Shown here piece after piece: positions 1-57,351 of a stretch of DNA of 57,351 bases. Source of the DNA: Terriglobia bacterium (GTDB lineage: Bacteria; Acidobacteriota; Terriglobia; Bryobacterales; Bryobacteraceae). Within the stretch, counting starts at the first letter, position 1. Each line of letters begins with the position of its first letter. Both the position numbers and the translations under genes were made by a program. The notes under the pieces are model-generated. The model saw nothing but the letters and a program-made list of their open reading frames with translations, was not told where the DNA came from and searched no databases. The stretch spans positions 1-57,351 of the forward strand of contig JAJPJN010000065.1 of assembly GCA_021324185.1 (NCBI GenBank), in the 5' to 3' direction.

Positions 1-141
1 ATGCTGGTTCCGCAACACTTAGCGAAGTATCCTCGTGTGCATGTTCAAGTGACGTTCGGGATGCCGATCATCGGTCCGGTTCTAGCGGGCATTGGACGAC
101 ACTATGGGATTGGCGTTTTCGCGAGGGTAGCTGATTGTTGA
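1..141 (+). CDS. 3' end of a gene cut by the window edge; possible CRISPR RAMP (Csb2/Cas5-Cas6-like) C-terminus
   Basis: Frame 1 is open from the first base to a TGA at 139-141, giving 46 residues. The tail contains VHVQVTF, then IIGPVLAGIGRHYGIGVFAR. The GIGRHYGIG pattern recalls the glycine-rich loop near the C-terminus of Cas6/Cas5-type RAMP proteins, and the wording GP-hydrophobic-(A/L)G...RH-(Y/F)G-hydrophobic-G-hydrophobic-F resembles, from memory, the end of type I-U/I-G Csb2 proteins. No CRISPR repeats are visible in the window. The gene presumably continues to the left, so the ATG at position 1 need not be the start. The family assignment is a weak inference from a short tail. Confidence 0.35.
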   Translation: MLVPQHLAKYPRVHVQVTFGMPIIGPVLAGIGRHYGIGVFARVADC

Positions 142-223
142 AGGTGTGTAAAAGCTCCAGCTACAAAATCATCTAGACTCGATTCTTAGCCGGGCCCAGA
201 ACGTCTTTATTTTTTGAAGAGAT

Positions 224-300
224 TGGTCGGGGCGGCAAGATTTGAACTTGCGACCCCCTGCGCCCAAGGCAGGTGCGCTACCAGGCTGCGCTACGCCCCG
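224..300 (-). tRNA. tRNA-Pro (anticodon UGG)
   Basis: On the minus strand a complete 77-nt cloverleaf can be folded. The acceptor stem pairs CGGGGCG (300-294) with CGCCCCG (234-228), the discriminator is A and CCA is encoded at 226-224. The D arm is GCGC..GCGC. The anticodon stem is CCTGC/GCAGG with loop CTTGGGC, so the anticodon is TGG. The T arm is GCAAG-TTCAAAT-CTTGC. The 3' end faces the left edge of the window, the side where tRNA-integrating elements would sit. Confidence 0.97.
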
Positions 301-350
301 ACTATTTGTAGTCTTTTGATTTTAAGATACGCCTCTGGACAGGTTAGCCG

Positions 351-396
351 GAGCCATTTTGTTTTATGTCAGATTAGACATAAGGCCAGATGGCTC
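351..396. promoter_or_regulatory. Nested inverted repeat upstream of the XRE gene
   Basis: The outer arms GAGCCAT (351-357) and ATGGCTC (390-396) enclose a perfect inner repeat, TTATGTC (364-370) and GACATAA (377-383), with a 6-nt spacer. It lies about 70 bp before the XRE-type gene and in the 170-bp gap that otherwise holds no gene. Small XRE regulators commonly autoregulate through inverted repeats of this size, so an operator is the natural reading. A transcribed hairpin is the alternative. Confidence 0.45.
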
Positions 397-468
397 GCTC
401 AGCACAAACTGCAAAAGACGCCTTGCGGCTTATATCAGCGCAGCGACGGGCGAGGAAAGGAAGCGAAA

Positions 469-798
469 ATGAACAGCTCCAAAAAGAGGCGATTGCAACG
501 GCATGGGTGGGCCGTTGCGGATGCGGCTGAGTTCCTCAATCTCACTCCCCGAGAAGCACAGTTCGTTGAAGTGAAGCTAGCACTTGCAGCCGGAGTACGA
601 AGAATGCGGGAGCAGCGTGGAATCACTCAAGCGGCCCTGGCGGAACGACTGGGTTCCAGCCAGTCGCGTGTTGCCAAGATGGAAGCGGCGGACCGGTCCG
701 TAACTCTGGATTTAATAATGCGGTCGCTGCTGGCAGTTGGAGCGACTCCCGGCGACATTGCCAAGCTCATCAGGCGCGTAGAGCCGCATCGCGCCTGA
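469..798 (+). CDS. Small XRE-family HTH regulator (HigA-like antitoxin type)
   Basis: The 109-residue protein carries a helix-turn-helix of the Cro/C1 (XRE) type at about residues 40-92: REQRGITQAALAERLGSSQS, RVAKMEAADRSVTLDLIMRS, then LLAVGAT. That is the layout of HigA-type antitoxins and solitary XRE regulators. The ATG at 469 is chosen because GAGGAAAGG lies just upstream; the frame stays open further 5' only across tRNA sequence, which is not coding. No HigB-like toxin can be seen beside it, so it is either an orphan antitoxin or a stand-alone regulator. A nested inverted repeat at 351-396 may be its operator. DNA binding is inferred from the HTH only. Confidence 0.85.
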   Translation: MNSSKKRRLQRHGWAVADAAEFLNLTPREAQFVEVKLALAAGVRRMREQRGITQAALAERLGSSQSRVAKMEAADRSVTLDLIMRSLLAVGATPGDIAKLIRRVEPHRA

Positions 799-828
799 TT
801 CTAAAGCACGCCGCGTTTTGTTCGGTCC

Positions 829-2946
829 TTAGAAGGCCAGCAGGCGCTCGCCTTCGCGGACCAGGTCTGCCACCTGGGGAAGAATCACGTCCTCGATTTG
901 CGGATTGTAGGCTACCCAAGTGTCACGCGCCGCTACCCGGCCGATGGGTGCATCGAGTTCCGTGAACAATTCGCCGGCAATGCGCGCGGCCAGTTCGGCG
1001 CCGTATCCCCACGACAGAACATCCTCGTGCGCGATGAGGACGCGATTCGTCTTCTTCACGGAAGTGCAGATGGCGTCCCAATCGTAGGGAGATAAGCTGC
1101 GCAGATCGAGGATCTCGATCGTGACGCCGCGCCGGCGCTGCTCGATCTGCAAAGCCGCCTGCAACGATTTCTGCACGAGCGCTCCGTAGGTCACTATAGT
1201 CAGATTCTGCCCGGCCTTTACCACCTTCGCTTTGCCAAACGGAATCGTGTAGTCCGGTCCGGGATGTGGGGAGCGATTGTAGGGCTCGCGGTACAGCTTC
1301 TTATGCTCCAGAAACATCACGGGGTCGTCGCAGCGGATCGCGGTCCGCAGCAGCCCGCAGGCATCCAGCGCGTTGGAAGGAAACACCACACGTAGACCAG
1401 GTAAGTGCGTAAACGTTACCTCACCGGACTGGCTGTGATAGATGGCGCCTCCGGTTAAATAACCACCGATCGGGACCCGTATGACCATCGGGCAGGAGAA
1501 GCCGTTATTGGAGCGCCAGCGAAAGGTCGCGACCTCATCGCGAATCTGCATCATCGCGGGCCAGATGTAATCGAAGAACTGAATCTCCGGAATGGGCTTC
1601 AATCCGCGCGCCGCGAGCCCTACCGCGCGACCTATAATCGACGCCTCTGCCAGAGGTGAATTGAAGCAGCGCGCGCTGCCGAATTCGCGCTGCAATCCGG
1701 CTGTCGCTTTGAAGACGCCGCCTTTGCCTTTTACTTCTCCCAAATATTGTTCGCGGCTGCAATCGGCAACATCTTCGCCGAAGACCACAATGCGCGCGTC
1801 GCGGCGCATCTCCTCGGCCAGGGTCTGATTGATGGAGTCAATCATGGTGCGAGGCTCGCCTCGAAGCTGCGGGGGCACATCGAAGGCCGGTGAGGAGGGA
1901 TCGACCTTATCGGAATAGAGGAACTGATAAATGGAATCGGGCGAAGGCGGGGCATCGCGTAGGACGTGGAGCGTGATTTCGGCTACTTCCTGTTCGATCT
2001 CGTGCGTCATGCGCTCGAGTCCCTGGCGATCGAGACAACCCTCCTGAATCAGGAACTCGGGAAAGCGCCGGATGGGATCGCGCGCTGCTTCCTCTTCGCG
2101 CTCGCGCTTGGGTTTATATAGTCGCTCGTCGTCGGAGAGTGAATGGGAATAGGGCCGTATCACCGCGGCATGCACCAGCGCAGGGCCATGCCCGCCACGG
2201 CAGTAATCCGCAGCATGTTTCACCGCACGATAGGAATCCACGAAATTCGTGCCATCCACTTCGATGCGCAACAGGGAAGGGAACCCTTCGAGCAGGCGAG
2301 CTACATTGGCGCCTGCGGTCTGCCGCTCGACCGGCACGGAGATGGCATATCCGTTGTCCTCGATCAGGAAAAGGACAGGCAAGCGTTCCATGCAGGCGAT
2401 GTTCATCGCTTCCCAAAACTCGCCTTCGCTGGTTGCGCCTTCGCCCGCGCACACGAGCGTGATCTCGTCCTCGGGCGCATTTTGCAAATGTTTGCCTTCG
2501 GCGCAGCCGATGGCGTGCAGGAATTGCGTTCCTGTGGGCGAGGAACTGGTGATCACTCGCAGGCGCGGATAGGACCAGTGCGAAGGCATCTGGCGGCCGC
2601 CGGAGCTGGGGTCGCGGGCCGCGCCCACGGATTGCAGCAGCATCTCTTCGGCGGTCATGCCGAGCGTGAGCATGAGGGTGCGGTCGCGATAGTAGGGCAG
2701 GACCCAGTCATAACCGGCGCGCACGACCAGGCCGGTGGCAGCCTGTACGGCTTCGTGACCGGCGCCGCTGATTTGAAAAAAGATCTTGTTCTGCCGCTTG
2801 AGAAGGACTTCGCGATCATCCAGGCATCGCGCCAGATACATGGTTCGGAAAGCCCGGACCATAGTGTCGCGATCGAGTTCGTTGGGCAGCGCAGTGGAAA
2901 CGGGCAGACGTGGCCCGGTCTGTGTTGTGGCGGTCACCGCTTCCAT
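829..2946 (-). CDS. Fused alpha/beta E1 component of a 2-oxoacid dehydrogenase (branched-chain type)
   Basis: The 705-residue protein joins both E1 subunits, which are usually separate genes. Residues about 20-345 are the alpha part, with the thiamine diphosphate motif beginning [10 protein letters not shown] at 168 and ending EDNGYAIS near 196-203. From about residue 366 ([23 protein letters not shown]) the beta part follows, with the E1-beta/transketolase C-terminal domain ([26 protein letters not shown]). It would catalyse TPP-dependent oxidative decarboxylation of a 2-oxo acid and acyl transfer to the lipoyl group of an E2 protein. The alpha half looks most like branched-chain 2-oxoacid dehydrogenase, but substrate cannot be told from sequence. 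No E2 or E3 gene is present nearby, so partners must be encoded elsewhere. The gene stands alone downstream of a terminator at 2967-3002. Confidence 0.9.
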
Positions 2947-2966
2947 TATGTCCGAGCAGCGGATGG

Positions 2967-3002
2967 AAAAAAGGGCCGGAGTCGCAGAGTGCGGCTCCGG
3001 CC
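2967..3002 (-). terminator. Rho-independent terminator after the PEP-CTERM-like gene
   Basis: Read on the minus strand, GGCCGGAG (3002-2995) and CTCCGGCC (2981-2974) form a perfect 8-bp stem that can be extended by an inner CGC/GCG. A C and then six T follow (2972-2967). It lies between the stop of the 3031-3702 gene and the start of the E1 gene, so the E1 gene probably has its own promoter in the short gap or is fed by read-through. Confidence 0.85.
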
Positions 3003-3030
3003 GAGGTTTGCTGCTTCGGAGGAACTAAAA

Positions 3031-3702
3031 TCAGGAGACGAATTTCGTTAGGTTTACGAATTTGCGCCGGGTGCCGAACAGAACGAGCATTCCGCCGCCG
3101 ACGAGCGCGAATGTAACTGCTTCGGGAGCTTGGGACGGGTCGCCGCTGCCAAAATTGCCGTTGCCTTGCGCCGTATCGATTTCCCAAAGGAGAATTCCAT
3201 CTCCAGCGACAGTCGGTTGCAGTGTGAACGAAGTAATCGGCCCCGAAAAGCTTGTTCCAGTACCAGGCGACGCAAACGTGTAGGACGTTCCGTCAGAGAA
3301 GGTGATCTGGACATGGTCGGAGGTTGCTGCGCCTCCGTTATTTACGGCGAATGCCCAAAGATATATACCGGTAACTCCTCCAGGCGGCAGCGTTACGTTT
3401 AGCTGGCCAACTCCGTCTCTTTTACTCTCAAGCCCAGAGTCGTTGTTAACATAAGCCGAGGTCAAATACCAGGAATTACCATCTGGCCCCGTGATGTTGT
3501 AATTCTCATAAGTTGCACCGCTCGAAGTGTTCCAAAAGCCGCCGCTTCCGCCCGGGACTGAATTGAAGTCCACCTTACTTACAGGCCCGGTGATGTAGGT
3601 TGAAGTATTCCACTGCGAGTAAACGCTGGTCGGAGTCAGGCTCGTCCCCAGTGCCGGCAGTGCGATACAAATGGCAATCAGCGCATAGCGCATCCTAAGC
3701 AT
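3031..3702 (-). CDS. PEP-CTERM-like secreted/surface protein
   Basis: The 223-residue protein has a signal peptide (MRYALIAICIALPALGTSL) and ends with APEAVTFALVGGG, MLVLFGTRRK and a short tail. That is the PEP-CTERM layout: a Pro-Glu-x motif, one transmembrane helix and a basic end, a sorting signal normally processed by an exosortase. The third motif residue is Ala rather than Pro. The body is Ser/Thr/Gly/Asn rich and probably a beta-sandwich. GGAGG lies 9 nt before the ATG at 3702, which decides the start over the second Met three codons later. No exosortase gene is in the window. The exact role is unknown; such proteins are usually extracellular matrix components. Confidence 0.75.
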   Translation of the reverse strand: MLRMRYALIAICIALPALGTSLTPTSVYSQWNTSTYITGPVSKVDFNSVPGGSGGFWNTSSGATYENYNITGPDGNSWYLTSAYVNNDSGLESKRDGVGQLNVTLPPGGVTGIYLWAFAVNNGGAATSDHVQITFSDGTSYTFASPGTGTSFSGPITSFTLQPTVAGDGILLWEIDTAQGNGNFGSGDPSQAPEAVTFALVGGGMLVLFGTRRKFVNLTKFVS

Positions 3703-3802
3703 TCGAGTAATCCTCCAATTTCGATATCGAAAGCAGAGTGGGTTTGCGCGCTAGAACATCTACGCCAGAAATGCCCGTAGCTACGATTTCAAAACGAAAC
3801 GC

Positions 3803-5191
3803 TTAACGCTCGAGGCTATTCAGGATCTGCTGCTTGTATTGCGCGGCTTTGGCGTAGATCTCTTTGGCATCGAGCGTCAGCACCTTGCGGCCGCTCACAA
3901 TCTGCTTGCCGTTGATGAAGACATCTTCGACATCGCCCGCCTTAGAGGCGTATGCAATCTGGGAATAAACGTTATACAGCGGGACGGCGTTCGGATGCGC
4001 AATCGAGATGGTAATCAGGTCTGCGCGCTTGCCCTCTTCGAGCGATCCGATTTCTTTGTCCAATCCAAGCACGCGCGCTCCCCCAATTGTCGCCATGGTG
4101 AAGACCTGTGCCGCCGGTAACGCGGTGGGATCCATGGTAGTCACTTTCTGTAGTTTGGCTGCGATGTTCATCTCTAAGATTAGATCCGCCGTGTCATTGC
4201 TGCCGGCAAAGCCATCCGTCCCAAGCCCGACCGTGATGCCTTTCCCCAGCATTTCGGCTACATGCGCGACACCGCTCGCAAGCTTCATGTTGCTTGACGG
4301 GCAATGCGCCACGCCAGTGCCGTGTTGCTTCAGGATGTCCATATCTTCCGGGCTTTCCCAAACGCAATGCGCGGCAACGACGCGCCCGTCCAGCACGCCG
4401 CGTTTTGCAAGCACCTGGGTCGGGCTCATGTTGCGTTTGGTTAATGCATCGTCGCGCTCTTTTTGCGTTTCCGAAAGATGGATCAACAGCGGGACGTTGT
4501 ACTTCACCGCCAGTTGATGTGCTGCAACCAGAGCTTCATCCGGTGTTGTATAGATGGCGTGCGGTGCTACGGCCGGAATAATCAGATCGTCCTTCTGGTA
4601 TGCCTGAATGTATTTTTCGGTTGCGGCAATGGCCTCCTGCCAGGTCTTATGGTCCGGGGCAGGGAAGCCGATGATGGTCTCTCCGAGCACGCCGCGCACG
4701 CCCGCTTGCCTGGCGGTTTCGGCTTCGGCATCTTCGAAGTAATACATGTCGGTGTAGGTCGTAATCCCGGCGAGCAACATTTCGAGACATGCGAGGCGCG
4801 TGCCCCACCGCACGAAATCGGGCGTAACATTTTTCGACTCCGCCGGGAAGATGAAATTGTTGAGCCAGTCCTGAAGACGCATGTCATCTGCGATGGCGCG
4901 GAATAACGACATGGGCGCGTGCGTGTGGGTATCGATCAACCCAGGCGCGAGAATCGCATCCGGTTTGTCGAGCGTGTGTTTGGCTTGAAAGCGGCGCGCG
5001 ATATCGTCCTGCGGGCCCACGCCGACAATGCGAGTCTCGCGTATCGCGACCGCGCCGTCCTCGATCATGCGGTTGTGGCCATCCATCGTGACGACGTATT
5101 TAGCGCGGATGATCCAATCGGCCGGTTCGGCGGCGGCGGCTTCACCGGCGAGCAGCGCAGCAACGACGAGGAGACTATACAAACGACGCAT
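3803..5191 (-). CDS. Exported amidohydrolase, SAH/MTA deaminase-like (MtaD/TRZ-ATZ family)
   Basis: The 462-residue protein belongs to the metal-dependent amidohydrolase superfamily. Metal-binding LIDTHTHAPM sits near residue 87, HLSETQ and AAHCVWES supply the later histidines, and GLGTDGFAGSNDT supplies the aspartate. HCPSSNMKLASG and the overall order match the family that deaminates S-adenosylhomocysteine and 5'-methylthioadenosine. Unlike the usual cytosolic enzyme it begins with MRRLYSLLVVAALLAGEAAAAEP, a clear signal peptide, so it should act in the periplasm, where a nucleoside or another N-heterocycle may be the substrate. It overlaps the upstream cytidine deaminase gene by 17 nt, which suggests translational coupling and a shared nucleoside-salvage role. 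Confidence 0.82.
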   Translation of the reverse strand: MRRLYSLLVVAALLAGEAAAAEPADWIIRAKYVVTMDGHNRMIEDGAVAIRETRIVGVGPQDDIARRFQAKHTLDKPDAILAPGLIDTHTHAPMSLFRAIADDMRLQDWLNNFIFPAESKNVTPDFVRWGTRLACLEMLLAGITTYTDMYYFEDAEAETARQAGVRGVLGETIIGFPAPDHKTWQEAIAATEKYIQAYQKDDLIIPAVAPHAIYTTPDEALVAAHQLAVKYNVPLLIHLSETQKERDDALTKRNMSPTQVLAKRGVLDGRVVAAHCVWESPEDMDILKQHGTGVAHCPSSNMKLASGVAHVAEMLGKGITVGLGTDGFAGSNDTADLILEMNIAAKLQKVTTMDPTALPAAQVFTMATIGGARVLGLDKEIGSLEEGKRADLITISIAHPNAVPLYNVYSQIAYASKAGDVEDVFINGKQIVSGRKVLTLDAKEIYAKAAQYKQQILNSLER

Positions 5192-5567
5192 CGAAGGGCC
5201 TGGGGAAAATGCTCTTTACAGAAAGCGATTCCTGCTTTCCCGCCAAGTTAACAAGAATCAGTTCCGCATCAGCGGCAAACTCCCACAAAATCTGGCGGCA
5301 GGCGCCACAAGGCGGGGTGAGGGTGCCGGTATCGGCGGCGACTGCCACCCGCTTCAGCTTGCCCGCGCCTTCCGACACAGCTTTGAACACAGCGACGCGT
5401 TCGGCGCACATGGTCAGACCATAGGTAGCGTTTTCGACATTGCAGCCGGTAAATACGCGGCCGTGCTCGTCTTCGAGCGCGGCTCCGACTTTGAAACGCG
5501 AATAAGGCGCGTGCGCGCGCTCGCGAGCAGCGAGGGCAGCTTCAATCAGCGGGTCTGGTGACGGCAC
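5175..5567 (-). CDS. cdd: Cytidine deaminase
   Basis: The 130-residue protein is the short tetrameric type of cytidine deaminase, which converts cytidine and deoxycytidine to uridine and deoxyuridine. It starts with APYSRFKVGAAL, has GCNVENATYGLTMCAER (zinc ligand Cys54, proton-shuttling Glu56) and then TPPCGACRQ (zinc ligands Cys87 and Cys90). The C-terminal tail (SIFPRPFDASFV) matches the usual end of the family. Its stop codon lies inside the start of the next gene, an exported amidohydrolase, so the two are probably translated together. The cytosolic location fits the absence of a signal peptide. Confidence 0.95.
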   Translation of the reverse strand: MPSPDPLIEAALAARERAHAPYSRFKVGAALEDEHGRVFTGCNVENATYGLTMCAERVAVFKAVSEGAGKLKRVAVAADTGTLTPPCGACRQILWEFAADAELILVNLAGKQESLSVKSIFPRPFDASFV

Positions 5568-5587
5568 GTCTCTTTACCATAACGCTG

Positions 5588-7366
5588 TCAAACCGGCTTC
5601 ACGTCTTTTATGCTCAGGGACCACGATCCATAGCCGCGCTTGCGCCCGGCTGGATCATCTTCCAGTTGAAAAAGCACGTCCAGCTTTGTGTCTGCGCTGA
5701 AATACTCCTTGCGGTCGCCGAAATTCCAGGCTTTACAGAACAGCAGGCGTCCTTTATTGCGCAGCGGCACGTTGAAATGCTTACCGTCTTTGAGCGGTTT
5801 CGCGGGTCCTGCCACTTCGCAATGACGGGCCAACAGCAACGGCGCGGGATTGCCAAAGCCAAACGGTCCTAAGGACATCAGTTGCTGCACGCAACGATCC
5901 GTCAACTCGGTGAACTCGGCTTCAGCATCTACGGCAAAGACGGGCCGAAGATCATCATTGCTCAAGCGCTCGCGTGCGTAGCCGGCGAATCGTGTTTGAA
6001 AATCGCCCAGCGCTTCGGCGCGCATGCTGAGTCCGGCCGCCTGACGGTGGCCGCCAAATTTTACAAACAGCTCAGACATGTTCTCGAGTGCTTCGAGCAA
6101 ATGAAAACCTGGGATGCTGCGACCGGAGCCGGCGAAACATGGCACTTCCGTTTCAGCCTGTGAAGCATCGCTTAAGACGAAGACCGGCCGGTTAAAGCGC
6201 TCCACCAGGCGACTGGCCACGATGCCCAACACGCCTAAATGCCAGCCGCTTCCGGCAAACACCATGGCGCGGGACGTATGGTCGAACTCACAGTCCTCGC
6301 ACTGCTTCAGAATGGCCTCGACGATTTCTGTTTCGGTCTGCTGGCGCTCGCGATTGAGGGCGTCCAGTTGTTCGGCCAGTTCGCGGGCACGCGCCTCATC
6401 TTCTGTCAAAAACACTTCAATGACAGCGCGCGCGGTGGCCATGCGTCCGGCGGCATTGATGCGCGGCGCAATCCGAAAGGCCACCTGATGGGCGGTAGGG
6501 CGCTCGCCGGCTTCAAATCCGGCGACACTTAAGAGGGCACGCAGCCCGGCATTGCGAACGTTGTGCAACCCGGAAAGCCCACGCCCCACAAGCACCCGGT
6601 TTTCCTCGATCAACGGAACAATATCGGCGATTGTGGCGATAGCCACGGGTTTCAGAAATGAATCGAGAAGCGCATCTCTTCGCTTGGCGGCCATACCGCT
6701 GCGCAACAGAAGAGCGTGCACTAACTTAAAGGTCACACCCGCGCCGCACAAATTTTTGTTCGGATAGCGGCAATCTGGGCGGTTCGGATTCAATACGGCC
6801 AAGGCGGGCGGAAGTTCGGTCTCGGGCAGATGATGATCGGTAATGATGACGTCGATTCCCAGCTCGCGCGCGCGTGCGACAACCGCTTGAGCGCGAATGC
6901 CGGTATCGACGCTGATAATCAGATGAACTCCACTTGCGGCTGCGCCTTCAATAACATCGCTGCGCATGCCGTAGCCGTCCTTCTATCGATGCGGAATATG
7001 AAAATCGGCTGTACCGCCGAGGAGTTCGATTGCCTTTTTCAAAATGACGATGGACGTGGTGCCATCGACGTCGTAGTCGCCGTACAGGAGTACTTTTTCG
7101 CGCCGCTCGATTGCGGCCCTCAACCGCTCGACAGCGCGGTCCATGTCGCGCAATAAAAACGGATCGTGCAGGGCATCCAATTCAGGCGATAAAAATTCCT
7201 GCGCGCGGGCGGGGTCGCCAAAGCCGCGGCTCACCAATACGGCGGCGGGCAAACGATGCCAATCTAATGACTGTTGAATGCGGCTAACCGCGCCGGTGCA
7301 GATATCGGGCAAGCGCCAGCGCGCCTCTGGCCGAACCCAGCGCGCGGGAGCAGCAACATCGGTCAT
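5588..7366 (-). pseudogene. recJ: recJ, single-strand-specific exonuclease, interrupted by an in-frame TAG
   Basis: Reading on the minus strand from ATG 7366, 127 residues run to a TAG at 6985-6983. The same frame then continues for about 464 residues to 5588. Together they make a RecJ of normal length (about 592 aa). The break falls inside the DHH core: the first fragment ends GDYDVDGTTS (residues 96-105) ... FHIPHR, and the second begins KDGYGMRSDV and carries ITDHHLPE. RecJ proteins normally have a hydrophobic residue between (P)HR/NR and (K/E)DGYG, and one base change TTG to TAG would explain the stop. The second part has a possible restart at ATG 6967, but neither half would hold the full active site. 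It may be a true loss, a sequencing error or a suppressed stop. It starts with a 1-nt TAATG overlap with the gene upstream. Confidence 0.9.
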
Positions 7367-7854
7367 TAGTTGTTGGAGAAGTAGCCGCCTAATTCGGCGT
7401 CGTCATCTTCCTCATCTTCCTGGGCAGCGTCGAGCTCGGCCAGGATATGGGTCAATGATTCATACCACTCGGTGTGCAGTTCGAAAATGTAGACCCTGGT
7501 ATCGAGGCAGAAGGAAAGCTCAACCGAGCACGTGAATCCTTCAAACTCGCGCAACTGCCGCAAGCGCGACTCATAATGACGCTTTTCTTCACGCGTGAAG
7601 TCGCTATCCTCGAGTTCATCCAAGGCATTATCGATCTGGGCCGCCGATAACGTCTGATGGTAGAAGTGAATGAGCTTTGCGCCTGCTTTTTGCGCGACAG
7701 CCAGAAAAAGCCGGTAATCAGGATGGCCATCGACATCCCAATAGATTCGATTCAGCGGGTCGAGCACGCGATGTTCGGCATGAAAGACATTCGTGCCGCT
7801 GGTATCGAGATGCGTCAAAATCTCCGTTCGCAAGCTTTCCAGATCAATTGCCAT
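7366..7854 (-). CDS. Conserved hypothetical protein, acidic C-terminus
   Basis: The 162-residue protein has no motif I recognise. It is a soluble alpha/beta protein with no signal peptide or membrane segment. It contains IYWDVDGHPDYRLFLAVAQK, a charged helical centre, then FTCSVELSFCLDTRVYIFEL, and ends in a strongly acidic run (QEDEEDDDAE). Its stop overlaps the recJ start (TAATG), so the two are translated in tandem. A similar pairing with recJ is plausible in related genomes but I cannot confirm it. No function is assigned. Confidence 0.75.
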   Translation of the reverse strand: MAIDLESLRTEILTHLDTSGTNVFHAEHRVLDPLNRIYWDVDGHPDYRLFLAVAQKAGAKLIHFYHQTLSAAQIDNALDELEDSDFTREEKRHYESRLRQLREFEGFTCSVELSFCLDTRVYIFELHTEWYESLTHILAELDAAQEDEEDDDAELGGYFSNN

Positions 7855-8013
7855 CCACTTTATTCCCCATCAGAAGCTTAGTCATCGAGCGCTCGTGCCC
7901 GATTCAGAATTCTTTACAAGCATAACGGGCTGATCGAAGCGAAGCTCACAGATATGGCGAATACCTCGCGTAACCTTGAAGTTAGACTGCGCATCGTTAC
8001 GTCGAAGCGACTG

Positions 8014-11000
8014 ATGAAGGTCCTCCTTTTCATAATCGGATTGTTGTGTCTGACGTGCGGCGGCGCCTTCGCGCAGAGCGGTTTCGTGAAGTCGGGCGGG
8101 CAGCCGATTCCGGGCGCGACGGTCACCGCGAGTCAAGGTGATAAGACCGTTTCGACTGTGACTGATGCGGATGGCCATTATGTCTTCCCCCTGCTTGATC
8201 CGGGTACTTGGACCATCACGGTAGAGATGTTCGGATTCGAAACTTTAAGAAAAGATGTCGATTTCGCGTCCGCGACGGGGCCTGTCAATTTCGATCTGAC
8301 GCTGAAGCCTTCCCCAGTGCTGCAACGGCTGCAACAGTTAGCCAGTCGAAACGGCGCCGCGCCCGGAGGTTCTTCGTCGAATCGCGGTGCAACGCGTGCC
8401 GGTGCGCCGGGCGCGCCGAATTCGACAGCGAATCGCGGCGCGAATGCTGGCTCAAACGGCGGCGCAAATGCTGGCGCTAATGCCGAGCTCGATCAACAGC
8501 TTCAGAGCGAGTTGAACGGTGACTCGCAGAACGCAGGTGTTCCCGCAGCGGGCAATCAGAACACAGACGAATCGTTTCTGATTTCAGGCAGCCTGAGTCC
8601 TGGAATGAATCAGGGTGTGCAAGCCGATTCTGGTCCGGATATGCGCTTTCTTGGCGGCGGTCCGGGAGGACCCGGCGGCCCTGGTCCGAATGGCGATATG
8701 GGACAGGCAGGCGCGGCGGGACCGCTAGGCGGTGGTTTTGGGCCTGGCGGTGGATTCGGCGGCGGTCCGGGCGGAGGAGGATTCGGTGGACGCGGTGGAC
8801 CCGGCGGGTTCGGCGGCCGTGGTGGCGCGCGGCCCGGCCAGCGCCGTCCCGGGCAGACCGCCGGCGCGGTATTCGGTAACCGGCGCCGCCAGCAGCAGCA
8901 GATTCACCTGCAAGCTTCTTTTACGCTGCAGAATTCGGCGTTGAACGCCAAGCCGTTTTCGTTGAACGGTCTTGATATCCCGCAGGCGGCCTATGCGCAG
9001 AGCCGTTTCAGTTTTGTATTGAACGGCCCGCTGTTGAAATTTAAACCGTTCAAAGACACAAAGACCAATTTCTTCCTCAGCTATTTCGGCACTCGTGCTC
9101 GCAATCCCGATCTGTTCACTGAAACGGTGCCGACTGCGGCGGAGCGCAACGGAGATTTTTCGCAAGCGACGCAATCGCTCGGGACCAGCGCGACAAACGT
9201 GCCGGTCGCTATCTATAATCCATTTTCGGCAACGCGCACGCAGTTCCCTAACAATGTGATTCCAACCAGCTTGTTGAATCCGATTGCGCTGACGCTGCTG
9301 CGCTTTTATCCTTTGCCTAATGAGCCCGGCAGCGCAAACAACTACCAGTTCGAAACCACGAATGCCGCCAACTCGGACAATTTGGGAGTCCGTGTGCAGC
9401 GCAATCTGACCAGCGTCGATCGAGTGTTCGTGAATCTCCAGTACCAGCGCCGCAATGGCTCAACGGCGCAATGGTATGGCGTTTCCGACGCAACCAGCGG
9501 TTATGGATTGAATACGCAAGCGCAATGGACGCGTAACATCACCCAGCAATCGATCAGCACGTTGGGGATTCGCTTCAATCGCAACTATACGAAGATCACG
9601 CCGTACTTTTCTACCGTCCCGAACATCGAGTCGCAACTCAATCTGCCCGGCGCCTCCACGAATCCGCTGGACTATGGACCGCCGACGCTCACTTTTACCA
9701 ACTTTGGGACGCTGAGCGATTCCAACCCGACTTTGAATCGCAATCAGAGCTTCAGCCCCACAGAGGCGATCAGCATTTTGAAAGGCGTCCATTCGATCCA
9801 GTTCGGCGGTGGGTACACGCGGGCTGACCTTTCTTCGCGCACCGATCCGAATGCGCGCGGCACATTCAGCTTCACAGGACAAGCAACGAGTCTGCTAAAC
9901 GGGAACGGAACGGCCGCGACCGGGACCGGCTATGATATGGCGGATTTCCTGCTAGGTTTTCCGCAATCCACATCCATCAGCTACAGCCAGCAGAATCATT
10001 ATTTTCGCCAGAACCAGTTTTACCTGTATGCGCAGGACGAGTGGAAGCCGCGGTCCGATCTCACGTTGATTTTCGGAGTGCGCTACGATTACTTCTCACC
10101 GATTCACGAAAAATATGGGCGGCTGGCGAACCTGGAAATGGCCGCCGGATTCACAGGCGTTACGCTCATCACTCCGGCGACGCCGGGTGTGCCGAGCGGC
10201 TTAATCAATCCCGATTGGAATAATTTCTCGCCGCGGCTTGCGCTCGCTTATAAGTTGCCGTTCAAGAAATCGACTCTCTTCCGGGCCGGGTATGGAATCT
10301 ACTACAACGGGCAAGCGTACATCCCGTTCGGCAATACGCTGGCAAATCAGCCGCCGTTTGCCGTTTCGGAAGCCGCAAACAGTACCATCACCCAGCCGCT
10401 AACCCTGGCGCAAGGATTTCTGGTGGCTTCACCCCGAGACATCACGAACAGTTTCGCCGTTGCGACGAATTACCGCACGCCGTACGCGGGCACCTGGAAT
10501 GCGTCCCTCCAGCGCGACCTCGGTAGAGGATTCTTTATGGAGATCGGCTACTTAGGAACCAAGGGCACGGGACTCGACGTCCGGATTGTTCCGAATCAGC
10601 CGCCGCCCGGTTCGGTGATCCAGCGGACGCAGCTCGGTAATGCGCTCGCCTTCACATTTGACGAGTCGGTGGGCAATTCAATCTTTGAGAGCGGGCATGT
10701 GCGGCTGGTGCGGCGTTTCAATCGCGGCATTTCGATCAATGCTTTCTACCAATACGGCAAATCGATAGACGACTCTTCCACCTTCGGCGGCGCCGGTAAT
10801 ACAACGGCGCAAAACTGGCAGAACATTGAAGCGGAACGCGGGCTGTCGAGCTTCGATATGCGGCACTCATTTATCGGGAGCTTTGTATGGCAATCGCCAG
10901 TGGGAGCGGCGGGTTCACGGATTGCGGCCGACAGCAAACTCGGCAGAATTTTGAGCGACTGGCAGTTGAGCGGCTCCATCACGGCGCATACCGGTACGCC

Positions 11001-11394
11001 GCTTACGGCGCGCGCTTTAGGTAACGTAGCCCAATTAGCGCAAACCGGCGGTACCGGCAGCGAGCGTGCGGAAGCCACCGGCCAACCAATAGAATCCGGC
11101 ACCGGCTTCTTCAATTTAAACGCGTTCACCGTACCGGCGCCGGGAACTTATGGGAACGCGGGGCGGAACACCATCCCGGGCCCGGACTTCTTTACCTTGA
11201 ATCTGGCTTTCGCGCGTTCCTTTTCGCTCGGCGAACGGCGCCGCAGCATCGAATTCCGGGTAGAAAGCAATAACGTATTGAATCACGTGAATTTCACAAA
11301 TCTGTATACGGTGGTAAACGCCGTGAATTACGGTCTGCCGAGTGCGGCCGGCGCGATGCGCACGATGCAGGCCGTCGTGAGGTTACGGTTTTGA
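8014..11394 (+). CDS. TonB-dependent-receptor-like outer-membrane protein with carboxypeptidase-regulatory domain and Gly-rich linker, no plug
   Basis: From ATG 8014 the 1126-residue protein has a signal peptide (MKVLLFIIGLLCLTCGGAFAQ). A carboxypeptidase-regulatory-like beta-sandwich follows at about residues 22-100 (GQPIPGATVTASQ, VTDADGHYVFP, LDPGTWTITVE). A low-complexity Gly/Pro/Ala/Asn region at about 105-290 comes next, with repeated GGPGG and GFGGRGG. A long beta-barrel of the acidobacterial Oar-like type fills the rest (FFLSYFGTRARNPDLFTETVPT, YAQDEWKPRSDLT, SRLALAYKL-like strands), ending in aromatic VVRLRF. The usual TonB plug domain is not evident. The frame extends to an ATG at 7954, but the signal peptide supports 8014. 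The stop overlaps the start of the VWFA gene (TTGA), so the two form one operon. Confidence 0.85.
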   Translation: MKVLLFIIGLLCLTCGGAFAQSGFVKSGGQPIPGATVTASQGDKTVSTVTDADGHYVFPLLDPGTWTITVEMFGFETLRKDVDFASATGPVNFDLTLKPSPVLQRLQQLASRNGAAPGGSSSNRGATRAGAPGAPNSTANRGANAGSNGGANAGANAELDQQLQSELNGDSQNAGVPAAGNQNTDESFLISGSLSPGMNQGVQADSGPDMRFLGGGPGGPGGPGPNGDMGQAGAAGPLGGGFGPGGGFGGGPGGGGFGGRGGPGGFGGRGGARPGQRRPGQTAGAVFGNRRRQQQQIHLQASFTLQNSALNAKPFSLNGLDIPQAAYAQSRFSFVLNGPLLKFKPFKDTKTNFFLSYFGTRARNPDLFTETVPTAAERNGDFSQATQSLGTSATNVPVAIYNPFSATRTQFPNNVIPTSLLNPIALTLLRFYPLPNEPGSANNYQFETTNAANSDNLGVRVQRNLTSVDRVFVNLQYQRRNGSTAQWYGVSDATSGYGLNTQAQWTRNITQQSISTLGIRFNRNYTKITPYFSTVPNIESQLNLPGASTNPLDYGPPTLTFTNFGTLSDSNPTLNRNQSFSPTEAISILKGVHSIQFGGGYTRADLSSRTDPNARGTFSFTGQATSLLNGNGTAATGTGYDMADFLLGFPQSTSISYSQQNHYFRQNQFYLYAQDEWKPRSDLTLIFGVRYDYFSPIHEKYGRLANLEMAAGFTGVTLITPATPGVPSGLINPDWNNFSPRLALAYKLPFKKSTLFRAGYGIYYNGQAYIPFGNTLANQPPFAVSEAANSTITQPLTLAQGFLVASPRDITNSFAVATNYRTPYAGTWNASLQRDLGRGFFMEIGYLGTKGTGLDVRIVPNQPPPGSVIQRTQLGNALAFTFDESVGNSIFESGHVRLVRRFNRGISINAFYQYGKSIDDSSTFGGAGNTTAQNWQNIEAERGLSSFDMRHSFIGSFVWQSPVGAAGSRIAADSKLGRILSDWQLSGSITAHTGTPLTARALGNVAQLAQTGGTGSERAEATGQPIESGTGFFNLNAFTVPAPGTYGNAGRNTIPGPDFFTLNLAFARSFSLGERRRSIEFRVESNNVLNHVNFTNLYTVVNAVNYGLPSAAGAMRTMQAVVRLRF

Positions 11395-13565
11395 GAAGCT
11401 TAACGGTTCTACTGGCATTCTTATTGGCCGCACAGCCGCTGTTGCCGCAACAACAGCAGCAGAAGCCGGCTACGTTTTCGCTGACGACCAACGTTGTAAT
11501 CGTCAATGTCACGGTGCTGGATCGTGACGGCAAGCCGATTCCGAATCTGACCAAAGATGATTTCGAGCTGTACGAAGACGGCAAGCTCCAGAAGCTGCAG
11601 GCAGTTGATTTTCAACATTTGAACAATACAGTTCTGCCGCCCGTCGATTCGCCGCAAGCGCAGCCGCCGCCGGAGCCGAAAGGCTACAACCCGGAGCGCG
11701 AAAAGGCCGCGCTTCAGAATACGATGTTGTCGAAATATCAGGACCGCCGGCTGATGATTCTGCTGTTCGATTTTTCCTCGATGCAGCCGGCCGAACAGAT
11801 TCGCGCCAAAAACGCCGCGATCAAGTTCCTGAATTCGCAGATGACCGCCAGTGACACCGTATCGATTATGGTCTACGGCACTTCGCTGCAGACCGTTTTG
11901 GACTTCACTTCCGATCGCGATCTGCTGATCAACACCATCACTAAATTCCGCGTCGGAGAAGCCAGCGAGAATGCAACCGTCGCCGACGAAGGCGCCGATT
12001 CTCAGGACCAAAGCGGCCAGTTCGTCGCGGATGAAACCGAATTCAATATTTTCAATGCCGATCTGAAGCTGGCGGCGCTGGAAGATGCAGCACGCAAACT
12101 GGGCCAATATCCGGAAAAGAAGGCCCTCATTTACATTTCGAGTGGGATTCAGAAGAACGGCGTCGACAATCAGTCGCAGCTCCGAGCCACAACGAATGCA
12201 GCCGTGCGGGCAAACGTCGCGTTTTACCCGATTGACGCTCGGGGCCTTTCGGCGCTCGTCCCCGGCGGCGACGCCACGCAGGCCGGTGCGGTTGGAAACA
12301 ATCTATACAGCGGCGCCGGGCAGCGTTCGCTCAAGGAGAATTTCAATAACCAGCAGGAGACGCTGGATACGCTGGCGCGCGACACAGGCGGCAAAGCATT
12401 GCTCGATTCGAACGATCTCACCGAGGGCATCCGGCAGGTGCAGCAGGACTTTTCGAGCTATTACGTTCTCTCTTATGTCAGTTCCAACACCGCGCAGGAC
12501 GGCAAATATCGCCGCATTCAGGTGAAGCTGGCGCCAAAAGATGCCGGTTTGCGCGCGAAATTGGATTACCGGCAGGGCTATTTCGGGCCCACAACCTTCG
12601 CGCGCATGAATTCGGAGGACAAAGAGGCGCAACTGGCGCAAGCGCTGCAGTCGGAAAATCCGATAACGGATCTGCCGATTGCAGTGGAGGTGGATTACTT
12701 CCGGATGGAAAAAGACAAATACTTCGCCCCCATTTCGGTGAAAATTCCCGGCTCTGCGCTGGCCTTCCACAGCAAAGGCGCCAAGCAGGCGACCGAACTC
12801 GATTTCATTGCCGAGGTGTTCGATGCTCGCAACCGGCCCGCCGCCACGGTTCGGGACACGATTCCATTAAAAGTGGATGCGACCATTGCCGGGCAGGTGG
12901 TGCGCAAGAGTATTCAATACGATACGGGTGTGACGTTGACGCCCGGGACCTACAAATTGCGCTTTGTCGCGCGAGAAAACGGGGAAGGAAAGACCGGCAC
13001 GTTTGAGACGCCGTTCACTATTCCCGACCTCGCTTCCGGGCAGGCGCTGCGCGTCAGTTCGGTTATCCTCAGTAACCAGCGCGAGCCAGTGGCGCAGCAG
13101 GTGGCGGGCGTCAAGAATGACAAAAAGCTCATCGCGATCAATCCTTTGATCGACAACGGCCAGAAGCTGGTGCCGAACGTGACGCGTGTCTTTCACCCGG
13201 ATCAGAACGTGCTCGTCTATCTGGAGGTCTACGACCCGGCAATCCCCGCCAGTTTGCCGGAGAACTTCCGCAGGGCCGATGTCGAGGCGAGCGTAGCGCT
13301 GTACCAAAACAACAAAAAGGTATTTGAGACGGCTCCGGTCCGCGCCAACCGGCTAAGCGATAAGCGCCCAGGTACGCTTCCGGTTTGGTTGCAAGTGCCT
13401 GCCTCGAAGCTGCAGCTCGGCCAGTATGAATGCCAGATTAACCTCATCGACGAATTCGGACGCAAGTTCGCGTTCCCGCGCACCGCGCTAGCCGTCGTTC
13501 CGAGCACAAGTGAGAAGCCGAAACCGGCTGCGAGCAGCGGAACGGGCGCCGCGGGGATGCAATAG
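11391..13565 (+). CDS. Secreted VWFA-related protein (acidobacterial type)
   Basis: The 724-residue protein starts with TTG at 11391, overlapping the TGA of the receptor gene, with GAGG 8-9 nt upstream. It has a signal peptide (RSLTVLLAFLLAAQPLLPQQ) and then the acidobacterial VWFA-related layout. A beta domain comes first (VVIVNVTVLDRDGKPIPNLT, KDDFELYEDG), followed by a von Willebrand A fold with the MIDAS-like DFSSM at 127-131 and LIYISSGIQKNG, and DTLARDTGGKAL after it. The C-terminal 300 residues are beta-rich with no motif I know. The family is secreted and abundant in acidobacteria; its partners are unknown. Tight coupling to the receptor suggests the two act together at the cell surface. 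Confidence 0.85.
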   Translation: MRSLTVLLAFLLAAQPLLPQQQQQKPATFSLTTNVVIVNVTVLDRDGKPIPNLTKDDFELYEDGKLQKLQAVDFQHLNNTVLPPVDSPQAQPPPEPKGYNPEREKAALQNTMLSKYQDRRLMILLFDFSSMQPAEQIRAKNAAIKFLNSQMTASDTVSIMVYGTSLQTVLDFTSDRDLLINTITKFRVGEASENATVADEGADSQDQSGQFVADETEFNIFNADLKLAALEDAARKLGQYPEKKALIYISSGIQKNGVDNQSQLRATTNAAVRANVAFYPIDARGLSALVPGGDATQAGAVGNNLYSGAGQRSLKENFNNQQETLDTLARDTGGKALLDSNDLTEGIRQVQQDFSSYYVLSYVSSNTAQDGKYRRIQVKLAPKDAGLRAKLDYRQGYFGPTTFARMNSEDKEAQLAQALQSENPITDLPIAVEVDYFRMEKDKYFAPISVKIPGSALAFHSKGAKQATELDFIAEVFDARNRPAATVRDTIPLKVDATIAGQVVRKSIQYDTGVTLTPGTYKLRFVARENGEGKTGTFETPFTIPDLASGQALRVSSVILSNQREPVAQQVAGVKNDKKLIAINPLIDNGQKLVPNVTRVFHPDQNVLVYLEVYDPAIPASLPENFRRADVEASVALYQNNKKVFETAPVRANRLSDKRPGTLPVWLQVPASKLQLGQYECQINLIDEFGRKFAFPRTALAVVPSTSEKPKPAASSGTGAAGMQ

Positions 13566-13600
13566 ACCGTCGGGCGTTGTTGCTGGCCGGACCTTAATTC

Positions 13601-13644
13601 CATAAACGGGATAGGGCTTCCTATTTATTGCATAAATGTGATAG
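13601..13644 (+). promoter_or_regulatory. Pair of 14-bp direct repeats before the lysozyme-like gene
   Basis: CATAAACGGGATAG at 13601-13614 and CATAAATGTGATAG at 13631-13644 match at 12 of 14 positions and are exactly 30 bp apart, close to three helical turns, so a DNA-binding protein would see both on the same face. They fill the gap between the VWFA gene and the next start codon and look like a regulator's tandem sites. Function is inferred from position. Confidence 0.35.
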
Positions 13645-13657
13645 CATACCGGTATGC
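13644..13657 (+). promoter_or_regulatory. Perfect palindrome over a start codon
   Basis: GCATACCGGTATGC is a perfect 14-bp palindrome whose right half contains the ATG (13654-13656) of the following gene. It directly abuts the second direct repeat. A protein bound here, or a hairpin in the mRNA, would cover the start codon. No clear Shine-Dalgarno sequence lies before this ATG. Confidence 0.4.
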
Positions 13658-14256
13658 AAGTTAGTTATACCCGCTTGCGCAAAACGCTATCGCATTTTTC
13701 CAAGCGGCTGACGGTCGCGATTGGGCTTCTTGCATTGCCTATCACGGTTCGATTGGAAAAGGTGGCCGAAGCGAAGGCCGTACCGGCGCCTCCGGTTAAG
13801 CCCGCTAAATCTGCCGGACTCCCGAGCGTCGATCCGCGCACCGATCGCCTTAAGAAATTTTTAGGCCGTTTGCACTGCCCCGTCGCTCCGCTGGCTGACG
13901 AATTCGTGAATGCGGCAGATGAAAACCAGCTTGACTGGCGTCTGCTGCCCAGTATCTCCGTAGTGGAATCGGGCGGAGGCAAGGCGTACCGCAATAACAA
14001 TATTTTTGGCTGGAACAATGGTCTTCAGCTCTTTCCGACTATTCGCTCCAGCATTCACGAAGTTGCCTACAAGCTGGGCAAAAGCGCTTTGTACCGGAAC
14101 CGCGACCTGATGGGCAAACTGCGGTTGTACAACCCGGATGAGAGTTATGCCGAGCGCGTTCTGGCGGTGATGCGGCGCATCAGCCCCGTAGCGGATCTGA
14201 AACCCGCTCCACGGCTTATCCGGCGGAACGACGAATTCATTTACGCTGCCGATTAG
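13654..14256 (+). CDS. Small lysozyme-like (glucosaminidase-like) exported protein
   Basis: The 200-residue protein has an N-terminal hydrophobic stretch (LTVAIGLLALPITV, residues 19-32) after a basic start, then a Pro/Ala linker. A compact domain at about 75-180 contains DWRLLPSISVVESGGGKAYR and NNIFGWNNG. A glutamate at 105 in VVESGGG, followed by the N(N/P)FG-W pattern, is typical of lysozyme-fold glucosaminidases and transglycosylases that cut peptidoglycan glycan strands. The domain is short, so catalytic activity is likely but unproven. It converges on the sulfite reductase gene with only 10 bp between their stops. Its start codon is embedded in a palindrome. Confidence 0.65.
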   Translation: MQVSYTRLRKTLSHFSKRLTVAIGLLALPITVRLEKVAEAKAVPAPPVKPAKSAGLPSVDPRTDRLKKFLGRLHCPVAPLADEFVNAADENQLDWRLLPSISVVESGGGKAYRNNNIFGWNNGLQLFPTIRSSIHEVAYKLGKSALYRNRDLMGKLRLYNPDESYAERVLAVMRRISPVADLKPAPRLIRRNDEFIYAAD

Positions 14257-14266
14257 GCGTGCTGGT

Positions 14267-16033
14267 TTAAGCAGCCGCGGCCACTGCAATCTCCTGCAAA
14301 GCCGTTACGCCCATGCGATGGCAGAAATCACCGAAGCATTCTCCCGGTTCCCGCATGTCGCGATAAAACTCGATGACCGGGCGGAGTCGGTCGGCCAGCT
14401 CATAGCGCTTCACGTTTTGCGCGAAAACCGTTCCCAGGCGGGTGCCAAGCGGCGAGGCGCCCAGATAAATGGTGTACATGTTCACGCTGGCGCCGACGAT
14501 TCCGATCTCGGCGGTGTACGGCCGCGAGCAGCCATTGGGACAGCCGCTGGTGCGCAGGTGGACGACCTGATCGGGAAGGCCGGCGCGGTTGAATTCGCGC
14601 TGGATATCTGCAACCACTTCCGGCATGATGCGTTCCGATTCCGTAATTGCCTGGCCGCAGGTGGGCAAGGCGGGGCACGCGATCGCGTGACGCAAAATGG
14701 GCGGCAAGGCGTCCGGTTCCACTAATCCGAATTCGCGGAGCAGGGAGGCAATTTCAGCCTTATGGCGCTCGCGGATCCCTGCCAGATACACGTTTTGCTG
14801 GCAGGTGAGCCGTACTTCGGGGGCGTACTTCCGGACGACGGTTCGCAAACCGGTGCGGAGAGGTTTTTTGGGGCCGAAGTCTTTTACGCGCCCGCTGACT
14901 ACCGGTACACCGACAAACCAGAGTGGTTCGCCATCTTCGGCAACACCTTGCCGATGCCATCCGAGGTAATCCTCAGCACGACGCCAGTGAAGCGGCTTCG
15001 GCGGAGCAAGTTCGCGTCCGACTCTATTTTCAAGTTCTTCTTTAAATTTGGCCGGACCCCATTCGTCCAGAATGTACTTCAGGCGCGCAATTTTGCGATT
15101 GCCCCGATTCCCAAAATCCCTGTGTATTGAGACGATTGCTGAAGCTACTTCAAGCAGCTCCTCTTTACTGGGGCCGATGGAACAGATGGGATCGGCCAAG
15201 CGCGGGTGGGAAGCTTTGACTCCGGCGCTCTGTCCCATGCCTCCCCCGGCCAGAATCGTGAACCCGTTCAGTTCTGCTTGGGAGTAGTGGGGCACAATTC
15301 CGATGTCGTTGGCGTAGATGTCCACGGTGTTGTCACCGGGGAAAGCGAAACCAATTTTGAACTTTCGGGGCAAGTACGTGGCGCCGTAGAAAGGCTCGAC
15401 TGGTGCGGCCGGCTTCGCTTCTGCCGGCGGTAATTCGGCATCTTCGGCGGTGGCAGCACGCTCGCCGTTGATCCAGATGTCGTAGTATGCCGTGGTTTTC
15501 GGCTTCAAATTGCACGACAAATATCGGACGACAGGGAGCAGTTCCTGCCTTTGATCGCTGGCAAACGGCGCCGGGCAGGAGATTACATTTCGAACTACAT
15601 CGCCGCAGGCTGCCAGCGTGGTGAGGTAAGCATCATTGATGCCTTTAATCAACTGGGGCAAACGCGCCTTTGGCACGTAGTGATATTGGATATCCTGCCG
15701 TGTGGTGATGCGCAGAGTGCCATCGCCCAGGTCCGCCAGGGCATCCAGCGCCAGGTATTGATCGGCCGTTAACACCCCACCCGGAACGCCGACCCGCACC
15801 ATCGCGAAGAACTGTTTCACGCCCTGTTTTCGGAGATCCCGATCGTCCTGCTGGTAGATTCCGTGAAACTTCAACACGCCGGTCGCCGGCTTGCTGAAGG
15901 CCTGCTCGGCGTTCTGAAGCTCCTCGGCAATGGTGCCGCGCAGGAAATTGCTGGCCAATTTGGCCTGCTCAGCGGGCGATTGCACCTTGTCCATCTGGAT
16001 ACTAGAGTATCCAAGAACAGCCAAAGATTCCAT
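14267..16033 (-). CDS. cysI: Assimilatory sulfite reductase hemoprotein (sulfite/nitrite reductase family)
   Basis: The 588-residue protein reduces sulfite to sulfide with a siroheme coupled to a [4Fe-4S] cluster. The cluster ligands are seen as CPALPTC (Cys453, Cys459) and SGCPNGCSRP (Cys498, Cys502). Substrate-side arginines appear in DGTLRITTRQDIQYHYV, where RxTxRQ(D/N)(I/L)Q is a family signature. Two ferredoxin-like half repeats are present. Nitrite reductase is the alternative, but the layout fits sulfite reductase; the electron donor (flavoprotein or ferredoxin) is not encoded here. The start is uncertain: ATG 16033 has no Shine-Dalgarno and lies just after a TATAAA; ATG 15994 (575 aa) follows a perfect 16-nt inverted repeat. 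No other sulfate-assimilation gene is adjacent. Confidence 0.88.
   Translation of the reverse strand: MESLAVLGYSSIQMDKVQSPAEQAKLASNFLRGTIAEELQNAEQAFSKPATGVLKFHGIYQQDDRDLRKQGVKQFFAMVRVGVPGGVLTADQYLALDALADLGDGTLRITTRQDIQYHYVPKARLPQLIKGINDAYLTTLAACGDVVRNVISCPAPFASDQRQELLPVVRYLSCNLKPKTTAYYDIWINGERAATAEDAELPPAEAKPAAPVEPFYGATYLPRKFKIGFAFPGDNTVDIYANDIGIVPHYSQAELNGFTILAGGGMGQSAGVKASHPRLADPICSIGPSKEELLEVASAIVSIHRDFGNRGNRKIARLKYILDEWGPAKFKEELENRVGRELAPPKPLHWRRAEDYLGWHRQGVAEDGEPLWFVGVPVVSGRVKDFGPKKPLRTGLRTVVRKYAPEVRLTCQQNVYLAGIRERHKAEIASLLREFGLVEPDALPPILRHAIACPALPTCGQAITESERIMPEVVADIQREFNRAGLPDQVVHLRTSGCPNGCSRPYTAEIGIVGASVNMYTIYLGASPLGTRLGTVFAQNVKRYELADRLRPVIEFYRDMREPGECFGDFCHRMGVTALQEIAVAAAA
15997..16012 (-). 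promoter_or_regulatory. Perfect inverted repeat at the sulfite reductase 5' end
   Basis: GGATACT and AGTATCC form 7-bp arms around two bases. The repeat sits 2 nt before the candidate ATG at 15994 and about 30 nt after a TATAAA (16050-16045 on the minus strand) that could be a -10 box. ATAC..GTAT-type dyads are bound by several small dimeric regulators, Rrf2/IscR-type among them, so an operator controlling sulfite reduction is plausible. The regulator is unknown. Confidence 0.4.
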
Positions 16034-16074
16034 AGTCTATCGACTTTATAGAAATTATTTTCGCGCGGTACGTG

Positions 16075-17394
16075 TCAGCGGCCGAACGAGGAGATGGAGC
16101 GGCGGCCGGAAGGGGGCGGAGGTGGGGGCGTTGGTGGTTCTTCCGGAACCACTTTCTTGGGGCGCGCATCCAGGCGGGCGTTGATTAACTGCAAATGCAA
16201 TTTGGCGAATTTCGGCGTACCGGGCTCGGCGCCTTTCTCGATGACATCCTGCTCGGTGACTTCCTGCGCGGCAGGCAAGTATTTCTGCAAATAATTTTTC
16301 ACGCGGTCGAGAACAAGGCGCTGGCTGGAGCGCATCAGAAGAAAGAGCAGGACCTCACCTGGAACCTTCGAAAGTAGTGCGTATAACGCTGAAGGTTTAG
16401 TGAGTTTGGCGGTCGCAAGTTCCTTCTCAACTTTGGAAGCTTTACTTTCAAGTTTATTGGCTGCTTCGATCTCGGCTTTGGGGAGTTTAACGGCTTTCAC
16501 CAGTTGCGCCCGCTCTTTGGGCGCCAGTTTTTCGAGCAGCAGAAACAGAAATAGCGCATAGGAATTGATGGGCAGATTCAGTCCGAACGGCAGCGACTGC
16601 CGGGCCTTGAGCAGTTTTTGAAACCCTGCGCTATTGAGTTTGGGCCCGGTGAGAGCAGGAGATATCAGATAGAGAAGATTCTCATCGGAAAGCGCTTGTA
16701 AGATATCGCCGGCTAAAGGATCGGAGGCGATCTGGCGTAGCTCGTGTTCCAGAGATTCGGCTTGAATCCTGGTTTCTAGCCTGGCATCGCGAGCGTTCTG
16801 GTACTGGCTCATGGTGCGCTCGTCCACGGTGAACCCGAAGCGAACGCGCAAGCGAATCAAACGAAACAGGCGGACGGGGTCATCGTAAAGAGCGTAGTTC
16901 GAGGTAGCTCGCAGCTCTTTGCGGGAAAGATCGCCGAGGCCGTTGGTGGGATCGAGCAGAAGGCCGCGGGAGGCACGCCCGAGGGACAGCGCAATGGCAT
17001 TAATAGTGAAATCGCGCCCGCGCAGATCTTCATGAATGGTTGCCGGGCTGACTTGCGGCTTGCCACCGGATTTCGAAGGGCGTTCCTGACGGGCCATCCC
17101 GATACTCACGGTCACAGGTCCCGGAAAGCGTAGTTCGGCGCATTTGCGCGTCTCATCGATTTGCAAAATCTCGATGGCATTTTTCTGGGCCAAAGACTTC
17201 GCCAGTTTGAGCGCCGGCCCTTCGACCGTAAAGTCGAGATCGCGAATCGGGAAGCCGCCCATCATGTCGCGCATTGCTCCACCGGTCAGAAAGAGGCTAG
17301 TATTTGCCTGCTCAGCAGCTTGACGTACGACTGCTAATGCTTTGCTTTGCTCACCGTTCAGGTGGCTGTCCAGCATGAACATGTAGTCACTCAC
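16075..17394 (-). CDS. Class II CCA-adding enzyme / poly(A) polymerase family nucleotidyltransferase
   Basis: The 439-residue protein has the class II tRNA nucleotidyltransferase/poly(A) polymerase head. LTGGAMRDMM and RDLDFTVEG give the metal-binding DxD near residue 52, HEDLRGRDFTINAIALSL follows, and the neck has DDPVRLFRLIRLRVRFGF. The C-terminal half is helical and Leu/Lys rich, ending in a Pro-rich tail (EEPPTPPPPPPSGRR) that is unusual for the family. It would add CCA to tRNA 3' ends, or A tails to RNA; the two cannot be told apart here. Since tRNA-Pro in this window encodes its own CCA, the enzyme may serve mainly in repair. It lies 16 nt downstream of xerD on the same strand. Confidence 0.88.
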   Translation of the reverse strand: MSDYMFMLDSHLNGEQSKALAVVRQAAEQANTSLFLTGGAMRDMMGGFPIRDLDFTVEGPALKLAKSLAQKNAIEILQIDETRKCAELRFPGPVTVSIGMARQERPSKSGGKPQVSPATIHEDLRGRDFTINAIALSLGRASRGLLLDPTNGLGDLSRKELRATSNYALYDDPVRLFRLIRLRVRFGFTVDERTMSQYQNARDARLETRIQAESLEHELRQIASDPLAGDILQALSDENLLYLISPALTGPKLNSAGFQKLLKARQSLPFGLNLPINSYALFLFLLLEKLAPKERAQLVKAVKLPKAEIEAANKLESKASKVEKELATAKLTKPSALYALLSKVPGEVLLFLLMRSSQRLVLDRVKNYLQKYLPAAQEVTEQDVIEKGAEPGTPKFAKLHLQLINARLDARPKKVVPEEPPTPPPPPPSGRRSISSFGR

Positions 17395-17410
17395 GACTGT
17401 TCTCGCTCCT

Positions 17411-18343
17411 CTAAGCCCCGGTCTGACTGCTCGCGGGCGATTTGCGCGCCGCGCGCGGGTGATGACGGTCCACTGTCTGGCGCAGCCTGGAACGCATCAC
17501 GTGAGTATAGATCTGCGTCGTTCCGATGTCGGCGTGCCCCAGCATGACCTGAACACTGCGCAGGTCGGCTCCGCCTTCGAGCAGATGCGTAGCGAAGGTG
17601 TGCCGGACCACGTGCGGGCTCAAATTACGGAAGACGCCGGCTGATTTGCCGTGCCCGCGCAACAGCTTCCAAAACCCTTGCCGTGTCATTCGTGCGCCAC
17701 GAGCAGTTACGAAAAGATAAGGGCTCACCCGTCCCTTTAACAATTGGGGCCGCTGCATTGAAACATAACGTTCGAGCGACTTCAGAGCCTCACGTCCAAC
17801 CGGCACCAGCCGCTGCTTGTTTCCTTTGCCGGTCACCCGGACGATTCCCTGCGCTTCATCGATATCGCTGATGCGGAGTTGAATCAGCTCGCTGACGCGC
17901 AACCCAGTAGCGTAGAGCAGCTCGATCATGGCGCGATCGCGCAACCCAGCCCGCGCGGTTTCCTCGGGAGCTTGCAGCAGATTGTCTATCTGCTGCGGAT
18001 TCAGGAACTTTGGCAGCGAATCGCCGAACTGTGGCGCGCTGAGCAGCTCGGCCGGGTTATGCGGGATTTCGCCCTCTTCGGCCAGAAACGCAAAGAATCC
18101 GCGCAAGGTGGTCACCTGGCGGGCAATAGAGCGATTTGACAGCTTGCGCGCGCGCAGGCTATCCAGATAAGCGCGCAGGTCATCCAGCGCAATTTGAGCC
18201 GGAGACACCGCCCCCAGAGAGGCACAAAGCCCGGCCAGATCCCGCCGGTAAGCCTGTAAGCTGTTCTCTGTCAAACCCTTTTCTGTCCGGCAATGATGTA
18301 AATAGCCGCGCATCATAGACTCTAAAGTGCTTTGGCGCGTCAT
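17411..18343 (-). CDS. xerD: Tyrosine recombinase XerD
   Basis: The 310-residue protein has the normal size and layout of XerC/XerD. An N-terminal SAM-like core-binding domain (residues about 5-95) precedes the catalytic domain. Catalytic residues are all present: Arg149 in ATGLRVSEL, Lys173 in TGKGNKQR, His244 and Arg247 in SPHVVRHTF, His270 in LGHAD and Tyr279 in TTQIYTH. It resolves chromosome dimers at dif; no dif site is evident in this window. XerD is preferred over XerC by overall resemblance. The first ATG (18343) lacks a clear Shine-Dalgarno; a second pair of Met codons lies 9-10 codons in. It is followed closely by the nucleotidyltransferase gene. Confidence 0.9.
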   Translation of the reverse strand: MTRQSTLESMMRGYLHHCRTEKGLTENSLQAYRRDLAGLCASLGAVSPAQIALDDLRAYLDSLRARKLSNRSIARQVTTLRGFFAFLAEEGEIPHNPAELLSAPQFGDSLPKFLNPQQIDNLLQAPEETARAGLRDRAMIELLYATGLRVSELIQLRISDIDEAQGIVRVTGKGNKQRLVPVGREALKSLERYVSMQRPQLLKGRVSPYLFVTARGARMTRQGFWKLLRGHGKSAGVFRNLSPHVVRHTFATHLLEGGADLRSVQVMLGHADIGTTQIYTHVMRSRLRQTVDRHHPRAARKSPASSQTGA

Positions 18344-18362
18344 TGTGCCAATGATACAATAT

Positions 18363-18399
18363 CCCCGAAATTGTTTGAAACAATCGTGACAATTCGGGG
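18363..18399. promoter_or_regulatory. Overlapping inverted repeats between xerD and the divergent gene
   Basis: CCCCGAAATTGT (18363-18374) can pair with ACAATTCGGGG (18389-18399) with one bulged A. Within it, ATTGTTT-G-AAACAAT (18370-18384) is a perfect palindrome. The two structures share bases, so they are mutually exclusive as RNA. The site is in the 92-bp divergent gap and may be an operator for either gene. A near-copy of the inner palindrome is at 19948-19961. Confidence 0.4.
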
Positions 18400-18435
18400 A
18401 GTCCTGCTACCTGGGAGCAGTTCTAAGAGCCGCGA

Positions 18436-18933
18436 TTGACTTCCAGTACTGCCAAGCGCGCGTTGCTCTATCGCTTTAGCCGGCAGCCGGTGGAAGTGAT
18501 CGTGAGCGTGGGCGCTTATTTTTCGGCCCAGAGCCTGGAATTTATTACACCGGATGGCCTGCTGCAGCAGGCGCCATTTACGGAAATCAAAGCGCTCTGT
18601 TTTTTCTCCGAGAGCGGTCCTGCGGACCTGTTTACCGCTCACAATCTGTTTGAGCGCCGGCCTAAGGTGCCGGGCCTATGGACGAGATTCACCTTCCTGG
18701 ATGGCGATCAATTAGACGGCATTTTGTCGCACAATTTGCTGGAGTGGCCCAATACCGGGTTCGTAATTACTCCGCCGAGGGCCAGCTCAAACCGGCAGCG
18801 CGTATTCATTCCCAGGCCGGCGGTGGTCGCTACGGAACTGATGGGTGTAGTGGGCCGCTCTGCCATAGCGCGCAAGCAGATGTTGCGTGAGAAGGCGGCC
18901 GATGCGCAGGCGCAGCTCAAAATGTTTGACTAG
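18436..18933 (+). CDS. Conserved hypothetical protein, TTG start
   Basis: The 165-residue protein has no family I recognise. It begins with TTG at 18436 (no ATG fits the frame upstream); a second TTG nine codons later is possible. It is soluble, with a beta-rich first half (PVEVIVSVGAYFSAQSLEFI, FTEIKALCFFSE) that looks like a small barrel such as a PilZ-like or Sm-like fold, and a basic helical end (ARKQMLREKAADAQAQLKMF). Its last 17 nt overlap the end of the convergent 2H phosphoesterase gene. Confidence 0.6.
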   Translation: MTSSTAKRALLYRFSRQPVEVIVSVGAYFSAQSLEFITPDGLLQQAPFTEIKALCFFSESGPADLFTAHNLFERRPKVPGLWTRFTFLDGDQLDGILSHNLLEWPNTGFVITPPRASSNRQRVFIPRPAVVATELMGVVGRSAIARKQMLREKAADAQAQLKMFD

Positions 18934-19519
18934 AAATGCTCGCCCGCGCGGCTGCCGAGTAGGTTCCGTTCCCGGTCAGGCGGTAGGTCCATAACCGCTG
19001 CCAATCCTGCTGCCTGTCAGCCGCGGAAATAGAGACGAAAGCCAGTTCTTCAATTAGGAAACGGCGAGGGCAGGGCGAACTCTGCCACGCCTCGACCGCT
19101 TTCGCCGACATTGCTTCCAGGCACTCCGGCGCGACCGGGCCGCCAATCGTCACATGCGGGTGGTACTCGAAGCACTCCTGGTGCGCGAACTCCCCGCTAT
19201 TCAACTCCGCGTGCAACTGGCGCAGCGTGCTGCTGCCATCGTCTACTTCGAGATAAAGCATATTGCTGCCGGGAAAAACACGGACACCGGAGACTTCCAC
19301 TTCAAAGCTCCGCCAGGGGCTGAGGATTGCGGTGAGTTTTTCCTGGGCTTCCCTCAACGGAATGGCCAAAGGCCGCGGTGGCAAAACCGTGAGGTGCGGT
19401 TGGGAGGACGGCGCGACCGGAAGACTGCGCCGCAGGCTGAGAAGCCAATCAGCGAGAGGCGGTGGCGCGTAGTTGACCAGAGCAAAAACAGTTTGATCTT
19501 CGGCCGGGTTGTTGTTCAT
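18917..19519 (-). CDS. 2H phosphoesterase, 2'-5' RNA ligase/LigT family
   Basis: The 200-residue protein has the two H-x-T motifs that define 2H phosphoesterases: PHLTVLPPR (His42, Thr44) and HPHVTIGG (His122, Thr124), about 80 residues apart as expected for the two-lobed fold. Members open 2',3'-cyclic phosphates or ligate/hydrolyse 2'-5' RNA bonds; the real substrate of most bacterial members is unknown. No signal peptide is present. It overlaps the convergent 18436-18933 gene by 17 nt, so the two mRNAs would be antisense at their ends. Confidence 0.85.
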   Translation of the reverse strand: MNNNPAEDQTVFALVNYAPPPLADWLLSLRRSLPVAPSSQPHLTVLPPRPLAIPLREAQEKLTAILSPWRSFEVEVSGVRVFPGSNMLYLEVDDGSSTLRQLHAELNSGEFAHQECFEYHPHVTIGGPVAPECLEAMSAKAVEAWQSSPCPRRFLIEELAFVSISAADRQQDWQRLWTYRLTGNGTYSAAARASISSQTF

Positions 19520-19586
19520 TGGCTAGCGGCTCAGCGGGAATTCGAGTAAAGAACCTATTTTCTGCAAAATCGGAACGGTAAGCCAG

Positions 19587-19913
19587 CTAGGACTGTGCAT
19601 CATTTGTGGAAATCGGTTGAATTTCGATTTTAGCCTCAGGGACAAACCATCCGGCCTTTTCAAGACCTACATATTTTGCAATATGCAGGGCGCCCGGAAC
19701 GCCATCTGCAGTGATCTCCTCCAGCAGGTCGCCGGTACGCAAGGGATGACCATCGGCCAAAAGCGCTTTCCAGGCACTGTACGGTGTACCCGCCTCCACC
19801 TCACCGTCGGGTTCGTAGTCCTTGGGCTTTACAGTCGCGACACCGCCCGTATGTGGCGCCCAGCGGAAATGTTCCCGCGCTGCTTCTTTGATGCGATAAA
19901 TGCGATATAGCAT
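19587..19913 (-). CDS. Small hypothetical protein
   Basis: The 108-residue protein starts MLYRIYRIKEAAREHFRWAP and has no recognised motif. AAAGG 3 nt before the ATG supports the start. It contains GTPYSAWKALLADGHPLRTG, DLLEEI and a final beta-rich part (AKIEIQPIST). It is cytosolic by composition. It stands alone; the upstream gap holds a palindrome at 19948-19961. Confidence 0.65.
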   Translation of the reverse strand: MLYRIYRIKEAAREHFRWAPHTGGVATVKPKDYEPDGEVEAGTPYSAWKALLADGHPLRTGDLLEEITADGVPGALHIAKYVGLEKAGWFVPEAKIEIQPISTNDAQS

Positions 19914-19947
19914 GAACCTTTCAGTCTCGCCAGTCTAACCAATAATG

Positions 19948-19961
19948 TTGTTTGAAAACAA
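19948..19961. promoter_or_regulatory. Inverted repeat TTGTTT-GA-AAACAA
   Basis: A 6+2+6 palindrome sits in the 142-bp divergent gap between the 19587-19913 gene and the HlyD-type gene. Its core is almost the same as the palindrome at 18370-18384 (TTGTTTG-AAACAA with one extra A), 1.6 kb away in another divergent gap. A shared regulator is possible. AT-rich palindromes of this size can also arise by chance. Confidence 0.3.
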
Positions 19962-20055
19962 GCATCTAATCAAGATTGAAGCAAGAGCCGGCAGGCCGGT
20001 TTAGTAAGTTTGGTTTGACACAATGTGGACGGACGTGCACATCCAAGTCTGTTAA

Positions 20056-21276
20056 ATGCGCAAATACTGGATCCCGCTGGTCTTGCTGGCTGTCATCGGT
20101 TTGTGGTGGGGATTGGACCACCGCGGATCTGCGCCGGTGATTCATTTTTCCACAGCCAGACTGATGCGTATTGAGAGTTCGGTATCGACGAATGGAAAAG
20201 TGGAGCCGGTGGATTGGGCTGCCGCCCGTGCCGAAACGGCGGGCGTCGTACGCACAATCGATGTGCACCGGGGGCAGTACGTACATGCCGGCCAGACCCT
20301 GATTCTGCTGGACACGACGGCCGCGCAATCGGATCTGGCGGGGGCATTGGCGCGCCAGCAGGAGGCGCAAGCCGAGACCCAGACGTTGAATCAGGGAGGG
20401 AAGGCCTCGCAGTTGGCCAATCTGGACGACTCCATTCGCACGGCGCAGACCGCGCTGCAAATTGCGAAACGCAACTATGAGGCCATGCAGCGGCTGGAGA
20501 GCCAGCAGGCGGCTACCAAGCTACAGGTGCAGGATGCCAAAGATGCCGTCGACCGGGCAAAGCTTCAGCTTATGGGGCTTGAGGACCAGCGGCGCACGCT
20601 GGTGACCTCGAGCGATAAGTCGGTTGCGCAAGCGCGCCTCCACGATGCTCAGGCGGAAGTTGCCCTGGCACAACATCGCGTGGGATTGGGCAACATCCGC
20701 GCGCCGATTTCAGGCACGTTGTACCAATTCGATCTCAAACTCGGCGCTTATTTACAGCCGGGTGACATAGTGGGGCTGATCGGCGATCTGGATCAAGTGA
20801 AAGTGACTGTGTATGTGGACGAACCCGATCTTGGACGAGTGGGAATCGGCATGCCGGTCAGTATTACGTGGGATGCGCGGCCGGGCCAGAAGTGGTTCGG
20901 GCATGTAGAGAAGCTGCCGACCGAAGTAACGGCTCTCGGTACCAGGACGGTGGGCGAAGTCACAACCGTTGTCGACAACCCCAACCATGACCTCATCCCG
21001 GGAGTTACGGTCAATGCGACCATCATTTCCAAAGTCGTGCCGGATGCGCTGGCGATACCAAAGGCGGCGCTGCGAGTCATTCAAGGCGTAAACGGCGTGT
21101 ACAAGCTCTCAGGCGACCGCCTGCAATGGACGCCGGTCAAAGCGGGCGTGAGCGACATCAATAACGTCCAGATAGTCGAGGGGCTTCAGCCAGGCGATAA
21201 AGTGGCTGATCGCGTGATTGAACCGAGCGACGCAGAGATTCAGAACGGCATGCGCGTCCGGCCGGTGATCGACTGA
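20056..21276 (+). CDS. HlyD/RND-type periplasmic adaptor (membrane fusion protein)
   Basis: The 406-residue protein has one N-terminal membrane segment (YWIPLVLLAVIGLWWGL). The barrel-sandwich hybrid comes next (GVVRTIDVHRGQYVHAGQTL), then an alpha-helical hairpin at about 100-205 rich in Ala/Gln/Glu, the return lobe (NIRAPISGTLYQFDLKLGAYLQPG) and the beta-barrel and membrane-proximal domains (VYVDEPDLGRVGIGMPVSI, ALAIPKAALRVI). This is the order of periplasmic adaptor proteins that join an inner-membrane RND or MacB pump to an outer-membrane channel. No pump or channel gene is beside it, so its partners are elsewhere. No Shine-Dalgarno is visible before the ATG. Confidence 0.85.
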   Translation: MRKYWIPLVLLAVIGLWWGLDHRGSAPVIHFSTARLMRIESSVSTNGKVEPVDWAAARAETAGVVRTIDVHRGQYVHAGQTLILLDTTAAQSDLAGALARQQEAQAETQTLNQGGKASQLANLDDSIRTAQTALQIAKRNYEAMQRLESQQAATKLQVQDAKDAVDRAKLQLMGLEDQRRTLVTSSDKSVAQARLHDAQAEVALAQHRVGLGNIRAPISGTLYQFDLKLGAYLQPGDIVGLIGDLDQVKVTVYVDEPDLGRVGIGMPVSITWDARPGQKWFGHVEKLPTEVTALGTRTVGEVTTVVDNPNHDLIPGVTVNATIISKVVPDALAIPKAALRVIQGVNGVYKLSGDRLQWTPVKAGVSDINNVQIVEGLQPGDKVADRVIEPSDAEIQNGMRVRPVID

Positions 21277-21318
21277 GGCGTTTCCTGGCACTCTGCTTTG
21301 ATTCCGGCCAGCGAACTC

Positions 21319-22728
<1,410 letters not shown>

Positions 22729-22779
22729 TCAGTTGGCTTCCAGCATTTCTGCCGGTGGACATTTGAGAAGGCCTACCGC

Positions 22780-23613
22780 TCAGGCCGAGACAGCGCTTTC
22801 TGTTTTGTGCACGTATTTGCCGTGATCGGGCAGCGCAAAATGATCGAAGTTGATGGCGAGACGCACCAGTTGATCGGCCACTTCATCGCCGCACATGGGC
22901 AAGCCATGCGAAGGCGCGATGGTGCGCGGGCACAGCTTCGATAATCTGTTGACCGATTCGCGCGCGGAATCCCAATCGGGCGTGTAGTACGAGGGCGGCC
23001 CGTGCAGTTCGGGCTTCTGCTTTGCCACCGCCAAAAATGATTCCTGCTTGGTGGTGCAGAATGCGTCCCCCGGCAGCAGCACTTTATCAGCCGGATCCCA
23101 GAGCGAGATGTGTCCGGGAGCATGTCCGGGCGTGTGCAGCCATTGCCATCCGGGCAATGTGGGCACGGTTCCGTCCTGCGGCAGCGCCGTCACTTTGCCC
23201 GCGAGATCGGCCGAGGTGCGGGGATAAAGCGGCGACATTACGGCCATGAGCCCGCCGCCAACGCTGGGATCGGGCGGCGGATATTTTTCGTGCCCGGTCA
23301 GGTACGGGAATTCGGCCGCGTGGGCGTAAACGGGGACGTTCCAATCCTCCAGCAGGTCCTTAATCGCGCCCACATGATCGAAATGCCCGTGCGTCAAGAT
23401 GATGGCCTGGGGCTTTGTCCCTTTACCGAAGTGGTTTTCCGCCCAATGTTTGATCTTGCCCGCCGACAGGTATAAACCGGTATCCACGAGGGTCCAGCCG
23501 GAACCACTCGAAATTGCGAAAACGTTGACAAAAAGAATTCGCAGCCCGTAAACGCCGGCCCCGATCTCTTCTAACGGAACGACTTCGTAGAAGGGAAGCG
23601 GTATTGCGTCCAT
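22780..23613 (-). CDS. Metallo-beta-lactamase-fold hydrolase
   Basis: From ATG 23613 the 277-residue protein has the full MBL metal-binding set: THGHFDH (His75, His77, Asp79, His80), TPGHAPGH, LLPGDAF and a late histidine in APSHGLPM. The frame is open 11 codons further up, but AGGAG 7 nt before ATG 23613 decides the start. There is no signal peptide. This type is common and covers glyoxalase II-like, lactonase-like and other hydrolases; the substrate cannot be assigned. It is followed by thiC on the same strand. Confidence 0.85.
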   Translation of the reverse strand: MDAIPLPFYEVVPLEEIGAGVYGLRILFVNVFAISSGSGWTLVDTGLYLSAGKIKHWAENHFGKGTKPQAIILTHGHFDHVGAIKDLLEDWNVPVYAHAAEFPYLTGHEKYPPPDPSVGGGLMAVMSPLYPRTSADLAGKVTALPQDGTVPTLPGWQWLHTPGHAPGHISLWDPADKVLLPGDAFCTTKQESFLAVAKQKPELHGPPSYYTPDWDSARESVNRLSKLCPRTIAPSHGLPMCGDEVADQLVRLAINFDHFALPDHGKYVHKTESAVSA

Positions 23614-23681
23614 AAGTCGCCTCCTGCTGCCTATAGACGCTTCCATTCTGCCGAGTATTACTGGGGATCACATTACTGCGA

Positions 23682-25637
23682 TCAATGGATGGGGCCGCGC
23701 CAGCGCAGTCCTAAACGCCAGATTCTCGGCTCACCGGTATTGGGGGCTGGGGTTAAGGCGACTAAGTACGTCCGGTCCAGCAGGTTTTCGATAGACGCCA
23801 CGGCTGACAGTTTATCCGTGAGCCGTTGCTCGGCCGTGAATTCCACCGTCGCGAAGCCGGGGAGCAGAAATTGATTCAAGTCGTCATCAAATTGAAGCCC
23901 GAATGCTCTGATGCCAGCGGAAAGCAGGGTGGATCTGGCGCTGTAAGTCAATTGCGCGGTGCCTTGCTGCTTCGGGATCTGCGGAATTCGCTGGCCAGTC
24001 GAGAGCCGTGCGTCGGCATACATGTATCCCGCTTCTGCACTCCAGTGCGTCCAGTGGCGAAGGGCATCTGCTTCCAAACCGCGCGACAAAGCGGCCGGGA
24101 AATTTTCCCGCATGCGTAGAATCAGCGCCGGTGTGCTGCTGATGGTGGCATTGTCGATCAAATTATCGAGCTGGTTGTGAAACAGAGTGAAAGAAAAGCG
24201 CGTTCTTTCGCCACCCCAGTCAAAGCCCGCCTCCACGCCGGTCAGCCCTTCCGGAACCAGGTGCGGATTTGCCAGCGTCAGGACATTGCCGACGCGGAAC
24301 TGGCGGTAAAGCTCATTCAGCGTGGGCGCGCGAAAGCTGCGATATCCGGACGCCCGGAGACGGAAGCGATGAATGCCGAGTGCAATGCCGCCGTTCGGGC
24401 TGACAAACGTCGCGCCATTTTCGCCCGTGTATTGATGCCGGATGCCTGCAAACAGCCGCACCGGCCCGGCGCTCAGATCGCCTTGCCCGAAGATGCCGTG
24501 CTCGAGAAGAGTGCCGCCGCTGCGAGCCAAGGCACGGGTCGAATACGAATAGTCGTAGCTGATGCCGTGCGTGTCGTCCGTATCTACGCCCGCTATCGTG
24601 TTCCATTTGAACCTGCTTGCAATGCCGTGGTGCTGCCAGTAGAGCGCGCCGCCCCAATCGTTTACAGGGACGGTCTGTTTCGCCGTTAAAGTTTCGCTGT
24701 TCCGGTTCGCCGAAACGCTTGAATAGGTGCTGTGAAACTGCTCCTGCGTATGAAAAGCCAGAAATGAGATCTGATCGTTGCTCCAGGTGTGGGTGTAGTG
24801 GCCGCCTAGTGTCCCGAGCCCGGTGGAATTGTGTGTCAATTCGGTGCCGTTGTGCCGCTCTTCGGCGAGCAGATCGAGATGCATCACGAGGCGGTCTCGA
24901 CTGGCCGTATAGTCGAGCAGCATTTCTCCGGTGGCGAAGCGCACGTTGGCTTTGTCATCCACCCTGCCGCGAGTGTTTTCCGGGGTGATGTAGTAGCCAT
25001 CCGTCGTAAAGCCGCGCGAATGCACCGTCAGTCCCCAGTGCCCCCAGACGTTCGAATAGGCCGCCGACAGATCTGCGGCGCCTTCATTTCCCGCGAGAGC
25101 CTCCGCAAAAAGATGTTCCGGCTGCGGCTCGGGCGAGATCAGCGAGATGGTGCCGCCCATTGCGCGGTCGCCGAATACGCTGGTCGAGGCTCCCCGATCG
25201 ATATCCACTTCGCTGATGAACGCCGGATCGATGCGCGTCCAATAGACCCAGCCACCAAACGGATCATTGATGGGAATGCTGTCCCAAAGAACCAGTGTGC
25301 GGCTGGCGCCACTCGAGCCGGTTGCGCGCAAAGAGACGCCTTGTGTGGTGGGGTTTGCGACCAGGCTGGAACTGCGGCGGAACAAGCTAAAGCCGGGAAT
25401 CTGGCGCAGCCGGTCATCCATGTTTATGCCCGGTATGTTTTCAATCTGTTCGCGATCGAGAACCGTGATGGAGGCAGGCGTCTCGGCTGACAGTGTGTCG
25501 TTCACCGTCACGGTGGTCTTCAGAGGCGGCGGCTTGGTCTCATCTTGGGTTTGCGATGTAGAACGGGTTGGAGCGGCCTGTGCCCAGCTCAAGGCGGGCA
25601 GCATGGATGCCACGAGGACGCCGCAAAGCGCTTTCAT
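23682..25637 (-). CDS. TonB-dependent receptor with plug domain
   Basis: The 651-residue protein has a signal peptide (MKALCGVLVASMLPALSWAQA). A plug domain follows at about residues 45-170 (VTVNDTLSAETPASITVLD, LRQIPGFSLFRRSS, LVLWDSIPINDPFGGWVYWT, DRGASTSVFGDRAMGGTISL). A 22-strand-type beta-barrel runs to the end (YRSFRAPTLNELYRQFRVGN, VASIENLLDRTYLVALT). This is the classical BtuB/FepA-like layout for uptake of vitamins, siderophores or saccharides. The end (RWRGPIH) lacks the terminal aromatic residue usually seen. It shares strand with ThiC and the MBL gene, so thiamine uptake is possible, but nothing in the sequence shows the ligand. It is divergent from the ABC operon. Confidence 0.88.
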   Translation of the reverse strand: MKALCGVLVASMLPALSWAQAAPTRSTSQTQDETKPPPLKTTVTVNDTLSAETPASITVLDREQIENIPGINMDDRLRQIPGFSLFRRSSSLVANPTTQGVSLRATGSSGASRTLVLWDSIPINDPFGGWVYWTRIDPAFISEVDIDRGASTSVFGDRAMGGTISLISPEPQPEHLFAEALAGNEGAADLSAAYSNVWGHWGLTVHSRGFTTDGYYITPENTRGRVDDKANVRFATGEMLLDYTASRDRLVMHLDLLAEERHNGTELTHNSTGLGTLGGHYTHTWSNDQISFLAFHTQEQFHSTYSSVSANRNSETLTAKQTVPVNDWGGALYWQHHGIASRFKWNTIAGVDTDDTHGISYDYSYSTRALARSGGTLLEHGIFGQGDLSAGPVRLFAGIRHQYTGENGATFVSPNGGIALGIHRFRLRASGYRSFRAPTLNELYRQFRVGNVLTLANPHLVPEGLTGVEAGFDWGGERTRFSFTLFHNQLDNLIDNATISSTPALILRMRENFPAALSRGLEADALRHWTHWSAEAGYMYADARLSTGQRIPQIPKQQGTAQLTYSARSTLLSAGIRAFGLQFDDDLNQFLLPGFATVEFTAEQRLTDKLSAVASIENLLDRTYLVALTPAPNTGEPRIWRLGLRWRGPIH

Positions 25638-25686
25638 GCGAGAAACAGGGAACTTACAGGATTGTCGACCCGTATCCTAAAGTTAC

Positions 25687-26622
25687 ATGACGCCTGAGTA
25701 TGCGATTGAAACCGTGCAACTCGGCAAGGTGTATTATTCGCGCTTCCGCGGGCGGAAAATTCCCGCCGTCAACGATGTTACGCTGCGTGTTCCGATTGGC
25801 GTCAAGTTCGGACTACTTGGTCCGAACGGAGCGGGGAAGACGACCTTCGTCAAGATGCTGCTTTCGGCGGTTCACCCTAGTTCGGGAACTGCATCTCTAT
25901 TTGGCCGGAACAGCCAAGACCCCGAAGCGCGCCGGCCTGCCGGTTATCTTCCGGAGAATCACCGTTTCCCTACTTACCTGACAGGCGCGGGCATGCTCGA
26001 TTTCTATTCCGCGCTTTCGGGCTTGCCTTCCGGAGAGCGCAGGCGCAGGGTTCCTGAACTGCTCGAGCTGGTCGGCCTGCGCGATTGGAGCGACGTCCGT
26101 ATCAAGAAATATTCAAAAGGCATGCTGCAACGGCTGGGTTTGGCGCAGGCGTTGATTCACCGGCCTAGGCTGCTCATACTCGACGAACCAACGGATGGAG
26201 TGGACCCGGTCGGGCGGCGGCAAATTCGTGACATCCTCGACGGGCTGACAGGCAGCGGGGTCACGGTCTTCATCAACTCGCATCTGCTGGGCGAAGTGGA
26301 GGCGTTTTGCGAATATGCCGCCATTCTCGATAAAGGCCGTCTGGTGCTGGAGGGCAAGATCAGCTCGCTGACGGCCGGGGGCGGTTATCGAATTGCGGTT
26401 TCCTATCTGCCCGAGCAGGCGTTGGCGGCGCTTCGAAAAGCCGGTGCGGCAATCATTCCCACAGGCGGCGCGTTGCAAGTGCAAGCCGCCACATGCGAAC
26501 AGGCGAACGAATTCATCGACACTATCCGCAATGCGGGCGGATTGATCGAATCCATGCAGGCGTCGAGCAGCAGCCTGGAAGATGTCTTCATCCGGGCCAC
26601 ACAAGCGGGTAAAGCGGCATGA
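25687..26622 (+). CDS. ABC transporter ATP-binding protein
   Basis: The 311-residue protein has Walker A GPNGAGKTT (45-53), signature YSKGMLQR (142-149), Walker B LLILDEPTDGVDP (from 162) and the H-loop NSHLL. A C-terminal extension of about 90 residues is typical of ATPases of ABC-2 type exporters. Its stop overlaps the permease start (ATGA), so the two are co-translated. The permease and a following lipoprotein complete a three-gene operon. The substrate is unknown; exporters of this group handle polysaccharides, copper-related factors, antibiotics or lipids. Confidence 0.92.
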   Translation: MTPEYAIETVQLGKVYYSRFRGRKIPAVNDVTLRVPIGVKFGLLGPNGAGKTTFVKMLLSAVHPSSGTASLFGRNSQDPEARRPAGYLPENHRFPTYLTGAGMLDFYSALSGLPSGERRRRVPELLELVGLRDWSDVRIKKYSKGMLQRLGLAQALIHRPRLLILDEPTDGVDPVGRRQIRDILDGLTGSGVTVFINSHLLGEVEAFCEYAAILDKGRLVLEGKISSLTAGGGYRIAVSYLPEQALAALRKAGAAIIPTGGALQVQAATCEQANEFIDTIRNAGGLIESMQASSSSLEDVFIRATQAGKAA

Positions 26623-27488
26623 GCAGCGCACAGGCGAACGTCGATAGCGGTTTGCGCCGTTCGGCTGCCGGCGTATTTGGCGCGCTCATTGCGGATACGT
26701 TTCAGGAAGCCCGCGCACGCTGGCTCTTCTGGGGCCTCTTCGGCCTTTCCACGCTGTTGATTCTTATTTTTCTTTTCGTGCTCAAGATTGATCTGGTGGC
26801 AGGCGCCATCTCGATCATGGGTATTGAAGGCACGACACGCGCCCTGGATGTGCGCGCGTTTGTTTTGCGCTCGTACTCCTTCATCGCCATATTTCTCTAC
26901 ATCTGGGGCACGCTGCTTGCGATCTTTGCTTCTTCCGGGCTGATCCCGAGCGTGCTGGAGCCGGGCCGCATCGCGCTTTTGCTGTCGAAGCCGCTAAACC
27001 GGCCGGTGCTCATTCTCGGCCGCTATTTGGGCAATGTGTTGATTGTCGCGCTCAACCACCTCTATCTGGTGGGCGCGATTTGGATCATCATCGGGCTCAA
27101 AACACACATGTGGGAGCCGCGCTTCTTGCTGGCTATTCCCGCCTGCCTGTTCATGTTCGGCGTGCTGCTGTGTGTTGTCACGTTTATCGGTGTTGTGTCG
27201 GAATCCGCCGCATTGTCGGTAATGATCACGGCGGCATTGATGGTGATCAGCGCCATTCTTGCGCAGCGTAAATTAATGATGAGGGCGTTGAGTTCCGAAT
27301 GGACCCGCGATCTTTGGCAGGCGCTTTATTGGATCTTTCCGAAGTTTTATGACTTAGCGACGGTGATGATGCAAACCGTGCTCTTCAACCGCGATCTGGA
27401 TTGGGCAACGCCGCTGTGGACTTCCGCCGCGTTCGGGCTTGTTGTTCTGTCCGGCGCGCTCTATATCTTTTCGAAACGGGATTTCTAA
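26619..27488 (+). CDS. ABC-2 type transporter permease
   Basis: The 289-residue protein has about six membrane segments (for example LFWGLFGLSTLLILIFLFVL, SFIAIFLYIWGTLLAIFASS, LFMFGVLLCVVTFIGVV, VLSGALYIFSK). The first segment is preceded by a cytosolic start and followed by a periplasmic loop, as in ABC-2 permeases. GLIPSVLEPGRIALLLSKP, then LNRPVLILGR, is a conserved cytosolic loop of this permease group. It overlaps the ATPase gene by 4 nt and is followed after 1 nt by a lipoprotein gene. Confidence 0.88.
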   Translation: MSSAQANVDSGLRRSAAGVFGALIADTFQEARARWLFWGLFGLSTLLILIFLFVLKIDLVAGAISIMGIEGTTRALDVRAFVLRSYSFIAIFLYIWGTLLAIFASSGLIPSVLEPGRIALLLSKPLNRPVLILGRYLGNVLIVALNHLYLVGAIWIIIGLKTHMWEPRFLLAIPACLFMFGVLLCVVTFIGVVSESAALSVMITAALMVISAILAQRKLMMRALSSEWTRDLWQALYWIFPKFYDLATVMMQTVLFNRDLDWATPLWTSAAFGLVVLSGALYIFSKRDF

Positions 27489-27489
27489 C

Positions 27490-28410
27490 TTGCGAAATTT
27501 CTTCTGGCTTGTACTCGCGTGTTTGCTGTTAAGCGCTGGTTGCGCGAGGCAAACGCAGCCCGTCGGCATCACGGTGGATCCCGCATTTCGAACGCTGATT
27601 TTGCCCGCCACAAAACTACTCGCCGGTGTCGATTGGGATTCGTTAAAAACAACAGATTTCTACCGGCGCCATCAAAATGATCTGAACGTTTCTGTCCTTA
27701 ACGCTCCGGCGGAGCGTCTGGGCATCAATCCGTTGCGCGACGTTGCCAAAGTGCTCGTATCCTGGGACGGCAACAACTGGCTGTTTCTCGAACGTGGCCG
27801 CTGGAATCCCGGCGATCTTCAGAAAAGGATGATCGCCGCGGGCGCGGCAGCAAGCAATTACCGGGGTCGAACATTGCTCGGCAGCACGTGGACCGTGACA
27901 TTTTTCAAAACGGTGGCTGTAGAAGGCAGTCCGGCGGCTGTGCGCAATGCGGTTGACGTCGAAAGTGCCGGCAATGGCGAAGTTCCGGAAGAATTGCAGG
28001 AACGCTTGCGAACCCTGCCCAGCCACGATCAGATTTGGGCTGCCAGCCGCTCCGGCCTGGCGTTTGCGAGCGCAATAACCAATTCTGATGTGCAATCGGC
28101 TTTGTCCAACATTACGGGATCCGTCAGCGGCGCAACGGGTGGTATTTACGTCGACAGCGGCGTTCATCTTTCGATGGACCTCGAGTGCATTTCTGACCAG
28201 GGCGCCACACGTGTACACGATGCCCTGCGCGGTGTAATTGGCTTCGCCCGGCTATCTACAAAAGACGATCAGCAGGACTTGCTACGCGCGTACGACGCTA
28301 TACAAGTCGACAAAAAGAATCGGATGGTCGAAGTTCATGCCGACCTCTCCGGCGACCTGGGGGATAAGCTGATAGGAACTCTGAGGTCGATCGGGCGCAG
28401 AAGCAGGTAG
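27490..28410 (+). CDS. Lipoprotein of unknown function
   Basis: From TTG 27490, 1 nt after the permease stop, the 306-residue protein has RNFFWLVLACLLLSAGCARQ, a lipoprotein signal with lipobox LSAGC. The frame is open into the permease gene, but the TTG gives the correct signal length. The body (TLILPATKLLAGVDWDSLKT, VLVSWDGNNWLFLERGRWNP) resembles in layout secreted proteins that measure or bind something, but I recognise no family. It is probably an outer- or inner-membrane lipoprotein that works with the ABC exporter upstream. Confidence 0.72.
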   Translation: MRNFFWLVLACLLLSAGCARQTQPVGITVDPAFRTLILPATKLLAGVDWDSLKTTDFYRRHQNDLNVSVLNAPAERLGINPLRDVAKVLVSWDGNNWLFLERGRWNPGDLQKRMIAAGAAASNYRGRTLLGSTWTVTFFKTVAVEGSPAAVRNAVDVESAGNGEVPEELQERLRTLPSHDQIWAASRSGLAFASAITNSDVQSALSNITGSVSGATGGIYVDSGVHLSMDLECISDQGATRVHDALRGVIGFARLSTKDDQQDLLRAYDAIQVDKKNRMVEVHADLSGDLGDKLIGTLRSIGRRSR

Positions 28411-28422
28411 GTTTCCAAGCGG

Positions 28423-28782
28423 CTAGAGCGTAGAGCCACCGCCTTCGCTCACATAATTGCGATTCCAGGATGGGATCTCCACCTTTACATCGCCTTTCAC
28501 CACGGCCTGGCAGCCCAGGCGGGAGCGCAGTGTCAGGCCGGCGGCCATATCCAGACGGTCCAGTTCGTCGTCTTCGGCTTCCGACAGATTTTTCTCACCT
28601 TCGACAACAATGACGTGACACGTCGTGCAGGCGCAACTTCCGCCACAGGCGTGTTCCAAGTGGATGCCGAAATTCAGCGCGACATCCAAAATCGACTCCC
28701 GCTTGCCGTGATCGCTGTAGGGCAGTTTCCCAGACTCAAATTCGACAGTCTTATCCTCCGGTAAAAACGTTACTTTCGGCAC
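28423..28782 (-). CDS. 2Fe-2S ferredoxin (ISC/adrenodoxin type)
   Basis: From GTG 28782 the 119-residue protein begins MPKVTFLPEDKTVEF, which matches the usual start of ISC-type ferredoxins. The cluster ligands are in ACGGSCACTTCHV with the fourth cysteine in RLGCQAV. It donates electrons, typically in iron-sulfur cluster assembly. A longer frame starts at ATG 28812 but would overlap the divergent argS start, so the GTG is preferred. The two starts are then 9 nt apart, so promoters must lie inside the opposing genes. Confidence 0.88.
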   Translation of the reverse strand: MPKVTFLPEDKTVEFESGKLPYSDHGKRESILDVALNFGIHLEHACGGSCACTTCHVIVVEGEKNLSEAEDDELDRLDMAAGLTLRSRLGCQAVVKGDVKVEIPSWNRNYVSEGGGSTL

Positions 28783-28791
28783 ACCCTTAGT

Positions 28792-30801
28792 ATGGCGGAT
28801 CGAGTGCATCAACCATACTGGGAACTAGTGTTTCAGGAGATTGAAAAACAACTCATTCGTGCTTTCGAAGAGCAGGTTGCGGCCAAGTTCGGCACGGGCA
28901 TTCCGGTATCGATCGAGCAGCCCAAACAAGCTTGCTTTGGTGAACTGGCGATCCCGGTTGCATTTCAGCTTGCCCGGCCGCTTAGAAAAGCGCCCAAGCA
29001 GATTGCTGAGACTTTGCTGGCCGGCTTAGAGCGGCCCGCGGCTGTTAGCGCCTTTGAAATCGCTGGGAACGGGTACATCAACGTGCGTCTGGATCGAGGC
29101 GCGTACGCGATGGGCCTGTTAAACCCTCCATCCGCCAACGCAGCCGGAAGCGGCGAAAAGATCATCGTTGAGCACACCAACATCAATCCGAATAAAGCGG
29201 CCCATATCGGCCATCTGCGTAACGCCATTTTGGGCGATACGTTTGTTCGCATGCTGCGCCATCGCGGCCACTTCGTCGAAGTTCAGAACTACATCGACAA
29301 TACGGGCGTTCAGGTTGCCGATGTCGTGGTTGCGTTCCATTACCTCGAAAAAAAATCTCCGGCCGAGGTGCAGAAGCTGATCGATAACCCCGAGATCCGT
29401 TTCGATTACCTCTGCTGGGATTTCTACGCCCGCATTTCCGCCCTATACGTCCAGGAGCCGGACTCGCTGCGGTGGCGGGCAGAAGCGTTGCACGCGATCG
29501 AAGCAGGAGAGGGTCAGGTGGCGGAGATGGGCCATCTGGTGGCCGATGCCATTGTGAGGAGCCACGTGCAGACGATGTACCGGCTCGGAATTGAATACGA
29601 TGTCCTTCCACGCGAAAGTGAAATCCTTCACTTGAAGTTTTGGGCCACTGCCTTTGAACTTTTAAAGAAGCAGAGTGCAATTTACCTGGAAACTGAAAGA
29701 AAAAATAGGGGTTGCTGGGTTATGCCGGCCTCCGCTTTCCGTAACTCCGAGAGCGACCCCGACAGCGGAAATGATGCCGAGGATAGTAAAGTGATCGTAC
29801 GCTCAAACGGCACGGTCACTTATGTGGGCAAAGACATCGCTTACCAGCTCTGGAAGTTCGGCTTGCTGGGGAAAGATTTCTTTTACCGGCATTGGTCGAC
29901 TTATCCCGGCGGCCATCAACTGTGGGTGACCTCTGATCATGCCGTCGAGGAAAACGTGCCGCAGTTCGGACGCGGCTCCAAAGTCTTCAATGTGATCGAT
30001 TCCCGGCAGTCCTATTTACAGGATGTAGTGGTCGCCGGTTTGCGGGCGCTCGGTTTCGATCGCGCCGCCGATGCTTCGGTTCACTTCTCGTACGAAATGG
30101 TGGCGCTTTCGCCTCGCACGCTGGCGCAAATCGGAGTGGAGCTTTCAGAGGAAGACAAGCGGCGTGCGTACGTAGAGGTCTCCGGCCGAAAAGGGCTGGG
30201 CGTAAAAGCAGATGACCTGATCGACAAACTTATCGACACCGCGCTCGGCGAAGTGGAGCATCGCCATCCCGAACAGCTCGCTGCGGAGCGGCAGAACGTG
30301 GCCCGGCAGATTGCCATCGGCGCGCTTCGCTACTTCATGCTGAAATTCACGCGCAATTCAGTTATTGCATTCGATTTCCAGGAAGCGCTGAGTTTTGAGG
30401 GCGAGACCGGGCCTTACGTTCAATATACGGCTGTGCGGGCTCAAAACATCCTGCGAAAATACGTCGAGCGCTTTAGCAAGTTGCCCGATTTTCGGACGTG
30501 TTTGCAACAGGTCTCGCTTGCGCGTTTTTTTGAAACCGAAAATTTCTGGCAGCTTCTGCTGCTCGCGTCCAAGTCTGACAGCGCCATCGAACGCGCTGTG
30601 GCTTCGGGCGAACCGGCCCACCTGGCCAAGTACGCCTTCCAACTGGCGCAGGCGTTCAACAATTTTTATCACGATCAGCGCGTAATTTCAGAAGAAAACG
30701 AAGAGCGGCGCCATATTTTGCTTTGGTTGACTCAATACGTGCATTCGCAGTTGGTGAGCACGCTTCAGGTACTCGGGATCGACGTGCCGGAATACATGTA
30801 G
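28792..30801 (+). CDS. argS: Arginyl-tRNA synthetase
   Basis: The 669-residue protein charges tRNA-Arg. It has the ArgS N-terminal additional domain, the class I HIGH motif HIGH (138-141) within EHTNINPNKAAHIGHLRN, the ArgS signature ETGPYVQYTAVRAQNIL and a C-terminal helical anticodon-binding domain (RVISEENEERRHILLWLTQ). The KMSKS loop is replaced by SGRKGLGVK, normal for many ArgS. It is slightly longer than average because of an insert at about 310-330 (NSESDPDSGNDAED). The ATG at 28792 has no visible Shine-Dalgarno; GTG 28831 is an alternative. Confidence 0.96.
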   Translation: MADRVHQPYWELVFQEIEKQLIRAFEEQVAAKFGTGIPVSIEQPKQACFGELAIPVAFQLARPLRKAPKQIAETLLAGLERPAAVSAFEIAGNGYINVRLDRGAYAMGLLNPPSANAAGSGEKIIVEHTNINPNKAAHIGHLRNAILGDTFVRMLRHRGHFVEVQNYIDNTGVQVADVVVAFHYLEKKSPAEVQKLIDNPEIRFDYLCWDFYARISALYVQEPDSLRWRAEALHAIEAGEGQVAEMGHLVADAIVRSHVQTMYRLGIEYDVLPRESEILHLKFWATAFELLKKQSAIYLETERKNRGCWVMPASAFRNSESDPDSGNDAEDSKVIVRSNGTVTYVGKDIAYQLWKFGLLGKDFFYRHWSTYPGGHQLWVTSDHAVEENVPQFGRGSKVFNVIDSRQSYLQDVVVAGLRALGFDRAADASVHFSYEMVALSPRTLAQIGVELSEEDKRRAYVEVSGRKGLGVKADDLIDKLIDTALGEVEHRHPEQLAAERQNVARQIAIGALRYFMLKFTRNSVIAFDFQEALSFEGETGPYVQYTAVRAQNILRKYVERFSKLPDFRTCLQQVSLARFFETENFWQLLLLASKSDSAIERAVASGEPAHLAKYAFQLAQAFNNFYHDQRVISEENEERRHILLWLTQYVHSQLVSTLQVLGIDVPEYM

Positions 30802-30825
30802 ATCGAATAATAAACTAGAGATGCA

Positions 30826-33510
30826 ATGGCCAGCAAAGATTCGTTTGGCGCTCGCGGCACACTGACCGTCAACGGCAGAGATTACCAGATTTTTCGTCTT
30901 GAAGCGCTGGAAAAAATCAGCGGCGTAAAGATGAGCCACATTCCGTACTCGATCCGCGTTTTACTCGAAAATCTGTTGCGGTTCGAAGACGACCGGACTG
31001 TGAAACCGGGCGATATCGAATATGTAGCCAAGTGGGATGCGAAGTCCAAAGCTCAGGAGATTCAGTTCCGTCCGGCGCGTATTCTTCTGCAGGATTTCAC
31101 GGGGGTCCCCTGCGTTGTGGATCTGGCCGCGATGCGTGATGCCCTAAAGAAGCTGGGCGCTAATCCGGAGCTCGCTAACCCGCTCATACCCGCCGATCTT
31201 GTGATCGATCACTCGGTCCAAGTGGATGCTTTCGGCTCAGCCCAGGCATTCCAGCAAAACGCGATTCTCGAATTCGCCCGTAACCAGGAGCGCTATGCAT
31301 TTCTCCGCTGGGGACAAAAAGCGTTCGGTAATTTCCGCGTTGTACCGCCCGATACCGGCATTGTTCACCAGGTGAATCTCGAATATCTGGCCAGCGTTGT
31401 TTTCAGCGACTCATCTAAGGGCGTTCTCCAGGCCTATCCGGACACTCTGATGGGCACGGACTCACATACCACGATGATTAATGGCGTGGGCGTAGTGGGC
31501 TGGGGCGTGGGCGGTATCGAAGCCGAGGCCTGCATGTTAGGGCAGCCCATTTCGATGCTTTTGCCGCAGGTGGTCGGTTTCAAGCTGAGCGGCAAATTGC
31601 CCGAAGGCGCGACTGCAACCGACCTGGTCCTGACGGTAACTCAGATGTTACGTAAGAAGGGCGTGGTTGGTAAGTTCGTCGAATTTTATGGCCCGGGAGT
31701 AAGCGCTCTGCCCGTTGCCGACCGCGCCACGATCAGTAACATGGCGCCTGAATACGGCGCAACCATTGGTTTTTTCCCGATTGATCACGTAACTCTGGAG
31801 TATCTGCGTCTGACGAATCGCTCGGAAGAGCATGTGAACCTGGTTGAAGCATACGCCAAAGAACAGGGCCTGTTCCTCACCGTCGATTCACCTGAGCCCG
31901 TTTACTCCGACTCGCTTTCGCTCGATCTTTCAAAAGTTGTCCCTTCGCTTGCCGGGCCGAAGCGGCCGCAGGACCGGATCGATCTGCCGGACGTGAAGAG
32001 CAATTTTCTCGATTCGCTTGGCCACTCTCCGAAATCGGCTGAACTACGCGTCAATAGCCACAAAGAGCACCTTCGCGACGGGGCCGTCGTAATTGCCGCC
32101 ATTACAAGTTGCACGAACACGTCCAATCCTTCGGTCATGATCGCGGCCGGGCTTCTGGCGAAAAACGCGGTGGAAAGAGGATTAGCGCCCAAGCCCTGGG
32201 TCAAAACGTCGCTGGCCCCCGGCTCAAAGGTAGTCTTCGACTATCTGAGCGATGCGGGGCTGATGCCCTATCTGGAGCAGCTGAATTTCCATTTAGTCGG
32301 GTATGGCTGCACGACTTGTATCGGCAATAGCGGCCCGTTGCCGGAAAACGTGGCTGCTGCCGTAAACGAAGGCAAGCTGAATGTGGCCGCTGTGCTCAGC
32401 GGAAACCGCAACTTCGAAGGACGCGTGAATCCGCTGGTGCGCTCAAATTATTTGGCTTCGCCGCCGCTCGTCGTTGCTTATGCGATTGCGGGCCGCGTGG
32501 ATGTAGACATTACGAAAGAACCGCTCGGCAAGGACGAACGAGGTAAAGATGTTTATCTCAAAGACATCTGGCCCTCGCCCGAAGAAGTGGATCGCGTGGT
32601 GAAGCAGTCCGCGCGCACGGAATTCTTCCGGAAAGAATACTCGGAAGTGTTCGCCGGCGATACCAACTGGAATTCCCTCCAGGTGCCAAGCGGCAGTATT
32701 TACGAATGGAGCGGCGACTCGACATATATCAAGCAGCCGCCATATTTCGAGAACCTGGTAGAGCCGGGCAGTTTCGTGCAGGATCTGTCAGGCCTGCGCG
32801 TACTCGCGGTTCTGGGTGACTCGGTCACGACCGATCATATTTCACCCGCCGGCTCGATTCCGATCGACAGTCCCGCGGGCAAGTATCTCATCAGTTTGGG
32901 TGTCAAGCCGGCGGACTTTAACAGCTACGGCGCACGCCGGGGCAACCATGAAGTGATGGTTCGCGGAACGTTCGCCAACATTCGCTTGAGGAACCTGATG
33001 GTCCCCGGCGTAGAAGGTGGTTGGACGCGCCATATGCCCGATGGCGAGCAGATGTTCATTTACGATGCATCGGTTCGTTACCGCTCAGAAGGCGTGCCGC
33101 TGGTTGTGATCGCCGGTAAAGAGTACGGCTCCGGCTCTTCACGCGATTGGGCCGCAAAAGGAACGCTTCTGCTTGGCGTTCGCGCCGTAATTGCAGAAAG
33201 TTTTGAACGCATTCACCGCTCCAATCTGGTGCAGATGGGAGTGCTGCCGCTGCAATTTGCGGAGGGCCAATCGCGTGAATCGCTCGGCATCACCGGCGAA
33301 GAAACGTTCGCCATCACGGGGATTGCCGCTGCGCTCGCATCCGGTGAAAACGTGAAAGTGACGGCTACCTGCCCCGACGGCAAGACGACCACGTTCGAGG
33401 CCAAAGCTCGCATCGACACGCCGCAGGAGGCCGAGTATTACCGCAATGGCGGCATCCTGCCCTACGTATTGCGGCAGCTTATCGCAACCAATACTCCTGC
33501 TACAGTTTAG
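30826..33510 (+). CDS. acnA: Aconitate hydratase A
   Basis: The 894-residue protein is a full-length AcnA/IRP-type aconitase, interconverting citrate and isocitrate in the TCA cycle. The signatures are [31 protein letters not shown] and [14 protein letters not shown] (the three cysteines hold the 4Fe-4S cluster). Domain 4 carries [16 protein letters not shown] lies shortly before the ATG. It follows argS by 24 bp on the same strand and precedes a Nudix gene. Confidence 0.97.
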
Positions 33511-33557
33511 AGTGCGCGCCGCAAGCAGCGCGCGTCCTCCGCTAGTACAAACTCGCG

Positions 33558-33983
33558 ATGAAAAACCGTGCACCCTTGCTTGTGTCGGCAGGCATCATCT
33601 ACCGTGACGGCCGCGTGCTCGTTGGGCAACGGCGCAGGAGCGACCGCCATCCCTACAAGTGGGAGTTTCCAGGCGGTAAGGTGGAGCACGGCGAGACGCC
33701 TCAGGCCGCTCTCGTGCGCGAGCTTTTAGAAGAACTGCAGATCGAGGCGACGGTCGGTTCCGAACTGGCGCGCTACGAACATGATTACCCGAGCGGCAGC
33801 CGCGTGCATCTGCTCTTTTTCGCGGTGCCCAAGTTCGCCGGAGAACCGACGGCCCGCGTCTTTGAACAGATCTGCTGGACCGAGCTGCACGAGCTGCCGG
33901 CGCTCGATTTTTTGGACGGCGATCTGGATTTTGTGAGGCGCCTCGCGCGCGGCGATTTCGCGCCTTTGCTGCACCCAGCCTAG
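33558..33983 (+). CDS. Nudix hydrolase, MutT (8-oxo-dGTP diphosphatase)-like
   Basis: The 141-residue protein has the Nudix box at residues 40-62: GKVEHGE-TPQAALVRELLEEL-QI, which fits GX5EX7REUXEE except that Gln replaces the usual Gly before the last hydrophobic residue. It opens with LLVSAGIIYRDGRVLVGQRR and has KWEFPGGK, as in MutT. The likely role is hydrolysis of oxidised or other nucleotides; the substrate is not certain. Confidence 0.88.
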   Translation: MKNRAPLLVSAGIIYRDGRVLVGQRRRSDRHPYKWEFPGGKVEHGETPQAALVRELLEELQIEATVGSELARYEHDYPSGSRVHLLFFAVPKFAGEPTARVFEQICWTELHELPALDFLDGDLDFVRRLARGDFAPLLHPA

Positions 33984-34012
33984 CGTCGAATTCAACGCCG
34001 CTCTTTTTCCGG

Positions 34013-34324
34013 CTAATCGAGATCGAACGGGCGCTTGGGCGGCGCGCCGCTTTTATCTTCTTTGGCTTGCTTTAAGAGCTCTTCAAACTTCTTCTCGCGT
34101 ACTTTTTCGCCGCTCAGATGGGACGCGAAACTTTTCTCGAAAATATCGTTGCGCCGGGCCGCTTCCCCTTTCAGATTTTGAACGGCAGCATGCAGGTCTT
34201 CGATTGCGGGCTTCTTTTCGGGCTCGCGATGATGGAGCACGACCTGTGTTTCAGGATCTATTTTTAGCGTTGCGCCGCAGCAGGGACACAGCACCTCGAA
34301 CGCCGGATTTTGGGAACGTGCCAT
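34013..34324 (-). CDS. Small protein with zinc-ribbon-like N-terminus
   Basis: The 103-residue protein starts MARSQNPAFEVLCPCCGATLKIDPET: a CPCCG knuckle followed by a beta hairpin, like half of a zinc ribbon, though only one cysteine cluster is seen. The rest is charged and helical (NLKGEAARRNDIFEKSFASH, KKFEELLKQAKEDK) and may form a coiled coil. It ends with PPKRPFDLD. Function unknown. It is divergent from the DedA gene. Confidence 0.7.
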   Translation of the reverse strand: MARSQNPAFEVLCPCCGATLKIDPETQVVLHHREPEKKPAIEDLHAAVQNLKGEAARRNDIFEKSFASHLSGEKVREKKFEELLKQAKEDKSGAPPKRPFDLD

Positions 34325-34378
34325 ACCGGAATCGTAGCGCAGCCGCTGCTATTCTGCGAGTGCGTTCTTCGACCCGGC

Positions 34379-34981
34379 ATGTCGGAATTTTTGAATTGGA
34401 TTCTACAGTGGCTGGCGCAGTACGGATATCTTGCGTTATTCGGGCTGCTTGTGCTCGGCATTGTGGGTTTGCCGGTACCGAATGAAACGCTGCTGGTATT
34501 TTCCGGCTACTTGGTAGCCCGCGGGCGCTTTCAGCTCGTCCTGACGTTCATCACTGCGGTTGTTGGCAGCATTTGCGGCATTTCTCTGAGCTATTTCATC
34601 GGCCGCACTCTGGGTTACAAAGCCGTAGTGCGCTTCGGCAAATATTTTGGCGTAACGGCGCGCCAGCTCCATCACACCCAGCTCTGGTTTGAGAAAACGG
34701 GAGAATGGCTGCTCGCTTTCGGGTATTTCATTCCGGGAGTGCGGCACTTCACGGCTTTAGTCGCCGGGACCTCCCAGTTGCGCTTTCGAATTTTTGCAAT
34801 TTTTGCCTGGTCCGGAGCAACGGTTTGGGTGATTGTGTTCCTCGCTTTAGGTTATTTCGTAGGCGAAAACTGGCGGCAGACTCTTGCGTTCCTCGATAAA
34901 TACACCTACCTGATCGTGGTGCTTGCTGCTGTATTCGGTCTCGGATATTGGCTGCTGCGGCGCAAGTTGCTGAAGCGGTGA
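34379..34981 (+). CDS. DedA family membrane protein
   Basis: From ATG 34379 the 200-residue protein has the DedA/VTT fold: YGYLALFGLLVLGIVGLPVP and NETLLVFSGYLVARG, a re-entrant-type hydrophobic loop, then GYFIPGVRHFTALVAGTSQL, the family F/GR-x-hydrophobic-P-G-x-R signature region. Membrane helices follow at about 140-190, with a basic end (LLRRKLLKR). DedA proteins are inner-membrane half-transporters, several now known as lipid flippases. An upstream extension to 34310 is open but starts inside the divergent gene and is rejected. Confidence 0.85.
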   Translation: MSEFLNWILQWLAQYGYLALFGLLVLGIVGLPVPNETLLVFSGYLVARGRFQLVLTFITAVVGSICGISLSYFIGRTLGYKAVVRFGKYFGVTARQLHHTQLWFEKTGEWLLAFGYFIPGVRHFTALVAGTSQLRFRIFAIFAWSGATVWVIVFLALGYFVGENWRQTLAFLDKYTYLIVVLAAVFGLGYWLLRRKLLKR

Positions 34982-35041
34982 GGCATTCGACAGCCTTGCG
35001 CGTCGTTTTCGATTTGATAGTTTTTTCTCCAGGGGACTTTG

Positions 35042-37057
35042 ATGCGATACCTGAAGCTTTTCGTTCTCGCCTGCGGTTTTTCCGCCTTATTGCCGGCGCA
35101 ATCGTCCGGCCGGCCGAGCGGCATTGATCTCAAAGCAATCGACAAGACAGCCGATCCATGCACGGATTTTTATCAATATGCCTGCGGTGCCTGGTTGAAG
35201 GCTAACCCGATTCCGCCGCAATACGCCACCTGGAGCCGTTTCAATGAACTACAGCAGCGCAACCTGGAAGTGCTCCACTCGATTTTGGAAGACGCTGAGA
35301 AGCACCCGAACCTGAGTCCCATAGACCAGAAGATCGGAACGCTATACGGCGCCTGCATGGACGAAGCAGCCATTGAGAAGGCCGGCTATCAGCCGATCGA
35401 ACCGGGCATCAAGCGGATTCGCGCTCTCGAAAGCAAGGGCGATCTGCCCGCTGAAGTAGCGCGCTTGCACGATGAAGGCGCCAGCGTGTTTTTCAGCTTT
35501 GGCGCAACACCCGATCCCGATAAATCCACGGTAGAAATCGCCGCTGCGCGACAGGGAGGGCTGGGCCTGCCGGATAAAAGCTATTACTTGAACCCGAAAG
35601 ATGAACAGCTCCGGGAGAAATATGTGAAGCACATCTCGCGCATGCTGCAGTTGATCGGGGTGCCAGCCGCTGATGCGGATGCGCAGGCGAAGGAGATTAT
35701 GGCGCTCGAGACGAAGCTGGCGCAGGCTTCCATGGACCGGGTCGATATGCGCAATCCGGACAATACGCATCACAAAATGACCGTGGAGCAATGGCAGGCG
35801 CTCACGCCCGATTTCAATTTCCACACCTATTTAACGGACCGGCACGCGCCTCCATTCACCACGCTCAATGTCGCGCAACCGGATTTCTTCAAAGCGCTAA
35901 ATGGAACGCTGAATGATACCAGCCTGGACGCGCTGAAGCATTACATGATCTGGCACTACGTTTCCGCCAATGCGCCGCTGCTGAGCAAGGCTTTTGTTGA
36001 AGAGAATTTCGATTTCTACAGCAGGACCTTGACAGGCGCTCAAGAACTGCAGCCGCGCTGGAAACGGTGCACGCAACTGGTGGATCGCAGCTTGGGCGAG
36101 GCGCTCGGCCAGAAATATGTAGAAAAGGCGTTTGCGGGCAACTCCAAGCAGATGACGCAGCAGTTGGTCTCCATGATCGAACATGAAATGGCGGTCGATA
36201 TCGATTCACTCACCTGGATGAGCGAAGCGACCAAACAACAGGCGCTGGCAAAGCTCAAAGGCGTGACGAACAAGATCGGCTATCCCGAGAAGTGGCGCGA
36301 CTATTCGAGCGTGCGAATCATCCCGGGCGATTTAGTTGGCGATGAGCAGCGCGCCCGCGCCTTTGAGATTCACCGCAATATCGCGAAGATCGGGCAGCCG
36401 GTGGATCGCTCCGAATTCAACATGACGCCACCGACGGTGAATGCGTACTACAGCCCGCAGGAAAACAACATCAACTTTCCGGCCGGCATTCTGCAGCCCC
36501 CGTTCTACACCGCGGGCGCCGATATGGCTGTCAATTTTGGCGGCATCGGAGCCGTGATCGGCCACGAACTCACGCACGGTTTTGACGATCAAGGCCGGCG
36601 CTACGATGCCGACGGCAATTTGCGCGACTGGTGGGCCAAACAGGATGCCGACGAATTCAAGGAGCGCGCCGATTGCATCGTCAATGAGTACAACGGCTTC
36701 AGCCCGGTTGAAGGGGCAAACGTAAACGGCAGGCTCACGCTGGGTGAAAATGGCGCCGATAATGCCGGCCTTCGACTCGCATATATGGCGCTGCTGGGCG
36801 GCCTCGAAAACGGGACCATCGATAAGGGCAAGCTGGATGGCTACACGCCGCAACAACGTTTCTTCCTCGGGTGGGCCCAGATCTGGTGTGAGAATCAACG
36901 CCCCGAAAATGTGCGCAATACGGTTCGCACCAATCCGCATTCGCCGGGCCGTTTTCGCGTGATTGGCGTTCTGCAAAACATGCCTGAATTCGCCGAGGCA
37001 TTCAGTTGCAAAGCCGGCCAGCCGATGGTCTCGGCAAATGCCTGCCGCGTGTGGTAA
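35042..37057 (+). CDS. M13 (neprilysin-like) metallopeptidase, copy 1
   Basis: The 671-residue protein is a secreted zinc endopeptidase of family M13. AGGGG 6-7 nt before ATG 35042 sets the start and the signal peptide is MRYLKLFVLACGFSALLPAQ. The N-terminal signature is ADPCTDFYQYACGAWLKANP. The zinc site is HELTH (508-512), with the third ligand Glu569 in GENGADN and the substrate-binding NAYYSPQENNINFPAGIL just before. The last residues CRVW are the conserved C-terminal end. It probably degrades peptides in the periplasm or outside the cell. A paralogue follows 70 bp downstream. Confidence 0.95.
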   Translation: MRYLKLFVLACGFSALLPAQSSGRPSGIDLKAIDKTADPCTDFYQYACGAWLKANPIPPQYATWSRFNELQQRNLEVLHSILEDAEKHPNLSPIDQKIGTLYGACMDEAAIEKAGYQPIEPGIKRIRALESKGDLPAEVARLHDEGASVFFSFGATPDPDKSTVEIAAARQGGLGLPDKSYYLNPKDEQLREKYVKHISRMLQLIGVPAADADAQAKEIMALETKLAQASMDRVDMRNPDNTHHKMTVEQWQALTPDFNFHTYLTDRHAPPFTTLNVAQPDFFKALNGTLNDTSLDALKHYMIWHYVSANAPLLSKAFVEENFDFYSRTLTGAQELQPRWKRCTQLVDRSLGEALGQKYVEKAFAGNSKQMTQQLVSMIEHEMAVDIDSLTWMSEATKQQALAKLKGVTNKIGYPEKWRDYSSVRIIPGDLVGDEQRARAFEIHRNIAKIGQPVDRSEFNMTPPTVNAYYSPQENNINFPAGILQPPFYTAGADMAVNFGGIGAVIGHELTHGFDDQGRRYDADGNLRDWWAKQDADEFKERADCIVNEYNGFSPVEGANVNGRLTLGENGADNAGLRLAYMALLGGLENGTIDKGKLDGYTPQQRFFLGWAQIWCENQRPENVRNTVRTNPHSPGRFRVIGVLQNMPEFAEAFSCKAGQPMVSANACRVW

Positions 37058-37126
37058 ACGGGCCAAGTTAGACCGACTGCTTCCAGCCGCACGTAGAACA
37101 CCGGGCCTCTGATTACACTGAGGGTG

Positions 37127-39148
37127 ATGCACTTTGCCAAGCTTTTGGCGACGGGATGGATTGCCGCCGCGGTTGCGTTCCCACAGACGCCCGCGCACAG
37201 CGGCCTCGATCTGAGCGCCATCGATAAATCGGCCGATCCCTGCAACGACTTCTATCAATACGCCTGCGGCAATTGGTTGAAGAACAACCCGATTCCCCCT
37301 GACGAAAGCTCCTGGGGCACATTCAACGTCCTTTATGAACGGAACCAGACCGTTTTGCGCGACATTCTACAGGATGCGGAAGCGCACCAGAACCGCAGCG
37401 CGACCGATCAGAAAATCGGCGGCTTCTATCAATCCTGCATGAACGAAGAGGTTATCGAGAAGCGCGGCACGGAGCCACTCCAGAGCGAGCTGGAACGCAT
37501 TCGACATGTAAATAACGCCCAGGAGTTGCTGGATGAAGCCGCGCGTTTACAAGACCGCGGTGTCGGTGTTTTCTTCGATTTCAATGCTGTGCCCGATCCG
37601 AAAGACGCCAGAATGACGATTGCGGACCTCGACCAGGGCGGCATCGGCCTGCCGGAACGCGATTTCTATTTCCGCAGCGACGAAAAATCGCAGGAGATTC
37701 GCAAGAAATACGTTGACCACATCGCGAAAATGTTTGAGCTCATCGGCGTTCCTGCCGGTGAAGCGGCAAAGAAAGCCGCCGCCATCATGTCGTTTGAGAC
37801 GGCGCTCGCGAAAGCGTCATTAGATGTCACCTCGCGCCGTGATCCGCAAAAACTGGTGCATGAGATGCCGAAGAGCGAATTACAGCAACTTGCGCCCAAT
37901 TTCAACTTCAACCAGTTCTTTGTTCAAATGCACTCGCCAGATTTCAGCAAGCTGAACGTCTCTGTACCCGATTTTTTTAAAGATTTGAGTGGCTTGCTCG
38001 CGAGCACAGACATGAATACGCTGCGCGACTACATGACCTGGCACTACCTGAACGCCAGCGCCACCAAGTTGACCAAAGCGTTTGTCGATGAAAACTTTGA
38101 TTTTTATGGACGCGTGTTATCCGGCACAAAGGAGTTGCGGCCGCGCTGGAAGCGGTGCGTCTCAGCCACCGACGTGGCTCTGGGAGAAGCACTGGGCAAA
38201 GAATTCGTGGAAAAAACATTCGGCGAGGAAGGGAAGCAGCGGACGCTCGAAATGGTCCACGAAATCGAGCATGAGATGGCGAACGATATTGAATCCATCT
38301 CCTGGATGAGCCCCACGACCAAACAGCAGGCGCTTGTCAAACTCCATGCCGTAGCGAATAAGATCGGCTATCCGGATAAATGGCGCGACTATTCGTCAGT
38401 CGACGTTATCGACAACGATTATTTCGGCAACTGGTTTCGCGCCATCCAGTTCGAGGTTAAGCGCGAGTTAAATAAGATCGGCAAACCGGTGGACCGCGCC
38501 GAATGGGGGATGACGCCGCCCACAGTCAACGCGTATTACGACCCGACCGAAAACAACATCAACTTCCCGGCCGGAATTTTGCAGCCGCCGTTTTATTCGA
38601 ATCATGCCGATGACGCGGTGAACTATGGAGCCATCGGCGTGGTGATCGGCCATGAACTCACGCATGGATTCGACGATATGGGCCGCCAATTCGACGCCGA
38701 CGGAAATCTGCACGACTGGTGGCAGAAACAGGACGAAGAGCAATTTAACAAACTGGCCGGCTGTTTTGTGAATGAATACGGCTCCTTCAGCCCGGTGCCC
38801 GGCATTGAACTGAACGGCAAACTGACACTCGGCGAAAACACTGCCGATAACGGCGGCATTCGCCTCGCCTACATGGCGCTGATGGACGACCTCGCCAAAA
38901 AGAGCATCCCACCCAGCAGTAAGGAAGACGGCTACACGCAGGCGCAGCAATTCTTTCTCGGCTTCGCGCAAGTGTGGTGTGAAAATACGCGCCCCGAAGA
39001 GGCCCGCACATTGGCGCAAACGGATCCGCACTCGCCGCCCAAATTCCGCACGAATGGCGTGGTTTCAAATATGCCGCAATTCAGCCAGGCGTTTGGATGC
39101 AAGCCGGGCGACAAGATGTACGCCGCTCATGCGTGCCGGGTCTGGTAG
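37127..39148 (+). CDS. M13 (neprilysin-like) metallopeptidase, copy 2
   Basis: The 673-residue protein is a clear paralogue of the gene just upstream, with the same length, blocks and ends (ADPCNDFYQYACGNWLKNNP at the start, CRVW at the end). The zinc site is HELTH (509-513) with Glu570 in GENTADN. It has a shorter signal sequence (MHFAKLLATGWIAAAVAFPQ). The frame also opens with GTG at 37124, one codon earlier. GAGGG lies very close to the ATG. Tandem duplication followed by divergence is the likely origin; both copies look functional. Confidence 0.95.
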   Translation: MHFAKLLATGWIAAAVAFPQTPAHSGLDLSAIDKSADPCNDFYQYACGNWLKNNPIPPDESSWGTFNVLYERNQTVLRDILQDAEAHQNRSATDQKIGGFYQSCMNEEVIEKRGTEPLQSELERIRHVNNAQELLDEAARLQDRGVGVFFDFNAVPDPKDARMTIADLDQGGIGLPERDFYFRSDEKSQEIRKKYVDHIAKMFELIGVPAGEAAKKAAAIMSFETALAKASLDVTSRRDPQKLVHEMPKSELQQLAPNFNFNQFFVQMHSPDFSKLNVSVPDFFKDLSGLLASTDMNTLRDYMTWHYLNASATKLTKAFVDENFDFYGRVLSGTKELRPRWKRCVSATDVALGEALGKEFVEKTFGEEGKQRTLEMVHEIEHEMANDIESISWMSPTTKQQALVKLHAVANKIGYPDKWRDYSSVDVIDNDYFGNWFRAIQFEVKRELNKIGKPVDRAEWGMTPPTVNAYYDPTENNINFPAGILQPPFYSNHADDAVNYGAIGVVIGHELTHGFDDMGRQFDADGNLHDWWQKQDEEQFNKLAGCFVNEYGSFSPVPGIELNGKLTLGENTADNGGIRLAYMALMDDLAKKSIPPSSKEDGYTQAQQFFLGFAQVWCENTRPEEARTLAQTDPHSPPKFRTNGVVSNMPQFSQAFGCKPGDKMYAAHACRVW

Positions 39149-39156
39149 CAAACGGA

Positions 39157-41202
39157 ATGCCTGAACAAACCATTGTTGAAAATCCGCTTCTGACGGAGCG
39201 GTTCCCGATTCCCTTCGACAAGATCAAGGCCGAGCACGTTGTGCCCGCAATCGAGTTGCTGCTCGAACAGATGAAGCAGCGGCTGGCGGATCTCGGAAAA
39301 TCTGCTGCCCCGCGCACTTATGAGAATGTCCTCATCACGCTCGATCGCATGACCGAGCCGCTCGATTTTGCCATGAACGTAGTACGGCATCTCGAAAACG
39401 TCGCGACCTATCCGGAATTTCGCACTGCCTACAACCAGATCATCGGGCCGGTGAGCCAGTTTTATACGTCCATCCCGCTCGATCCGCAGCTCTGGGCAGC
39501 CATCAAGCAGGTTTCCGAGAGTAAACGGGCACAGGAGCTTGCGCCTGTCGACAAGCGCTTTCTGGAGAAAACCGTCTCGAATTTCCGGCGCGCCGGAGCC
39601 GATCTTAGCGAAGAAGGCAAGCGCCAGTTGGAAGCTCTGGACATTGAGCTGACGAAGGCGACAACAAAATTCGCCGAGCACGTCCTGGATGCCACCAATG
39701 CATTCGAGCTGATTGTTACCGATGAGCGCAAGCTTGCCGGGCTCCCGGAAACGTTTCGTGCGGCGGCGCGTGAGAGCGCCAAGGCAAAAGGTAAAGAGGG
39801 CTGGCGATTTACTCTGCATGCGCCCAGCTACACGCCCGCCATGACCTATCTGGACGACCGCGCGATCCGGCAGCAGCTCTGGCAGGCTTCTAACTCGCGC
39901 GCCACCGCCGGGGAATTCGACAACACCGCTTTGATTCTGGAGATTCTGCGGCTGCGCAACGAAAAGGCGCGCCTGCTCGGCTATCGCGATTTCGCTGACC
40001 TGGTGCTCGAGAATCGCATGGCGCACACCGGCGCGCAGGCGCAACAGTTCGTCGAGGACCTGGAGCAGAAAACGCGGCCGTTCTTCGAGCGCGAAATTCA
40101 GGAACTGATTCAGGCCGGCCGGGAGCTTGGCTATGACGAAATGCACCCCTGGGACGTCACCTATATCTCGGAAAAATTGCGCAAGGCACGCTACGATTTC
40201 GACGAAGAAGATCTGCGCCCCTATTTCGAGCTGGACCGGGTGGTGGCCGGCATGTTCGATATTTTCAGCCGCATCTTCAGCGTCAAAGTGATCGAAGAAC
40301 CCGGTGTGCCCGTCTGGGACAAGGCGGTCAAGTACTATCACGTCATCGATGAGGAATCCGCCATTCTGCTGGGCGGCTTCTATACAGATTGGTTTCCGCG
40401 CGAGAATAAACGCGGCGGGGCATGGATGGACGGCCTCTTCACCGGCAACCCGGACGAGGCCGAACCACACCTCGGCGTTATCGCCGGCAATCTCATGCCG
40501 CCGGTCGGCGATACGCCTTCGTTACTGAATCATCGCGAGGTGGAGACCATCTTCCATGAGTTCGGCCATCTGATGCACCAGCTTCTGGGGCGCGTTCGGA
40601 TTCGCTCGCTGGCTTCCATGAATGTGCCCTGGGACTTCATCGAGCTGCCGTCGCAAATCATGGAAAACTGGTGCATGGAGCGTGATGCTCTCAATCTGTT
40701 CGCGCGTCATTACCGAACCGGCGAGCCGATTCCGGACGATCTTTTTACCAAGATGAAGCGCGCGCGCAACTTCCTGAGTGGAACTGCCCAGATGCGGCAG
40801 CTTGGCTTCGCGCTGGTCGATCTGAAATTGCACCGTGAGTTCGACGCCACATCCCGCGGCGATGTCATGGCTTTCGCGCGCGACATTCTGGCCCGCTTTG
40901 CGCCCGCTCCGTTACCGCCGCATTACGGCATGATCGCGAGCTTCACGCACCTGTTCAGCAGCCCGGTTGCTTACGGCGCCGGCTATTACTCCTACAAGTG
41001 GGCCGAAGTGCTGGACGCCGATGCTTTCACGCGCTTCCGCCGCGAGGGGATCTTCAATACCGAAACCGGGCTTGCTTATCGCCGCCATATTCTGGAACGC
41101 GGCGACAGCGATGACCCGGCGCAACTCTACCGCGATTTCATGGGCCGCGATCCAGATCCGGATGCACTTCTGGAGCGCCTCGGTTTGCTTCCGGCCGCCT
41201 GA
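39157..41202 (+). CDS. M3 family oligopeptidase (OpdA/Dcp-like)
   Basis: From ATG 39157, 8 nt after the M13 stop, the 681-residue protein is a thimet-oligopeptidase-type enzyme. The zinc motif is HEFGHLMH (from 467), with family landmarks NPLLTERFPIPFDKIKAEHV, KRGGAWMDG, VETIFHEFGH and PVAYGAGYYSYKWAEVL-like. There is no signal peptide, so it acts on short peptides in the cytosol and would complement the two exported M13 enzymes upstream. The frame extends 20 codons into the previous gene, which is not used here. Confidence 0.95.
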   Translation: MPEQTIVENPLLTERFPIPFDKIKAEHVVPAIELLLEQMKQRLADLGKSAAPRTYENVLITLDRMTEPLDFAMNVVRHLENVATYPEFRTAYNQIIGPVSQFYTSIPLDPQLWAAIKQVSESKRAQELAPVDKRFLEKTVSNFRRAGADLSEEGKRQLEALDIELTKATTKFAEHVLDATNAFELIVTDERKLAGLPETFRAAARESAKAKGKEGWRFTLHAPSYTPAMTYLDDRAIRQQLWQASNSRATAGEFDNTALILEILRLRNEKARLLGYRDFADLVLENRMAHTGAQAQQFVEDLEQKTRPFFEREIQELIQAGRELGYDEMHPWDVTYISEKLRKARYDFDEEDLRPYFELDRVVAGMFDIFSRIFSVKVIEEPGVPVWDKAVKYYHVIDEESAILLGGFYTDWFPRENKRGGAWMDGLFTGNPDEAEPHLGVIAGNLMPPVGDTPSLLNHREVETIFHEFGHLMHQLLGRVRIRSLASMNVPWDFIELPSQIMENWCMERDALNLFARHYRTGEPIPDDLFTKMKRARNFLSGTAQMRQLGFALVDLKLHREFDATSRGDVMAFARDILARFAPAPLPPHYGMIASFTHLFSSPVAYGAGYYSYKWAEVLDADAFTRFRREGIFNTETGLAYRRHILERGDSDDPAQLYRDFMGRDPDPDALLERLGLLPAA

Positions 41203-41208
41203 CTGCAC

Positions 41209-42006
41209 ATGGAGAAGTCCTTAGAAGAGCAGCTCGCAGCGGCCCGGCGGGAAAACGAAGAGTTGCGGCGAGCTCTCGAAGAGTGCCGCGCAGCCCGCGA
41301 ACGGGCAGAACAGGATCTCGAGCGTAGCCATGAGGAAGCGCGTGCCGCCACGCAAGACATGCAGCACCTGATCTACGCCGTCAGTCACGATCTGCGTACA
41401 CCGCTTCGCGCCGTCGCCAGCTACACGCAGTTGCTGCAGCAGCAGTATGCTTCTAATCCAGAAGCCAGCGAATTGAGCACGTTCGCGGCGCAAGGCGTAA
41501 AAGAGATGAATACGCTCATCGAGGATCTGCTGAAGTATTCGAGGGCAGGGAACTCGCCGCGCCGTACGAACGTACGCCTGAATTCCGTGGTGCAGTGGGC
41601 CGCCATAAATGTGCAGAGTTTGTTGCGCGGCGCAAGTGGGGAAATTATCTTCGACGATCTGCCGGAAGTCAATATAGACGAATCGCAGTTTGTTCAGCTC
41701 TTCGTTCAGCTCTTCACAAACGCCATTAACTATCGCGGCGAAACGACACTCCGCATTGAAGTTAACGCGGAAGAAACGGATGCGGCGTATATCATCTCCG
41801 TGCGCGACAACGGCATCGGCATAGATCCTGAGTATCTCGAAACCATCTTCCAGCCTTTTAAGCGCCTGCAGGGCAAAACCATCCCGGGAAACGGTCTCGG
41901 CTTGGCCGTCTGCCGCAAAATTGTGCGGGCACATGGCGGCCGCATCTGGGCGGAAAGCGCAGGCAAAGGGCAGGGGTCGGTGTTCAAGTTCAGCCTGCCT
42001 TTTTAA
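41209..42006 (+). CDS. Soluble sensor histidine kinase
   Basis: The 265-residue protein starts with an N-terminal coiled coil (about residues 1-45, rich in Glu/Arg/Ala). HisKA follows with the phospho-acceptor His60 in YAVSHDLRTPLRA, and then the HATPase domain (N box NAINYRGE, G1 DNGIGIDPEYLETIF, QPFKRL, G2 GNGLGLAVCRKI, ending GSVFKFSLPF). There is no membrane segment or recognisable sensor domain. It resembles the catalytic ends of phytochrome-like kinases. No response regulator is adjacent. It starts 6 nt after the M3 peptidase stop, so it is probably co-transcribed with the peptidases. Confidence 0.92.
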   Translation: MEKSLEEQLAAARRENEELRRALEECRAARERAEQDLERSHEEARAATQDMQHLIYAVSHDLRTPLRAVASYTQLLQQQYASNPEASELSTFAAQGVKEMNTLIEDLLKYSRAGNSPRRTNVRLNSVVQWAAINVQSLLRGASGEIIFDDLPEVNIDESQFVQLFVQLFTNAINYRGETTLRIEVNAEETDAAYIISVRDNGIGIDPEYLETIFQPFKRLQGKTIPGNGLGLAVCRKIVRAHGGRIWAESAGKGQGSVFKFSLPF

Positions 42007-42135
42007 TCGCCAGCGGCCGCAAGCACACAGCAGCGGTGGTTTTCGGCCATGCCTCCTGCCCGAGCACTTCGACTAAGTTTGTGAAAATAAGCAATTTTCG
42101 TTTGGCGGCCCGCGTGTTTAAGAAGATGGCGTCAG

Positions 42136-44223
42136 ATGTTTCGCACGGCTACAGCATTGGTTCTGGTTTACGCGATGGCGTTTTTCGGCTTGCCCCCGGT
42201 AGCTCTGGCGCAGTTCACGCCCGCATACCCGGGCAACCAGTCTGGCCAGTACCCTGAACCAGCACCCCAAAGTTATCCGCCCCAATATCCGCAGCAGCCC
42301 GCCTCGGGCTATCCGCCTCAGGGCGCACCCGGAAGTCCAGCGGTTCAGCAGTATCCGCAGCCGGGTGGTCAATACGCGGCGCCCGCAGACGAGAGTGCCG
42401 AGGACCAGCAGCACGGCGTCGCCCGGCTCAGTATCGTGCAGGGTGACGTCAACGTAAAGCGCGGTGATAACGGAGAGCTGGTTGCCGCAATCGTAAACGC
42501 GCCTTTAATGGCGCAGGACCATGTTCAGACCGCGCCCGGATCGCGCGCGGAAGTACAGCTTGACTATGCCAACCTGATTCGGCTCGCGCCCAACACCGAC
42601 GTCGGTTTTTCGGATCTCGAATATCACCGCTACCAGCTTCAACTGGGGGCGGGAACCATCATTTATCGCGTTTTGCGCAATCAGGATGCGCAGGTGGAGA
42701 TCGATACTCCCAGCATTGCGTTCCGTCCCGCTGGTGACGGCGAATACCGCCTTTCCGTTCTCGACGACGGCACCACGCAGATCACGGTCCGCTCGGGCGC
42801 TGGCGAGATTTTCGGCCCGCGTGGCTCAGAACAGTTGCAGGCAGGCCGGACCACGCTGGTACGGGGCAACCCCTCCGATCCCGAATTTCAAACCACGTAT
42901 GAGATCGCGCGCGATCAGTTTGACGACTGGAGCGCCAATCGCGACCGCGAGTTATTGGCATCGCAAAGCTACCGGTATGTCAGTCCCGACGTCTACGGCG
43001 CCGACGACCTGGATGCCTACGGCAAATGGGTGCCGTCTCAATATGGTCAGGTCTGGCAGCCGCAGCCGCCCACCGCCGATTGGGCCCCGTACAGTTACGG
43101 CCAGTGGGATTATGAGCCGTATTATGGCTGGACCTGGGTGGATTATGCTCCCTGGGGCTGGGCGCCTTATCATTACGGCCGCTGGTTCTTCAATGCCGGT
43201 TATGGATGGTGCTGGTGGCCTGGAGTTTTCGGCGCGCGATTTTTCTGGCGCCCCGCGCTTGTCGGCTTCTTTGGTTTCGGCACCGGCCTGGGCTGGGTCG
43301 CGCTGGCGCCCTTTGAACCGTTCTACGGATGGTGGGGGCATTGGGGGCGCGGCTTTGGTTTCGGTGTCTATCGAAACGTAAATATCTTTGCGACCTACCG
43401 GAATTGTGGGTTCCGCGGCGGCGCGGTGTATGCCAGATACAACGGATTTGGCGGCCCGCATGAGCGCTTCGGGTTTGCTACACGCGAGCAGTTGGTAAAC
43501 GCAACGGCGTTCCGCGGCCAGGTTCCGGTGAGTCCATCTCGCGAGAGTTATCGATTCGCATCCCGGCAGGCGTTTGCGAATCCGCGTCTGGCAGCGGCAA
43601 CCAACCGGCAGTTCTTCCGCACCAATTTTCCCAATAATCGCGGCGCGAACCTCGCTGGCGCCCCAGGATTCGCGGCGGCGAATGGCGGCCGCTTTGCGCA
43701 AAACAATGGAGCGCGTTACGCCCAGAACAACGGCACGCGTTATGCACCGCAGGCCCAGGCGCCGCGATCGAACGGCAGCGGCTGGAGCCGCTTCGGCGAC
43801 CCGGGTGGCGCGGCCGGATACCGCCAGAACTACGCTGCGCCGGGAGCAGCGCAAGTTCACCCAGGGCAGGAAAGCGGCTGGCATACATTTGGACAAGCGC
43901 AGCCGTCGCGTCCCGCCTACAACGGCTACCGGAACGGTTATGAGCCGCGCCCAGGAGGGTTTGGAAATTACACGGCCCCCCGGTACAGCGCGCCCGCGCC
44001 GCGCTATAACGCGCCAGCCGCACCGCGTTACAGCGCCCCGCCTCCGGCCCACTACAGTGCGCCCGCCGCACCGCATTACAGCGCGCCTGCGCCCCACTAC
44101 AGCGCGCCATCGTTTCGTGGCGGCGGTGGCGGTGGTGGAGCATCGCGTGGCGGCGGTGGCGGTGGTGGGGCATCCCGTGGCGGCGGTGGTGGACACGGCG
44201 GTGGCGGCCACCGCGGCCGGTAA
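42136..44223 (+). CDS. Exported FecR-domain, DUF6600-like protein with Trp/Tyr-rich and low-complexity regions
   Basis: The 695-residue protein has a signal peptide (MFRTATALVLVYAMAFFGLPPVALAQ) and a Pro/Tyr/Gln-rich linker. A FecR-like beta domain lies at about 95-215 (ARLSIVQGDVNVKRGDNGEL, SRAEVQLDYANLIRLA). A Trp/Tyr-rich block at about 285-400 contains repeated W-x(n)-P-Y-x-Y-G-x-W motifs (YGKWVPSQYGQVWQP, DWAPYSYGQWDYEP, WGWAPYHYGRW), which is the DUF6600 style. A long disordered C-terminus follows, with YSAP/YNAP repeats and Gly/Ser-Arg runs encoded by a 30-bp tandem repeat. It is probably a surface or periplasmic structural protein; its role is unknown. A strong terminator follows. Confidence 0.8.
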   Translation: MFRTATALVLVYAMAFFGLPPVALAQFTPAYPGNQSGQYPEPAPQSYPPQYPQQPASGYPPQGAPGSPAVQQYPQPGGQYAAPADESAEDQQHGVARLSIVQGDVNVKRGDNGELVAAIVNAPLMAQDHVQTAPGSRAEVQLDYANLIRLAPNTDVGFSDLEYHRYQLQLGAGTIIYRVLRNQDAQVEIDTPSIAFRPAGDGEYRLSVLDDGTTQITVRSGAGEIFGPRGSEQLQAGRTTLVRGNPSDPEFQTTYEIARDQFDDWSANRDRELLASQSYRYVSPDVYGADDLDAYGKWVPSQYGQVWQPQPPTADWAPYSYGQWDYEPYYGWTWVDYAPWGWAPYHYGRWFFNAGYGWCWWPGVFGARFFWRPALVGFFGFGTGLGWVALAPFEPFYGWWGHWGRGFGFGVYRNVNIFATYRNCGFRGGAVYARYNGFGGPHERFGFATREQLVNATAFRGQVPVSPSRESYRFASRQAFANPRLAAATNRQFFRTNFPNNRGANLAGAPGFAAANGGRFAQNNGARYAQNNGTRYAPQAQAPRSNGSGWSRFGDPGGAAGYRQNYAAPGAAQVHPGQESGWHTFGQAQPSRPAYNGYRNGYEPRPGGFGNYTAPRYSAPAPRYNAPAAPRYSAPPPAHYSAPAAPHYSAPAPHYSAPSFRGGGGGGGASRGGGGGGGASRGGGGGHGGGGHRGR
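43984..44178 (+). repeat. Coding tandem repeats in the FecR/DUF6600-like gene
   Basis: At 43984-44117 variants of a 21-27-nt unit encode (R/H)Y(S/N)AP(A/P) motifs. Then GGCGGCGGTGGCGGTGGTGG begins a 30-nt unit at 44119-44148 that recurs at 44149-44178 with two mismatches, followed by a partial third copy. Such repeats can expand or contract by slippage and would change the length of the disordered tail without breaking the frame. Confidence 0.85.
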
Positions 44224-44236
44224 CGATCTTCCCTCG

Positions 44237-44277
44237 GCCGCTCCGGCCGACCTGACAGGGCCGGAGCGGCATTTTTT
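44237..44277 (+). terminator. Strong Rho-independent terminator
   Basis: GCCGCTCCGGCC (44237-44248) and GGCCGGAGCGGC (44259-44270) form a perfect 12-bp stem with a 10-nt loop, followed by A and six T (44272-44277). It lies 13 bp after the FecR/DUF6600-like stop and separates it from the convergent DinB-like gene. The GGCCGGAGC core is also in the terminator at 2967-3002. Confidence 0.95.
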
Positions 44278-44296
44278 CATTCAGAACGCCTGGGAT

Positions 44297-44797
44297 TCAC
44301 GCAATCGGCTCGTCGGCTGAAGGCCCATAGAGACCGGGAACAGGCAGGTTGAGCAGGCGCAAATAGACGCCCAACTGCGCCCTGTGATGAATCATGTGAT
44401 TCAGGAACATCCTGCGATAGAGCAGCATGCGCGAGGCCTTCACGATAACTCGATCACCCCATAAAAGCTGCCATTCGCCTTTCAGATGCTCATCCGAGCA
44501 GCCGGCCAGTTTTTTCTTCGCCTCTGCCGCATGCTCTTCCAATTCAGATAAAAGTTTGGCGGTGGATTCAAAGACGAGATCAGGGAACTTTTCCTTCGCG
44601 AAGTTGAGTTCATCGGTGGTCAAAATCCGCGTGCAGAACTGCGGCAGCCGCGCCACATGCACCGCGAGCCGCCCGATGGGCATCGACTTTTCGGCCGGCT
44701 TCCATTGCGGATCTTTTTCCGGGATCCGTTCCAGCGTACACCTCGTATTGGCGATTTCGATATCGAAGTCAACGAGCAAAGTTTCGGCGATAGTCAT
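44297..44797 (-). CDS. DinB-like (metal-dependent, YfiT/DUF664 type) protein
   Basis: From ATG 44797 the 166-residue protein is a four-helix-bundle protein of the DinB superfamily. Histidines placed to bind one metal are His48 in VHVARLP and the cluster FLNHMIHHRAQL in helix 4. The frame is open further up but reads antisense through the divergent peroxiredoxin gene, so the internal ATG is chosen. Members include thiol transferases using mycothiol or bacillithiol and many unknowns. The catalytic role here is unknown. It is divergent from the selenoprotein candidate with 65 bp between the starts. Confidence 0.8.
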   Translation of the reverse strand: MTIAETLLVDFDIEIANTRCTLERIPEKDPQWKPAEKSMPIGRLAVHVARLPQFCTRILTTDELNFAKEKFPDLVFESTAKLLSELEEHAAEAKKKLAGCSDEHLKGEWQLLWGDRVIVKASRMLLYRRMFLNHMIHHRAQLGVYLRLLNLPVPGLYGPSADEPIA

Positions 44798-44862
44798 AAA
44801 GGGAACTTTATCGCAGCTCACTTGCCCGCAGCGAGCTGTCACGAAAACGCGTCTATGGACGA

Positions 44863-45408
44863 ATGGACAAACCTCCCGCTCCCGGAGAACTTGCACCCGA
44901 TTTTGAATTGTTGGATTCAACCGGAACAGAGCGCCGCTTATCCGATTTGGTAGCGGAAGGCCCGCTCGTCCTGCTGTTCTATCGCGGATATTGGTGACCG
45001 TTTTGCCTTCGCCAGTTGGCGGATTACCGCAACCATTACGGCGAAATTCGCGCAGGCGGTGCGCAACTCGTGGCCGTTTCCGTCGATCCGCCCGATCGAT
45101 CGCAGGCATTGCGGCAACAACTGGACTTGCCGTTTCCGATCTTGTGCGACACCTCACGGCGCGTCGTGCGGGAATGGCACATCTACAATCCGCGCGAGCA
45201 CGGCGGAATCGCCCAACCCGCCGTGTTTATTATCGATCCGGATCGCAGGGTCCGCTACGGCACAGTTGATTCGGTGTCGAAGCGGACTTCAGCGGCGGAG
45301 AGTCTGCGTGCTCTGAGCAGCAGGGAAATCGTGAATCTACAGCGCAAGCGTTATATTCCACAAATGCGAGACTGGTTCCGCGCTTTACGGAATTTACTTC
45401 GACGCTGA
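44863..45408 (+). CDS. Candidate selenoprotein: peroxiredoxin/thioredoxin-fold (AhpC/TSA-like) with UPFC redox motif
   Basis: Starting at ATG 44863 the frame reads MDKPPAPGELAPDFELLDST ... LVLLFYRGYW, then TGA at 44995-44997 (codon 45), then PFCLRQLADYRNHYGEI and on to a normal stop at 45408, 181 residues in all. Relatives have FYRG(D/Y)WCPFC here, so TGA replaces exactly the first Cys of CxxC. Sequence on both sides is well conserved in type (APDFEL at the start; LVAVSVDPPDRSQALRQQL; FPILCDTSR; AVFIIDP). A hairpin with apical loop 17 nt after the TGA could be the SECIS. The straightforward reading is selenocysteine insertion; a frame-neutral sequencing error (TGT or TGC to TGA) or a pseudogene are the alternatives. 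It would reduce peroxides or other disulfides in the cytosol. Ordinary gene callers would start it at TTG 45016 or miss its N-terminus. Confidence 0.8.
45008..45023 (+). promoter_or_regulatory. Putative bacterial SECIS hairpin
   Basis: Directly after the in-frame TGA (44995-44997), TTCGCC (45008-45013) pairs with GGCGGA (45018-45023), giving six pairs with one T-G wobble and the apical loop AGTT. The loop starts 17 nt after TGA and contains a G-U, both as expected for bacterial SECIS elements, which are bound by SelB. The stem is short and the loop small, so this is a candidate rather than a proof. Confidence 0.6.
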
Positions 45409-45513
45409 GATGTGATTGTGCGGCATTGAGGACAGATCGCTGAAAGTTGACATAATATCTGTTATCGGACACAGGAGACACGCCCAAGGCACCGCATTCA
45501 GTTGCTCCTATAC

Positions 45514-46092
45514 TTAACTCTTCAAAGGCCCGGCGGCCTGGTAGACATTGATCAGGATGCCTGAGGACAAAGCTTTCGTGCTGGCCAGCTCGAAGGAACG
45601 TGCCGGCGTTCCTTCCGAAAAGAAACGTTTCCCTTGGCCCAGCAGGACTGGATAGACGATCAGCAAGACCTCATCCGCTAGGCCGTGTTCGAGCAGCGTC
45701 GATGTCAGTGTGGAGCTGCCCGACAGGACTAGGTCTGGCCCGTCCTGCGACTTTACTTGACGGATGCACTCGACCATATCCGGTCCAAGCCCCTCGACCG
45801 GTCCCCATTCGAGACTTTCCGGACGGTGAGTAACGACATATTTTCTTGCCGCATTCAGGCGATCCGCCATCGGACTGCTCGGTGCCTTTGGCCAGAAGCC
45901 CGACCACATATCGTAGGTGCGGCGGCCCAGCAGCAGATCGAACCTCTCCCCGTAAGCAGCGAGAACTGCGTCTCTGCCGGCGGGCGTCCGATACGACACC
46001 GTCCAGTCGCTGTAAGGGAAACCGTTCTCATCGGCGGAATGCTGGATCACGCCGTCCAGCGAGATGTGTTCGCAAATTTTGAGTTTTCTCAT
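45514..46092 (-). CDS. RibD C-terminal / dihydrofolate reductase-fold protein
   Basis: The 192-residue protein has the DHFR-like fold of the RibD C-terminal family: ICEHISLDGVIQ at the start, FDLLLGRRTYDMWSGFWP for the nucleotide-binding helix, then YVVTHRPESLEW, LVLSGSSTLTSTLLEHGLAD and EVLLIVYPVLLGQGKRFF. It probably binds NADPH and reduces an unknown substrate; most stand-alone members are uncharacterised and some confer drug or stress tolerance. It lies 98 bp downstream of the ADOP-phosphatase gene on the same strand. Confidence 0.88.
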   Translation of the reverse strand: MRKLKICEHISLDGVIQHSADENGFPYSDWTVSYRTPAGRDAVLAAYGERFDLLLGRRTYDMWSGFWPKAPSSPMADRLNAARKYVVTHRPESLEWGPVEGLGPDMVECIRQVKSQDGPDLVLSGSSTLTSTLLEHGLADEVLLIVYPVLLGQGKRFFSEGTPARSFELASTKALSSGILINVYQAAGPLKS

Positions 46093-46108
46093 ATATAAGC
46101 GTCTGTCC

Positions 46109-46130
46109 GGCGGGGTTTCTCTGCCCCGCC
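46109..46130 (-). other. GC-rich hairpin between two same-strand genes
   Basis: GGCGGGG (46109-46115) pairs perfectly with CCCCGCC (46124-46130) around 8 bases. It is in the 98-bp gap before the RibD-like gene. There is no T run on either side, so it is not a standard terminator; it might be an attenuator or mRNA-stability element. Confidence 0.35.
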
Positions 46131-46190
46131 TTCAGTAGAACGACGAACGGCCAGGCCGGAATTCTACAAGGCGGCGGCAGGTTTTCCCCA

Positions 46191-49100
46191 TCATTTCACT
46201 TTCATCACCAGAAACGTAATGTCGTCATGCTGCGGCGCATCGCCGATCCATTTGCGAACTTCCTGCGAGATGCGCGCTGTCATCTCGGGAACGGGCAAAT
46301 GGGCCAAGTCCTGCACGAGATTCTTCAACCGCTCTTCCCCGAATTCTTCCTCGTTTGCGTTGAGCGCTTCTGTCACGCCATCCGTGAAAGCCACCAGCAC
46401 GTCGCCCGAGTGCAAATCCACGGTCGCTTCCTCATAACTTGCCGACGGAAACATGCCGATGATCATGCCGCCCGTCTTCAACTCTTCTACGGGCGCAATC
46501 AGGCCTTTGCCTGAAGCATGATCAAGCGAGCGCACCAGGTAAGGCGGATTGTGGCCGGCATTCACATAATGAAGCCGCCGGTTCTGTTCGTCTATCTGGG
46601 CATAGAAAAAGGTGGCATAGCTGCTCGCGCCGGTGGAGCCGTAGAGAAAACGATTCATTTTGGCCGTAAGCTCAGGCAGCGAAATGTTCCTTTCGCTTGC
46701 CAGGACGCGGAGTGAAGCATGCACCACCGCCATGATCAGCGCCGCAGCAATGCCCTTGCCCGCAACATCGACAAGGGCGATACCGAGGCGATGATCACCC
46801 ACGTTGAGGAAATCGTAGTAATCGCCTCCAACGCTGCGCACCGGAAGCGTGAATGCCCCGAGCGAAGCCGCGGTCGTCTCGGGAGATTCACGCGGCAAAA
46901 GCCGCTTTTGCACTTCGGCTGCGAGCGCCACGTCCCGGCGCAGCTTTTCCTGTTCCACAACCCGCGCGGTCAGGCGCGCATTTTCGATCATCAGAGCGAA
47001 TTGATCTGCGCACGCTGCTACTAACCGCTTATCGCTTGAGGTGAAACTTTCGCGATCTTTCGGCGGGCCAAATAACAACAGGCCAAGAATCTCGTTTTTC
47101 GTCCGTAATGCAACTGCCAGGCGTACACCGAGTTCTCTCAATGACTCAATTTCAGCCACGTGAGTGGCTTTTTGTTCCTTAGCCCAGCGCAAGGAAGAAT
47201 CGAGATCGCCGGCGGTGAAGGCCAGAGGAGCCCGATAAAACTTCAGCCTGTTTATCAGAAATCCATTCTCGGGAATCGAGAACGAAGGAATCTGCTGCTC
47301 GGGTGCAACGGCGACACATCTGTACTCTCCCGCCGAAACATCTTCCAGCAGTATCGCCGATTTTGCGTGAATCTCCGCCCGCAGGGTCTGCAGCGAAATA
47401 CGAAGCGCTTCGGCAAAGGAATCGGCGCGCCGGCTGGCATCGATGAACTCCGTCAACAGTACGGGTTCGACGCCGGGCGTGCGGTCTTCTTCGAGGGCTC
47501 GATACGCAAGCGATTCAGATCGCCGGCCGTCGTTGCGAATTGCCACCATAGGCGACAGCAGAGTCGCGCGCCACGCCGGGAAAAGCGATGCGAACATCGC
47601 CAGCCCGGCAACAACCGCTACCGGCCATGCATAGGGAAGCGCACCGATGTCATGCAAGTGGAAAAAACGGGCAACCAGCCAGGTAGCGAAGATCACCGCG
47701 AGGGCGCCCCATGCAATGCCCCATCCCGCCATCCTCAGCCCGTTGCCCAGGATCAGCCCCACCAGATCGGGGCCGGTCGCGCCGAGCGCCATGCGTGTCC
47801 CCATTTCCACCGTCCGCTGCCGCACCGAATACGAAGTGACGCCGTACACGCCGAGCGCGGCCATCAGCAAAGCGGCGCACGCAAAAAAGCCCACGACCGT
47901 CGAATCGATGCGCTGCAGTGTCAGCGAATCGCTCTCAACTTCCTTCATCGTGTGTACGTTGTAGATCGGCTGCGCGGGATCTGCATCCCGAACGGCGCGT
48001 CGAATGGCTGGAATCAGAGTGGATGCGGGCAAGTTCGAGCGCACCACGAACTGCATAGGGTCCATCACGGTGAGCGCGTTCAATATATAAAGTTCGGGAC
48101 GTGTTGCGGCGTCAAGGGCGTCGTCGCGCACGTTTCCTGCCACCCCTACTACCTGCACCCGATCACCATCTGGCGCGCCCAGGCGGGCAAAAGCTCCGAT
48201 TGGATCGCGGTCTGGCCAAAAGCGTTTCGCGGTCGCTTCGTCGATCACGATCGAAGCCGGGTTCTCGTTCGTATCGTGCCCGTTAAGAAAGCGGCCTTTC
48301 TCGAGCGGAATGCGCATCGTTTGAAAATATTCGGGACTGACGGGCACGAAAGCGACCGAACGGTCCACGTCTGAACTCAACGTTTGCCCCTGAGGAAACA
48401 GCGTGGTCTGAATGCAGCAACCTTCGAGCGGTAGCTGATTCGCGACCGCTACGCTGCTCACGCCGGGTATTCCTTCCAGAGCCTGCAGCAAACGATTTTC
48501 GTACGCGAAGCTTTCTTTGGCGTTCACGCTGCGGCGAATACTGAGTTTAAACGTGACCAGGTGGTTCGGATCAAACCCGGGCCAGACGCGATGCAATTGA
48601 TCCAGTTGCGAAAGCAACAACGCGCTGATGGACAGCAGTGTGAACGCCAGCGCAATTTCGGCCACGACCAGCGAATGCGAAAGCTTGCGGCTCCTCGCGC
48701 CGGCCGACGATCGCACGCCTTCGTTCAACACTTCATTCGGTTGCGTGCGGACCGCTTGCCAGAGCGGCGCGAGCGACGAAAGCAAGGCCGCAATACATCC
48801 CACTGCCACGGCAAACAGCGCGACAGGCCAGTTTGTTGAGACCTGGTCAGCGCGAGGAATGAAGTCGGCGGCGAGAGTAAGAATCAGTCTCACCAGCGCC
48901 ACGCTTGCCGCAATGCCTAGCACTGCCGCGCCAATCGCCACGAAAAGACTTTCGAAAAAGAATTGGAGTGCAAGCTGGCGCTGCGCTCCGCCGAGCGCGA
49001 CACGAACCGCAATTTCACGCGCCCGCCCTACCGATCTCGCCACCAGCAGCCCCGCCACATTCGCGCAGGTAATAAGCAGCAGCAGACCGGCTGCGCTGAA

Positions 49101-49934
49101 CAACAGCAGCAGAACCGGGCGAATCTGTCTGATTACGAATTCGCGAAGACTGTAAACTTCCGCGGTGTAAGAACGCTGGTGATCTCGCGGATCTTCTTTT
49201 GCAATTTGAGCGGCAACGCGTCTACAATCCGACCGGGCCTGAGCGACCGTGACTCCAGGTTTCAGCCTCGCGTATCCGGCGTAGGGAGAATAGCGGCGCC
49301 GAGTCTGTTCATCTCGAGGAATTTTCAGCGGAATCCAGACATCAGTGTGCACATTTTCGCTCGAGACGCCGGTTACCGGGAGCGCAAACCAGGGCGGCAT
49401 CACACCCAAAACCGTGTACGATTCTCCATCGAGCGTGATGGTTCGGCCGATAATTCCAGCACCCAGGCGATTCCAAAGACGGCTCGATATCACGGCAACA
49501 TTCGGGCCGTCGGAATCGCGAAACAAACGCCCGCGCACGGGATTCACACCCACGTTATCGATCAGCGACGACGTCACCGGGGTCCCTTGAATATGCTGCG
49601 GCTCGCCCGGCGATGTGAGATTAAAGTCGCTGAAGATCACGTACCAGCCGAATACGTCGAAGCTGTGGGTGCGGTCACGGTAATCCTCGAGATCAGCAAA
49701 CGAAAGCGAAGAAATGCGGGCCTGTTCGGTCCCGCTGATCAGCGTGCTGCCACCGAACACAGCGACCCAGCGATTGCCTTCCGTATACGGGAGCGGCTCG
49801 AGCAGCACTGCGTTCACGACGGTGAAAATCGCCGTCGCGCAGCCGATTCCGACAGCCAGCGCGATGACCGCTAAAGCCGCGAGTCCTTTCGCGTTTCTCC
49901 ACGAACGCCAGCTTTGCCAGATAACCGTGGACAT
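46191..49934 (-). CDS. ADOP orphan permease fused to GAF and SpoIIE-type PP2C phosphatase
   Basis: The 1247-residue protein combines two units. Residues 1 to about 815 are a full acidobacterial duplicated orphan permease. Membrane segment 1 lies at about 20-42, a MacB-type periplasmic domain at 45-265, three FtsX helices at 272-392, a second copy starts with the helix at 422-442, and the final FtsX block runs to about 805 (FSLFPAWRATLLSPMVAIRN-like end). The PadR-associated N-terminal domain often seen in ADOPs is missing. Residues about 822-998 are a GAF domain (EALRISLQTLRAEIHAKSAI, LGLLLFGPPKDRESFTSSDK). Residues 999-1247 are a PP2C/SpoIIE phosphatase with EVQKRLLPR, GGDYYDF (1037-1043), DVAGKG (1058-1063), DGVTEALN and HDDITFLVMKVK at the end, so the metal-binding aspartates are present. 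Topology puts GAF-PP2C in the cytosol. No MacB ATPase is nearby. It follows the D-aminoacylase gene by 45 bp and is probably co-transcribed. Confidence 0.93.
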   Translation of the reverse strand: MSTVIWQSWRSWRNAKGLAALAVIALAVGIGCATAIFTVVNAVLLEPLPYTEGNRWVAVFGGSTLISGTEQARISSLSFADLEDYRDRTHSFDVFGWYVIFSDFNLTSPGEPQHIQGTPVTSSLIDNVGVNPVRGRLFRDSDGPNVAVISSRLWNRLGAGIIGRTITLDGESYTVLGVMPPWFALPVTGVSSENVHTDVWIPLKIPRDEQTRRRYSPYAGYARLKPGVTVAQARSDCRRVAAQIAKEDPRDHQRSYTAEVYSLREFVIRQIRPVLLLLFSAAGLLLLITCANVAGLLVARSVGRAREIAVRVALGGAQRQLALQFFFESLFVAIGAAVLGIAASVALVRLILTLAADFIPRADQVSTNWPVALFAVAVGCIAALLSSLAPLWQAVRTQPNEVLNEGVRSSAGARSRKLSHSLVVAEIALAFTLLSISALLLSQLDQLHRVWPGFDPNHLVTFKLSIRRSVNAKESFAYENRLLQALEGIPGVSSVAVANQLPLEGCCIQTTLFPQGQTLSSDVDRSVAFVPVSPEYFQTMRIPLEKGRFLNGHDTNENPASIVIDEATAKRFWPDRDPIGAFARLGAPDGDRVQVVGVAGNVRDDALDAATRPELYILNALTVMDPMQFVVRSNLPASTLIPAIRRAVRDADPAQPIYNVHTMKEVESDSLTLQRIDSTVVGFFACAALLMAALGVYGVTSYSVRQRTVEMGTRMALGATGPDLVGLILGNGLRMAGWGIAWGALAVIFATWLVARFFHLHDIGALPYAWPVAVVAGLAMFASLFPAWRATLLSPMVAIRNDGRRSESLAYRALEEDRTPGVEPVLLTEFIDASRRADSFAEALRISLQTLRAEIHAKSAILLEDVSAGEYRCVAVAPEQQIPSFSIPENGFLINRLKFYRAPLAFTAGDLDSSLRWAKEQKATHVAEIESLRELGVRLAVALRTKNEILGLLLFGPPKDRESFTSSDKRLVAACADQFALMIENARLTARVVEQEKLRRDVALAAEVQKRLLPRESPETTAASLGAFTLPVRSVGGDYYDFLNVGDHRLGIALVDVAGKGIAAALIMAVVHASLRVLASERNISLPELTAKMNRFLYGSTGASSYATFFYAQIDEQNRRLHYVNAGHNPPYLVRSLDHASGKGLIAPVEELKTGGMIIGMFPSASYEEATVDLHSGDVLVAFTDGVTEALNANEEEFGEERLKNLVQDLAHLPVPEMTARISQEVRKWIGDAPQHDDITFLVMKVK

Positions 49935-49979
49935 CCGAGATGAATGATAGCCTGACCGGCTCTGGCGCGGCAGCTTGCC

Positions 49980-51536
49980 CTAATGCCGCAATACTCTGCC
50001 CGCCAGAATGTCTTGAATCTGTCCGTCCGATACCGCAAGCTGCCCGTTCACCAGCAAATATTTCACTCCGGTGGCGAGCACAGTAGGATCTGTGAAGGTC
50101 GCAAGATCGCGAATTGTGTTGGGATCGAAAACCACAATGTCGGCGAAATAGCCGGTCTTGAGCAGCCCCCGATCTTTCAACCCGAATGTCTGAGCGGTCA
50201 AAGACGTCATGGAGCGAATGGCAAACGGCAGCGTGATCACGTGCTCGTCGAATACGTATTTGCGCAGCTTGCGGGGGAAAGTGCCGTACTTTCTCGGGTG
50301 CCCGGTCGAGCCATCGGAGCACGTCATCACCCAGTCCTCGCGCATGAAGTTCTTTACGTCGTCTTCGCGCATATTGAACGACGCCACACCAGCGCCGCCG
50401 GCTTTGACGATCTCTAACGCTGCTTCCACCGGCGTTTCGGATCGTTCTTTTGCAATCTGGCCCAGCGTCTTGCCTATGATCTGTTTGTCGCGCGCGGAGA
50501 TAATGAGCAGCGATTCCGGCCCGCCGCGCCGGTCCAGGTTCCGCTCCATCTCCGAGATAAGCCGTGGCCGAACCTCCGGATCGGCTATGCGTTTCAGCAG
50601 TTCCGCATTGCCGCCTGCCTCTGCCCAGCGCGGCACAAGCGACGCCGTAACGCTCGAGCCGGAAGCAATGTACGGATACTGGCTGGCGGTGACCTTTACG
50701 CCTTCGGCGCGCGCCTTGCGCACCAAGGCAATAACGTCCGAACTCCGGCCCCACACATCCTTACCGAGCGCCTTGATGTGCGAGATGTGGACCGGAATAC
50801 CCGCTTCCCTGCCGATCTGGATCGTCTCCTTAACTGCGCCCAACAGTCCAATGTTGTAACTGCTCTCGTCGCGCATGTGCGTGTCGTACACGCCGCCGGC
50901 TGCCGCCGCCGTCTTCGCCAGCGCAATAATTTCCTGCGTGGTAGCGAAGCTGCCCGGCGCATAGTACAGGCCGGTTGACATACCGATTGCGCCTTGCTCC
51001 ATCCCGCGCTGCACCAGTTCCTGCATGCGCCGCAACTGTTCGGGCGTGGGGGCGGCGTCCGACATGCCCATCACCTCGCGCCGGATTGCTCCTTCGCCGA
51101 TATACAAAGCGGCGTTTGTCCCGATTCCCTGCTCTTTCCATTTCGCCAGCGTGGCGCCGGTCTGAACAGGGCCTTCCCCGTCGTTGCCGGTGATCACTGT
51201 CGTGACGCCCTGCATCAGGTAGGCGTCGTTGCGGCTGCGCCTCGTATCGGAAAGATCTTCCAGCGTATGGGTGTGCGGATCGATGAAGCCGGGGGCAACC
51301 ACTAGTCCGGTTGCATCGATGACGCGTTTGGCGCGCATCCGCGAGCCGCCGCCGAGGAACACGATGCGGTCTCCGGTCACGCCGACATCCACTTTCTGCT
51401 GCGCTGAACCCGACCCGTCGAATACCAGCCCATTTCGAATCAGTACGTCCAGATCCTGCGGCAGCGCGATTGCGGCGGCAGAAAATGCCAGCATTCCCAA
51501 CAGGGCGGCGCGCGTCCTCAATTCTTTTCTTGACAC
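49980..51536 (-). CDS. Exported N-acyl-D-amino-acid deacylase (D-aminoacylase)
   Basis: The 518-residue protein belongs to the D-aminoacylase group of amidohydrolases. PGFIDPHTHTLEDLSDTR supplies the first metal histidines, TTVITGNDGEG the usual G-N-(D/C)G loop, GMSTGLYYAPGSFA and PVHISHIKALGKDVWG the family blocks, and MTCSDGSTGHPRKYGTFPR the catalytic aspartate region. It has a signal peptide (RAALLGMLAFSAAAIALPQ), so it acts outside the cytosol on N-acyl-D-amino acids or related dipeptides, for example from peptidoglycan. The start is GTG 51536, 10 nt after GGAGG; GTG 51545 is the longest form but sits on the Shine-Dalgarno. It is divergent from the giant TonB receptor with 45 bp between starts. 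Confidence 0.9.
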   Translation of the reverse strand: MSRKELRTRAALLGMLAFSAAAIALPQDLDVLIRNGLVFDGSGSAQQKVDVGVTGDRIVFLGGGSRMRAKRVIDATGLVVAPGFIDPHTHTLEDLSDTRRSRNDAYLMQGVTTVITGNDGEGPVQTGATLAKWKEQGIGTNAALYIGEGAIRREVMGMSDAAPTPEQLRRMQELVQRGMEQGAIGMSTGLYYAPGSFATTQEIIALAKTAAAAGGVYDTHMRDESSYNIGLLGAVKETIQIGREAGIPVHISHIKALGKDVWGRSSDVIALVRKARAEGVKVTASQYPYIASGSSVTASLVPRWAEAGGNAELLKRIADPEVRPRLISEMERNLDRRGGPESLLIISARDKQIIGKTLGQIAKERSETPVEAALEIVKAGGAGVASFNMREDDVKNFMREDWVMTCSDGSTGHPRKYGTFPRKLRKYVFDEHVITLPFAIRSMTSLTAQTFGLKDRGLLKTGYFADIVVFDPNTIRDLATFTDPTVLATGVKYLLVNGQLAVSDGQIQDILAGRVLRH

Positions 51537-51581
51537 TGCCGTCACACCTCCATAACATTTCTAGAGACTGGAGAGGTTGCG

Positions 51582-54500
51582 TTGGGAAAGAAATCCGGAT
51601 TATTCGCGGCGATTTTACTGCTTCTGCTGAGCTCTGTGCGCATCTTGGCGCAGGTTAGCACTTCGTCCATAACGGGCCTGGTCACCGACAGCACCGGCGC
51701 GGTGGTTCCAGCCGCGGCCATTGAGGCCCGCGACGAGAGTACAGGAGTTACTTACCAAGGCTCGTCCAATACGGACGGTAACTACGTATTTGGTTCGCTG
51801 CCGCCAGGAACTTATTCGATCACGATCACGAAGCAAGGTTTCGAGCGCTTCGTTAGCGTCCATAACGTCCTGACGGTGGGTCAACCACTGGTGGTCAATG
51901 CGTCGCTGAAAGTGGGCTCAACCAATGAAACCGTGCAGGTGGAGAGCACGTACCAACGCGTCGAAACCACCAATGCGACCATCAGCGACGTCATCACGAC
52001 GGCGCAGGCGGTCAATTTACCCCTAAATGGCCGGAATCCGCTGGCGCTGCTGACGCTCGAGCCGGGCGTCGTGCAGCGTACGAATTCGAACACCGGATCG
52101 GGCACGCACGTCTTCGGTTCGCGCGATCGCTCGCACAATGTGACGATCGACGGCATTGACGCCAATGAATCCACAGTGCCGAATCCGCAATCGAACTTGC
52201 AACGCCTCCAGCCTGACGATGTTCAGGAGTTTCGAACCGTGACGCTCAATGCGACTGCCGAAGAGGGGCGTAACAGCGGCGCCAACGTCATGGTCGCCAC
52301 GAAAGCGGGCACCAACGAATTTCACGGTTCCGCGTTTTATTTCAACCGCAACACGGATTTCAATGCCAATGAATGGTTCAATAATGCTTCCGGTATTGCT
52401 CCGCCGCAATTGAAGCTACATCAATACGGCGTGGATATCGGCGGGCCGATCATCAAGAACAAGACGTTCTTTTTTTTCAGCTATCAGGGCAACCTCATCT
52501 TGTTGAGCCAGCCCATCTCGGCGGCCCTGGGCACCACTCCTTCGGTCTACACATCGCTCGCGCGCACAGGCATCTTCCGGTTTGTCCGCGGCACGGTCAG
52601 TGCGAACGGCAAGAGCTATACGCGAAATTCGACGGCGCTGGTGGATGCAAGCGGGAATCTGCTTCCCGGAATCGCTACCTGCAGTGCGGCCAACAAATTT
52701 GAGAACTGCGTAGACAGCTACAACATTTTTGCCAACGATCCGGCCCACGTGGGAGCGGATGCCGCCGTGCTGGGCCTGATTAACAGCGAGCCGTTGCCGA
52801 ACAATTTCTCCTCTTCGGGAGATGGCTTGAACACGGCCGGTTATGCCTGGAATCCGCCTTCCAAGTTCACTGGACCGCAGTACATGGGCCGCGTGGATCA
52901 CACCTTCGGGCCAAACGACAACATGTTCGTGCGTTGGCTGCAAAGCCGCTATGACACCAAGGAAGGCGATTTCACAAACTCGCGGCCGGAAGTCTTCCCC
53001 GGATTCCCGCCGCTCGGCGAAGTGGGCCGGCTTGGACGCAACCTGGCGGTAAGCTACCGCCATACGTTCTCGCCCAGTCTGGTGAACGAGCTAACGCTTG
53101 GGTTCAATCGATTTGCGTTCAACTTTACGTTTGGCGAGTCGAACCCGAATTTCGGCGATCCGACCAAGCTGCCGCCGTGGGGCGATCAATGCCTTTTCGG
53201 ATCATTTATTAACATCACCGCCCCGTATTGCATTTCGCCGCATACGGCGCGCGCCGTGACCACGCCGCAGTTGATTGACAATGTTTCCAAAGTTTGGGGC
53301 AATCACACGCTGCACGCAGGTATCAATTTCCGCTGGTATATCCATAACGATAGCCGCGGCTTTTTCGGCAGCAAGGCCGTTGTACCGTGGGTGCAATTCA
53401 ACGCCACCAACAGGCAGGGAAACTTCACCAACATTCCCGGCACCATCAACGGCGACGCTGCGACTTCCCCGTATTCGGGCGACATCAATACGTTGCAGCA
53501 GGCAATTGTCGAATTGTCCGGCATTCCGTATCTGATCCAGCAGGGCTATCTGGCCAATTTCAACAGCAATCAATACCAGGCGACACGATACGCCACCGTT
53601 TACACGCGCCTGCACCAGTACGACACCTACATCTCGGATGAGTGGAAGGTCAGGCCGAATGTCACCGTGAACGCCGGGATTCGCTGGGAGTACAATCCGC
53701 CTCCGTACGACGCCCAGCAAACGCTCGTCCCCAACCTGCCGATTGACGGTTCGCAAGGCCCGGTCACATTCGTCAAAGCCTCGGGCTGGTTTAAGAACGA
53801 CAACATCAAGGCCGTCGCACCGCGGTTAGGCATCGCCTGGTCGCCCGACCAGAAAACGTCCATCCGTACCGGTTACGGCATGTTTTTCGATACCCTTTCC
53901 AGTTTTCAGGTAACCGCGATGGCGGGCTTCATGCCCGGCTTCCTGCAGAACTGTACGTCTACGATCGACTCCGGCGGTAACATCAGCACGACGGTCGGCT
54001 GCATCACCCCCAGCGGAATGAATAATCGAATCTCGCAAGGATTCCCGCTCAGCATCGCCGCGCCTTTCATCACCCCTTCCGCTGCTTTATCTCCGCCGCC
54101 GCAGCCGTACAATCTGGCGCCCGCTACCGGGGCGTTCGATCCGAACATTCAGAACCCGACCGTACACGAATGGGACTTTACGATTGAACGCGAATTGCCG
54201 ATTCATATCCTCGGCGAAGTCGGCTATGTCGGAAAGCGTGGGACACATTTGTATCGCGCCTACGATCTCAACCAGATCTCTACAAACCAACCCGGCTTCC
54301 TGCAGTCCTTCAACATGGCGCGCTCGAATGTGTTGTCCGGGTGCAGGGCTGACGGAACAGGCTGTCCGAGCGGCGTCACCGGCCAGACACCAACGCTGCT
54401 GATGGCGCTTTCATCGGCATCATTTATTAACACGTCGACGTCCTTATCGGACTTACAACGCGGCAACATCGGCAACATGGCGGTTCGTCTGGATAGCCAG

Positions 54501-55481
54501 GCGACGTCGAGCTGGCTGGTTGCCAAAGGTTTTCCGGCCAATTATTTCCGGCCGAATCCACAGTTTTCGTCCATTTTTTATCAGGACGCAGGCGGCGATT
54601 CCTATTACCAGGGCCTGTTTGTCGCGCTGCATCGACGTTTCGAGCAAGGCCTGACGATGGGCTTGTCTTACACATTCAGTAAGTCGATCGATGATATGTC
54701 CGTCGATCCGACCGGCGCATCAACCGGCGGCGGGCTCAGCACGTCGAGTTTTTCGCGCACGCCGACCGACATCCACAACTTCCGTCTGGATCGCGCGCTT
54801 TCAGACTTCAATAACACGCATGTGCTGCTCATCAACATGCTGCTCGACCTGCCTTTCGGCAAGGGCAAGCATTTTCTGTCCAGTCCTCCGAAGTGGCTGG
54901 ACGAGATCGTAGGCGGCTGGTCGCTTACCGGCGTTTACACATATGAAAGCGGCGAGCCTTATACGATTAACGCCGGGATTCGGACTACTAACGGCGCCCA
55001 TAACAGCTCGGCACTGGTCATTGGGCCCATGGATCAAGGCCAGTTACAATTCGTGAACGGGATCAAAGGTCCGGTTATGTATGTGGCGAGCTCGCTGATT
55101 ACTAACCCGAGCGATCCTCATTACGATTGCGTGCAGGTGAACAACGGCGCTACTTACTTTTGTGTTCCGCCTCCTGGCCAATACGGCAGCGGCCGGAATC
55201 TGGCGCATGCTCCCAGCTTCTGGAACTTGGACGCCGGACTGCTCAAGAACTTCTCTATCGTGGAACGCGTCCGGCTGCAGTTCCGTGCCGAGGCTTTCAA
55301 TGCGCTCAATCACCCGAACTTCGCATCGCCGCTTGCCGCCAGCACCGGCAGCCCTACCATTACCAGCACGACGTTCGGACAAACGTGCTGCCAAACGGTA
55401 TCGCTGCCCAGTTCGGCCAACGTGATCTCAACGGGTGAGTCATATCGCGTCATACAGCTTGGATTAAAACTGAATTTCTAA
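51582..55481 (+). CDS. Giant TonB-dependent receptor with carboxypeptidase-regulatory domain
   Basis: The 1299-residue protein starts with TTG 51582; GAGAGG 5 nt upstream supports it. The signal peptide is GKKSGLFAAILLLLLSSVRILAQ. A carboxypeptidase-regulatory-like domain lies at about 25-110 (SITGLVTDSTGAVVPAAAIE, NTDGNYVFGSLPPGTYSITI). A plug-like part at about 115-230 includes LPLNGRNPLALLTLEPGVVQ, FGSRDRSHNVTIDGIDANES and MVATKAGTNEFHGSAFYFNR. A very long barrel ends in an aromatic residue (VIQLGLKLNF). This is the Oar-like receptor type expanded in acidobacteria; ligands are probably large, such as peptides or glycans. It is 4 nt upstream of the gamma-glutamyltransferase gene, which suggests uptake and breakdown of peptides by one operon. 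Confidence 0.92.
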   Translation: MGKKSGLFAAILLLLLSSVRILAQVSTSSITGLVTDSTGAVVPAAAIEARDESTGVTYQGSSNTDGNYVFGSLPPGTYSITITKQGFERFVSVHNVLTVGQPLVVNASLKVGSTNETVQVESTYQRVETTNATISDVITTAQAVNLPLNGRNPLALLTLEPGVVQRTNSNTGSGTHVFGSRDRSHNVTIDGIDANESTVPNPQSNLQRLQPDDVQEFRTVTLNATAEEGRNSGANVMVATKAGTNEFHGSAFYFNRNTDFNANEWFNNASGIAPPQLKLHQYGVDIGGPIIKNKTFFFFSYQGNLILLSQPISAALGTTPSVYTSLARTGIFRFVRGTVSANGKSYTRNSTALVDASGNLLPGIATCSAANKFENCVDSYNIFANDPAHVGADAAVLGLINSEPLPNNFSSSGDGLNTAGYAWNPPSKFTGPQYMGRVDHTFGPNDNMFVRWLQSRYDTKEGDFTNSRPEVFPGFPPLGEVGRLGRNLAVSYRHTFSPSLVNELTLGFNRFAFNFTFGESNPNFGDPTKLPPWGDQCLFGSFINITAPYCISPHTARAVTTPQLIDNVSKVWGNHTLHAGINFRWYIHNDSRGFFGSKAVVPWVQFNATNRQGNFTNIPGTINGDAATSPYSGDINTLQQAIVELSGIPYLIQQGYLANFNSNQYQATRYATVYTRLHQYDTYISDEWKVRPNVTVNAGIRWEYNPPPYDAQQTLVPNLPIDGSQGPVTFVKASGWFKNDNIKAVAPRLGIAWSPDQKTSIRTGYGMFFDTLSSFQVTAMAGFMPGFLQNCTSTIDSGGNISTTVGCITPSGMNNRISQGFPLSIAAPFITPSAALSPPPQPYNLAPATGAFDPNIQNPTVHEWDFTIERELPIHILGEVGYVGKRGTHLYRAYDLNQISTNQPGFLQSFNMARSNVLSGCRADGTGCPSGVTGQTPTLLMALSSASFINTSTSLSDLQRGNIGNMAVRLDSQATSSWLVAKGFPANYFRPNPQFSSIFYQDAGGDSYYQGLFVALHRRFEQGLTMGLSYTFSKSIDDMSVDPTGASTGGGLSTSSFSRTPTDIHNFRLDRALSDFNNTHVLLINMLLDLPFGKGKHFLSSPPKWLDEIVGGWSLTGVYTYESGEPYTINAGIRTTNGAHNSSALVIGPMDQGQLQFVNGIKGPVMYVASSLITNPSDPHYDCVQVNNGATYFCVPPPGQYGSGRNLAHAPSFWNLDAGLLKNFSIVERVRLQFRAEAFNALNHPNFASPLAASTGSPTITSTTFGQTCCQTVSLPSSANVISTGESYRVIQLGLKLNF

Positions 55482-55485
55482 TTTC

Positions 55486-57195
55486 ATGAATCTCCGCAGA
55501 ACGCTTGCGACTATTTTAGCGGCGCTGGCCATCGCAGCCGCGCCGGTATTGGCGCAGGAAGTATCCCAAAGCGGGCTCGAGCTCAAGGGGCCGCGCCCCA
55601 TGATCGATCAGCCGGAGCGCGCGCCCTCGGCCATGATCGCCAGCGCCAACGAGCTCGCTTCGCAAGCCGGCTTATCGATCCTGCGTAAGGGCGGCAACGC
55701 CGTAGATGCTGCGGTCGCGGTCGCATTTGCGCTCGCAGTGGTACATCCGGAAGCCGGCAACCTGGGCGGCGGCGGTTACATGCTCATTCGCATGGCGGAC
55801 GGGCCGGCACGCGCGATCGACTACAAAGAAATGGCGCCTGCCGCTGCTCACCTGGGCATGTTCGCGAATCGAATGGAAGCCGAAGTTGGCTACAAAGCTT
55901 CGGCGGTGCCCGGCACGGTGGCGGGTATGGGTCTCGCGCATTCCCGTTTCGGCAAATTGCCCTGGAAAGATGTTTTGGAGCCTGCGCGTCTGCTGGCGGC
56001 GCAGGGCTTCCCTGCCTCGCAGCGCATGGAGATCATTTTGGCGCTGCAGGCGCCGGTGATGAAACAGTTTCCCGAGACCGCAAAAATTTTCCTGCACGGC
56101 TCAGACAAGCCGCTCAAACAGGATGAGCTCGTGCGGCAGCCGGAACTTGCGGCCACCATCGCACGCATACAGAAAGACGGCTGGCGTGAATTCTACCAGG
56201 GCGAGACCGCGCACCTGATCGACCGCGACATGGCCGCACATAACGGCACAATCCGTTATGAGGATCTGCGGAACTATCACGCCATAGAACGCGATCCGGT
56301 AAAAGGCAGCTTTCGCAGCAACTGGATTCTTTCGATGCCGCCTTCTTCGAGTGGCGGAACCACGCTGATCGAGATGCTAAACATCTTCGAGACCTTTCCC
56401 TCCCAGCTCGGCATGGAGGGCTCGAGCGAGCAGCGGCATCACATGATTGAATCCATGCGCCGTGCGTTTCGCGACCGGGCGGAATACGCCGCCGATCCCG
56501 ATTTCTTCAAGGTGCCCATCGATCTGCTGACAAGCAAAGAACATGCCCGCGAACTCGCTTCTACCATCCAGCCCGGCCGGGCGACGCCTTCTTCCTCCAT
56601 GCCGCTGGATAATCCGCCTCAAGAGACTCGCGAGGCTCAGGATACAACGCATTTCTCGGTAATCGACCCCCCCGGCAACATCGTCAGCAATACCTATACG
56701 CTGAACAGCTTCTATGGTTCGCAGGTGATGATCAAGGGAACCGGCGTGTTGATGAACGACATCATGAGCGCGTTCAGCAATCGCGCCGGCGATCGCGGCG
56801 AAGTAAAGCCGGGCAAGCGCCCCATTTCTTCCATGACGCCCACCATCGTTCTACATCCAGACGGCTCACCTTGGTTTGCCCTGGGATCGCCCGGATCGGC
56901 TACTATTCCGAACACGGTCTTTCAGGTGATCGTGAACATAGTCGATTCCAAAATGTCGTTGCGTGACGCCATTGAATATCCGCGCATTCACCATCAATAC
57001 ATGCCCGATCGGGTGGACGCCGAACCGGGAGCGCTGGTCTTCGACGTGGCCGAAAAACTTCGCTCTTTCGGCGACACCATCAATCCGAAACTGCGCTCGC
57101 AAGGCGATGTGCATGCCGTGATGGTGGAGGATGGCTCCGGCTGGCGGCTTGGCTGGTCCGATGGCCGCCGCGGCGGCCGCGCGGTGGGTTACTAA
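55486..57195 (+). CDS. ggt: Gamma-glutamyltransferase
   Basis: The 569-residue protein is a secreted self-cleaving GGT that hydrolyses or transfers gamma-glutamyl groups from glutathione and related peptides. A signal peptide (RRTLATILAALAIAAAPVLAQ) is followed by SANELASQAGLSILRKGGNA and VHPEAGNLGGGGYML of the large subunit. The processing site is DTTHFSVID, where Thr387 would be the new N-terminal nucleophile of the small subunit. Small-subunit residues TLNSFYGS, KRPISSMTPTIV and LGSPGSATIPNTVFQVI are intact. It starts 4 nt after the receptor stop. An 18-bp palindrome lies just after its stop. Confidence 0.96.
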   Translation: MNLRRTLATILAALAIAAAPVLAQEVSQSGLELKGPRPMIDQPERAPSAMIASANELASQAGLSILRKGGNAVDAAVAVAFALAVVHPEAGNLGGGGYMLIRMADGPARAIDYKEMAPAAAHLGMFANRMEAEVGYKASAVPGTVAGMGLAHSRFGKLPWKDVLEPARLLAAQGFPASQRMEIILALQAPVMKQFPETAKIFLHGSDKPLKQDELVRQPELAATIARIQKDGWREFYQGETAHLIDRDMAAHNGTIRYEDLRNYHAIERDPVKGSFRSNWILSMPPSSSGGTTLIEMLNIFETFPSQLGMEGSSEQRHHMIESMRRAFRDRAEYAADPDFFKVPIDLLTSKEHARELASTIQPGRATPSSSMPLDNPPQETREAQDTTHFSVIDPPGNIVSNTYTLNSFYGSQVMIKGTGVLMNDIMSAFSNRAGDRGEVKPGKRPISSMTPTIVLHPDGSPWFALGSPGSATIPNTVFQVIVNIVDSKMSLRDAIEYPRIHHQYMPDRVDAEPGALVFDVAEKLRSFGDTINPKLRSQGDVHAVMVEDGSGWRLGWSDGRRGGRAVGY

Positions 57196-57205
57196 GTTGA
57201 TAGGC

Positions 57206-57223
57206 GCGCAGTGCGCACTGCGC
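57206..57223. other. 18-bp perfect palindrome after ggt
   Basis: GCGCAGTGCGCACTGCGC reads the same on both strands and lies 10 bp after the ggt stop, followed by CTTTCG... As RNA it would form a GC-rich hairpin with a short T run only, so it may be a weak terminator or an operator for a gene beyond the window. The remaining 130 bp to the edge show no gene. Confidence 0.4.
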
Positions 57224-57351
57224 TTTCGCACACGTTTCGTTTCTACCGGCACTGCATTGCTATTTTCGACAGCGTTCAGGCGGCTCTTTGCAGCATTCCC
57301 GGGGGGAAAATGCGCTCGAGTTGCTCTGCAGCAGCCGCGCCTTTGACGAAA

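Follow-up and report, generated by a model that had tools for sequence, protein, structure and literature searches.

A conserved in-frame UGA in a peroxiredoxin-like gene of Bryobacteraceae points to a selenoprotein with a thioredoxin-like UPFC motif

Introduction

Bacterial selenoproteins of the peroxiredoxin-like (Prx-like) kind, with UXXC in place of TXXU, were among the known families by 2005, represented by 22 sequences (PMC1088965). The same source describes the bacterial SECIS element as a hairpin directly after the UGA with a small, G-holding apical loop. Entries elsewhere include Prx-like 1 (pfam00578, UxxC; PMC2398784), Prx-like thiol:disulfide oxidoreductase (PF00578, UxxC/UxxU; PMC13188914, PMC9312934), and a table row under the latter name (PMC5029168). 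For the Acidobacteria, 3 families comprising 4 selenoproteins were reported in 2006 (PMC1794560), and one Acidobacteriota genome is credited with 3 known selenoprotein genes (PMC12013277). A related situation is found in cyanobacterial PRX-like proteins having a CxxC motif, in which the second Cys corresponds to the peroxidatic Cys and the remaining triad is missing (PMC3514251).

Here we analyzed a gene within a 57,351-nucleotide stretch of DNA from a Terriglobia bacterium of the Bryobacteraceae (contig JAJPJN010000065.1 of assembly GCA_021324185.1), referred to below as the window. An earlier note on this DNA had proposed an unannotated selenoprotein, remarking that Sec-containing Prx-like proteins are known in bacteria, which the UXXC proteins described in 2005 uphold (PMC1088965). 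The gene is almost certainly that of a selenoprotein. It adds to the UxxC Prx-like kind, which was itself in print by 2005, and resembles the members of that kind in having a PF00578 domain, Sec as the first residue of a thioredoxin-like UxxC, a SECIS-type hairpin right after the UGA, and homologues with Cys. The published reference protein of that kind is WP_010940744.1, and the likeness drawn here is one of domain, motif, and description. No paper naming the clade to which the window gene belongs was found among the open-licence papers searched.

Results

The frame is interrupted once, within an AhpC/TSA domain

The frame beginning with the ATG at 44863 has TGA as codon 45 and, when this codon is read through, continues with no other stop to residue 181 and a terminal TGA at 45406-45408 (Table 1). 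The earlier note had placed the TGA at the first Cys of a CxxC motif, with family-like sequence on both sides and an open frame beyond, and all three observations held. The motif is UPFC, a UxxC motif in which Sec45 takes the first position of the CxxC type, where homologues have Cys. With Cys placed at residue 45, the product matched AhpC-TSA (PF00578) at 113.4 bits (cut-off 26) over residues 8-132, thus spanning codon 45, and Redoxin at 69.1 bits (cut-off 26.6). In the ORF list made with translation table 11, this frame is represented by just a 130-residue stretch downstream of the codon-45 TGA. Gene finders that treat every TGA as a stop would truncate the gene in this manner, and the conserved clade described below may be under-reported because of it.

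Table 1. Features of the UGA-containing gene in the window
Feature	Coordinates	Strand	Remarks
Gene, almost certainly of a selenoprotein; AhpC/TSA fold, thioredoxin-like UPFC motif	44863..45408	+	181 residues plus TGA stop
In-frame TGA, codon/residue 45, putatively read as selenocysteine	44995..44997	+	TGA in 13/13 clade loci; Cys in 87/88 non-TGA homologous loci
Cys48, partner of Sec45 in UxxC	45004..45006	+	Aligned to peroxidatic Cys of peroxiredoxins
Cys95	45145..45147	+	This clade only: 13/13 vs 0/105 other loci
Pro119, at thioredoxin cis-proline place	45217..45219	+	13/13 in clade; presumed role
SECIS-type hairpin UUCGCC-AGUU-GGCGGA, 6 pairs	45008..45023	+	Core CGCC-AGUU-GGCG at 45010-45021; loop AGUU at 45014-45017

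The top NCBIfam match of the protein was SelL-related redox protein (NF040769), which was also matched by all 39 rows of the alignment described below at 1e-5, as was the thiol peroxidase PRK09437. The window protein scored 54.5 bits against NF040769, far under the curated cut-off of 120, and assignment to that family was rejected. The flanking ORFs, one DinB-like and one with a RibD_C domain, both lie on the opposite strand. When the regions around the 13 clade genes were compared (ORFs of at least 90 residues, E 1e-15; some regions shortened by contig ends), the gene itself was the only group present in all 13. Outside its own stretch a single group was shared, by 3 of the 13 regions, and no neighbor common to more than 3 regions pointed to a substrate.

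The UGA is conserved in a clade under purifying selection

Orthologues were found in 12 other genomes, 10 from the same family and 2 (L125 and L126) from another family of the same class. They align with the window protein over at least residues 5-177 at 47-71% protein identity, and all 12 have TGA at codon 45, answering the earlier note's question of whether orthologues share it. The family search (237 genomes, E <= 1e-20) returned 23 matches in 22 genomes, 22 with TGA and 1 with Cys at codon 45. In the source genome (G000) the window gene was the only match at this threshold, and in the ten other family genomes with an orthologue (57-70% identity) the codon was TGA in each, with one fragment, L044, in addition. 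The phylum search (396 genomes, E <= 1e-22) gave 17 matches including the window gene itself, 10 with TGA and 7 with Cys.

Among the 88 homologous loci without TGA the column holds Cys in 87 and Thr in 1, a point that the earlier note had suggested checking. A peptide-pattern scan of named genome contigs, several of the closest of which are from Acidobacteria, supplied 80 of these loci (79 Cys, 1 Thr); one of the scan patterns contains the column-45 Cys and thus favors Cys forms, so that the scan has no bearing on the ratio of TGA to Cys. The 8 non-TGA loci obtained by whole-protein searches all had Cys.

Purifying selection acts downstream of the TGA within the clade. Over residues 46-140, third codon positions differed most in all 12 comparisons with the window gene, and dN/dS over residues 46-132 was 0.07-0.32 in 11 of these pairs, dS being saturated in that with L030. 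Three further pairs gave 0.22-0.44. Upstream dN/dS values for the pairs with L024, L125, and L126 were out of register and were not used. The stop codons of the orthologues (TAA, TAG, or TGA) lie no more than about two residues from that of the window gene, except that L024 runs off its contig. The fragment L044, which has TGA at the codon (G173:C153), was left out of the hairpin, codon, dN/dS, and residue counts; it repeats the L027 gene to about residue 105 and departs from it after that point, and is either a chimera made in assembly or a copy that has recombined.

For the alignment and tree, 39 of the 119 loci L022-L140 were picked for spread. The 13 clade rows formed a single branch (99/96). 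The 25 Sec rows require 5 label changes on the tree, but the starred branches force only 1; the tree is compatible with one origin of the Sec forms and with more than one. A second UGA clade (L033-L038, L040-L043, and L134) is made up of UPFCNSEL proteins whose open frames are longer and which have a hairpin of their own.

A small hairpin after the UGA is conserved beyond its coding requirement

The earlier note had noticed a stem-loop with a G-U-carrying loop beginning 17 nucleotides past the TGA, and it is there in the form described for bacterial SECIS elements, directly following the UGA and having a G in its small apical loop. If the base that follows the UGA is numbered +1, the loop is A17-G18-U19-U20. 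CGCC-AGUU-GGCG stands at +13 to +24 in all 13 clade loci, and the stretch from +13 to +26 reads CGCCAGTTGGCGGA in every one of them. Between residues 37 and 119 there are 29 columns in which an invariant residue has synonymous codons available. The codon was itself invariant in all 4 of those that lie in the hairpin (R50, Q51, L52, and A53) compared to 1 of the 25 elsewhere, that of Cys95 (Fisher p 2e-4). With these invariant hairpin codons, and the same TGA in 12 orthologues, the earlier argument that a random stop would be unlikely to fall at exactly codon 45 is well supported.

Comparison with the second UGA clade revealed paired changes. Its 11 loci have AACUCCG-AGUUR-CGGAGUU, with AGUU likewise at +17 to +20. 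Between the two clades both sides of pairs 16 and 14 have changed, and pairing is kept in 24 of 24 loci; at pair 13 both sides changed in 5 of 11 and one side in 6 of 11. Pair 11 also changed on both sides and is formed in 11 of 13 loci of the window clade and 10 of 11 of the second, whereas pair 10, at the outer end of the stem, is present in 10 of the 11 second-clade loci but in only 1 of 13 in the window clade.

We then applied a mechanical rule requiring a loop of 3-7 bases with G in the first two, a loop start between +14 and +30, 4 or more pairs, and an energy of <= -4, this last cut-off having been set by hand. Such a hairpin was present in 13/13 loci of the window clade, 11/11 of the second clade, 4/6 UGA loci on other branches, and 7/87 Cys loci, compared to 1.4, 0.8, 0.6, and 3.8 expected from synonymous shuffles whose codon pool was drawn from all loci jointly. 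The remaining 80 Cys loci had none. Taken together, the hairpin is present at 28 of the 30 UGA loci compared to 7 of the 87 Cys loci (Fisher p 3e-18, for related and hence not independent sequences).

The folding energy of the window sequence alone (46 nucleotides) was -9.3 kcal/mol, with a z of -0.68, and 53 of 200 shuffles folded at least as well. Energy by itself was accordingly dropped as proof; because the single-sequence fold is no better than shuffles, support for the hairpin comes from its conservation. Apart from this energy, the gene passed every test of a selenoprotein that was run. The small, strictly conserved CGCC-AGUU-GGCG hairpin would allow recognition by SelB to be tested cleanly.

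The genome encodes the selenocysteine machinery

Absence of sel genes would have spoken against the earlier proposal, but profile searches of the source genome (4.70 Mb in 184 contigs, 96.85% complete) detected selA (500.9 bits, cut-off 267.9), selB (376.7 bits, cut-off 242.25), and selD (364.5 bits, cut-off 125), along with a tRNA-Sec at 72 bits (gathering score 47) that ARAGORN also reported as tRNA-SeC with anticodon tca (UCA). All four lie on contigs other than that of the window. A second match to the tRNA-Sec model, on contig C57, exceeded the gathering score at 49.1 bits and proved to be a tRNA-Ser with anticodon TGA.

A selA match (E <= 1e-60) was obtained in 189 of the 237 family genomes, including all 11 that have the clade gene; because so many family genomes match selA, this co-occurrence carries little weight. 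The second UGA form is found in 10 family genomes, 8 of which are in the selA list; G041 (71% complete) had no match, and G171 is absent from the matches.

Sec45 lies at the Thr/Ser place of the peroxiredoxin motif

The AlphaFold2 model of the protein was confident (pLDDT 91.0, pTM 0.85), and its closest PDB folds are peroxiredoxins (5epf, TM 0.73 by query length). In alignments to the solved peroxiredoxins 2ywn, 5epf, and 2cx3, residue 45 falls on the Thr/Ser of PxxxT/SxxC, Arg41 on the Pro of the motif, and Cys48 on the peroxidatic Cys. Pro119, which presumably has the role of the thioredoxin cis-proline, aligns with an Arg in 2ywn that we take to be the catalytic Arg.

Because Sec45 aligns with the Thr/Ser and Cys48 with the peroxidatic Cys, the UPFC motif is of the thioredoxin-like type. 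The earlier note's phrase for this position, a TGA at the redox cysteine, is imprecise: the TGA stands at the first Cys of CxxC, and the peroxidatic place belongs to Cys48. The residues that define a canonical peroxiredoxin, PxxxTxxC together with the catalytic Arg, are replaced by R41, U45, and P119 with Cys48 kept, and we rejected a canonical assignment for this reason. The window gene presents a case in which Sec is retained at the thioredoxin position within a peroxiredoxin fold.

In the 39-row alignment R41 and Cys48 were invariant, and P119 was present in 33 rows (Ala in 5, a gap in 1). Recounting on all loci except L044, Cys48 was found in 13/13 clade and 105/105 other loci, and P119 in 13/13 and 82/105, 15 of the matches stopping short of it. 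Position 95 was Cys in every clade member and in none of the other 105 loci, which have mainly Ser (67) or Tyr (18). Among the loci compared here this third cysteine, Cys95, thus marks the window clade.

Discussion

We consider it probable that the window gene encodes a thioredoxin-fold selenoprotein with oxidoreductase chemistry. A ribosome on the mRNA would meet the UGA at codon 45, SelB with Sec-tRNA (anticodon UCA) would bind the AGUU-loop hairpin 13-24 bases past it, and selenocysteine would be inserted. The product would carry Sec45-Pro-Phe-Cys48 at the start of the first helix, following strand 35-39. Sec45 could then act as the attacking selenolate, opening a disulfide or another oxidized substrate and forming a selenenylsulfide with Cys48 that a cellular thiol donor would reset.

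An alternative explanation is that the UGA arose by sequencing error or genuinely inactivates a pseudogene; in its favor, the stop interrupts the frame under table 11 and the ORF list shows a 130-residue piece. An error is very unlikely because the same TGA occurs in 12 other genomes; these orthologues share only 47-71% protein identity with the window protein and are under purifying selection after the TGA, and we give either version of this explanation almost no credence. That a changed code or plain read-through places some other amino acid at the UGA is scarcely more credible, even though the identity of the inserted residue is deduced. The genome holds the Sec set including tRNA-Sec with anticodon UCA, the window gene uses TGA as its own terminal stop at a place where its orthologues stop with TAA, TAG, or TGA, homologues carry Cys at column 45, and three other genes of the same genome have TGA at places known for Sec with a hairpin after each.

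The chemistry leaves more room for argument. A real selenoprotein could function as a peroxidase, with Cys48 attacking the peroxide and the sulfenic acid being resolved by Sec45 or Cys95. The fold and best solved relatives are those of peroxiredoxins, which act on peroxides, and Cys48 occupies their peroxidatic place throughout the clade and the other 105 loci, points that count against the preferred oxidoreductase chemistry. So does the cyanobacterial work, in which CxxC PRX-like proteins are argued not to be protein disulfide oxidoreductases (PMC3514251). The cyanobacterial PRX-like proteins resemble the window protein in having CxxC near the N-terminus with the second Cys equated to the peroxidatic Cys, PRX-like2 being without the other catalytic residues; they differ in being described with Cys (PMC3514251). 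Nonetheless, none of the 13 clade members keeps the Pro or the Thr of PxxxTxxC or the Arg present in 2ywn. With Sec in place of that Thr and the remaining catalytic residues of peroxiredoxins lost, a thioredoxin-like oxidoreductase is predicted from the residue pattern to be the likelier function, and we regard the peroxidase as improbable.

The clade might also represent a distinct selenoenzyme with a three-residue redox relay, in which attack by Sec45 leads to a selenenylsulfide with Cys48 and the clade-specific Cys95 hands the oxidation to a partner. Cys95 is the last residue of model strand 93-95, and the strand order of the fold would place it on the face of the sheet toward the active site. 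Such a Sec-Cys-Cys relay is a speculative proposal that we think unlikely to be right, and none was found for the Prx-like UxxC group in the literature consulted here.

Searches of the source genome with PF00578 and Fdh-alpha revealed three further TGA-interrupted matches, whose frames were picked by protein context among several TGA frames and whose hairpins are predicted folds, with loops GUC, GGU, and GUU, considered without a shuffle control. L155 (G000:C10:8393-8767, minus strand) is an AhpC/TSA gene interrupted by a single in-frame TGA, which falls at the peroxidatic place in FTGGU (TxxU); the hairpin after it is GCAUUCCA-GUC-UGGAAUGC. It seems to be a Sec peroxiredoxin of the TxxU type, which has Sec at the peroxidatic residue; the window protein belongs to the same superfamily, but its Sec lies three residues before that place. 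L163 (G000:C91:24140-24574, plus strand) is a thioredoxin-fold gene with TGA in GSYTUPPF and the hairpin CGGGA-GGU-UCCCG, whose product we take to resemble deiodinases or deiodinase-like selenoproteins. L171 (G000:C68:10137-10886, plus strand) is formate-dehydrogenase-alpha-like, with TGA in IUHSS and the hairpin GGUCCCCA-GUU-UGGGGACC.

Two of the UGA homologues depart from the usual form. L132 has the motif WUGAC instead of WUPFC, and the mechanical hairpin rule gave nothing good there. In L140, a UGA-containing Prx-like domain, the frame continues for 445 residues past the TGA through what appear by eye to be beta-propeller-like repeats.
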